Origin: Apoderus coryli
Lineage: Eukaryota > Arthropoda > Insecta > Coleoptera > Attelabidae
DNA: 64,000 nt
Assembly (NCBI GenBank): GCA_911728435.2
Contig: OU452213.1
Coordinates: 5,745,834 to 5,809,833 of the forward strand
Direction: 5' to 3'
Position 1 is the stretch's first letter, and every line of letters starts with the position of its first letter. This document shows, one piece after another, positions 1 through 64,000 of the stretch. Both the position numbers and the translations under genes were made by a program. The notes under the pieces were generated by a model that made no database searches, was not told where the DNA came from, and saw only the letters and a list, made by a program, of their open reading frames with translations.

Positions 1-223
1 ATCAGCCTGCATTTAAGCACAATAGGATACACAACAGTAGACACATGTAAACACGTATCATCTACATGTACATAGTAATGCATATCCTATACCATGCAGA
101 GGCCGAACAAATTCAATGTATAGGTAAAACCAGTCGTATAAATAGAAATAAATAAAAATAGTATGAACACAAAACGCTAGCAGGAGACCATTTTATCCTT
201 CTGCCAGCATCTCCCAAATATTT
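1..223 (-). repeat. Retrozyme-like repeat, copy 1 (clipped by window edge)
   Basis: This stretch matches 60295-60523 in the same orientation with only a few substitutions and one six-base indel; similarity stops abruptly after the shared CAAATATTT. In the second copy the repeat continues into a hammerhead ribozyme at 60222-60271, so the ribozyme end of this copy should lie just left of base 1. No protein is evident. The element is read on the minus strand because the ribozyme is on that strand. The repeat relationship is seen directly; the retrozyme label is inference. Confidence 0.7.
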
Positions 224-1590
224 GGCTTTCAGCAATGCTCGGACGGTGGTCTCCAAGCGTTCTGCCGTCGAAAAACACCAGCTAATAGAATTTGCTCAGG
301 AGTGGCTAAATGAAGTCAACAGCGTTACAGAACAGGAGGTTCAATCGTCCCAGTGGACACGTGCTGTATTTTCACTACCGAAAGTAAAGTAAACATCTAA
401 GCTGACCTTCGTTCTCCGAGTTTCAAATGAATTGTGGATGAGGGTCAGAAAAAGCGTTGGCATAATTGTATAATACATAAGCTGGACTACCTTATGGGGG
501 TAGGTCACATCAGTATAGACTAATAAAAAAATTATAAATCTTCTTTCTAAAAAATGAAAATCCTCATTTTGTCTAAGGTGACCTGCAATAGATCCTTTCC
601 TCTCATGCACCATCGCCAGTTTTTAACGAATTTCCACAATAATACAATATTCCGTCACAAAAATATCCATTGGGTGTTTTCTATCCTAAAAATAGTTTTT
701 GTAGAAAAAAAAATTCAAAGTCATAACAAAAACAGCATTTTGCTTTACATCACATCGGTAGGTGCCTGATGTATAGTGAAAACTCAGTGGCGTACATACA
801 TTAACCAAGCTATCAAGCAGCTGCTAGTGATTAGTGGAAACATTTTGAAGGTCCATGTAGGTAGTTGTTATTTACCTCGGAATTTCTTTATTTCTCAAAT
901 TAGAGAAAAGCTATTACTTAATCAGAGCTATTTATAGATTTTTCGCATTCTATTGAACAAATCATATAAATGTACGTATATTTAATTCGAAAATGAATCA
1001 AATATTAGAAATATCAAATATTTTTTAATAATTTATTTCATCAAAAATACATAAAATAAATAATTAAAAATGTTCATAATGAATGAATGAATTTACATAA
1101 ATTATAAAAAATATTATACGTAAGTACCTACTTTTTTGTATTAGGTATTGTTTCACAAAATATTGTAATTAAAGGGATTTAAAAATTATGATAAATATTG
1201 AAATTTTTAATATATTATTTAAGACAAATTTAAATATTTATCATACATTTTTTAAATGACTTTATTTAAAATAAACTGTAAAACAATAATAAAAAAAAGT
1301 ACGTACAACAACAGATTTTTTATAATTATTTTTTTCAATTCTTTTTTATAAACATTTTTTTTTTGATTATGTATTTTATTCACTGTTAATACAGGTACGA
1401 TTTAATGATAATAATAAACAAAGTTTACAAAACTATAATATATAAGTAGGTATATATATTTATATGAATTTCAATATAATACGAAAAATTTAAGCTTAGC
1501 TGCAAAAAATAAATACTACACGGAGGGCATAATATAGAGATTAAAGAAGTTCCTGCTCATTTTTGGTTTTTCTCCATTTGATGCTAAAAG
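224..1590. other. AT-rich noncoding stretch
   Basis: No gene is recognisable. Short open frames on both strands have no domain-like composition. From about 900 onward the sequence is very AT-rich with long A and T runs. It lies 3' of the last recognised paxillin exon and may include part of the paxillin 3' UTR. No clear repeat boundary is visible apart from the end of the repeat at 223. Confidence 0.5.
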
Positions 1591-1654
1591 TATGGGCATA
1601 GGTGGTGATATTTATACATATAGTAGGGTACAAGAGCATAATAACAACAAATTC

Positions 1655-11550
<9,896 letters not shown>

Positions 11551-11559
11551 CTGCAAAGA

Positions 11560-12250
11560 AATTATCGACTTTTAAACCCATAAGCAATAGATGTTTGTTT
11601 AATTATTACAAACAATAATACTAATATCGTTTACCGAAATCCAGAAACTCTTTACACAAACTTAAACTGCAATTCATAATAATATAGTAAGTGAGTAATA
11701 TGATAACTAAATTTTAGACTGAAAAATTCACACACATCAGCACATACTTTAAATGCGTCTAATTAAAACAAATTTATTTTTATTAAAAACAATAAACAAT
11801 ACCGCCAAATATGTGAATTTCTAGCAACTGCAATATAATGCGGTTTAATTTTCCGAAAATGACTACTACTAGTAACATAAAAATTGTATGAAGTGTAATT
11901 TATTTTAGGCATTTAAAGGAACCACAACAGATACAGGAAATTGATAAAAATAATGATTAATACGTCTGTGATTCATTTTTTTTTCTTACAAGAATTAGAC
12001 GAAGATGAAAGTGAAAAACAGCAAAATCACATCAGTAAAAAATAGTTTAGACAGCAAGGATCTTTTGGTAGTAATAAAAAAAACAAATTTTGGCAAAACT
12101 CGAATGAAATGTAGCAATCTCAGATCGTACATTCAAAATTCTATATTTTATTTTTATCCATAAACGTTAGAGCTTAAATATAAACATGAAAATTGATAGT
12201 AGGGAATAGGTTAAGCAGTGGGTATGCCTACATGTTTCAAATAAAGCCTT
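11560..12250. other. Noncoding stretch upstream of the paxillin LD1 exon
   Basis: AT-rich, nothing recognisable. The missing first paxillin exon was looked for here and not found. Confidence 0.4.
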
Positions 12251-12253
12251 TTT

Positions 12254-12370
12254 AATAATAATAATAATAAAGATTTTATTGTAAAAAAAAAGATATTTTT
12301 ACAAAAGGCGAAGACGAAGCAGTGCTTCCTAACTTAACCATTCGAGAGATTTTGGCAAAAACTTGAATGG
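12254..12370 (-). mobile_element. LINE 3'-end fragment with (AAT)n tail
   Basis: Read on the minus strand this ends ACAATAAAATCTTTATTATTATTATTATT, a polyadenylation-like block followed by a trinucleotide tail that recurs at other LINE 3' ends in the window (about 36190 and 36345). Only the extreme 3' end is present. Confidence 0.5.
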
Positions 12371-14460
12371 AGCTTTGATGTGGCGTTTCCTTTAAGGTCT
12401 TCGAAACCCAGTCGTAGGTCCAATAATTTAAGAATTTACTTCTCGGGCGAGCTTCAGCATGACTACGATTATCTCCAAAATCTAAATTGGCTCAGGCAAC
12501 ATGTCTCGAATGATGGCTTACGGCGAACATATAGCGAACTTCGTAGAAATGTGAATCATAGAATATCGTATGAGAAGGGTGCGATTTTTAGTAATCGCTT
12601 GGAAAATTCCAGCAACAAAGCCAAAACGGTGTGGAAAATTTTCCGAGAATATACTGGAAAGGTCCAAAATCGTAATAAACCAATAGCCCTCACTCACAAC
12701 AACAATATTATTTCAAACCCATCTGAGGTCGCTACTGTTTTCTGCACGTACTTCTCAACTGTAATTGTGGATAAACTACATTCCCATTTTAATGGAAATT
12801 TGTCTGCCCATTGTACTGTGGGGACGAATAATCCCAGAAGTATGTTTTTTGGTCCAGTGTCAGCGGAGGACGTTGCAAGAGTCCTATCTAAATTCCCTAA
12901 TAAAAAATCTACGGGTATAGACAGTATTCCAATAAAGGTATTAAAGGAGTCTTCTGACGTGTTCTGTCCCATAGTGGCGGAGTTGTCAAGTATGTCGGTG
13001 CATCATGGGAGATTTCCGGAGCAACTGAAGAGGTCCGTTATCATCCCATTACATAAAAAGGGTGACCAGAAAGCCATCGCAAATTATAGGCCAATAGCTT
13101 TAATAAGCACTGTGTCGAAGGTGATTGAGAAGCTTGTGGCCGAGAGAATTTTTGAATTTGTAAGCCAGTGTGATGTGTTAAGCGGTTGTCAGCACGGATT
13201 TAGACAAGGTTTTTCCACTGAAACCTGCACCGTCGAATTTGTTCAACAGGTTCATGATCTGATTGATAACGGCTCCCATGTAGTGGCTCTTTTATTCGAT
13301 TTGTCCAGGGCATTTGACGTTGTTGATAGAGACTTTCTATGCCAAAAATTAGAACAAGTTGGCATACGTGGACCGGTCAATCAGTGGATACATTCTTATT
13401 TGAAGGACCGAAAAATCGCGGTTAAAATTGAATCTGTTGTGTCAGACTTCTTAAATGTTGATCTGGGCACTCCTCAGGGAGTATACTGGGCCCATTGCTA
13501 TTTTTACTTTATATTAACGATCTTCCTGCAAATATCACACACGGTTTTCAGTACATGTATGCTGATGACACCACTCTTTTATTATCTGACAGGGATCCTG
13601 AAATTCTAAAACATAAGATAAATGTCACGCTCGATGAGTTTCGAATGTGGTGTCGGAGTAATAGGCTGATGATCAACTTTGACAAAACAGTTGCTATACA
13701 CTTTAATAAGTTCAGAACATTGGATCTCAACATAAACTTTGATCATATCCATCTTCCTCTATCAGATTCTGCTAAACTGCTAGGAGTTTTTGTTGATCCG
13801 CATTTCAGCTGGGTAACGCATATAGACCACCTTTGTAAAAAACTTAATACGTGTTTATATATTATTAATTCGCTGAAGACTTGCATGAATGTGCATGTCT
13901 TACTCAATATATTATGCATTGATGTATTCAGCAATTGCGTATGGTATAGTGGTCTGGGGCAGGTCTAGTATGATTGACAGAGTTTTTATACTACAAAAAC
14001 GAGCAGTGCGTTGCATTTTTAATATTCCTTTTAGGGGTACTTGTAGGGACGCTTTTAAACAAAATCGTTTGCTCACAGTCCCATCTATTTACCTATATAA
14101 AACGCTCTGTCATATTTACAAAAATAAAGATGGCGCGCGTACGTGTGGAGACAACCACGAGTATTCCACTAGGGGAAGGGACCGATTGTGCTTGCCTCGT
14201 CCCAAACACGAATTTTACAAAAAGTCACCAAAATACGCGGGCTACCAATGTTATAATCTCCTGCCCGAGGACGTCAAGGGTTGCGATTGTAATTGTTCAT
14301 TTGTTTGTTCATTTGCTGTTTATTTATTTTATTTTTTTTTCTCTGAATGTTGTTATGAGTGTTTTTATTTTAAACATTATTGTTTACATATTGACATGTC
14401 TATGTACAGAAATTTACAATTTATGACTGAATAAAGAAATTTGAATTTGAAATTTGAATT
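12371..14460 (+). mobile_element. Jockey/CR1-type non-LTR retrotransposon, 5'-truncated
   Basis: Contains reverse transcriptase and C-terminal coding on the plus strand and ends with AATAAAG followed by repeated TTGAATTTGAAA, a typical short-repeat LINE 3' tail. The endonuclease part is missing, so the copy is 5'-truncated. It lies between paxillin's LD1 exon and the next LINE. Confidence 0.85.
12380..14434 (+). pseudogene. LINE ORF2 reverse transcriptase, frameshifted
   Basis: The frame 12380-13609 (409 codons) carries the upstream linker (AKTVWKIFREYTGK), RT palm blocks YRPIALISTVSKVIEK, HGFRQGFSTE and LLFDLSRAFDVVDRDFL (motif A Asp), and a corrupted TPQGVYWAHCY in place of TPQGSVLGPLLF. 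Near 13490 the frame shifts; 13495-13968 then continues with MYADDTTLLLS, the catalytic Asp-Asp. A second shift near 13900 leads to the C-terminal region 13889-14300. The original enzyme would copy its RNA at a nicked target. At least two frameshifts inactivate it. Confidence 0.85.
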
Positions 14461-14534
14461 TAACCTAAGTTTAACTTATATTTAACCTTAATCTAAACTG
14501 AAATTTGTTTTACATTGCTGACCAAAATAAGTAT

Positions 14535-17500
14535 CTTTTTTTAAAAATTAATATGCTCTATTACGTGTCTGACAGCGCTCCTAAACGAAAATCCCTTTTT
14601 ATATTCTCCGGTAGGGCGTTGTAATATTTAGAAACCGTATAGGAAAATGACCGCTCAAACATTGATGTTGTGTGTAGCGGTGGCGTAATGACAGTCTTAT
14701 GACGAATATTCACATCATGCACAGATCCCCGGAACATCAATCTTTCATATAAGTATTCGGGCTTTTTTCTTCTAATGATTTTATTAAACAGAATTAGTGA
14801 ATGAAAGATCCGACGTTGTTTCATTCTTAACTAGCCGATTTCCTTAATCTTAGCGCTAATGCCTACGAATCCCAACTAAAAATTTAACTTTTTTAATTGC
14901 TGTAAGAACATTTATAAAATATATTTTATAAAACACCCATTGTTTTATAAACATTTTCACAACGTTCTTACGCGCCTTATAAACACGAAAAAGGCGCAGA
15001 TTTATAAAACAAATCGACTCTTTAACGGTTCTATAAATGTTGCTTGTTGCTATTATACAATAGTTTTAAGAACGTTTATAAATATTTAATAAAAATCAAA
15101 TAAAACTGTTATAAACATATTTTATAAATCTTTTATAAGAGCCTCAATTTCAACATTTTTGCTCTCAGCGGCAACAGTTAAAGGATAAAAACGTTTTTTT
15201 AAAATACCTTTTTATACAAAATTATTTTATAATTATTATGCATTGTTGTTGGTACACATTAATAAAATCTGAACAATCATGGAGGTAAAAATAATATAAA
15301 ACGCTATAATACCCAATAATGAATAATAAAATAAGTCAGATAAAATTCACCCATGAGCAGATTTGGCTGCGAAACAAAATTTACTGTTAAATATATTGTA
15401 TATTATTACTAAAATTTTAATGCGCCTCGTGAATTATGTAAATTAATGAATTTAGATTTTATAAATTATATAAAATATTTTTTTTATTGTCACTTATTGT
15501 TGAAAATAATCTTTTGGTATATCCTTCATTATGTAATGACTGATTCTGTTTACCTTACTAGCTAAGATAATTTTACAAATTATAAAAAATATTAATTTTA
15601 AAAGTTTGGTCAACATGGCTAACAATTTAAAGAAACCAAAAATGGCTTCTTCCTTATACAATGCTTATAAAACAAAATTATCTCAACACAGACGAGTATG
15701 CTCTTTAGATAGCTATTATAAAATAACTGCAGAATTGTTTTATACAGGGGTGTATTCGTTAAAAAACATAAATCTCATTATATTTTAAGGGTAATATAAA
15801 ATTAATATTACCTGAAACCCCTTTGATAGCATAAGAATGATATGATGATGATATGATTCTTTTATATCTATCATATGGACACTAGCCAAAATATAAGTAG
15901 ATACCTATGATTTATGTAAACGTGAAGAATTTTTTATAAACCAGTTATGGTGTAAAAAAGTATATATTTCACTAAGCTTGATAATGAATAATGAAGCTAA
16001 TTACAAGTATTTTTCTTGAGGTTTTATGTATTTAGTTATCCTTTGCCGTTATTTAAAATAAATTAATAGTGAAACATACTAAAACAAGCTTTTATATAAA
16101 TGCTCTAAAAAATCAAAATTTAATTAAAAGGTGCTGCAAAAAATATATAAGATAAAATGTATACAAATTAATCAAGTCTACTCCTGTCTACTTGAAGTAT
16201 TCGTGCTTGATACTTTGATGTTTGTGTGAGTCGCCGCCGTGTGTCGCATCGTCGCAATATTGGAATAATAATAAAATAGTAAACAGAGTTTTACAAAACA
16301 AACTTTAATATAATATGTTTTATAAAAGCTTTTAATGTGTTCTTATAAAACAAAATGCTTTTATAATTACTCTCTTATTAGCTTTTACGGGAGTAATTTA
16401 AACATAACCTAAATTGAGCTCTTTGTTTATGTTATGTAGGTATGTATGTTATAACTGCCGTTAATAAAACGGTTTGTTGAGTGTCTTTAAGAGAGTTCGA
16501 GGATCTTGAGGTAGAAAATTTGGCATGCGTTTATTGAGTATAGCAAAAAGCTTCTTCTGGAAAAATGAGGAACATGATTTGATACTGCCCATGTTTTCTC
16601 TTAGTTTTGCATTTTTTTCTAGCTCACTTGTTGTGCTTGAAGCATGATATTGATCACCAATTCTCTATTTCGGCTACCCGCTCACTATCTCGTAATAATT
16701 CCTCCTGAGAATTTATCAGTCTCCAAAATATTTGGTGTCTTATAAATTGTCATTAATTTGATTAGATTCCATTACAGTTTCCTACTCATTATTATAGTCA
16801 CTAATGCTTTCCCTTTGATAATTTATAATATTGTAATTAATTTTCTATTAAATGCACAACTGCTTTTCGTTTGGACATTTTAAACCTGTGTATGATATAA
16901 CAATAAATATCAGTTGAAAATAAATAAGACTATGTTATATATTAGTTCTAGGTAATGTTTATGACAGCATTTTAATTTTATAAAATATGCATTGGCAACA
17001 TATTTATTTTTTTATTGTTTTTAATAAAATAACTAAAAAACAATTTTGTAATTATTAATTTGCGCACAAATTTGCTGCAGCAAACAAATCGCTCTTAATA
17101 ACGACAATAAAAAAACTATTTTATTATTACGAAACGTACTTTAACAGAATAATTTTATAATTGTTTTTAAAGGAACAAGTTAATCCAGACTAGTACTTTT
17201 ACAAAATGCTTTTAAAACCAATTATCATTCGGAACAAATTCGTCCTATAAAAAATATTTTATAAACGTTTATAAAACTGTTACGATATCATATTTTATAA
17301 CTATTTTATTATTTTGCTGTAAAAACGTTCTTAAAACAGTTTTTCTCACAGAAAAGTTTAACACAGCAGTTTTATCACCAAACGAACCTTTAAAGAACAA
17401 AAAAGTTTTTACTAAGCGGCAATAAAATAATTATAAAATATATTAGTTCTTTAAGAATGTCGAATTGCTAGTTGGGATTCCACATACAAGCCGTGTGCAT

Positions 17501-18330
17501 GAGTTCTGCATCAACTGATTCCTGTTCTCATCAATTTTTGTTAAACAAGGGCTGTATATAACATCGCCATAATTAAAATGTGACAGTACTAAGCTGTCGC
17601 ATAAAAGTTTTTTTGTTTGCCAGTTAAGCCATCTTCTACTACCGTATATTGCTTTTAAATTAGTAAAAGCCCTCCTTATACAAAGGCTCACATGCTTCGT
17701 AAACCTCAATTCGGTATCCAGTACGATACCCAGGTTTTTTGCCGAGTCAGAAGCGACATTATCAATCACCACAGTTAAGTCCTTTATGGATTTTATTGCC
17801 AAATAGCAAAAGTTCCGACTTCGTTGGATTTATTTCTAGCCCATGAGAGTGAGATGCTTTCACAATATCTGAAATGTCATGATTGATCCTGTCAACACTT
17901 TCCTCGACCGCATTTGGTGCAAATGATAAATATACCTGAGTATCATCCGCGTACATGTGAGCCCTACAAAATTTTAGGGATTCGGTAAACTGGGACGTAT
18001 ATAAAGAAAATAAAATTGGGGATAAAATAGAGCCCTGCGGAACGCCACTCCTCAATCTTTCTATTTGCGATAGCTTTTCTCTATGGGAAACCATTTGACT
18101 ACGCTCTCCATATACTTCAGAACAGCAATCAATAAACTATGATCAAGCCTATCAAATGCTTTACTGTAATCCAACAGTACGAAACCCGTCATTTTACCTT
18201 GATCAGTAGCCGTAAATAGATCGTCCGTGACATTAAGCAAGACAGTGCAACAACTATAATCGGATCTGAAACCGGATTGAATTTTGGGCAATAAGCATGA
18301 CATGTAACTATAGACAGTGCACAACAAGTG
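14535..18330 (-). mobile_element. Second jockey/CR1-type LINE, split by a 2.6 kb insertion
   Basis: Coding runs right to left: 18327-18061 (RT fingers and LLDYSKAFDRLDHSLL), 18094-17762 (GVPQGSILSPILFSLY and HMYADDTQVYLS), 17802-17477 (connector to RLVCGI). It then resumes at 14866 and runs to 14561 (HSLILFNKIIRRKKPEYLYERL...SFSYTVSKYYNALPENI). The two parts join in frame if the DNA at 14871-17476 is removed. Frameshifts near 18075 and 17790 and stops near 14840 show decay. The 5' part, including any endonuclease, is missing. Confidence 0.82.
14871..17476. mobile_element. 2.6 kb short-TIR insertion rich in TTTATAAA motifs
   Basis: The insert begins CCCAACTA and ends TAGTTGGG, an 8-bp inverted pair (11 bp if the flanking AAT/ATT is counted). 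Removing it and one copy of a 2-bp AT restores the host LINE frame, which fixes its borders. The outer 250 bases on each side are crowded with TTTATAAA, TTATAAAAC and ATAAAACNGTT motifs in both orientations. The interior is AT-rich and has no recognisable transposase; the longest frame is 60 codons at 15606-15788. This fits a non-autonomous DNA transposon of unidentified superfamily. Confidence 0.65.
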
Positions 18331-18616
18331 GTTAAGAGGGGTAGTATTTCACATGGAAACCTATGTATACATTTTCAACAAGTATGGAGTGTTATTTCTA
18401 AATGAGTCTCATTAATTTAAAGTTTAAACAAGACCATACACCCAAAATGTCAAAGATTTACTGAACAGATTTTTCCATAGCTCAGACCTCTTCTTAATAA
18501 CTTGTCATCGAAAGTTACGTAGCAAAAACAAAACTGTTTTTATCATTTCAAAAATGACTAGGTAAGGTAAGAATAACGAATCCAACGGCCTGTTAATTAT
18601 TAAATTAGGTACTCAC

Positions 18617-18773
18617 TAAGGTATTGTTCCCACTCTCTGAGATTGGCAGATGTCAATATTTGAGATCGTCTTTTGTTTCGTCTCTCTGATGTCGCAGTGG
18701 AAGATGGAACGAATGTGACAGATTTACTCGTTGGTGACGGAGTACGCGTGCGTATTTTACTGCCACTACTCAT
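18617..18773 (-). CDS. Putative first coding exon of an unidentified gene (or alternative paxillin start)
   Basis: From ATG at 18773 the minus strand reads MSSGSKIRTRTPSPTSK, a Ser/Thr/basic segment ERRNKRRSQIL, then LREWEQYL, ending at a strong donor GTGAGT. The exon leaves one base (phase 1). The paxillin LD1 exon at 11381-11550 requires exactly one upstream base, so splicing between them is possible and would give QYL-N-ALLADLQ; this is only phase compatibility. I do not recognise the peptide. It is not obviously a transposon and codon use looks gene-like. Confidence 0.35.
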
Positions 18774-18779
18774 TTTATT

Positions 18780-19435
18780 TTTTAAATTAAAAAAAAATCA
18801 AACACATACACGCACACACAAAATTTTATTTATAAAATTCACTTCAACAACAACAGTATTATTGTAAAGCATCAAATTTTGAGATGAACTACATTAAATA
18901 ATTATATAGTTTTTCGATGGAAATTCGAAAACAGCACGACGGTTTCAGCAAAAATTGGCCAACACATATAAACGTTTGTTGATTTTTTGGCAATAAAGTG
19001 TTAGTTAGTAGTTTCCAAAGACTAAAAATAGCTCTCGACACGAACTAGCATTAGGCAGTGTTTACTCTTTTTTTTTTTTATTTTAGTGATCTATAATTCA
19101 AATTGCAAACGAAAAAATAATCATTGACATAGTTATCTCAAAATACACAATAAATTTTATAATTAATATCTACATGATACTATTAAGATTTTAATTTTGA
19201 ATTGATCAATTACACTTTTAATACTAAAATATCTTCATATATTATTTAATAAATATAATAAATAGAACAAGTCAAGGTCTCAACCTACTGAATAATTTAA
19301 AACTACACCAACCGTATAGGGTAATTCCACGCCAAATCAACTAATATCTTAACAATTTTGAACCGTGATTAGTAGGCTTATATAGTAACAAAAATAAGGA
19401 AGAGAGAGAGGAAGATGTTTGTAACCTAAAATTAT
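18780..19435. other. AT-rich intergenic stretch
   Basis: No coding or repeat structure recognised. It sits between the putative exon at 18617-18773 and the RNase H-bearing LINE, and could contain the promoter of that exon, but no element can be pointed to. Confidence 0.4.
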
Positions 19436-19436
19436 A

Positions 19437-21605
19437 CCGAAAACAGGACGCCGTCCAGAGGATGACCCTAAGTCCTACAGGCCTATTAGTCTAACCTTCT
19501 TCCTACTGAAAACTATGGAAAAGATAATAGACGAATACCTAAGAAGCGCAACTTTAAATAGGAAACCGCTTCACAAAAGGCAATTCGCCTACCAAGCGGG
19601 AAAATCTACGATTAATGTCCTGCACTGCTTAGTAAAAGACATCGAGAAGTCATTTAAGGCAAAAGAAGTATCCTTATGTGCCTTTATTGATATAGAGGGT
19701 GCTTTTGACAATACCTCACATGAATCCATCAGTAGAGCACTAGTGAAATGGATTCAGGCAATTTTGAAAGACCGTGTCATTACGGCTGAAATAGGAGAAG
19801 TGTCTGTAACAGTGACAGCGGCCAGGGGATGCCCACAAGGCGGTGTATTGTCCCCTCTTCTATGGTCACTAGTGCTGGATCATCTCATTTCAAAAATGAA
19901 TAGGGCAGGCTTTACTCTGCAAAGCTACGCCGACGACATTGTTCTCACAGTTAAGGGAAAACACACATCGGTTATATCCAACCGCATGCAAATTGCATTA
20001 AACAAAATTAAAAACTGGTGCGACGCTGAGGGATTGAATATAAATCCGAAAAAAACAGTGTTGGTACCATTCACGAGAAAGCGAAAGGTGGAAATTATTA
20101 ACCCCACTTTGCCTTTCGGATAAAGTCAAATACCTGGGAGTAATCCTGGATAAACGATTAATCTGGAATCAGCATATAGAGAAAACCATATCGAAAGCCA
20201 CAGCGGCCATATGGACACAGGCTACTCGGTAGGACTTGGGGGCTAAAGCCAAAGCTCACATACTGGGTGTACCAAACAGTCATTAAACCCATGGTTACAT
20301 ACGCCTCATTAGTATGGTGGCCAAAAGTTAATATTAATCATACACAATGCCGTCTTCAAAAGTTGCAACGGCTTGCATGTTTAGGAATAACAGGGGCAAT
20401 GCGAACTTGCCCCACAGCAGCGATGGAAACGTTGCTGCATCTAATACCTCTGCCTGTCCTAGTCAAAAAAGAGGCAGCAATTAGCGCTCTGAAACTGGCA
20501 CAGGTAATGGAATACAAATCTGGCGATCTAGAGGGACACATGGGAATCCTGAATCTAATACCTTTGGATTCAGGAAGAAAACCGTCAGACGCTTTGCCAC
20601 GCAAACATGATTTTGATATCCCATTTGAGGTGGTCATTGCAGACCGTCAAAATTGGCTAAATGGGGAACCACGATTCCCAGAAAACACATCCGTCTGGTA
20701 TACGGACGGTTCAAAAGGAATAGAAGGGAACACAGGCATGGGAGTATACGGGCCAAATTGCAGGCTCTCTGAATCTCTCGGGAAAAGTCCCACTATATTC
20801 CAAGCAGAGATCAACGCTATTAATCGTTGTGCTCAAGAATGCCTGCAGAGAGGCATCCCGGAACGGCAGATCAATATTATGTCAGACAGTCAAGCTGCGT
20901 TAAAAGCACTGAGGTCTTACACATTCACGTCAAAGCTAGCATGGGAATGCAAACAGACCCTAAAGCAACTGGCAGCTCAGGGGAAAAAGATTACTCTGAC
21001 ATGTGTACCAGGACATGAAGGCATAGAGGGGAACGAAGCGGCGGACCAACTTGCAAAAGAGGGCGCAAATGCTCCGTTCTGCGGCCCGGAACCCATCTTT
21101 GGCCTTCCAAAAAGCCATATGAAGGAAGAACTTCGGAGATGGGAAAAGGAACAACTTAAGTCCTACTGGAGAAACACTCCAGGCCTAAGACAATCAAAAA
21201 GGTTTATCAAACCTTCAGAGGCCAACGCAGGGAATCTTATCCAACTGGAGAGAAGCGACCTAAGGCGAATTACAGGCCTTTTTACGGGACACCACCCAGT
21301 GAGGTACCATCTCAAAAAGATGGGCCTAACCGAGGACGACACTTGTCGGTTTTGCGAAGACGCAACAGAGACAACAGAACACGTGCTCTGTTAATGCATG
21401 GCACTTTTCTGCAAAAGGCTAAAACCCTAACAACCGACGAGGCAAGGAATTTAGCCCCCAGAGAAATCATCAACTTTATGAAAAGTGTGGGACAGCTGGG
21501 CAATTCATAGATCAGAGTCATTCACAAAAGATCTTCTGCAGGTCGAAGTGAGGGGAGGCCAAACCGCCTAAACGACTCCGAAAAACAATCTACAATCTAC
21601 AACCT
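19437..21605 (+). mobile_element. RNase H-bearing non-LTR retrotransposon (I/LOA/R1-like), 5'-truncated
   Basis: Starts inside the RT fingers at PKSYRPISL and continues through RT, connector, RNase H and a terminal Cys/His motif, ending near 21605 in repeated CTACAATCTACAACCT, a plausible 3' tail. A related copy with a different extent lies on the minus strand at 54826-56640. Confidence 0.85.
19515..21394 (+). pseudogene. LINE reverse transcriptase and RNase H, frameshifted
   Basis: 19515-20123 holds RT: FIDIEGAFDNTSHE (motif A), ARGCPQGGVLSPLLWSLV, YADDIVLTVKG (catalytic Asp pair) and LNINPKKTVLVPF. A deletion after SRAL removes a few residues that are present in the minus-strand copy. A frameshift near 20115 separates this from 20267-21394, which has the connector (KPMVTYASLVWWPK) and an RNase H domain: VWYTDGSKG, AEINAI, IMSDSQAAL and LTCVPGHEGIEGNEAADQLAK carry the DEDD-type acidic residues. 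It ends with a C-x2-C-x7-H-x4-C motif (CRFCEDATETTEHVLC). RT followed by RNase H excludes the classical CR1 clade. Confidence 0.85.
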
Positions 21606-21848
21606 AAAATTATTTAAAATTAAAAAACAAACAGATCTATTCGGATGTCAGAAGTACATAATATTTTTCTGCCCCCTGAGGCCAAACTCAGGAGCCACCA
21701 CTGCCTGAGCCAGAAATAATCGATTTAAGTGAATATAGAGTGGCAAAATCATAATTTTTGTATTTTTACAAAATAATTACCTATAAGTATAATGGTAAAT
21801 GCGAAAGAAATTAAACTTTTATATAATGAAAACGTTAAAGAAATACTT

Positions 21849-22985
21849 TTAATCCGAATCGTCTAATATATAATTCAAAATCGGCTCCTTTTCGCACTGC
21901 GGAAAAACCTCGTGTAAAATTTCCAAAACTTTCTCCTGAATGCCATCACAATCCTCGCACGGCGTATAGTCATCTTCAGTCGATCTGGAAACAGTGATAA
22001 TCACCGGTGCAACTGGAATTGTTTTTAAAATGTTGTGAAAATATCCAAACATCATATCCAAATCACCGGAATCACTAACATGATGCGGTAATTCAGAATC
22101 ATCACAAGTACATCCAGCATCATGGACTAATTCCCAATCAATATCGCCATCTTTGTAATAATGTCGCATAATTCTATAAATATTTTCGACTTTTTCATGC
22201 ATGCCAACATCGAATAATTCAACCATTTCCTTGGGCAAAACACGATGCTCTTGCAAATAATTAAACACTTTCTGTAAACGTTCTATTTGTTTTTCACGAT
22301 TAGCGGTAAACAAGATAATTTTACTCTCATCACATTTATCACTCTCATTTATTGGTTCAATATAATATAAATCTTTTAATTTATCATACAGTCCAGCCTT
22401 ATCGTACAGTTTTTTAAACGGATTGCTCGTACTAAAGAAATCTAAATCAATATCCAAAATATATTGGCAATCACTAATCTTAATATCTCTACTTCCAGCC
22501 GTTACAACTTCAATATCAACAAATTTAACGCATTCCAGCTGGTTCAGAGGACGATATAAGCATTCATAAATAAAATAATTCTCGTCTGAGCATATTCGAA
22601 TCGTGCCAGTTGCTCTATCTCGACCCACAGCGACTCTCTTAACCCCATCAACCATTTGTTGGGCCCATACCGGTTTCACCCAAAACAGTTTTGAAAAATG
22701 CCCCCCATACACTGCTGGTAACAGCCAGTTTTCTATACTTAATTCATCAAAAAGTTTCTGTTTGTCAAACACGTATTCAGCAGGCATATCTTTTGGTATT
22801 AGCATGTCTGGATGTGAATCGAAATGGACCATTGTAGTACCTTCTAGTGGTAGATGTTTCGATCCAATGTTTCTGTAGATAAATGGTAACACTTCATGAT
22901 GGTATTCAGCAATGAAAATTGGAATTTTGCTGTGGGTTTTTAATGCAACGTTGCTAGTAGGTTTGCGGAGGCATCCTGCTGAGAT
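21849..22985 (-). CDS. UPF0489 family protein (C5orf22 homologue), main 3' exon
   Basis: An open frame from about 22985 to TAA at 21849 encodes the UPF0489 domain: [40 protein letters not shown], then [48 protein letters not shown] and [17 protein letters not shown]. The His/Asp clusters (HFDSHPD, DIDLDFF) resemble a metal-binding arginase-like fold; biochemical function is not established for the family. The first methionine at 22892 falls inside the conserved domain, so the true N-terminus is upstream, probably through a splice near 22980. The 3' end matches family length. The LINE at 23.4-25.0 kb lies directly upstream, so any 5' exon is beyond it. Confidence 0.88.
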
Positions 22986-23429
22986 TATTACTATTTATAA
23001 TGAATGCAGTATGTGGCATAAATATCAGACCTGTGTTCATAAATTCGCTCCAGAGGGTTCGCTACGTCAGTCACCACAAGTTGATGGCAAAACGTAACCA
23101 ACGAATTTGCATTAAACTTGACAATATTTAAATGATGCAGAACCCTTTTGGTGAGACGAGAGCATGGACGAAACACAATTTAAAGAATGGTAGAGCAGGT
23201 TCAAAATTGATTACTTAAGACATTTTTAAGTGCTGATGACAGTCTTAATTCCGATTTATGAATGCTCAAATAAGGCCATTGATAAGGATGAAGAGACAAC
23301 CTTGGCTGAATAATTTTATTTTCTCACTATCATAACAAAACGAGGGCTATGGGATCGTCACTATGCATAACAAAAACAACTATACCTACATACTGATACA
23401 TACGCATCACACGGTCAGATGAATAATGA

Positions 23430-25030
23430 CTTAGATAGATAGATATATTTATTCACCATCTTATGTTACATAACATGTATAGTACGTCAAAAAAGAACAA
23501 CAATTAATCAATCAAAGTTACAGCAACAAAGAAAGGCTTACAAACAAATTAAACTAGCAACATAAAACAAACTAAAATCTAGAAAAATCTTACAATATCG
23601 CTTCTGAAATAGTCCTCAAAGGTATAAAAAGCTTGAGATATCAAAAATGACTTAATACTTTTGTTAAACTGGACTTCACCAAGGTTCTTTATGTGAGACG
23701 GCAGCTTATTATAAAATTTAACACAATAATAGTCACAACCTTTCCTAGTCCTCAATAGGCGGTGAAATTCAGGCAATATGTCATTGCGATTCCGCGTATC
23801 AGAGTGAAGAGTGAAATGCGAGGCATTGGTTCGAATGTAGCCAAGACAGTTTAAGATGTACAAGGAAGGCAAAGTAAGTAGTCCGTGTTCAACAAAATAC
23901 TTTTTACAGCAGTCACGCCAACCGAGCCCCAACATTATACGTAAACATCTCCTCTGTAGCTTGAAGATTTTCATTGCATGGGAACTATGTCCCCAATTCA
24001 AAATACCATACGACATACGGGAAACAAAATAACCATGATATACAGACAGGCGATTGAAACACTCTGCGCAAGCCTTCTGATGAGATATATGACCCTGGAC
24101 AGCGAGCACCCAAGTTCTCGAACATGACTCTCCCAGGTTAATTTAGGATCAAGATGAACCCCAAGGAACTTCACGCGAACATCGCTCTGAAGATCGATAG
24201 GCGCAGAACGGAATGTAAAGTTCATGCTCTGAGTTTTAGCCTGATTCAAGCTCAGTTCATTTGCCAGAAACCAATTGCCTATGTCAGTCTCAACAGCATT
24301 AACCAACTCCCCTAAAGGGTCGTTTGGTCGATATCTAATCAGACTAGTTGTGTCGTCAGCAAAGAGGATTATATTTGACTCTTCTTGAAATTTGTATAAA
24401 TTATTTACGTATATTAAAAACAATAAAGATCCCTGGGGCACACCCCGTCCAACCCTTCGTCTCTCCGAGTATCGTCCCCCATACAAAACGTGCTGAAAAC
24501 GATCGCTGAGATAAGAGCCAACCAAGGCAACACTGTCAACATCAAAGTTATAGTAAGAGAGTTTCCGAAGAAGCATCTCGTGTGAGACACAGTCAAAAGC
24601 CTTAGTGAGGTCATAAAAGGAAGCAAAGGTGTCACAGCCCCGCTCCATGCCATCCGAAACATATTCCAAAAGGTTATTAATTGCAAGAGTAGTAGATCTC
24701 TTATTACGAAAGCCATATTGACCTTGCATAAAGAGATTATTTGCTTCAAAATATTCAGTTATTTGATTTTTAATAATAGACTCAAAGATTTTCGAAAAAA
24801 TTGGCAAGATCGATATTGGTCGATAGTTACTGGGATCATAATCCGATCCTTTATTTTTGTAGATTGGAATAACCCTTGCCTCCTTCAAGACCGCCGGAAA
24901 TACAGCGTCACCAATGCAATGGTTTATCAACTTAGTAAGCGGCACCACTAGCAGATTCTTTAAAGTCCCAATAATCCTAACATTAAGCTCATAACAATCC
25001 GAGCTTTTTGTGTTTTTCATAGCTGATAGT
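23430..25030 (-). mobile_element. CR1/jockey-type LINE, 5'-truncated
   Basis: Minus-strand RT frame 25020-23998: YRPISILPIFSKIFES, QYGFRNKRSTTLAI, SFYDLTKAFDCVSHEML (motif A), RRVGRGVPQGSLLFLIYVN (a few residues lost from the usual PQGSVLGPLLF) and ILFADDTTSLI (motif C). A frameshift near 24050 moves to 24109-23579, the C-terminal IWGHS-like and NDILPEFHRL region. The 3' end is an ATCT/ATATCTATCTATC microsatellite around 23432-23450. The upstream endonuclease is absent. A small deletion and the frameshift inactivate it. Confidence 0.85.
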
Positions 25031-25517
25031 TAAATAAGGAAACACAAATGTGGCAAGAATGAAATCGCAACATTCTCAAATGAAAATTTTTATAACTTTG
25101 ACAACTTCAGTGAAATACGATCATATTAGTTTCGTTCGCGGACAGGATTCTGAACTGAATTGTGACCGAACTGGTTTTAAAGCGCCGGAGCGGTTCGAAA
25201 CCGTTCATATTCTGGACTCACCGCGTATATAGCCCACAATGTACCGTGTCCTGGTAGACCATCGAGCATGTGGGGAATCATCGTTAGAGAAAGTGACATT
25301 GGAATTTCGAAATATTGTATTTTGAGAATTGAAACCAAGAAATTAAGAATGACTGGAATATGTGCAAAATTGCCGGCGAGCAGTAAACACAGGTTGGATA
25401 TTTGTATGGAACAGATTTCGGTTTTGGGCCAGAGAAATTCAGAACATCAAATTGTGCCCATGTATTTCTCTTATTTCGACATAAAAACCTATAAATTATG
25501 CTTCAAAATATACTTAC

Positions 25518-25605
25518 ATCCTGGTGCCTCGATACCATGCTTTAAGGTACACTCGTACGGATGTAAAGTACCCGGTATCATTTTACCATACATCGACCTA
25601 TCCAT
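25518..25605 (-). CDS. Putative first coding exon, gene unidentified
   Basis: ATG at 25605 on the minus strand opens MDRSMYGKMIPGTLHPYEC and runs 29 codons plus one base to a consensus donor GTAAGT. It lies upstream of the UPF0489 exon on the same strand and is phase-compatible with an acceptor CTCAG near 22981, so it might be the 5' exon of that gene with the LINE in the intron; known UPF0489 proteins do not obviously begin this way. No domain is recognised. Confidence 0.3.
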
Positions 25606-25619
25606 GACAGAGTAGAGTG

Positions 25620-28158
25620 AGTTTTTGATGAAAATTTCACAAGTTATTAATAAACACTTCTGCGCACACTTTGTTTTTTGAATTTAGTTAGTTTAGAAAA
25701 TGTGAAAAACACAACATAATGATATTTTTCCAACAGATGCACATTTAAATTTTTTAAATTAAATGGCTCATTAATAGATAATTAGGTATGTATTGAATTT
25801 ATAAAACAAAAGTAATAAATATTAATTAACACGTATTTACGATTATTATAAATAATTTAAATTAGTTATTACCGAATGATTATTTTTAAAATTCTATTTT
25901 TATTGTAAATACGTTCATCATAAAAATAATAATAAAAATATGTAACGGCATGTCTCTAGCTGCGTAAATTGTAAAACAAGAACAAAAATCAAAATTATAA
26001 CGTTGAGAAATTAAAACCGAATAGTGAACACACTTTTATTACTATTATTTTCTAAAACCGTTTTAGAAAACCTACTTTTCGTATGCCAAACAGGAAGAAC
26101 ATTAAAAAATACTAATAATAAATAGGTGAGGTGATAGGTACCTATATATTTTTCGTTTTGTAAAAATACACTATGTAAATCAATGCAATTTTGGTATAAT
26201 TCTTCAACGGGGATGCTGGATTTATAGTTTCCGTAACGTAAGCAGTACGAATTTACGCAACATGCCGTAAAAAATGACTTACGCTACTTCTTACGGTTTC
26301 GGATGGAATCGTATGTATTCCGATGTGATCGTTTGAGTTTGAAAACAAAAATATCATCAACAGCTGATAACGAAACTAGTCACAAGCAATCAAATTGGTA
26401 ACAGGATATTAAATAATTTTAAACTAAGTAAATAGGTATGTGAAACTAGTACTACTAGTTTTTGTAAACACAGATCAAAATAATAACCTTTAATCCGCAC
26501 AAACTAACGTAACGACAAAACAAACTAAATAATTAATTATCGACTCTTTCGACTTGCATATTACTGTTCAGGGTACTGAAACTTACGGATTTGGCAACAA
26601 TTATTATTATTAGGCAACGAAACTTTCACGCAAATACAATTGAACCCAAATATGGACAAATATGGAATTTTAAATAGCCCAAATTATACTTATATGGATT
26701 CAATAAATTGGTATATTACCAATAACCAGTTGGAGATGTCATCACTATACATTTCGTTATACCTACATAGGTACCTACTTTTTACATATTTGATGATTGT
26801 TTTAGAGTCGCTGAGTGCAACACCCACTTTAATGAGAATAACTCAGCTACACCTTCCAAAATGTCCCAAAGCAATATGCGATTAAACTTTATATTTTCTT
26901 ATATACCTAAGTAGAATAATTTTAGGAAAAAAATACCTAGTATGCAATTTAATTGAAAAACATAATTTATAGGTTATGTCAAAGTGGCCTATGATTTTAT
27001 AGAACACTTACCTAAATCGTCGTCCATATTTATTTAACCAATTTATGGCACATATGACTGCAACACCAGTATCCAGTATTAAATCAGAGGCAATCAAAAA
27101 ACATTCAAATCGCATTAAAAATTGGCAAATATTTACAATGTTAGCTATTATTATTATCGACATATAAGGTCACAGATTGCTTGCTTTTTGCGTCACTTGA
27201 TTTTTGATTTCGTAGAGTTCAATATTAGAGATGTGTCACAAAGAACCAAAAGTAACTGGATTCTTACAAAGATTCGTTATATTTGAAAAGTTTAGTATTC
27301 ATAATATACCGTTGATTAAATCTTCATTAAATAAAAACACTTTTTCTGTTCAAATGTAACAGAGTTGTTACAATATTTATTGTTTTAGGATGACAACACT
27401 GTTTTTATTAAGTGTTAAATTATTGTCATGTAGGATAATAAGATAAATAAGGGTTGCCTTATCCATCCACAAATTCCGATCAGCTGGGCTGATGTGACAT
27501 GTGACATGATTATCTCAGAGACCTGGAGAGGGAAGAATGCACATCAACCTGCGCGAATTGTTTCACCATGCGTCCACCATTTTGAAGCGTATAATCTACT
27601 AAAGTAACAGGCTGGAACCCATGCTTTACTTGATTGAGTAGTCTTGCCTCGTCCTACCTACCTAGTTTTACTAATTAAAAATACGATTGTTGCGTTATAA
27701 AATTAAAAAAATATATTGAGAGGGGTAAGCGTGGTCTAAAAAATATAGTATATGAGCAATTCAAACATATTTATTAATAAATATTTTAGGATATTGCAAA
27801 TTTTTATATTATAATTTGCAGGCTTGGAACTACACTTTTCCTCAAATATTTTTTACCACGTACACTTTAAAATGTGTTGAACGAACAAGATTATCATCAA
27901 AATGGCAGCCTGCATAGTGAAACCAAAAAATTGGATGCGCACTCGTCGAAGCTCATTCTCCCCTCTCTCTGGTTTGAAAATGTAAAGCTTAAATTTTATT
28001 TAGAGTATTCTGTACAAGTGCCCTTGTTAATTTAACATTTTTTTAGTAGATGGCGCTTATGTTGGTTCGCATAGCAATCTGTATATTGTTCCAATAATCA
28101 AAATAGATGGTGCGAGATCAATGTTAATAAAATCTATTAACCTGGGTGCGAGATGACA
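25620..28158. other. AT-rich intergenic region
   Basis: No gene can be supported. There are scattered short open frames and a somewhat CpG-richer patch around 26200-26350 with repeated TTACG/CGTAA motifs, without clear boundaries. TAGGTACCTA-type motifs recur, as elsewhere in the window. Confidence 0.45.
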
Positions 28159-28166
28159 TTCTTACA

Positions 28167-28727
28167 TACAGTGACTAAAGGCGGGTTTAGCCAACTAATA
28201 ATGCATAATGCATAATTTTAGTGCATAATGGATAATTTTTAAAACATGGCATTTACATGTACCTGTTTATACAACGAATAGTGTATAATTCATAATTTTC
28301 GTTCATAATGCATAAGGTTGGGAACTTTCAACTTTATGCACTAAATTATGCAAAAAATATCACTACGCATGCGCCGCAAATAAATTATAAACACTTACAT
28401 AACCTCAATTTACAAAATCAACTAAATAATAATTGAAAATGTGATAATTAACAGAATTTTTAATTTGAAAGCTATTAAAACATAAATAAGTCCAACACAA
28501 AGTAAAAGCATTATCTTTAAAGACAATGGTAATAGGTTAACCTGCTGTCTAGTCAATTGTCACTTTTCGCTTTATGCATAAAAGTTATGAGTTGGATAAA
28601 CACCTATATTTTGTTGTGAATTATCGATTATGCACTATGTATTGAGCATTATTCTTTATGCATTATGCACTATCCATTATTAGTTGGCTAAACCCGCCTT
28701 ATAGTACATAATATTATAGTCACTGTA
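28167..28727. mobile_element. hAT-type MITE with 8-bp target duplication
   Basis: The element is bounded by TACAGTGACTA (28167-28177) and TAGTCACTGTA (28717-28727) and flanked by TTCTTACA on both sides (28159-28166 and 28728-28735), an 8-bp duplication typical of hAT transposons. Just inside are longer inverted arms, GGCGGGTTTAGCCAACTAAT at about 28180 and its complement ending near 28699, with repeated ATGCATAATGCATAA units. No coding is present (561 bp). Confidence 0.8.
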
Positions 28728-28739
28728 TTCTTACATAGA

Positions 28740-29229
28740 TAAATCTATTATATAAAATAAATAAATAATAATTATTGTATTTACGGAAATATATGTGTAC
28801 AGTAGATTGGGTTATTATTTTTCTATATTTGTATCCATTGAGATAAAATTTACAAAAGTCATTATTCAAAATAGGTAGGTACCTACTTAAGTAAAGTAGG
28901 TACATAAGTACCTACCTACATTAATAATTTATACAGTGACATTATTTAAGTAAATGTCCACGTAAACATCATGCATGAAGTGTAATTAAACAAGTAGGTA
29001 GAAACTTAACCTTTAATCTCTATTCTGTACATAAAACAATACGATTATTAATATAATATTTTATCAGAAACTCATTTTATCAACATTATGTTATACAGAT
29101 TTTTGTCAAGACGTACAAAGTACAACATATTTATTGACACCTACTACTTAGCTGTTTTGTTTGTGTTCAATAAGAGAAACTTGTTGTTTTAAACATAATT
29201 AGGTAGGTATTACAAGGCAAACCAGAAAT
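28740..29229. other. Upstream region of the acyl-CoA oxidase gene
   Basis: AT-rich with palindromic GTAGGTACCTAC motifs (28875-28920). It must contain the promoter and 5' UTR of the downstream gene, but no TATA box or initiator can be assigned with confidence. Confidence 0.35.
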
Positions 29230-32200
29230 ATGTCCACCAATTTACTTGCAGATTTCAAACAAGGCCCATTAGATGTGTATAGAAAAAAAGCATCATTCGA
29301 TTGGAAACAATTAAAAGTATTTCTAGAAAGTGATGAAATTATCCAATATCAGGTAAGTTGATAATAAAAAGTTTTTGCATCCAAATCATAATGTTTTATT
29401 TGTTCAATTTAAGAATGAATTGTGCGATCAGATCCGTTATTTGCCAGAATTTCAACAAGACAATATTTCTAGTACGGGTTCGTTTGAAGAGGAACGGTAT
29501 TTAGCGACGAAACAGATGTTTCTCTTCAACTCAATCGAACTTCTATCTTTGCCATATTTATTGGGTGATTTACGGAGATCTGTTGCTGCTACTAGATTAA
29601 CAATGCAATTGGCTCCATCGGCTACTATTAAATTGAGTGTCACTCACAGTTTGTTTAGCAGCGTATTGAGATCGATGGGAACCGAAAGACATGTGAGCAT
29701 CATGACTGATTGTGATGAAGGCAAAGTAAGTGTTTTCTTTTGTATATTTCATAACTATCCGCCTTCGTTGATAATTTCGCCTCAGAACGTCCGAGTGCCA
29801 TATGAAAACTGGTCGCATAGCAAAGATAATCATCAATCATATTTCCATAGATAGTCGGATGTTACTGTCTAACAGAAATTGGCCATGGCAGTAACGCCCG
29901 CGGCATGCGTACCACAGCCACCTACGATAAGGCGCAAAAAGTGTTTGTGTTGAATTCGGCCGATTTCCAAGCAGCCAAATGCTGGGCTGGTGGTTTAGGC
30001 CAATTAGCCACTCATGCAGCGGTTTATGCACAGCTGATCATTGATAATGAGAAATATGGTTTACATTGCTTCGTGGTACCAATTAGAGATCCGGATACAA
30101 TGCTACCCCACCCTGGTTTGATTGTTGGTGATATGGGTGAGAAAATTGGACTGAACGGTATTGATAACGGGTTAGTTTGTGATAACTTTTTATATAAGAT
30201 GTCTCAAAATAAAGTTAATATATCAACAGACCACTGCGCATGCGCAACCAATTCGGGTGGGGCTGACACACTGACAGTGATCGTGGTTTGCATAACTTAA
30301 TGATGCTCCAAGTATTCCCCTTCTTCAGAAATGGATCAAAAAGTTTGAGGAGACCGTTTCAAAACTGTGTAAAGCGAAGTCCGGCCGGCCAATCCATAGA
30401 GAGCGTAAATCGCAAGAATTAAACCCTCAGGATGCCAGACATAGTGTTCAGTTCGTTAACACAATAAATGAGTGCGCTCCAACATTTAACAACATCTTGT
30501 TTTCTGACGAGACTCATTTAGACATTACCAACCACCTCAACTGTCACATCAATAAGCAGAAGTATTTTACAAATCCAAAACGTAAGCATGAGATACCTGC
30601 TCTTTCTTTTTTGGTTCGACCCTAGGTATTATTGGCCCGCAGATTCCAAGATTTTTATCGATAGACGGCAACATCTTTTTTATTTTCATTCATCAAATAT
30701 AAACTTTCTTTTGAGACAACCTGTATAATTAAAAACACCACACAAAACTATCTCCTTCATTGGTTTTATTCCATAGTTTTGTAATGTTTGACAACTATAA
30801 AATCCCGCGGGAAAACTTGCTGAATAAGTTGGGTGATGTGACTGAAGATGGCCGCTACATCACACCATTTAAGGATCCAAATAAACGTCATGGAGCTGCG
30901 TTGGGATCCTTGTCCGCTGGTAGGGTACGCATTACTGCCATGTGTGAAGCTTACGGCATTCAAGCCTTAACAATTGCTGTGCGATATGCGGCTGTGCGAA
31001 GACAGTTTGGTCCGGAGGACAGCGACGAAGAAATACCGATATTGGAGTATCCAACACATGTAAGTAGTGATTTATTTTTTTTATTGTGATATTATGTATG
31101 GTCCTTGTTTGTTGAAGTCAGATCAAGATCGTATTCAGCGTGTACAAAAGTCCTGTTTAAGGTAAGAAAATATGATCCAATAATCCACAAATTGGTTAGT
31201 GCAAAATGGCTTTCTATGAAAGTTAGACGATTGCATCACGCTGCATGCTTTTATCACAATTTACTGCTTGACGGGCATCCACCATATTTGTTCGAAAAGA
31301 TTAGGTTTAGGTCTGATGTACACAATCTTAATCTGAGGTTTAGGGGTTTATTGTCTCCTCCAGCTCATCGCACCTTGTTATTCGAGCGATCCTTTTCCTA
31401 TAACGTCTATAGCATCTACAATCAAATTCCTCACAATTTTAAGACTTATAAAATAACAACGTTTCGTGTACTTCTTAGAAGAAAACTATTAAATTTGGTT
31501 TAATTTTCATATTGTGTAGTGGTTATGATTTCAAATTTAATTTTATTTTAATTTTGTTTTCTTTTGTTGTTTTTCTTTCTTTGTATTCATTGCAGTTCAA
31601 ATTGATTTAGTTAATTGTAAGTTTTCGGGAACTGTTATATATGTAGTAGTATAAAGTGTGAATTTTTCCGTACGGGTTAGAATATCAATATCAGTTTTGC
31701 CTTCTAACCCCTTTTGCAGTTATTTTTTGGCTTCTTGTAGTTATGATTGCGGTTGCTATATTGTAATTGTGATTGCGTTTTTATTATGTTTACACGTTAT
31801 GCATTGTAAATTTTTCTTTGTATATGACTGCAAATAAACTGTTTATTATTATTATTATTTGCAAAGTATTTGCAGGAATTCTTATTTAAATATTTTCTTT
31901 TTAGCAATACCGGTTATTACCGTATTTGGCATCAGCATACATTCTACGTATTTTCACCACCTACTTGGATGAGGAGTTCTATAAATTCTCCATTGATGGG
32001 CTGTTGGGTAACAACAAGGACATTTTGCCTGAATGGGGTGTGGAAATACATGGAGTGTCATCTGCGTGTAAACCAGTGGCTGGATGGTTGATGCGGGAAG
32101 CAATTCAAGAATGCAGGGAAACATGCGGTGGTCATGGCTATTTGAAAGGTACCTTAGACCTTTGGTAGTTGACCTCTGTTTTTACCTATTTTTGATTGGT

Positions 32201-35200
32201 TCTTATAGCTGCCGGTATTGGAGAAGTGCGGAATAGCAACGATGCAAATCTAACGTATGAGGGTGAGAATCATGTGTTGATCCAACAGAACAGCAATTGG
32301 TTGTTGAAATTGTGGCCAATGGTGTTAAAGCGGCAGAAAATATGGACGAAGATGGGTTCCGCAGATTTTTTAACTAACGGGCTGGATATTTTGGCCAATA
32401 CTCGGTTTAATGCCAGGAATTTTGCTGAGATTTCCGAACCTAAAAGTAAATCACATATACAGGGTGACCAAAGGAAAACGAAACTGATGAGGCCTTTTCG
32501 AAAAAATCTAAGACACGTTGATTTTATTTGCTAGGAATCATTTTTGGGCAAAAAATTACAATTTTGCTTACTTTTCACAATTTAGTATTTTTTCTATAAG
32601 AGATTTGTATCAACATTGATTTGTTTTTCAGATATTATTATTATTATTAGTTCAGACAGTAAGCGGTGAAATCGATGAGACTGTCGCCCGATTTATAAAA
32701 GATAAAACTCGGCTCAGTGCATAAAAACACGACGATTTACTATAACGAGTAGTGGACTATGCAGCTGCCCCGATCTTTAAGCGTAATGTCCAGTCTGTTC
32801 TTAAAACTATTCACTGTTGGCGCTGATACAACCTCCTCCGACATATCATTCTACGCATATACCACTCTATTTGCCAGAAAGTTTCTTCGAGCGAGCTTGG
32901 CGCATCTTTCTTTGCACAATTTCTTGCTGTTACCACGTAGGCTCGGATTTCTATTAAGATGAAAGAGATCCAAGTTTATTGTTTAATGTCCGCTAAGAAC
33001 CTTTTACGTCTGTATCAAGTCGCCACGACGACGCCTTTCTTGAAGCGTTGTTAAGTTCAAAGTTCTTAGCCAATCTTCATATGGCAGGTGGCACAACGCT
33101 TGTTGAAGCTTGGTAAATCTTCTCTGAACTCTCTCCAAGGCCTCAATATCCTTAACAAAATAAGGAGACCATACACTATTGGCATATTCCAGGCCCGGCC
33201 TGGCAAACGACTTGTACAGCTGCAGAACCATGTCATTGGACCTGGATCTAAATGCTTTCTGGATCAAATAGTCTTCTTCACTACGGCCGAGACATGGATT
33301 TCCCATTTTAAATCATTGGTAATAATCACGCCGAGATCCTTTTGCTGGAGAGTTGATCTTAATTCGTGTAGGATATTTCGGGGTTATTTGGTCCCAAATG
33401 GAGGACTGTACATTTATCCAAATTCAAACTCATCAGCCAAGTTGATGACCAAGTCATCACTCTGTCGAGATCGGTCTGGAACTCCTCAGCACTCTGCAGA
33501 GGTCCACAAAACAGTTTAGAGTCATCAGCAAAGAAACTTGTATTTGCATTTATATTTCCCGTCAGATCCGATATGTAAACCAGGAACAACAGCGGGCCCA
33601 ACACCGAACCCTGAGGCACCCCGCTGTGGACCGGCAGTCTACGCGAAATCGAACCATTCGCCCTAACCTGGAAACTTCTTCCTCTAAGGAAACCCTCAAT
33701 CCATCGCAGGAGTTCTCCGCGAATACCATAATCTTCCAGCTTCAATAGCAGACGAGCGAATGGCACCTTGTCAAATGCCTTCTCAAAGTCCAGGTACACC
33801 ACATCAGTAGGCTGACCATCATCGTTCTGTTTGGTCCACAAGTTAAGACATTCCAGCAGATTTGACTCCACTGATCGTCCCGGCATAAATCCATGTTGTT
33901 GGTTAGGAATAACGTTTGACTGCAGTAAAAATGGAGTCATTGCCTTCGTAATAATTTTCTCCATGCATTTGCACAGGGCACAAGTCAAACTAATTGGTCT
34001 ATAATTTTCAGCATTGTATTTGTTCCCTTTCTTATAAATTGGTATGACTATTGCATTCGACCACCCATCTGGCAGGGTTCCGGTGTTAAAACAATTCTGC
34101 ATTGCTCTTGTTAAAGGTTGCAACAGTGGTTCAATGCATCTCTGGAGGAAAACCGGTGGGATCTCGTCCGGACCCGGTGCTGGTGTCAGTCTTCAGTGCT
34201 GTGATAGCCTCCCTCACGTGGTTGTTTGTAAAATTGACAGTTGTCATTGATTGTGGGTTCCGGGTGTTTTGCGGTAGTGTAGGCATGTTACCGGTCACTT
34301 CCCTGGTGAAAACACTGCTAAACTGATCAGCGAATTCCATTGAACTTGTTATCATTTCGTTGGTAACGTTACTTCTCAGTGAAAAGGTTGCAACATTTGA
34401 GTTCAACGATCTTCGTATGTAAGCATAAAATTTTTTGTCCGAACCACTTGCCAGCCCATTTTCATATTTAGTTCTGGCATCTGCTATCATTGTTTTGAGT
34501 TTATTGTTTTGTGTTCTATAATACAGCACGTAGTTTTCATTAGTTCTCAATTTTCAGTACTTTTCCCACAAATTTCTCTTCCTTCGTGTTTCCCTAAAAA
34601 TACCATCCATGGCTTCTGTGTGTTGACTTTTCGACGACAAATTGGTATATATTATTATGCGGCATGCTTCAAAGTCGTGAACACCACACAAATTGTCCGA
34701 CAAGAAAGAATTTATAGGCGTGTAGTCAGCCACCCAGAAGTTACTCTTTACTACAGATTTAGTTACCTTATTGTCAGTTGAGCGTGAGCATGGACACCGA
34801 CATGGTCGCTCAACCCAAGTGGCGGATACTGTGAAATTTTGTGTATGAGTTTCTTATCAGAAACCATCAACAAATCCAGCAGCGAGGATTGTTCATTTCT
34901 GTTTTGTGTGTTGAAGTCAATCATCTGTGCAAGGTGACAATTCTTATAAAAATTCAGAAAATCAGCAGCGGCAGGATTGTTGCGTGTCAAGCTCAAACTA
35001 TTCTATGCGATTTCGGGAAAGTTGAAATCGCCAAAAACAAATGTGGGTGCGTTGGACGAAACAAAAACCTTCATGGTCTCTATAAGGCTCTGCTCTCGAA
35101 TACAGATACAGACTTTGGGCTGTTTTTTTTGTTTTTTCTCTACTTTTCCTATTTAAAATCTGGGGTTGACTCTTACTCCTCCAATTTTACCAAAAAAGGT

Positions 35201-36050
35201 CCCGCTCGCAAACAAAATCGTGTGTGTCCAAGATTTTTTTATCAAATATACATTATATACCTACTCGACAAGGCTTCATCTTCTGTCGTTTCCCTTGTAT
35301 TTGGACAAATACATTTTATTCATGTGGTGTAAAATGTAACAGGTAAATTCGCTACAATCTTGTAATGTGGTTTTCAGCTATTATGTCGATCTATGATTGG
35401 TTGGTATGTTATTTATTAAAACGCACATATGAAAAGTTGGAAACTGATTCCAAGCTAACATCACAATTCTGGGCTAAAAACGACACTCAAGTGTACTATG
35501 CGAAAAACCTATCAATTGCATTTATACAGGTAAGTGAACAGCAAGAATCCGAACGAATTGTACAATTTCTAACTCTTATTTATTTAAGCGATTCTTCCTA
35601 CAAGTTATGTTGAACAAAATATCCGAGACCACGAATCCATCATTACGAACAGTATTGCATCGTGTCTTTTCACTTTTCGCGCTATGGTCTTTAGAAAAAT
35701 ACCATTTACCCACACTCTATCAAGGTGGCTTAGCTGTTGGAGCCCAACCAACCGATTTGATCCAGTCAGCTGTGTTACAGTTGTGCAATCAAGTGAAAGA
35801 TGACGCTGTGTCACTAGTTGATGCAGTGGCGCCACCTGATTTCATATTGAAGTCCGTCTTGGGAATGTCTGATGGCGAGGTAGGCTGCTTAAGGTATTAA
35901 AAGAGTGGATGGCGATATTTGAATGATTTTTTGTAGGTTTACAAACATTTGCAAACTGCTATATTTCGATCACCGTACGCCATGTCACGACCAAGCTGGT
36001 GGCACGATTTAAACGAATGGAGAAAGACAACTTTTAAGAACAAGTTGTAA
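29230..36050 (+). CDS. ACOX3: Peroxisomal acyl-CoA oxidase, ACOX3-like, nine exons
   Basis: Exons: 29230-29352, 29414-29725, 29851-30170, 30777-31059, 31905-32148, 32209-32445, 35378-35529, 35589-35879, 35937-36050; all phases agree, giving 691 codons, normal for the family. The start ATG precedes LLADFKQGPLDVYRKKASFDW. FAD/substrate-binding blocks follow: CYCLTEIGHGSNARGMRTTA, FVVPIRDP, GDMGEKIGLNGIDNG, PRENLLNKLGDVTEDG, SAGRVRITAMCEA, AVRRQFGP. The helical oxidase C-half includes ACKPVAGWLMREAIQECRET (with the catalytic Glu region) and CGGHGYLKAAGIGEVRN. The enzyme oxidises branched/long acyl-CoAs to trans-2-enoyl-CoA, producing H2O2. The C-terminus NKL fits a PTS1 peroxisome signal. Introns 3, 4 and 6 contain transposon sequence. 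All exons remain open. Confidence 0.95.
30235..30735 (+). pseudogene. Mariner-like transposase fragment in ACOX intron 3
   Basis: Plus-strand pieces read as the transposase middle: SKSLRRPF/KFEETVSKL, ARHSVQFVNTINE and ILFSDETHLDITNHLNCHIN, the first catalytic Asp region (usually FSDEAHFHLNGYVN). No second or third Asp remains, and frames shift. The element starts near a CAGTGATCGTGGTTTG block that also occurs at about 42340, so both derive from the same family. Confidence 0.65.
31098..31860 (+). mobile_element. LINE 3'-end fragment with (TTA)n tail in ACOX intron 4
   Basis: The open segment 31105-31503 is the C-terminal region of a jockey/CR1-type ORF2 (RRLHHAACFYHNLLLDGHPPYLFEKIRF...RTLLFERSFSYNVYSIYNQIP). 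It is followed by a 3' UTR ending AATAAACTGTTTATTATTATTATTATT at 31860. Only the last 760 bases are present, the usual 5' truncation. Confidence 0.75.
32634..35100 (-). mobile_element. CR1/jockey-type LINE in ACOX intron 6
   Basis: Minus-strand coding spans endonuclease end to C-terminus: 34996-34763 (endonuclease tail with LLDLLMVSDKKLIH...LSDHVGV), 34550-34131 (linker KTMIADARTKYENG), 34123-33359 (RT with YRPISLTCALCKCMEKI, QHGFMPGRSVESNLLE, YLDFEKAFDKVPFARLL, HSGVPQGSVLGPLLFLVY, FFADDSKLF) and 33306-33004 (C-terminal YKSFARPGLEYANSVW). The 3' tail is an (ATA)n run at 32634-32650. Frames are interrupted at least near 34760, 34130 and 33340. It enlarges intron 6 to 2.9 kb without harming ACOX splice sites. 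Confidence 0.85.
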
Positions 36051-36184
36051 ATTTAAAAAATAGTAACAACCTATAAGGTTGCGGATTTTATATATTTTTT
36101 GAATTATTAAAATATTTTTATGTATCTACTTATTTGTGAATAACAAAATTATTAAATTACCTACTTATAAATAATTTGTGCCAA

Positions 36185-36560
36185 ACTTTTAATAATAATA
36201 ATTATAGCTTTATTGTCCAACAGATTTACAAAATCCCTTTACAGGACAATTCGTAGATACAAAAACTTATTATTACATTCATATCTTAAATTCTAGATTT
36301 AATTTAAAAAAAAAGAACTTCAAAATTCCAAAACAGCATAATAATAATAATCTCTTTATTGTCTAACAGGTATAACTACCCAATTACAAGACAAAACAAA
36401 AATATATATTATGATACAATGACATAGATGATTGAAAATAAAACTAATAAAAGTAACAAAGGTATAAAATAAAATGGTCACTCTATTAACCACCTCAATA
36501 ATATCAATTTCATTAGCCTGTAAGTACCCGCGCAGGGCACGCTTAAATGAATTGAGTGAT
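36185..36560 (-). mobile_element. Two stacked LINE 3' ends
   Basis: On the minus strand, CTGTTGGACAATAAAGC...ATTATTATT (36188-36222) and CTGTTAGACAATAAAGAG-ATTATTATTATT (36343-36370) are two related LINE 3' termini with trinucleotide tails, one behind the other. They presumably terminate the minus-strand LINE coding at 36985-38520, with an older end below. Confidence 0.55.
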
Positions 36561-36705
36561 GCAGTATAGTATATTACATAACATGTGCTGTAAATGATAT
36601 TTTACATGCGAGAGACTAGTTTGCCCACGAGCCGCGAAGCGGCGAGTGAGGCAATAGTCTCGAGCATGGAAAATTATTTACAGCTCGAGTTATGTACTGT
36701 ACTTT
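36561..36705. repeat. MITE-like imperfect palindrome with GC-rich loop
   Basis: The left part CTGTAAATGATATTTTACAT...GAGACTA pairs with the right TAGTCTCGAGCATGG...ATTTACAG, and the centre GAGCCGCGAAGCGGCGAG forms a short GC hairpin very unlike the surrounding AT-rich DNA. Outer ends ACATAACATGTGCTG and CAGCTCGAGTTATGT also pair. No coding. It lies within LINE 3' UTR sequence. A related inverted unit AAAGTGTTATGTAAT / ATTACGTAACACTTT follows at 36859-36892. Confidence 0.6.
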
Positions 36706-36984
36706 TTCTACGACTTTGCAGAATCAAAATCCATTTCAGAATTAAAATTTAAGCAAAAATATTTCACACAGAAGAAAATGTAATTATGACAGTTAAATAT
36801 TTGACATTTGTGTTTGACATAATTCCATAATAAAAAATAAAAATCCCCAAAGTGTTATGTAATATTCATTACGTAACACTTTGGTGATCATTACGTAACA
36901 CTTATGTAAGATTGAATTTACATGTCACGTTAACAGTTTTGCAATAGACGGCTTAACAAAACAGGAGTAGAAAAAAGTAATTAA

Positions 36985-38520
36985 TATTCTCATGGATAGT
37001 CACACGATTGCAGTAGTTGCAAGCCCGAAAAAGGGGCGCCCTAGTTTCATAGTTTTGCGTGAACCTGGGGCACCCAAAATATATCAGAAGCTCTTGCGTG
37101 TAAACGGGGAACACGAAACCCAATCTGATAAAGCAGCCGAGGACAGTCCAGCAAACCGTTTATTAATTTGAAGATAAATATTTGAGAAACATAAATGCGC
37201 CGCTCGGACAATAGTTGAAACTGAAACCTGTTCAGCAACAAACCGTGACTACAGCCGCGAGATGGAATACATCCATCAAGCTTAAATGACAGATATTTTA
37301 AGAATTTGCGTTGGATGTTCTCAAGCCTCTATATGGACATGATACATAGGTGACCAAACAATTGAGGCATATTCCAATTTGGACCGTACATAAGCAAAAT
37401 ATAGCGTTTTAAGGCAGTCTATATTATTAAAATTCTTTGTTTATCGGAAAATGAATCCCAGCATCCTGAGTGCAGCCGCCGAAACATGTGAGACATGGTC
37501 ATTAAAAGTCAATTCACTGTCAACATAAATCCCGAGGTCCTTAATGACATTACATCTCTCCAAGGCGATTCTATTAAGTATGTAGTTGTGCATCACAGGT
37601 GTAAGGCGTTTTGTAAACGTTATGGATTTGCATTTATTAGCATTCAAGGGAAGCTTGCTTAGGTCACACCATACAGACAGCATATGTAGGTCTCTTTGCA
37701 AACGATCACAATCATCGGCACACCGTACAACACTGTACAACTTCAAATCATCCGCAAAAAGCATGTGCTGACTTGAGAAATTATCACCAATACTGTTCAC
37801 AAAGATAGCAAACAGTAAAGGAGCCAAGGTACTACCCTGTGGGACTCCACTCGGCACAAAGAAGCAATCAGACCGATAGCCATTATATTCAACGAACTGC
37901 TGACGAGTTGTTAAATATTACCCAAAAAATGCAATTAATTTCCTGCTGAAGCCAATGTCATTCATGCGTTGCTGCATCAAAGAATGATCGATCTTGTCGA
38001 AGGCTTTAGAAAAATCTGTGTAGATTGCGTCGACCTGAAAACCCCGACCAACAGCGGGATATACATCCTGTAAGAAAGTCACTAAATTGCTTACAGTGGA
38101 GCGCTTCTGAAAAAATCCATGTTGTTGCCAGACCAACTTAGCCTTCACCTGGTTGAACAGCTTATTATGTAGTGCAATCTCAAACACTTTAGAGAAATTA
38201 GATAGGATAGAAATTGGCCGATAATTTACAATTCTATCAAGTTCGCCAGACTTATGTACAGGGATACACGACCCATCTTCCAAGGGTCAGGAAATGTGGT
38301 AGATTGCAAAGAAAGGTTAAATATATATTGTAAAGGCTTGGCAAAGACGGTGGCACAATCCCTAATGATAAACGCAGGTATGTTGTCAACACCATCGGTC
38401 ATCTTCGGTCACAGCCTCCTCAAAGCAACCAAAACATCATCAAAATCCAACAAGCCCACCGCGATCATATCATTATCATCATTAAACACGTCAACAACGG
38501 CATCTTCTACGGAGCATGAA
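36985..38520 (-). mobile_element. Jockey/BS-type LINE, degenerate (proximal copy)
   Basis: Minus-strand blocks: 38283-37918 (NYRPISILSNFSKVFE, QQHGFFQKRSTVSNLV, AIYTDFSKAFDKIDHSL), 37857-37441 (SGVPQGSTLAPLLFAIF, MLFADDLKLYSV, motif C) and 37241-37047 (C-terminal IFKLINGLLDCPRLL). Frame changes occur between the blocks near 37900 and 37300. The upstream endonuclease is lacking; coding fades near 38520, where the next copy's C-terminus abuts. Confidence 0.82.
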
Positions 38521-39930
38521 CAACACGTTCTAATTTACTAACACTATCAAAAAATATATCAAAACAGTGACTTAATTCCTTAAATTTAACAGTCATTACA
38601 TAGAGTGGGGATCTCAAGAGAACATTAGTCCTAGCACGCTCACATCTAAACAAACAATCGTGTCTAGTGGAAATTCTGGGAATATTAAAGTTTAGTTTTG
38701 AAAGAATATAAGAGCAATCCACCTTGTTATGGAGAATATTATACAAAAACATTAAAGATGACAAAACACGACGAAGTTCAAGACTCTGCATTGAAAATCG
38801 AGCTAAAAGAAATCCCTGACCGTATCCTCGAGTTGGATAAGCGCCATCCTGCATCCAGACCAAATATTTAAAAAATCTACGTTGTTTTTTTCTAATGACT
38901 GCTTATGATATGAATAAAATGGGGACCAAATGATAGATCCATACTCTAATTTAGATCGAACATAGGCAAAATAAAGGGCAATAAGAGCATCGACACTCAC
39001 AAATCCCTTACAACTTCGCACGAAGAAGCCATACATACGACTTGCCTCCTGAATTCTGGTTTTAATGTGCTCATTAAATGTGAGTCTCGAATCGAACATC
39101 ACTCCGAGGTCAGTAACCAAGTCTGATCAGGACAAACAAATGCCGTTCAGTGTTTAAAATTAACAATGAATTTCTTCTTCCGAGAGTAAGTGACGCATTT
39201 ACACTTCGCTATATTTAGCGATAGTTTGTTTATGTCACATCAGTCGCACAAGTTATTAAGATCGCTCTGCAACGCCAAGCAATCCAACCTAGTTGTAATA
39301 GGTTTAAAAATTTTAAGATCATCAGCAAACAAAAGCTTTCCTGCCTGAATAGTTTCGACTAGGTCATTGATAAAAGAAAAAGCAGGGGACTCAAATTGGA
39401 GGCCTGCGGAATTGTATAGTCTTTGGATGTATGTCCGCTATAATAAACAAATTGACTGCGGCCACTTAAGTAAGACACTATTAGTCTAAGCAAGGCATTC
39501 GAGAACCCAAATTGATTTAACTTGTTAACCAACACACCGTGATCCATTCTGTCAAACGCCTTCGAAAAATCCGTGTATACCACATCCATTTGACCACCAC
39601 AATCCAAGGTTTCCGATGTCTCTTGTGTAATGTGTGTAAGATTGGTAATTGTAGATCTATGATTCATAAATCCATGTTGAAACACAGAGATATCGTTACA
39701 CAGATTATTGTAAATACGCGCATATAAAATTGTATCAAATATCTTTGAGAAATTCGACAGAATAGACACGCTTATCTCCTGATTTAAAAACAGGAACAAC
39801 CCTCGCCCGCATCCATATATCAGGGTATTTTTGTGTCTTCAAATTTAAGTTAAAAATGAGTTCCAAAGGTTCCACAAAGGCTCCAATACAAGCCATAACT
39901 TTTAATGATGTATATAATTGTCTTTGGGAT
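38507..39930 (-). mobile_element. Jockey/BS-type LINE, degenerate (distal copy)
   Basis: Minus-strand RT at 39799-39359 (SILSNFSKIFDTIL, QHGFMNHRSTITNL, VVYTDFSKAFDRMDHGVL, with PQASNLSPLLF in place of PQGSxLxPLLF), then 39120-38803 and 38863-38507 (connector and C-terminus: LIALYFAYVRSKLEYGSIIW). The YADD region around 39310 is broken. It is the same family as the adjacent copy at 36985-38520 but clearly diverged, so the two are separate insertions. Confidence 0.8.
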
Positions 39931-40077
39931 AGTCAGAAATAAAAGTTTTAAATTAGGTACTGGTACTGAGAACGTTGAATCAAAGTTGGCAATAATGTTG
40001 ATAACAGCAAAACGGAGACGGAGACTTGCAAAAATTTTTATTCTTATTGAATTATAACAACAAGTGACTAATAAGTA

Positions 40078-43000
40078 TTAAGGCGTTTGAACATAATGTG
40101 GCCAATTTTGTAATTCTTTATACAAAACATTACCGGGACTCAATGTTGCGCTGACTTGCCTTCCACCAAACAATCTATAATCTTGATGGAGCTCACCAAG
40201 TTCTACAGCGCATTTTAAGAAGTTTTTCGCGACTTTTAAAGCTTCTGTTGTTGGTAATTTTTCTGAAAAAGGTACAGAAATAATATTTTTCTACTTTCTC
40301 TAATTCACTGCTAATAATAAATACCTGAAAAATTGCCTATGAATGCTAATCCAATGGATCGAGTGTTGTAACCGCGAGTATGTGCTCCCACCTTATGCCA
40401 ACTCGCTCCTTCATACACGCGTCCGTCACCACCGATTAAAAAACTAAAATAACAAATAATTACAATAAGTCCTTATATATTGTGGAATTTGTAGATAAGT
40501 TAACTTACTTGTACCCAATATCAGGAAATTCCATAGTATTCATGTGAAAGTGTTGAATATTTCTTAGTAATTCTGAGCATCCATCTAAACTATTGCATTC
40601 TGGGGTAACTGTGTGATGTACCACAATATTTTTTATTGGTATTATTGCGTATTCCACAGATATAGCAGTCTTACCACCCCATTGTTTTTTAGACTGTATG
40701 TCAGGGCAAACAGCAGGCCAATCTACAAAATTAAATTTGGCCGGATATGCATAACATACAAGCTGTCTTAAAATAAAGTTGTATATGAATAGCTACATGG
40801 TTTTTAGGACTCATTCAGCCTTCAGTCGCTATATGGAGCTCTTCTCAAAATAGGCGATTCAGTGAATATATTTATTTATTTATTGTCATTACATGTCATT
40901 ACCAAAAAACCAAAAAAGGTTTACACAAGTCATATTAAATATTAAAATATTACATAACACAACATAGAAATGTATATAACTGAATCAAAACAGAAAGTCC
41001 GTGCTGAGGAATTCATCAATGGAGTAAAAAGCCTGGTCAATTAAGTAGTTTTTTAATCTACTTTTGAACATTGCAAGGCTCAGTGTTTTCAAACTATCTG
41101 GCAAATGATTATAGCATGTGGGACCATAATAATTCACAGAATTTCTGCTTCTACCCAACCTCATATATATTCAGGACGAATGTCATTTTTGTTTCTGGTA
41201 TTGTGGTTGTGAACTTCATCATGCCTTATGTACAGATTGTAATTATTTTTCACATACACAATTAAATTGTAGATATAGAGACACGGGAGTGTAATTATTT
41301 TACATTCTTTAAATTTAGGTCTGACATCCTCTCCAAACTTTAAATCTGTCATTATTCGAACCACTCGTCTTTGGATTGCGAATACCCGACTAGCATGACA
41401 AGAGTGTCCCCAAATTGACAAAGCATATGAAGCCACACTGTGAAAAAGGCCATAATATGCTGATTTCAAAACATCAAAAGAGACTTCACCCTTCAAGCTT
41501 CGCAACATGAACACAACCTTAGACAACTTGGCAATGGTAACCTCGACATGACCCGCCCAGGTCAGCTTTTGGTCCAAAGTGACACCCAAAAACTTTACCA
41601 GACCATCAGAAACAGCAACATCCGTCTCACGTAATGTAAATATTTTAGTAGCTGTTTTATTGGCATTCATACAGAGTTTGTTAGCTGCAAACCAGTCCGC
41701 AGCCCTCGACTGTGAATTAATCATACTTGAGGCCAGAACATCACTCGGCAGTTCAACATCGACAATAGTTGAATCGTCTGCAAACAATGTCAGGTCAGAG
41801 CATGGCAGATGTAGCGGTAAATCATTAATGAAAATCAAAAACAATAGAGGTCCGAGCACCGAGCCCTGTGGGACTCCACAAGAGCTCAACAAGGGCTGAG
41901 AAGACTTTGACTCAAACATCGTTACAACATTCCTACCAGTGAGATAGGAACTCAGCAAACGAATCGAATTCGCACTCACACCGTATCGCTGCAGTTTACC
42001 CAACAAGATATCGTGTAAGACGCAATCAAATGCCTTTGTTAAATGAAGAAAAGAAGCCTCCACAAGCCTTCTACTCTCAAAAGCGGTTATAACGCTATTT
42101 ATAAAGTTTTCTATAGCTGAAACGGTGTTAAGTTTCGGTCTAAATCCAAATTGTTTCGGAGAAAATAAATTATTTATTTCAAAATAGATGGCTAATTGTT
42201 TAAAGAGTATCTTGTCAAAAATTTTGCCTAGAACAGGCACTATAGAAATAGGGCGATAGTTGTTCAATTCATCTGGAGATCTTTTTTTGAATAACTAAAT
42301 ATATAAATATAATATATATAGCGCGGGGGGAAATTTCACAGTAATCGTGGATTGTATAATTTAAATTATGCCTTATTCGGAAATAGATAAAAAAATTAAG
42401 TAACCTGATCTAAACTGGATAACCAAAATTTGTGCAACCAATGGTCAACAGCGCGCAAGTTATTTAAATGTTCATACCTATATCACAGCATATATATCTT
42501 TATGCTGGCCTATATCATTGCAACCTAATTCTTCAAAATCATCATAAATTGCGTCCATACCATAAACGAAGTGGTGCAAGAATTAAAGACTCAGAATGCC
42601 AGACAGTTAATTATGATGATGATGACAAATCTACCTAACTCTGCAACATTTTTTCATTGTATAGACTGCGATGTTGGCTCAAGAGATAACGGGCCCGTAC
42701 TTTTTTAATAACGAGAACAGTCACAGTCGTGCAGTGAAAATGAATTAGTTAAGAACGTTATATAAAGATGTTGAATGGCTTTCTAATGCCGTGTAATATG
42801 CAAAACTTTTCAGACCAAAGAACATACGAGTTCGTGAAATTTGGCATGACAAATTAATCTGTGAGAGTTGACATAAGTTGGCCTCCACGCACTCCAGATT
42901 TGCGCCCTAAATCTAAATACCATTCCTTATGGGAATATGTTAAAAGTGTATGTCAATAAATCGACGTCTCTGGTACTTTGGTGCAATTGAAAGAAAATAT

Positions 43001-43175
43001 GCATAACGAAATGCCGTGCGTTGTTGTTATTTAATTAAAATAAAAATTTGGTCATTCATAGGTAGGTAGGTATAGAATTATTATGCTGCTTACCTGGTGA
43101 TTTTCCTTCGACATCATTTTTATTCAATAGTACTGCAATGTGGACCAAATACAAAAGTGTTATACCAGTGTTCAT
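40078..43175 (-). CDS. PGRP: Secreted peptidoglycan recognition protein, non-amidase type, four exons
   Basis: Exons in coding order: 43094-43175, 40509-40722, 40325-40443, 40078-40262; phases agree and yield 199 aa. Exon 1 gives a signal peptide (MNTGITLLYLVHIAVLL). The PGRP/amidase_2 fold follows: WGG near the N-terminus, NIVVHHTVTPEC, LRNIQHFHMN, GYNFLIGGDGRVYEGASWH, AHTRGYNTRSIGLAFIGNFS and LFGGRQVSATLSPGNVLY. Zinc amidases need His, Tyr, His and Cys; here the second His region is FGGRQ (usually GHRQ) and the Cys position is Ser in ATLSPG, so this is a recognition rather than a cleaving PGRP. Such proteins sense bacterial peptidoglycan upstream of Toll or Imd. Intron 1 (2.4 kb) holds a LINE and a mariner fragment. 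Length and start fit short PGRP-S proteins. Confidence 0.93.
40860..42298 (-). mobile_element. CR1/jockey-type LINE in PGRP intron 1
   Basis: The 3' tail is an (AAATA)n run at about 40863-40880. The main frame 42267-41161 (368 codons) is unbroken: NYRPISIVPVLGKIFDK, KQFGFRPKLNTVSAI, SFLHLTKAFDCVLHDIL, SSCGVPQGSVLGPLLFLIF, LTLFADDSTIV, LVKFLGVTLDQKLTWAGHV. Motif A has His where the metal-binding Asp of (F/Y)xD is expected (SFLHLTKAFD), which alone would abolish polymerase activity. The C-terminus continues below 41161. It is 5'-truncated near 42298, so no endonuclease. Confidence 0.85.
42320..43045 (+). pseudogene. Mariner-like transposase remnant in PGRP intron 1
   Basis: Plus-strand fragments include an early block around 42345-42480 resembling that at 30270, HGV/RGARIKDSECQ-like sequence around 42560, and RVDISWPPRTPDLRP...LWEYVKSVCQ at about 42865-42965, the third catalytic Asp region (WPPRSPDLTPLDFFLWGYVK). 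Multiple stops and shifts are present. It belongs to the same family as the fragment at 30235-30735. Confidence 0.6.
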
Positions 43176-43562
43176 ATTTAATTTTAATTAGGATTCGAAC
43201 TATTACTATTTTTACTAATAAGTTTAGAATTGATATTATTTTTAGTTTTCGTACGTGACAAAATATGTATTATGATCAAATATTTTATTGTTTATCTTTT
43301 AAAGCATTTATGTAAATTGTGAAATAGGTTTAATTTTAGTTTATTATATTGCAATAAGAGGTGGAGGTCATATTTATTGTATTTTGTATGATGTAAGTAT
43401 TACGTATGGCCGTCTCGTCTGTGTCTGGAATCCCCAAGTCCTCTATCTTTGTCTTATTTTATATTCTTCTCAAAGACCCGAAAGTTTGGGGATTTACAAT
43501 AAGTAAATCCTAACTACCTACAGAAAACTGCTAGCACAGCTAACATTACCATTGTACCGTTT

Positions 43563-43662
43563 ATAAAGAAGAACAAACAAAGAATATCAACTTGAATAAT
43601 AACAGAATCAAATTTGATTCTGTTATTATTCAAGTTGATATTCTTTGTTTGTTCTTCTTTAT
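43563..43662. repeat. Perfect 100-bp palindrome
   Basis: The arms 43563-43612 and 43613-43662 are exact reverse complements with no spacer, centred on AAATTT. The sequence GATTCTGTTATTATTC inside also occurs at about 59401 downstream of a 1.4 kb repeat copy, so it derives from that repeat family. Confidence 0.9.
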
Positions 43663-43714
43663 TTGAAACCGCTCGTAAAACTTGAATCGAACCATAAGAA
43701 TTTGGAATAGCATA

Positions 43715-45226
43715 TTGTTTTAATTTAATTAGTTTTAATTATTAAATTAGTTGATTTTAGTCCACAAATTATGTATTTCATTTCTAATAAAGTTTTCGAT
43801 AAATTATTGACAAAAGGGTCAACCAATTAAATATTTTCTTTTAAATAAAAGTGATCCAAGATTATAATGGTAAGTAATTTTGCATTACTTCAATACAATT
43901 ATTCAATAATAATTATTATATGAAAGAAACAAAGAACTAAAATAAGCTTTATTAATCTGTATTGAAGTAATGCAAAATTATTTACCATTATAATCTTGGA
44001 TCACTTTTATTAAAAGAAAATATTTAATTGGTTGACCCTTTTGTCAATAATTTATCGAAAACTTTATTAGAAATGAAACACATAATTTGAGGGCTAAAAT
44101 CAACTAATTTAATAATTAAAACTAATTAAAGAAAATGAATAACAACAAGAAATAAATATGTATAAATAAAAGAAAGAGAATAAAACAATTAAGCGATAAT
44201 GAAAATTTAGGAGAAATCTTAATCATTACTTGTACTACTTAAAATAGGAAAATTAATATAATTCGAATAATTATATTAATTCCTGTATGAAACTTTAATT
44301 ACTAAAAGAAATAACTTTAAACTTTATATAAAAAAAAACTGATTAAAACAAAAAGGCCTTCAATTAAAAGAATATCAAAACTTACGGAACTTTATACAAT
44401 TCACTACTTTAGAATAAAATGAATTGGACTTAATCTTTAAACAAAAACTAGAAAATAATTCTTAACTGAAAAATATACCAAGTCCAAAAACAAATTAAAA
44501 TATTTAATTTAACATTTTATAATTAGAGAAAACACGACTTGACTGAACCAAGGCTAGAACGGATCTAAATCGAAAAAAGACCGATTGTCTTTCCTAAAAC
44601 TTAACATACATGAGAAGTAGGTACCTAGATGGAAAATAGCCGACCAGAAAAAAGGCCATTTACGATACAGGTACCCTTATACATCTACAGAGTGAAACAT
44701 TCACAAAATAAAATACATTTTTATTTGTGTGTCGACTTTAATAAAGATTCTTGATTTTGGAGGTCGCGACTGGACAAAAACCCATTATTTTGTTATGCGC
44801 CCGTTATATATATTATTTTGATATGGGAAACCGTGACGCCTTCCAACTAGCTTTTTGTATATAATAAAAAATGTTCGACATTTAATTTACATGAAGATAT
44901 ATCGATAGTTTTGAGTATTTAGATCACCCGGTATTTCCAACATGTCATTCTTCGAATAAGAAAAAAGGTTGTTCTTTTAGATACATAACAATTCCTTTAG
45001 GCAAAGATAATACTTGTATTACTTGCAGATGTTGTAAAACCCATATCAATAGAAGATAAGATAAATAGAAAATATACCCTTAAATTGTATGACTCAAAAG
45101 GAGAGTTTAGAACATTTGTATACAATCTACTTAAATAATATTCCCAAACTAATATAAACTATAAAACTCAGACAAAAATACAGGGTAGGACAAAAGTAAA
45201 TTCCATTGCCGGTCCGTCTTATTACA
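43715..45226 (-). repeat. 1.4 kb noncoding repeat, copy A, with terminal hairpin
   Basis: Read on the minus strand from 45226 it begins TGTAATAAGACG and matches copy B at 57967-59425 over its length with many small differences. At the far end about 180 bases are duplicated in inverted orientation (43721-43897 against about 43955-44130, spacer about 60 bases), giving a long hairpin absent from copy B. There is no open frame of note. Near one end is a GGTAGGACAAAAGTAAATTC block. It lies upstream of PGRP. Confidence 0.75.
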
Positions 45227-45289
45227 GTAACATATATTTAAATAATGAAAAAAAAAACAAACAACTTTGAAACTTGCTCTATTAATGAA

Positions 45290-45780
45290 TTCTTACATCA
45301 TGTGTAGGTTCGAAATAATTGTAGGTATACATAACATGAACCACTCGTAAAACAATACAAGAATATAATCAGAAATATGTTTATCACAAACGAAATAGGT
45401 ATTCAGATGTATTATTTCAGGTGATAATTCATTTAAAACTAGATTATTAATATTAGTAAGCCATTCACGCATAAGATTTGAATCCTTATCGGGAAATCTA
45501 TGTCGTTTACTGGTTTTATCCACATACCCAGGCACTAAACTTAAATCTTAAAGTTGCAGCAGGAGGCACGTGAACAACAAGTACAGCAATAGCTTTCCAC
45601 AAAATTGCACAATAATAATAATATAAAGAGGATTTATAATATTCTAAGACTTTTTTAACTACAAAACAATGAATTTTTTTAACCTTCTTCTTCTGGTTGA
45701 CAATTGACAGGACTGACAGAACGCAGTTACCGGCAGACACCAGGCAGAGTTCTTTAATTTTCGACTCCAACGCCATGCAA
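45290..45780 (-). pseudogene. THAP-domain fragment
   Basis: The minus-strand frame 45535-45293 reads VDKTSKRHRFPDKDSNLMREWL...LSPEIIHLNTYFVCDKHIS, the central and C-terminal part of a THAP zinc finger (HRFP, Trp, C-x2-H). The first Cys pair is not in the same frame; an overlapping frame (45776-45516) ends in WVCG just before it, so a frameshift is likely. Whether it is a host THAP gene exon or a transposon relic is undecided. Confidence 0.5.
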
Positions 45781-45789
45781 CGTGTGTAT

Positions 45790-48149
45790 ACAGAACTAAT
45801 ATTAAGGTCATACGTCTACGTTTCCCTTATATTGTGTGTGTTATGTGATTAAGGGTAAGGTTATATAATAACAAGAATACATCGTGGTATAATATAATGA
45901 ATTTATTAATGTTTTATCTAAATATTTTAATTGTTGATAGCCAATAATTACTTAGTATTTAAAAAAATGTAAAAATATAGTAATAAAAAATCTCTAGATA
46001 TTAAGAATTATTGTAAAATGAAAAATTAACAGCAAAGAGTAACAGATACAATAAAGGTCCAGCATGTAATAGTAAAACTAAATAACGTGCTTAATATACC
46101 TAAAAAATTGACCAACAAATTATGTATTTGATTGAATAACATTATATAGGATGGCTCAAATTAAAATTGAGAAACTTATCATTTTTTGATAATATTAGAA
46201 ATCACATTCATCGGAATTTGACTAATAAGTATGTACTAAGATAGGTATATTTTAAAAATATACCATGGAAGCGAATTTCGAAACATCCTATATCAACTAA
46301 AACGACAGTATACACACGTATAGAAATATTCCAAATTCGTAAGTTAACAAATTATAAAAAGAAAATATTGTACCTAACATTATTGTCATATTATAACCTG
46401 GTCGGTTTTTGAAAATTTATTGAAATAATTGACAATATTTTATTGTCATTTAGATATTATAATAATTAGTCATTATATTAAACAGATACCTAATTATGTC
46501 ATTATTATTTTGATCGTAGATAATTTAGATTAAATTTCATAATAATTATTGTTTATTGTCAAAACACACTTATATTATTATCTAGATTTGTTTCAAAAAT
46601 ATTCAAATATCCAAATTGCCAATAAATACAGTCTTGGACAAAATATATGCAACAATTTAGGAATAATTATCCTTTTACAAACTCAGATCACCTCACTTGC
46701 ATTTTTCATGCATATTCGGCAAGACCTCTGTTTCGTTTTCTTTCGCCCACTCTGTATAGGTACCTATGGAAGTTTAGCCGCGCCACAATAACAATCTGGC
46801 ATCTGAAATATCTATTTAACGACAATAATCAACTTTTAAAACACCGTAAGATATACATTTTTGAAAACTTTTGAAAAGACATTGAAAACAGTTTTTTAAT
46901 ATTATGCATTTATTTGGTCCAGGAGTGTAGGCAGATAATATCTTATTTCTAACAATTTTTTATATGTATAAATAAGAATTATTGTGATATTTTCTTTAAA
47001 TAGAAAAATTACTATGCAATTTCGAGTTTTCCATATTTTTTCTTAATTAAAATAAAATAATATCGATCAATATTAAATTTCACCTACTAAAATATCTGAT
47101 GCAAAACGTCCCGTCGATTTAAAATAATCCTATTCAGAAAAAAAGAGTTTGCATGAAAAATCAAAGTGTACCTATACTTATCTATACTTAAATGTTCATT
47201 TTTAAATAAAATTCTACTACTTATCTCTAATTATACCTACTTACCTTTACCTATTTTATTTATATATTAAATATATGGCCCTATATGATTTGTTTTATTT
47301 TTTTTATTATACAAATCAGACCGATATGTGTCTCGATATGATATTCATGATTGCAACAATTTTTTTTTTGTTTCTTTTATAATAATTTGTATTAATTTAT
47401 TAAATACATTATTATTAAATTTTCATAAAATGAAAGTTTAACAAATAATATATTTGGAATTGTTGAACGATATTTTATGCACTTATTATTAATTTTTTAC
47501 ATTCAATATCTACCTAACATTAATTATTTTAAAGACAAAAATAAAAAAAAGATCTTTGCATCTAGGTGAAACTTAATAAAATATTTACTTGTAAATTGAA
47601 ACTCAAAACTGCATTTATAAATTACTCCAGAAGTATGTATTAGGTACGTCATCAAATTCAATTATAATGTTTAATAATAATAATTTTTTTTTTTGTATAA
47701 TTAAAAATTATTGTCAAAGTTCCATTCGATAATACTACCTATTAATAGATAATAATTACCTATTATTGTACTAATTATTATACTTAGAAATATTATTAAA
47801 TTTTATGATATATTTTGTGCACACCATCATTATACTTACTTTTATATGTTAAAATTTATTATTGGAGAAAAAATTGACATATTATTTATAAACATTGTAA
47901 TAATTATTATTATCATTTTACATTTTTATTTTGGTAAATATAAAAGCTGAACTAATTAAATTTTAAAAATTATCAAATACGTATAGATTCCTATTATAGT
48001 AGTCATTTTTATTATTAATAACATTTATTATTATTGAAAAATATTCTTGTTTTTTTTTCATCAATCACATTTAGACTGCCTTCCTGAACATAAAAAAAAA
48101 AATAACGGAAAAAGAAATTGTTATTTGGTTAACTTGAATATTCCCTATA
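45790..48149. other. Long AT-rich noncoding region
   Basis: Very AT-rich, many A/T homopolymers, no open frame with recognisable domain, no clear repeat ends. Two overlapping frames at 46549-46874 have no detectable similarity to known folds. Confidence 0.5.
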
Positions 48150-50285
48150 TAGGGTGATTCATTATGGTTGCAACAAACGAAAACTGAGATTCCTGAAAAC
48201 AATTCAACCATTTTTTACCATTCAACCCATGTCCGCAAATGCTTCGTTATCGAGATACAGGGTGTCCAAATTTAGTCGTGAAATTAACTTTTTTGTTCAT
48301 TTCTCAAAAACTAGCTAACCGATTTTGACAAAATTTTACATGCATTTGAGGACAGATAACCTAAAATATTCTGAATTATTTTGGCTTTCATTTGGATAAA
48401 TGTTACAGATAAATTAGTTAAACACAGCTTTGACAAGCTTCATTATTTTAAATTATTACTTTTTTAAAAAGAGCAACTTATAAGCTACAAAAAAGTTAAT
48501 TACGTCGATGTTGTGGTTTCTACCATTTTTATGGAAACCGATAAATTTCAAGTTAATGGTAGATTTAAATCAAAATAACGTTAACCAGAAATCAAAATGA
48601 AAAATCAAAGTTGCCGTGGAAAACGATTTAATAATAACAAATTACTTAATAACAAATTTTAAGGCTTATCAGTACAATTAAAAATTTAATAATAAAAAAA
48701 CTCAACTCGATTTTAAAATAAAAAAATTAATAACAACTGTTCAAACTGCCCTCCATTGACAGTAATGCACATTTTACATCTTTCAACTAATGAATTTGTA
48801 GCTCTAATAAGGATGTTATGATTGTTTCTTATTTTCCTAGCAGCTTCATGAACTATCTCCAGTAGTTGGTTTTCATTTATAATTGGTACACTGTAAACCA
48901 ATTATTTCATGTACCCCCATAAAAAAAAGTCGAGCGGATTCAGATCCAGTGATCTTGGAGGCCACTCAATGGAACCTCCCAAACCAATCAAATTGTTTCC
49001 AAACAGTTGATTTAAAACTTTAGTTACTTGTCTACCACGGTGCGCAGTGGCTCCGTCATGTTGATACCACATGTTTTGAACAATATTCAGAGGTACATCT
49101 TCAATAAATTCGGGCAGGCGGTTGTGTAGGAAAAGACTGTATTGATTTGAGTTTAAATGCCCATTAATTACGAACAACGGCAATAATTTATTGTTAAACA
49201 TGCCACCCCAAACATTGATACTAAAACGTTCTTGAAAATTTCGCGGACTAATAGTACGAGGGTTGTTTAAAGACTATACATGTTCATTATGATTTGTATT
49301 TATGTCATCTCTAGTAAAAGTTGCTTCATCTGTACAGAGCACTTTCTCTAAAAATCTTTCATCTTCTTGATGCTTACCAAGAACCCAATTACAAAATAGT
49401 GGGCGCCTTTCACGATCTCGAGGATGTAGGGCCTGGACATCTTGATGATGCTAGAGATAGAGCATTTCTTCAGTATGAATATTTAGACGATGCGGTCGTT
49501 TGTTAACTCTAGGTAAAATGTTCTTTATCGTTCTAAGCCTGTGAAATGTAGCCGTCCATGTTTTGTGATATGGATGACGTCTATTAGGATAACTAATTTG
49601 GTATTCTCTGGCCGCTGTTCTTGCATTTGCATTACACAAACATATTCTTCAATTGAAAAGCTCATTTTAATTTAGAAAAAAACATTCGCAATATTAAAAA
49701 CAACTACTAAATAATAAAACAATTTTAACTTATTTAAATTTGTTGCTGTCAAAGTTTTTTTTATTGTTGGGGCATTCGTTTTCTATGGCAACTTTGATTT
49801 TTCATTTGGTTTTCTGGTAAACTTTATTTTGATTTAAATCTACCATTAACTTGCAATTTATCGGTTTCCATAAAAATGGTAGAAATCACAACATCGACGT
49901 AATTAACTTTTATGTAGCTTATAAGTTGCTCTTTTTAAAAAAGTAATAATTTAAAATAATGAAGCTTGTCAAAGCTGTCTTTAATTAATTTATGTGTAAA
50001 ATTTATCCAAATGCCCCCTATATCTACGCCAATGAACAGTTAATGAAAGCCAAAATAATGCAGATATTTAGGTTATTGGTCCCCAAATGCATGTAAAATT
50101 TTGTCGAAATCGGTTAGCTAGTTTTTGAGAAATGAACAAGAAAGTTAATTTGACTACTAAATTTGGACACCCTGTATCTCGATAACGAAGCATTTGCGGA
50201 CATGGGTTCAATGGCAAAAAATGCTTAAATCACTTTCAGCAATCTTCAGTTTTCGTTTGTAGCAACCATAATGAATCACCCTGTA
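48150..50285 (-). mobile_element. Second mariner-like transposon with about 470-bp terminal inverted repeats
   Basis: The ends are TA-TAGGGTGATTCATTATGG (left, about 48150) and CCATAATGAATCACCCTG-TA (right, about 50285), flanked by TA as in Tc1/mariner insertion. The inverted arms extend to about 48625 and about 49785, near-identical through blocks such as AAATCTACCATTAACTTG. The interior encodes a broken transposase on the minus strand. The architecture matches the element at 8021-10432, but the sequence is different. Confidence 0.87.
48713..49665 (-). pseudogene. Long-TIR mariner-like transposase, inactivated
   Basis: Starts MSFSIEEYVCVMQMQ at 49665, then needs a frame change to ANARTAAREYQISYPNRRHP (49639-49451), the helix-turn-helix part. 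A stop at about 49447 precedes VQALHPRDRERRPLFCNWVL and VLCTDEATFTRDD (first Asp). 49201-48902 holds NVWGGMFNNK, MWYQHDGATAHRGRQ (second Asp) and WPPRSLDLNPLDFFLWGYMK (third Asp); 36 residues separate the latter two. The C-terminus 48901-48713 follows after a stop. It resembles the transposase at 8650-9786 in motif style but is a separate family by Asp spacing. Confidence 0.83.
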
Positions 50286-50289
50286 TAGC

Positions 50290-51085
50290 TCTGTTTTTCT
50301 ATCCTTTTCAAATAGGCAAGTGTAGTCCAATTTCCGTTATAGCCGCAAGTGTCATTATTTTGAAAACATTTTAGTCAAATTTAGTTGAGTTGTCGACAAC
50401 AAAATTTATCTATTTTATGGTTTTGATCAATTCAATGTTAGACCATGTTTAAGTTGAAAAAATCATAGTTGTTTCCTTGTGAGTCCTAATTTTGTAATAA
50501 GTGAGGCAGTCTCAATATAATTACATAAATATTCTTATTTTAGTCATAATAATAAAATATTTCGTATGTGATATGTAATGATATACGATATTTGAAATTA
50601 TTTACCGTTACTTAATTAAAATTTCTAAGTACTGTGACTTTTGTTATTGATTTTTGAAAAATCACATCAAATTTCGTTATTAAACTTTATTAATGATATA
50701 ATTATTAGATATTAAATTCTAGAGATAAAAAATATGTTCATACACGTATAACTATTAGATAATATTATGTAAAAGTGATATTATTGTCTTTTATTATTTT
50801 AATATATTGTCATTTTTTTTTTCATACATTGTTAGTAGGTATTCTTTATATTTACGTCAATATTATGTACTAATCTCAGTCAAAAATTATTAATAAAATA
50901 ACGTATTTTGCTCTCTCTACCTACCGGTACCCCGTAAAAGAGTCCTAAAAACTGGTAGATCAAGTCGAGATATATCTTTATATGAATCGGTATACGTACA
51001 GCCTCAAAATGGGCTATTTCTATGTCTAGCTGCTGACGAATTTCGTATATCTCATGTGACTTTGTTGAGGTACAAGCGAAAGATA
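50290..51085. other. AT-rich intergenic stretch
   Basis: Nothing recognisable between the mariner-like element and the pogo-type remnant. Confidence 0.4.
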
Positions 51086-51089
51086 GACG

Positions 51090-51715
51090 TGGATTGAAAT
51101 TGGTATGGCGGGAGAAGCCTGGTTTTCTCGTTTCATGTCAAGACACCGTGACTTATCAATACGAGCACCACAGGCAACTAGTTTATCCAGAGCAACGCAA
51201 TATTGATGAAACTGTCGTAACAACAGTCCAGAAACCAATTATTTTCAAAATCCTACTCCATCCACTTCTCAGGGACTGGAAAGTTTTGAAATTTCCGAAA
51301 ATACTTTAGACAAATCAACCACCCAAAATGAGACTTTTTCACCAGAAGCTGTTAGGTCTTTTGGAAAAGGGCCACCACGTAAGGTGACAGCAAAAGGAAG
51401 AAGAAAAAAAGAAAGTCCACACTGGTACACCAGAACTTTTGAATATTTTTTTTTGACTAATAACTGAAAATAAACAATAAATTGTCCCAATTACCATTGT
51501 TTCAATTGACCCTTGACCGGGGTCGTTTGTAACATTATGCACCATCTCTTATTTCTTTTGCATATATCTTTCCTGCTTATCTATAGTCTAATTTAACTAC
51601 TAGATTAAGTATATAAAACTCCCAGCTATATGTGAACATAAATTTAGAATCATTTCCATTCAGTTTCTAGCGAGAAAAAAATTATTTGTAAAAAATGGTT
51701 CAATTGACCCTGGTC
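51090..51715 (+). pseudogene. Pogo/Tigger-type transposase with internal deletion
   Basis: Plus-strand about 51100-51200 reads AGEAWFSRFMSRHRDLSIRA followed by PQATSLSRATQY, the CENP-B-type second helix-turn-helix of pogo/Tigger transposases. It is followed almost at once by STTQNETFSPEAVRSF and GKGPPRKVTAKGRRKK, their usual C-terminal tail. The whole DDE catalytic core is missing, indicating an internally deleted copy. Downstream, CAATTGACCC occurs at 51500 and 51690 near a probable element end, GACCCTGGTCTCCCCTA. Confidence 0.65.
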
Positions 51716-51724
51716 TCCCCTACG

Positions 51725-52245
51725 TAGGTTTTCCACCGACTATTTGTGTTGGACTGTTTATTTTTTCAAGCATTGAACTTCAGCTATACGCACAAAGGGC
51801 TTATTGGTTTCTAGTTAACAATAAAAACATTTTTCTTCTTCTTACTTATGTTTAGTGTTTCAATCTTTGGATATTCAGCTACGACTAGGTATCGGATACT
51901 TTGTTGGCGTAAAACTGTCGCATTCGGTGGTTAAGAGAGGCTTATAGGCATCTTGTAAATAATGCTCGCTTGCTTTCGGTAACTTTTGCAAAAAAACAAC
52001 AATAAACAAAGATTAATGTTTGTGTATATTAATCTTTGCCGAAAAAATAGCAAAATAGTTTATTGTGATATACGATTTACCTACTATTTTGGTTTTTAAA
52101 ATTCCAACCGCTGCTGGAGCAAAACTTATACATATATACACATTATAATAGGGATTTTCATCCTTAAATAATTTAAAGTAGAATTAATTTTGTCGCATAG
52201 CGGACAAAAAAAAATATACTAAAACATTCTGGACGCTTCACTAAG
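51725..52245. other. Intergenic stretch with a small hairpin
   Basis: No gene. A short inverted pair CAAAGATTAAT / ATTAATCTTTG lies at about 52007-52038. Confidence 0.4.
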
Positions 52246-52257
52246 AATGATATTTGT

Positions 52258-52804
52258 TTTTTTTTTTTTTCTGAAGTAATCCATCTTCGAGAGGAGTTGA
52301 ATGTGTAAGACACAAATAAAACAACGTCTACTCCACCAAAATACAAACAGTATGGCATGGACTATATAAACGTATACAAATATTTAGTGGAAATTATTTA
52401 AATAAAATCTTATAAAATTAAAATATAAAACATTTTCTTATTGAAAAAGAAACTCAAAAAATATTTTGTTGTCAAAGTATATAAAATTTAGTCATTTTTA
52501 ATTTAATGACTAAATTTTATATACTTTGACAACAAAATATTTTTTGAGTTTCTTTTTCAATAAGAAAATGTTTTATATTTTAATTTTATAAGATTTTATT
52601 CAAATAATTTCCACTAAATGTTTGTATACGTTTATATAGTCCATGCCATACTGTTTGACTTTAACTAAAATGACTGCGTGACTGTTTATTTTGAGCCACT
52701 GATGATGGAAACTTAATGTTCCGAAACATGTCTGGCGCTGCATGCTGATTGCATAATAATATATAAATATTTTGGTGGAGTAGACGTTGTTTTATTTGTG
52801 TCTT
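52258..52804 (-). mobile_element. Penelope-like non-autonomous insertion with palindromic LTR-like arms
   Basis: A 12-bp direct repeat AATGATATTTGT flanks the insert (52246-52257 and 52805-52816). Read on the minus strand it ends with GAAGATGGATTACTTCAG and about 14 A residues, as retrotransposed DNA does. The interior is a giant inverted repeat: left arm about 52304-52495 and right arm about 52500-52804, with the right arm carrying an extra 110-base block (about 52656-52766) that contains a hammerhead-like motif. No protein is encoded. Inverted partial LTRs plus hammerhead fit Penelope-like elements. Confidence 0.7.
52691..52740 (+). ncRNA. Hammerhead-like ribozyme motif in Penelope-like arm
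   Basis: CTGATGA (52699-52705), helix II GGAA...TTCC within 52706-52722, GAAAC (52723-52727), ATGT, then C. Helix I pairs GCCA (52695-52698) with TGGC (52733-52736), four perfect pairs. The same position in the copy at 4938-4982 pairs AGG with CCT, so the pairing is kept with different bases. An extra T before helix II departs from the consensus. Confidence 0.55.
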
Positions 52805-52870
52805 AATGATATTTGTGTTTGGGCATGACTATGGTATTCTGACGAGCGAAACAAATCCAGTACTTCCAGT
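52805..52870 (+). repeat. Retrozyme-like repeat, copy 3 (fragment)
   Basis: GATATTTGTGTTTGGGCATG then ACTATGGTATTCTGACGAGC aligns with the minus strand at about 60292-60255. The hammerhead core here is CTGACGAGCGAAAC (52839-52852): helix II and its loop are gone by a 13-base deletion between two GAGC repeats. This ribozyme is dead. Confidence 0.6.
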
Positions 52871-53400
52871 CCGATATTCCACAAAATTATTTCCACTTTA
52901 TATACATATTATTATACTTATCTATTAGGTACTGTTTTATTATTGTCTTCTAGTTTTTTTATTGTTTTTTTACAGACAAAATGTACTAAAATTTCTTTGC
53001 TAACAGTATCGATAACATTACATAATAGTATGACCTCTGATCGAGTGTAGAAAGTATGTTAATTGCTGAGCCTCCACTATGTTGTGAAATATATCCCGGA
53101 TCGACTACATGAATTTTCCAACCCAAATTGTTGTGTGTGTAACACTAGAAAGTAACCATTAATATTTTCAGTGTCAGAGAATTTTAAAACCCTCAACACA
53201 TTTTAATTTTAAAGTCAAAAAAAAAGTTTTAATCCTCTTGTGTGTAGAACTCCAAGTTGCTACGTGGTCCGCGGGAACAAAACGAAAAGATTATGAATAA
53301 ATAAAGCAAATCCTTTTGCTTTGATGTACCTTATTTGCCTTTCACTTTAAGGATTTTTTTTTAATACGGCCTAAATTGATTGTTTGTAATTAACTTTTAC
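52871..53400. other. Region 3' of the last recognised Skeletor exon
   Basis: AT-rich with no exon I can name. The final Skeletor exon should lie on the minus strand at or below this interval but no matching segment was found. Confidence 0.35.
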
Positions 53401-56400
53401 CTGATAATAAAGTAAGTCGGGAGCATCCATCGGCACAGTCCAATTCAAATATCCCGGCTCACCATTTTCACATTCTAACTTTAAGGTTTTCATATAATCC
53501 TCGAAAGTTTCCGTTTCTAAAGACTTATCAACCGTCTTGTGTTGCCATTCACAATAACGTCCTTTACCAGTCGGATACGGATAACCTTCATTATCATACG
53601 AAACGCCTAAATACACTTGTTGATCACGTTGCTGCTGTTCAGTCTTTTGACCGAAGCCACCTTCGCTTGAATTTGTAATGTAGAACGGATGGAACCTGTG
53701 CAGAGAATGGAATTACAAAGAAAATATTTTATTGAAATGATTGCTTGCCTTGCTGGATTTGTACTGTCATCACCGCCTTCAATAATAAACGTGTAGGTCT
53801 GTCCTCGCTCTACTGTCAATTCCGGTATCAACAAATCATTGATATACCATGCAATGCCCCATGACGGTTGACCGGTTATGGCGGTATAACCGCGTTTGCC
53901 TCCGGTCGGACCAATGCGTGCATTGAACGTAGTCTCACCTAAATTAAAGTCTATTGCATGTACCGGGTGGTCTAAAGTGGAAACAGCTACATATAGAGCA
54001 GATTGGCAATAAGTAAGTGGAATATCACAGGACCGATTTTTGAAAATTTGAGACATCTCAATTACTTTTCTGTTATCTACTCTATAAATAGGATACACTT
54101 TGGACCACCCTTATTTACAACAACAAATCGACAGTTTGGCTGTCATACACTGACCGAACACCAATCGTGGGTCGATGTATACAGTGTTTGACAGATAAAT
54201 TCTGCATATGTTAAGAATCGATGATAAAACATACCCATAATTCGTGCCCGTAGCCATGGCGCTAAACCGTCATCATCCGGTAAATCGTACAAACTAATCG
54301 TGCACTGATGATCGTTCATTTGCCCGAAATCGATGCGAGCATCTTTTGTTGTTTTGTCGCGAATCGAATGCGCGTTCGCTTCTTTTCGATTGTTTAATGG
54401 TCCGAAAGCCGCTATAACATTTACCTGGGAAAACGTGTAGAACCAATAACTCCTTTTCGCAAAAAAAAAGTTGACTAAAACTCACCTCCCCTTCTGTAGG
54501 CACCGGCCTATCATTGATTGCTTCATTCGTCTGCAATGGCCTGGAATATTTTATGATTGTCACACCATTATTTCGCATTCCAGATAATAGTGTAACATCG
54601 TTTCGGCCGCCGATTCGTTCATCAGGACAAACACCGGATTGGCCATCACATTGTGCCGTATGTGACATGTAATAGTCGATGGCCCTAAAGTCACGAGCAT
54701 CTGTATCATAGTAGGCGACTGTCACATCACCACCAACCTAAATTAGAAAACGTTTCAGATTCAAATTAAATTCATCAGAAAAATTAAATTATTTATGAAC
54801 TTTATATAATTTTGAAATTTTGCTCTTTGGCTGTGTTCCCTTCTATTCCTTTTGAACCGTCCGTATACCAGACGGATGTGTTTTCTGGGAATTGTGGTTC
54901 CCCATTTAGCCAATTTTGACGATCTGCAATGACCACTTCAAATGGGATTTCAAAATCATGTTTACGTGGCAAAGCGTCCGACGGTTTTCTTCCTGAATCC
55001 AAAGGTATTAGATTCAGGATTCCCGTGTGTCCCTCTAGATCGCCAGATTTGTATTCCATTACCTGTGCCAGTTTTGAGAGCGCTAATTGCTGCCTCTTTT
55101 TTGACTAGGACAGGCAAAGGTATTAGATGCAGCAACGTTTCCATCGCTGCTGTGGGGCAAGTTCGCATTGCCCCTGTTATTTCTAAACATGCAAGCCGTT
55201 GCAACTTTTGAAGACGGCATTTGTGTATGCTTAATATTAACTTTTGGCCACCATACTAATGAGGCATATGTAACCATGGGTTTAATGACTGTTTGGTACA
55301 CCCAGTATGTGCGCTTTGGCTTTAGCCCCCAAGTCCTACCGAGTAGCCTGTGACACGTCCATATGGCCGCTGTGGCTTTCGATATGGTTTTCTCTATATG
55401 CTGATTCCAGATTAGTCGTTTATCCAGGATTACTCCCAGGTATTTGACTTTATCCGAAAGGCAAATTTGCTCACCGCTGAGAGTGGGGTTAATAATATCC
55501 ACCTTTCTCTTTCTCGTGAATGGTACCAACACTGTTTCTTTCGGATTTATATTCAATCCCTCAGCGTCGCACCAGTTTTTAATTTTGTTTAATGCAATTT
55601 GCATGCGGTTGGATATAACCGATGTGTGTTTTCCCTTAGCTGTGAGAACAATGTCGTCGGCGTAGCTTTGCAGAGTAAAGCCTGCCCTATTCATTTTTGA
55701 AATGAGATGATCCAGCACTAGTGACCATAGAAGAGGGGACAATACACCGCCTTGTGGGCATCCCCTACAGACACTTCGGTCTTTCAAAATTGCCTGAATC
55801 CATTTCACCAGTGAGGAGTCGACACTCCTCTCTTCTAGTGCTCTACTGATGGATTCATGTGAGGTATTGTCAAAAGCACCCTCTTTATCAATAAAGGCAC
55901 ATAAGGATACTTCTTTTGCCTTAAATGACTTCTCGATGTCTTTTACTAAGCAGTGCAGGGCATTAATCGTAGATTTTCTCGCTTGGTAGGCGAATTGCCT
56001 TTTGTGAAGCGGTTTCCTATTTAAAGTTTCGCTTCTTAGGTATTCGTCTATTATCTTTTCCATAGTTTTCAGTAGGAAGGAGGTTAGACTAATAGGCCTG
56101 TAGTGTAGTGTGTTTTCGGTAGAAAGGCTACTCTAGTTTCCCTCCAAGCTTTGGGAATATGGCCGAGGATAAGGCTTGCTTTGAAAAACCTTTGCAACGA
56201 TGGTTGCAGTATTTCCAGACCTTTCTGGAGGAGGGCCGGAAAAATTCGGTCCATACCTGGTGATTTGAAAGGCTGGAAACTGTTTATCGCCCATTCTATG
56301 CGATTTTTTGTGAATATTTTCCCCGCAAGTTTTTTACCAGAGCGGTTGGGTCTATATGGTACCCTTGCCGTTCCGATAGCTGCTGGAGTTCGTTCACAAA

Positions 56401-59400
56401 TTCGCGACCCTGGAAAGTGAGTTTGTAATAAGACTCTAAGAATTGGCCATTTGAGTAATCCTATGCCATTGGAGTGATCCTTCGATAGGACTTTCTGCAG
56501 TCGCTGTGCGGGGGCAAGTTCATTGACCCCTTCACAAAACTGTCTCCAAGATTTCCTCTTCGCTTTCCGTAGTTCTTTATTGTATTCCGTAAGGATTCTC
56601 TTGTACTCCTCTCGGTTTCCAGATTGCCTTGCTCGGTTTTTGGGGATAAAGTAGAAAATAGAATGAGAGTAGAAATTTGGATGAGAGAGTGCTACCTATT
56701 CCGGCTTTGCAAATCCAAAAATACTCATGTAGGTACCTACTTTAAGATCATGCTCTGTAGGTATATTATTCCCTTTACAACGATATGCGTTTTACTTTAT
56801 CCCCACGGAATAGGTAGCACTCTCTCATCCAAATTTCTACGCCTACCGCATTATTCTACGCACTTAAGTAATCGAAATATAAATAATCAGTTTAAAGAAA
56901 TAAATAAATTATTAATGCATACAGTTTATGGGAGACAAGATAATCATAACTCCGATTTCATTGAAAATTTTCAAAGCAAGCTTCTAATCTCTGGTGTTGA
57001 CCATCTCAGATTTCTAATAATGCAGTGCATGTGACAAATTTGTTTATCATGTATAAGTACATACTCACAAAAAAGGACCCAAGAGATGATCCTGCAAACC
57101 ACCCGAATGTAAGTTTACGACAATATTTACTTACCATTTGCGCTCTGTTATCATCGCCTGAAATACCAAAAGCCACGTACTGGTCCTCACGCATTTTGGC
57201 GGAGAGCGTGATTTCGATGTGGTTGTTGTTGTGCAACTCCCATTGGACTTGTAGTCGTTTATCTAGAAATTCGCGGCAATTTGATGGACCGGCTGGCGGG
57301 ACAGAAGTGCTGGTCTATAACGAGTACGATATATTTATCAAATATTTTCGTTTAATTATATTTGACCAAAAATAATTATTAATAATACATATAGTATTGA
57401 AATTATATAATTTACTACAATTTACATTTTTGGTAATATTGTATAATTTTTTCCTTAACAATCGCTAATAACTAGGTATATTATGATGTAGGTACTACTT
57501 ACAGGGTTATACCACCAAGGCGGCTAAGACAAAAACATTAATTAGTACATTCATAATCATATATAATCATCTAGGTACCTATATACTTTGAACTATATAT
57601 GTAGCTATACTCGAGAAATTCTAAACAGATATTTTCGCATGGAATTGTACGTATGTATATAGGAAAACAAAAAAAAGAGTCCATTTTGATAAATACGTTT
57701 ATATGTTCTTCTTAAATTAGAGATTTAACACTTATAACATAATATTCTTTGTCCTGAGGATGATCTTAATTAGGTCAAAACGGCGGCAAAAAATTAAACT
57801 TGTATTTTTTTGACCTATAACCACCAAACCATTACATCCAATAGATATTACAAGTCACAAAGCACAAATATATTAATTATTTTATTAAATGATTCATCCT
57901 AAACAAACCCCTTTCAAGATTAGTTCGACTCGTATTTATATTCGTATTAAAACAGAGAAATATATGTGTAATAAGACGCACGGGCAATGGAATTTACTTT
58001 TGTCCTACCCTGTATTTGTGTCTGGTTTTATAGTTTTATACCAATCTGTCTACAAATATATATAGTTGGGTGAATTTTATAGATAGTTTATATTAGTTTG
58101 GGAATAGTATTTAAGTAGATTGTATACAAATATTCTAAACTCTCCTTTTTAGTCATAAAATTTAAGGGTCTGTTTTCTATTTATCTTATCTTGTATTGAT
58201 ATAGGTTTTACAACATCTGCAAGTAATACAAGTATTATCTTCGCCTAAAGGAATTGTTACGTACCTAAGAGAACAACCTTTTTTCTAATCGAGAATATTC
58301 AGTTTATGGTTATAAGTGAGCCCAAAGATAAAAGCATATATTAGAAAAGATAACCAGATGTTACAGTTACACTGTGATCGAAACACTCAAAACTTTCGAT
58401 ATAACTTCATGTAAATTAAATGTCGAACATTTATTATTATATACAAAAGCTAGTTGGAAAGCGTCACGGTTTCCCATATCAAAATAATATATATAATGGG
58501 CGCATAAAAAATAATGGGTCTTTGTCCAGTCGCGAACTCCAGTATTCCAGTTATTAAGGTCGACATACAAATAAAAATGTATCTTATTTTGTGAATCTTT
58601 TCACCCTGTAGTATATATGTATTGGGGTACCTATAGTGTAAATGCCCTTTTTTCTGGTTGGCTATTTTCCATCTAGGTACCTACTTCTCATATATGTTAA
58701 GTGTTTTGAAAAGACAATCGGTCTTTTACAAGTTAGATCCGTTCTAGCCTTGGTTCAGTCAAGTTGTGTTTTCTCTAATTATATAATGTTAAATTAAATA
58801 TTTTAATTTGTTTTTGGACTAGACTAGATTTTTTCAGTTAAGAATTATTTTCTAGTTTTTGTTTAAAGACTAAGTTCATTTCTTTTTATTCTGAAGTAGT
58901 GAATTGTATAAAGTTCCGTAAGTTTTGATATTCTTTTAATTGAAGGCCTTTTTGTTTTAATCAGTTTTTATAAAGTTTTAAGTTGTTTATTTAAGTAAAT
59001 GAAACAAATTTAGTTTTCAATAGTAATTAAAGTTTCGTACAGGAATTAATATAATTATTCGATATTATATTAATTTTCCTATTTTTAAGTAGTACAAGTA
59101 ATAACTACGATTTTCTTCTAAATTTTCATTATCGCTTAATTGTTATTCTCTTTCTTTAATTTATACATATTTATTTCTTGTTGTTATTCATTTTCTTTAA
59201 TTAGTTTTAATTATTAAATTAGTTGTTTTTAGCCCACAAATTATGCGTTTTATTTCTAATAAAGTTTTCGATAAATTATTGACAAAAGGGTCAACCAATT
59301 AATATTTTCTTTTAAATACAAGTGATCTAAGATTATAATGGTAAGTAATTTTGCATTTTTTTTTTTTTATTATTTTAGTTGTTTGTTTCTTTCATTTAAT

Positions 59401-60039
59401 AATTTGATTCTGTTATTATTCTTTTGACTATCTTAATTTGGTTCTGAGTCTTTAAGAATTATGCAACATCTAGATTAACGCTCGTTAAATATTATGTATT
59501 AAATTCGAACCTAGTGGCTATATTAATTTTCTTATTAGGGTTTAGATGGGGTAATACTCTCTGCATTCATTATCCTATCTATATATAACTCCGCTTAATT
59601 AATTGAAAATTACGCTTACCGAGATCTTCGTTTGTCCTAGAGCCGGGGGCACATCCAAATCTTTAGGCAGTAAAACATGCCCAAAATTGTGCCGGTATTG
59701 CACACACCATATCGCCAACCAATCAATATCGTACACTGTCAACGCTCCGGGCAATTGAATCTCAATATCTTCGCCTTGATAGCCACGCAACGGATCCAAA
59801 GAACCCATTTCGTTAGGCACCTTTATGCCAAATGGAGTTGGTTCCGAACCATTACCCACCCAGAAATACGCATCCGGCCCAGCACCATCATAATGAAGAT
59901 TCGGTATATAAAATGTTTTGGCGTCTAAAATGCTGATATTGTCCGATCTAAGGCCATGTGCTAAACGTTTGAATTCAGGTAGAACACGTGGTTTCGGCAC
60001 TTCTAGATTGGGTGGTATAAATACTTCTCCAAAATCGAC
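53401..60039 (-). CDS. Skeletor: Skeletor homologue (DM13/DOMON protein), six internal exons
   Basis: Exons in coding order: 59620-60039, 57135-57314, 54486-54737, 54235-54424, 53749-53938, 53401-53695; phases are consistent, giving 509 codons. Exon 1 here is a DM13 domain (LPEFKRLAHGL, YDGAGPDAYFWVGNG, LPGALTVYDIDWLAIW, FGHVLLPKD). Next comes DOMON: LQVQWELHNNNHIEITLSAK, QYVAFGISG, GGDVTVAYYDTD. Then a conserved tail: FGPLNNRKEANAHS, RIGPTGGKRGYTAITG, WGIAWYINDLLIPELTVERG, QTYTFIIEGGDDSTNPAR, HPFYITNSSEGG and a Cys-bearing segment to DLLYYQ. Skeletor is known in Drosophila as a chromosomal/spindle-matrix protein; DOMON modules bind haem or sugars. The first DM13 and the start are beyond the window or in unrecognised DNA, and the last exon is missing. 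The intron at 53748/53696 uses a GC donor. A LINE sits in the 54737-57135 intron. Confidence 0.92.
54826..56640 (-). mobile_element. RNase H-type LINE, second copy, lacking its 3' end
   Basis: Same family as 19437-21605. Minus-strand coding begins near 56640 (linker with ELAPAQRLQKVL), passes GMDRIFPALL-like sequence, a break near 56100, and RT 56063-55083 (FIDKEGAFDNTSHES, CRGCPQGGVLSPLLW, YADDIVLTAKGK). Then 55204-54962 and 55059-54826 carry the connector and the first RNase H block VWYTDGSKGIEGNT, where homology stops abruptly at about 54826. It sits in a Skeletor intron. It lacks the residues between ILKDR and the GCPQGG block that the other copy retains. Confidence 0.85.
57320..57960. 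other. Skeletor intron with a decayed Penelope-like motif
   Basis: Mostly AT-rich. At 57753-57788 the sequence CCTGAGGATGATCTTAATTA...GGTCAAAACGGC resembles a decayed hammerhead-type Penelope terminus (CTGAGGATG, paired GATC...GGTC, AAAACG). Confidence 0.35.
57967..59425 (+). repeat. 1.4 kb noncoding repeat, copy B
   Basis: Same element as 43715-45226 in opposite orientation: TGTAATAAGACG start, shared blocks such as ACAACATCTGCAAGTAATAC, GATCCGTTCTAGCCTTGG and TTTTCGATAAATTATTGAC, and an end at TAAGTAATTTTGCATT followed by T-rich sequence, then GATTCTGTTATTATTC. No coding. It is located in the Skeletor intron between 57314 and 59620. Confidence 0.78.
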
Positions 60040-60221
60040 CTAATGCAACAAAAGGAATCGATAAATTTCTTTCTAGAATCGAATCAATAATAATATTAGT
60101 AAATGAAAATAATTTCGTGGCAAAGCGGACTAAAATGTTGGTTTTACCTACACAAGGAATTTTGTTTAATTTAGCAGGGCCCCAGTCTAATTCAATAGAA
60201 CCAGACCGAGGCATGGGTCGA

Positions 60222-60271
60222 CAGTTACTGACGAATTCGTTTCGCTCTTGTTATGAGCTCGTCAGAGTACC
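60222..60271 (-). ncRNA. Type I hammerhead ribozyme
   Basis: Minus-strand reading: helix I 5' side GTACT, core CTGACGA (60265-60259), helix II GCTC with loop ATAACAA and GAGC (60258-60244), core GAAA, helix III ACG with loop AATT and CGT, then C at 60230. This gives the GUC cleavage triplet, followed by helix I 3' side AGTAAC. Every conserved core base (C3 U4 G5 A6 G8 A9, G12 A13 A14, A15.1-U16.1) is present; helix II has four perfect pairs, helix III three, helix I four plus one after a mismatch. Predicted self-cleavage is between the bases opposite 60230 and 60229. The family is well known; activity here is inferred from the fit. Confidence 0.88.
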
Positions 60272-60523
60272 ATAGTCGTTGCCCATCTACAAATATCGGT
60301 CTGCATTTAAGCACAATAGGATACACAACAGTAGACACATGTAAACACGTATCATCTACATGTACATACTAATGCATATCTCATACCATGCAGAGGCCGA
60401 ACAAACTCAATGTATAGGTAAAACCAGTCGTATAAATAGAAATAAATATAAATAAAAATAGTATGAACACAAAACGCTAGCAGGAGACCATTTTATCCTT
60501 CTGCCAGCATCCCCCAAATATTT
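60222..60523 (-). repeat. Retrozyme-like repeat, copy 2 (with hammerhead)
   Basis: 60295-60523 matches bases 1-223 of the window; the remaining 70 bases carry the hammerhead. No open frame longer than chance. Small repeats with type I hammerheads are known in animals as retrozymes or hammerhead satellites. A second hammerhead that would complete a dimer was not found at the far end. Confidence 0.65.
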
Positions 60524-60959
60524 TAATAACGTCGACAATGCTAGTATAGTTCTCGTAACTCGTAACGTTGCCGTTAGAAAATATAAGATGGTTTGAAGTA
60601 ATAACTTTAAGACCACTAAAGTGATTGGAGAAGGAGTACCCGGGAGTTGAAGAAGATATCAGAACCAATGAGAACCTATAATACCAGTGTCTTTCATGCG
60701 GAAATTCACTTAATTGAATGTGTACAATGTAATCTGGAGAAGAACTGCCGCAAGAGGACATTGCAATTTATTTTATAATTCTTCAAAAATGAGGATGAAT
60801 CAAAAAGAATACTTTTATCGCATAGATAATTAAATTTTAGCACTTGTTAGAAAAATTGTTGCGGAAAACTTCTGTTTCGCTCATTTGTGGCATGAAGCAA
60901 TAGTTAGTCGTAATGAGAAAGAGCGAATGAGTATTTTTTTATGATTAGACAATTATTGT

Positions 60960-61889
60960 TCCAGCCAAAATGAAAATTGGGTCTTGTGTGGTTTCTATTT
61001 CAAAGGTATATAACATATTATCAAGACATTGCTTATATGGATCGGAAAATTCATTTCACCATGAAGTCGAGGAATCAAAAAGAATAAAAATATTAGGAAT
61101 TTTGGAAATGTGCAACAATAGAAATCGAGACGGACATATAGTAAGAAATCAAATAGATTACATTCTCGTAAGACACGAATATAAAAAGTTTATTAAATCA
61201 GTCAAAACATACCCTGGAGCAGATATCAACAGCGACCACAACCCAGTTGTGATGGACATTAAAATACACTGCTTTCTTAGATCTAAACTGGCCCCACGAC
61301 AGAAACGTATTGATATAGGGAAACTGAATCTGGCACAAAGAACACAAATCAGTCAAAAACTTGAGAACAGGTTGAAAGAAGTTGAGAGATCTATAAACAA
61401 CGTATCAGATGAAGACATTGAGTCTTCATGGGAAGCTCTGAAGAAGGCGTTAACTACGACCCAGGATGACTGATGAAATCCTCACACTTATGAATGAACG
61501 AAGAGAACAAAAACACAACAATACAGATAAATATGACGAAATTAACAGGCTCATTCGTGCGAAATGCAGACAAGCCAAAGAATCATGGTTGGCGAACATA
61601 TGCACGGAAATAGAAATACTTCAGAAGAAGCACGATCTCTTTAACTTACACAGGAATATCAAAGAGCTTACAGGCAGGCAGCGGAGAGGTCATAGTGGAA
61701 TATTAAGGGGCTCCAACAATGAAATTCTTATAGGAGTAGATGAGAAACTAAAATGGTGGAAAGAATATACCGAAAATCTCTTTAATGACATGAGACCAGA
61801 CTCACCCCCTGATATATACGAAATCAACGAAAGGGCTCGTGAAATTACAAAAGAAGAGGTCAAACATGCAATTAAACTACAAAAGAACA
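60960..61889 (+). pseudogene. RTE-like LINE: endonuclease end and linker
   Basis: 60970-61473 covers the last part of an apurinic-type endonuclease (RNQIDYILVRHEYKKF, PGADINSDHNPVVMDIKI with the catalytic SDHNPV), like the CFDP2-type arthropod RTE family, then a helical linker. 61466-61889, in a different frame, continues LMNERREQKHNN...EITKEEVKHAIKLQKN up to the point where RT should begin. The start of the endonuclease is missing, and a frameshift at about 61470 breaks the ORF. RT resumes at 63693 after a 1.8 kb insertion. Confidence 0.8.
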
Positions 61890-63692
61890 CACAGAAAAAA
61901 ATCTTACTGTAATATCAATATTAGCGATATGTTTGATTGCCTCTATTTTGGTTTAATGACAGTAATACTTAATTCATTAGATTACAATTCGGCCAACATT
62001 AAATATATACTTAATCCGACATTCCTGATATTATTGAAATTCAATTTCATATATGTTAGGTACAAAACAGATATATTTTTTCTTTCAATGATTACAGTAT
62101 AATTGGCAACTAATATTGCAATTGTATTATTTTAAATATTGTTATATTACGATAAACAAGAAAAAGCATCGGAAGAATATTATTTCTCTGCTCGGATGAT
62201 TAGATATATATCATTGAATTAACAAAATCAAATTTTGCTCGCTATCATATTCTACTATTTAAATAAACTAAATAATATTAAGTCAATACTTCTTATTGTT
62301 GGGACAATCTTAACTTATTATTGGGCCGGGCTAAATTCATCGATATATCGAAACACAAAACGTCGAGTATCCAACATTTTCCACTCATGCATGTATCGAA
62401 TTTAAGTATATAAATTAAATAAAAACTGGATTTTCGTACTACCTACCCCACTTCGTAAATATTAGTTTTTGACTTAAAAAAAATGCTTTCATACGCCGAT
62501 ATCTTAATAAAACGAATTCAATACCATTGATATAAAAACGTAGATTTCGGGCTGATGTATCGGGAAATTTCGGAACTCCCTAGTCACTAGCAAAGCTTAA
62601 AACAATAGGTTATGTTACATTTATATATTCTATTTGTGTGCCGGTAGAGCGTGTCTATATAGTTAAGTTCTATAATCTGCAATAATATATTATGGAAGAC
62701 TTCTTAAACGCCTCAGAATTGGACAAACTAATTCCAATATTCTCCGGTAAGTTTTACTCCTAACTAAGTATATCTAATCATAAGTTTTTTACTATAAATT
62801 ATTTTGTGTAAGCTTTTCGAACAATAATATTAAAGATCGGTCTAGCCAACAAATGATTTAAGAGGTACCTATAATGCATAATAAAAACGTTTTAACAAAA
62901 CTATTCAGGGTGCTCCATTCAAAAGTTATGAATATTAACCATTTCATATTAACCAGCATAGCACATGGCAGCATGGAATACATTTTTGCAACCTCAGATA
63001 ACCTCAAAATTCAAAATATCCTGTTTTAACACGATGTAGGTATACAATATACAAAGTACCGAATGGGAGTGGGACACTATGAAGATATGGTAAAAAAGCA
63101 CAAATACGATATTTGGTTTAATATTTTGTTAGTCGTACATGTTCAATGTTCATGTATTAGAATGACATACATAGTTTAATGTATTGTTTATTTTTTGTAC
63201 TGTGATTATAGAGTAATATTTTTTTTATTAGAATACAATGTATTATAGAATTAATAAAACTGTTTTTGAATAAAAACTTTCTTTTATTTAATACAATTAT
63301 TTAACGTGATAGTTTTATTAGATTAAGTAATTAATTTCTCTCCAGGATTATATATAAAATTGATTTAAAATGACAAAACAATTATTTCAATACCAAAATA
63401 TATTCTGTCTATAATTTCTGTATTCCCCTTAAAAAGCAATAAATGTTCTATCAACGATAGTGACTCTTAGTCTAATCAATACTTTTTATTTAGTTTCAAT
63501 ATATTCTTATAATTGAGGCATTTGATTGGAAGTCAATTAATTCTTATACTTAAAGCAATAAAGTCATGTATTTCCCAATTAATCATATAACTATAATTGA
63601 AAGAAATGTAGCTTTGATTGTGGAATACGGAATATATGCTATCATTGATTGAATGTGCATATGGTTCATGATATGATAGATTTTTCTCTGTG
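61890..63692. mobile_element. 1.8 kb insertion inside the RTE-like LINE
   Basis: It begins CACAGAAAAAAATC (61890-61903) and ends GATTTTTCTCTGTG (63679-63692), a 14-bp inverted repeat with one mismatch. LINE coding (LQKN / RRAVGPDNV) is continuous when it is removed. The interior is AT-rich; the one gene-like segment is a possible first exon at 62692-62748. No transposase was seen, and no long target duplication is evident. Confidence 0.6.
62692..62748 (+). CDS. Possible first exon of a SAM-like-domain protein inside the insertion
   Basis: ATG-GAAGACTTC opens MEDFLNASELDKLIPIFSG and stops at a consensus donor GTAAGT. The pattern L-x2-LIPIF resembles the start of SAM-type domains that open several uncharacterised insect proteins. 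No second exon could be identified within the insertion, so this may be a captured or transposon-borne gene fragment. Confidence 0.35.
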
Positions 63693-64000
63693 CAGAAGAG
63701 CAGTTGGTCCTGACAACGTGCATGCGGAAACATTTAAACTTGCAGCTGCCGAGGACGGGGTTGGTCTAAATCTCATTACTACTGTATTTAACCGAATGTA
63801 CAGAGGCGGGAAAATACCCACAGACTGGCTGAGATCCACCTTTGTTACTTTGCCAAAGAAGAACAAGGCATCACAATGTGACGCATACCGCATGATCAGT
63901 TTGATGTCCCACGCCTTGAAGATATTCTTGCGGATCATTCATAACCGCATATACAAAAAGTGTGAGTCCGTAATTGATCGCTCGCAATTTGGCTTTAGGA
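63693..64000 (+). pseudogene. RTE-like LINE: reverse transcriptase start, running off the window
   Basis: Reads RRAVGPDNVHAETFKLAAA, NLITTVFNRMYRGGKIPTDW, LRSTFVTLPKKNKASQCDAY, ISLMSHALKIFLRIIHNRIY, DRSQFGFR: RT motifs 0-2 of an RTE-like element. The frame is open to the window end, with YRMIS in place of YRxIS. It continues the linker interrupted at 61889. Confidence 0.85.

Follow-up and report, generated by a model that had tools for sequence, protein, structure and literature searches.

The hammerhead motif found in a 64,000-nucleotide stretch of the Apoderus coryli genome (hereafter, the window) belongs to one copy of a dispersed repeat, and the unit that matters is this mobile element and not the intron into which the copy has been inserted. 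We consider it very probable that the repeat is a non-autonomous, non-coding animal retrozyme that uses Penelope-type machinery and is copied by repeated passes over a unit-length, probably circular RNA. The element has the anatomy of a type I hammerhead ribozyme, is arranged in tandem and head-to-head, terminates in two kinds of end (short and tail) and is flanked by target-site duplications. The monomers within an array are largely identical, and the same ends and duplications are present in the insertions of Penelope-like elements (PLEs) that were read.

A complete type I hammerhead core is present on the minus strand of the window, with C3 at 60265 and C17 at 60230 (Table 1). In order, the core reads CTGACGA, GCTC-ATAACAA-GAGC, GAAA, ACG-AATT-CGT and C17, and it has the invariant elements of a type I hammerhead, namely CUGANGA, GAAA and UH within three helices of which helix I is the open one. 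Helix II is formed by GCTC and GAGC and closed by the 7-nt loop ATAACAA, and the three-pair helix III is a fully palindromic 10-mer. Cleavage is predicted at 60230/60229, with 60229 as the predicted 5'-OH base. A preliminary description of this DNA had proposed a type I hammerhead with all core elements on this strand, a four-pair helix II with a 7-base loop, a three-pair helix III with an AATT loop and the same 5'-OH base, and our reading agrees on each of these points. Its helix I was partly correct: the AGTA strand was confirmed, whereas the 5' strand is TACT rather than TCAT, so that the inner part pairs 60269-60266 with 60229-60226. Beyond this part, helix I continues through a G-A mismatch, a G-C pair and a TAT/T internal loop to a second stem, CGAC/GTCG (60278-60275 and 60222-60219). 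The TAT/T internal loop and the 7-nt loop II may be the partners of a loop I/loop II interaction.

Table 1. Positions of the retrozyme, ribozyme and gene features in the window.
Feature	Position	Strand	Details
Retrozyme copy, single 5'-truncated arm	60101..60523	-	423 bp; begins at position 232 of the monomer
Type I hammerhead ribozyme with two-part helix I	60219..60278	-	TACT/AGTA, G-A mismatch, G-C pair, TAT/T loop, CGAC/GTCG
Catalytic core C3-C17, including helix II and palindromic helix III ACGAATTCGT	60230..60265	-	
Helix I position 1.5	60225	-	A here (G-A mismatch)
DM13-domain exon, Skeletor-like gene	59620..60039	-	Pfam DM13, E=3.9e-25
Second retrozyme fragment	1..271	-	Monomer positions 185-461, 95.7%; cut by window edge

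The strict motif, defined as the core with at least 4 pairs in stem II, at least 3 in stem III and at least 4 in stem I, occurred a single time in the window and was absent from 300 windows simulated from its dinucleotide frequencies. The earlier statement that such an arrangement is very unlikely by chance is therefore upheld for the strict motif, but not for the loose core pattern, which is weak and matched at least once in 30 of 100 shuffles. For a 74-mer of the window copy, the hammerhead fold was calculated at -9.2 versus -23.3 for the minimum-energy fold; the values for an array copy were -16.1 and -21.3. The Rfam check that the preliminary description had suggested came out negative, with no hit of the window motif at the gathering threshold. 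A permissive scan revealed Hammerhead_HH9 as the best model, with a score of 20.3 bits (E=0.056), the cut-off being 52. A related copy (L005) scored 20.1, and the minimal hammerhead of a resident PLE (L059) scored 18.3 against a cut-off of 34. Because these two also fall below threshold, the low score is not decisive here, and failing the threshold tests the model library more than the ribozyme.

The assembly holding the window (428 Mb, 129 contigs) was searched for relatives. A UPF0489 protein of the host agrees with a beetle source, since all named hits ranking over the first non-beetle one come from beetles, at 45-56% identity. A 27-mer that spans the cleavage site in the array subfamily has 665 exact copies in the genome, and a reversed-pattern control has 0. 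Two further queries gave 954 and 1138 first-look candidates; 40 were scored for each, all 99-100% identical. The relatives number at least several hundred genome-wide and are dispersed over several contigs. The monomer, which has a GC content of 39% (0.394), is mostly 515-531 bp long, with 525 and 526 as the commonest lengths and a single case of 556, and the type I hammerhead occurs once per monomer in the tandem repeats. The longest ORF from a start codon in the monomer is 57 aa, and no ORF with reverse transcriptase (RT) and GIY-YIG domains was found in it. A C-terminal PLE ORF in the 5' part of the monomer was considered and rejected on this ORF length and on the arrays, which show no PLE ORF. 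A DNA transposon, hinted at by a 24-nt inverted repeat around the motif, was also rejected, as this repeat is internal to the monomer. Folded as a circle, the monomer reached -165 kcal/mol (z=-7.55 versus 60 shuffles).

The ribozyme region was not more conserved. Loci L001-L028 were retrieved by similarity to the ribozyme, and its conservation in them is therefore uninformative. Strong selection on resident copies is disfavoured, and dead-on-arrival insertions fit. Among 88 retrieved copies with an intact core, 84 have a fully paired helix I of six pairs; the other four are the window copy, with its single G-A mismatch, and three copies with several changes. Helix I is GGTGCT/AGTACC in 52 of the 88 (42 from arrays L069-L071, L083 and L084, and 10 others) and GGTACT/AGTATC in 32, and both types retain all six pairs through one-sided changes. 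Position 1.5 is accordingly C in the 52 array-type copies and T in the 32 single-type copies. No double-sided compensation in helix I was seen among the 88 copies, so that covariation neither proves nor excludes the hammerhead fold.

The copies are present as single arms or as divergent pairs of arms. For the cluster analysis, the first 100 of the 665 27-mer sites were listed, all on contig C1, and they fell into 32 clusters, of which 13 have a single site each and 19 more than one. All 15 two-strand clusters among these listed sites have the head-to-head order (-)n(+)m, and none has + before -. Ends were analysed in 42 retrozyme loci (L001-L028 and L069-L082, with L063 left out), 24 of which contain a head-to-head insertion with both outer ends in the retrieved stretch. 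Canonical ends were found on both sides in 17 of these 24, always one short end paired with one tail end (17/17), and the other seven lack a canonical end, truncated or unassigned, on one or both sides. Counted downstream from the cleavage site, the two ends lie at about 130 nt (short) and about 162 nt (tail), the 'tail' itself being 32 nt long. Shared flanks of 9-13 nt were observed in 12 of the 24 insertions (11 of the 17 canonical ones) versus 0 of 552 mismatched flank pairs, and the other 12 share no flank of at least 9 nt. Arrays L083 and L084 likewise have short and tail ends with 12-nt shared flanks, and flanks of 12-13 nt are shared in all four arrays with both ends read.

Array L069 has a minus arm of 5.25 and a plus arm of 5.24 monomers, both inside one 12-13-nt duplication; seven of its eight full monomers are identical, and the eighth is off at one site. 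In L070, with arms of 6.8 and 4.6 monomers, 8 of 10 full monomers are identical, as are five of six in L071 and four of six in L083; in L084 only two full monomers were delimited, and they differ. The sixth monomer of L071 (383-939) has a homopolymer expansion, a 31-nt poly-T in an otherwise uniform array. L069 differs from L070 and L071 at 4-5 sites, and L070 differs from L071 at one. The spacing is constant within an array and variable between arrays (515, 525, 526, 527 and 530), with 525 and 526 recurring in several. Six clusters have same-strand spacings in both arms, and there the arms agree (525 three times, 526, 527 and 530), with the exception of two single spacings, 556 and 531. When L069-L071 are excluded, passes that overlap differ on average by 2.3% within an insertion versus 4.7% between insertions (51 versus 3409 pairs), and a rare variant is common to 12 of 41 arm pairs from the same insertion (7 of 22 insertions) versus 46 of 3409 pairs from different insertions.

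These data are most simply explained if both arms are copies of a single RNA, either a circle or a uniform multimer. We favour a circle, since this is what a ribozyme in every unit and the retrozyme circRNAs described in the literature lead one to expect, although the data fall short of proof. Identical monomers could also arise if a uniform array already existed and its linear transcript served as template. An explanation that keeps the rest of our scheme but takes linear multimeric transcripts of existing arrays as templates, with no RNA circle, is a real though distinctly less probable option. It agrees with the published PLE experiments as reported, in which the template is taken to be the multi-copy mRNA of a tandem locus and ribozyme cleavage was unnecessary in vitro (PMC11167929); that work also reports no reads ending at the cleavage site, which counts against our scheme. 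The linear option further agrees with L001-L028, where each of the eight arms exceeding one monomer ends 31-141 nt downstream of the cleavage site without a second crossing of it. However, the arms of L076, L079, L080, L081 and of the arrays cross the cleavage site and continue. Furthermore, the 5' ends show no convincing pile-up at this site among 79 arm ends (6 within 0-13 nt, one of them an alignment artefact, versus 2.1 expected), and the differing monomer lengths would require a uniform parent array of each type. A hard stop of the cDNA 5' end at the cleavage site, which would be a fossil of cleavage, was itself considered; the pattern looked strong in L001-L028 but failed in the next 11 loci, and it is retained as no more than a lead. 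Separately, the 5' ends of arms in L075, L077, L079 and L080 fall within 3 nt at monomer positions 476-478, the outer base of helix I, where about 1 end is expected per 7-nt bin and the bin was picked post hoc.

The PLEs of the same genome were compared with the retrozyme. A GIY-YIG Pfam search gave 1260 candidates, 150 of which were scored. Ten PLE loci (L059-L068) were picked mostly for two nearby opposite GIY-YIG matches, and their head-to-head layout is therefore partly a result of this choice; tail and flanks were not used in picking them. The pLTR splits the ten into two families, A and B, and both the RVT_1 and the GIY-YIG domains were confirmed in L063, the one locus in which the RT domain was checked. 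All ten loci have a minimal hammerhead motif on both strands, one end with the family tail and one short end, and shared flanks of 12-14 nt, whereas the largest shared flank among 90 mismatched pairs is 11 nt. The short and tail ends lie 50 and 83 nt from the cleavage site in family A, 114 and 152 nt in family B and 130 and 162 nt in the retrozyme, and the order of cleavage site, short end and tail end is alike in all three. The minimal hammerheads of L059-L068 have a palindromic helix III (ACGCGCGT, ACGT). Several more minimal hammerhead-like motifs were noticed near the GIY-YIG matches of L029-L058, pointing to putative further PLE families in the genome.

These features resemble those reported for PLEs, which are described with head-to-head inverted pLTRs, an optional 31-bp tail and 8-10-bp duplications, and for which a rotifer case points to pLTR sequences being enough for integration in trans (PMC3846280). 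Purified PLE protein is reported to cut and extend both target strands and to start reverse transcription at two adjacent internal RNA sites, which explains the tail; no difference in start site between the strands was seen there (PMC11167929), which alone would not account for every insertion here having one short and one tail end. Since end architecture, duplications and ribozyme position of the repeat match the PLEs read, one might also suppose that the repeat is the pseudo-LTR of an autonomous PLE and that its copies are solo or truncated PLE ends, not an independent retrozyme. We consider this improbable. The arrays, whose arms span 2.1-6.8 monomers, lack any ORF over 57 aa, and neither family A nor family B has pLTR ends like the ends of the retrozyme. 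Among 40 GIY-YIG loci (L029-L068), 30 of which reach only about 1.5 kb on each side, L063 is the only one with the repeat beyond a 27-bp match, and there it is present as separate insertions beside a PLE whose pLTR is different and which has a hammerhead of its own. No PLE with the tail of the retrozyme was found in these 40 loci, a result that counts against our own scheme.

For the retrozyme, we infer cleavage, circularity, the integration steps and the involvement of a driver PLE as follows. Tandem copies would be transcribed, and the hammerheads, which might act as dimers joined by their palindromic helix III, would cut the transcript to unit length. The resulting 525-nt RNA would circularise and be taken as template by the RT/GIY-YIG protein of a PLE, which would cut both target strands about 9-14 nt apart. 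Reverse transcription would begin on the two sides at either RNA site, about 130 or about 162 nt past the cleavage site, and could circle the RNA several times before the two cDNAs were joined head-to-head. We lean, by a small degree, towards the general form of this scheme, in which an RNA circle made by the ribozyme serves a PLE-type protein as rolling template at each of the two cut strands. Up to about 7 passes would then give, in one insertion, a divergent (-)n(+)m multimer of identical ribozyme units. The relation of animal retrozymes to PLEs would in that case parallel that of SINEs to LINEs, with the circular RNA as the mobile form.

The copy in the window is a worn member of this family. 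Its alignment (60092-60523) is 96.3% to an array monomer, and its 3' end is the canonical short end, TTTTCATTT, at 60101; this is its only canonical end, and the longest string shared by its flanks is 6 nt. The placement of the hammerhead inside a repeat, already made in the preliminary description, is confirmed, the monomer being about 525 bp long. The term 'intact' used there holds for the core, but not for the copy, which has the helix I mismatch, a truncated 5' side and no tandem partner. Without a tandem partner, the copy alone cannot release a unit-length RNA. The hammerhead part of the second fragment would fall outside the window. Judged by eye on their translations, the open frames at 8722-9492, 12338-13609, 19425-21394, 23998-25029, 33359-34192, 41161-42294 and 55083-56695 resemble a mariner-type transposase and many LINE reverse transcriptases.

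The 3' end of the window copy lies 61 nt upstream of the DM13 exon, in an intron and in sense orientation. The exon has an acceptor AG/GT at 60040/60039 and a donor GT at 59619, in agreement with the earlier assignment of an exon of Skeletor, for which we take DM13 to be a marker. A dispersed repeat at 59365-59601 ends 18 nt from the opposite side of the same exon; it is 94% identical to L063 5475-5713, where it lies between the PLE and the retrozyme insertion. The sense orientation, the intact core and the short distance to the exon would suit a host role, in which the intronic hammerhead cuts and regulates the Skeletor-like pre-mRNA. We regard such a role as very unlikely, because the copy is one among at least several hundred dispersed copies, is 5'-truncated with an extra helix I mismatch and scores far under the HH9 cut-off (20.3 versus 52 bits). 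Hammerhead_HH9 (RF02275), a conserved amniote ribozyme, is the best Rfam resemblance and has a similar intronic setting, but it is a conserved single locus and not a mobile repeat. The sub-cut-off score and the multi-copy state place the motif outside the amniote HH9/HH10 ribozymes, and a conserved intronic ribozyme of the HH9 kind is rejected on this score together with the 665 copies of the 27-mer. Truncation, mismatch and number of copies argue for an ordinary insertion. We regard the copy as most probably a dead end, an intron insertion truncated at its 5' side.

Least probable of all is a satellite DNA grown by unequal crossing-over with an incidental ribozyme, which would account for tandem identical monomers and a ribozyme region that is not more conserved, but not for the head-to-head order, the target-site duplications, the short and tail ends and the dispersal over several contigs, and which is largely contradicted by the 12-13-nt duplications around whole arrays (4/4 arrays with both ends read). 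A known insect repeat with a hammerhead is pDo500 of Dolichopoda cave crickets, presumably about 500 bp long judging from its name. Likened to our repeat by description only, pDo500 is described as satellite DNA, unlike our reading (PMC2808323).

The metazoan non-LTR retrozymes, as characterised by Cervera & de la Pena (2020, PMC7229834), share with the present element a type I hammerhead, tandem monomers, the lack of an ORF, low GC, a target-site duplication of >4 bp and the presence of PLEs in the same genome. The monomer of about 525 nt is outside their range (150-450-bp repeats and 170-400-nt RNAs; PMC7229834), and we therefore file the element as a variant, since the published range is descriptive and not mechanistic. 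The divergent (-)n(+)m arrays with short and tail ends are unlike metazoan retrozymes as described, and the words inverted, orientation, head-to, tail and rolling are absent from the main text of that paper (PMC7229834). The hammerhead repeats of newt and axolotl also have a short helix III and a palindromic loop (PMC7229834), which by analogy suggests dimeric action; helix III has three pairs and is fully palindromic here, and the newt and axolotl monomer is 330-350 bp. Penelope and Poseidon PLEs, as portrayed in PMC11167929 and PMC3846280, are alike in their head-to-head copies, in a tail of 30-40 nt that one end may carry, in their short duplications (8-10 bp in rotifers) and in a type I hammerhead upstream of the sites where reverse transcription starts. 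The retrozyme differs from PLEs in having no RT/GIY-YIG ORF, arms of up to 6.8 units and a larger hammerhead with a two-part helix I, the PLE hammerhead being minimal.

Insects are listed among retrozyme hosts (PMC7229834), and PLEs have been named strong candidate helpers of animal retrozymes on the basis of shared features and co-occurrence, with PLE mobilisation put forward as a hypothesis (PMC7229834, PMC7761336). Judging by titles and the beginnings of abstracts, the papers listed in our literature searches include none on head-to-head retrozyme arrays or beetle retrozymes, and those listed for hammerheads in Coleoptera include, by title and abstract, none on beetle genomes with hammerheads. 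In A. coryli, the retrozyme and the PLEs that share its genome leave matching insertion footprints, which bears on the question of which enzymes mobilise animal retrozymes. The number of template passes per event seems to be recorded in the arrays, and this opens the idea of rolling-circle reverse transcription on a ribozyme circle to direct testing. The arrays are also a source of recent insertions, and they point to a simple origin of ribozyme satellites with head-to-head order.
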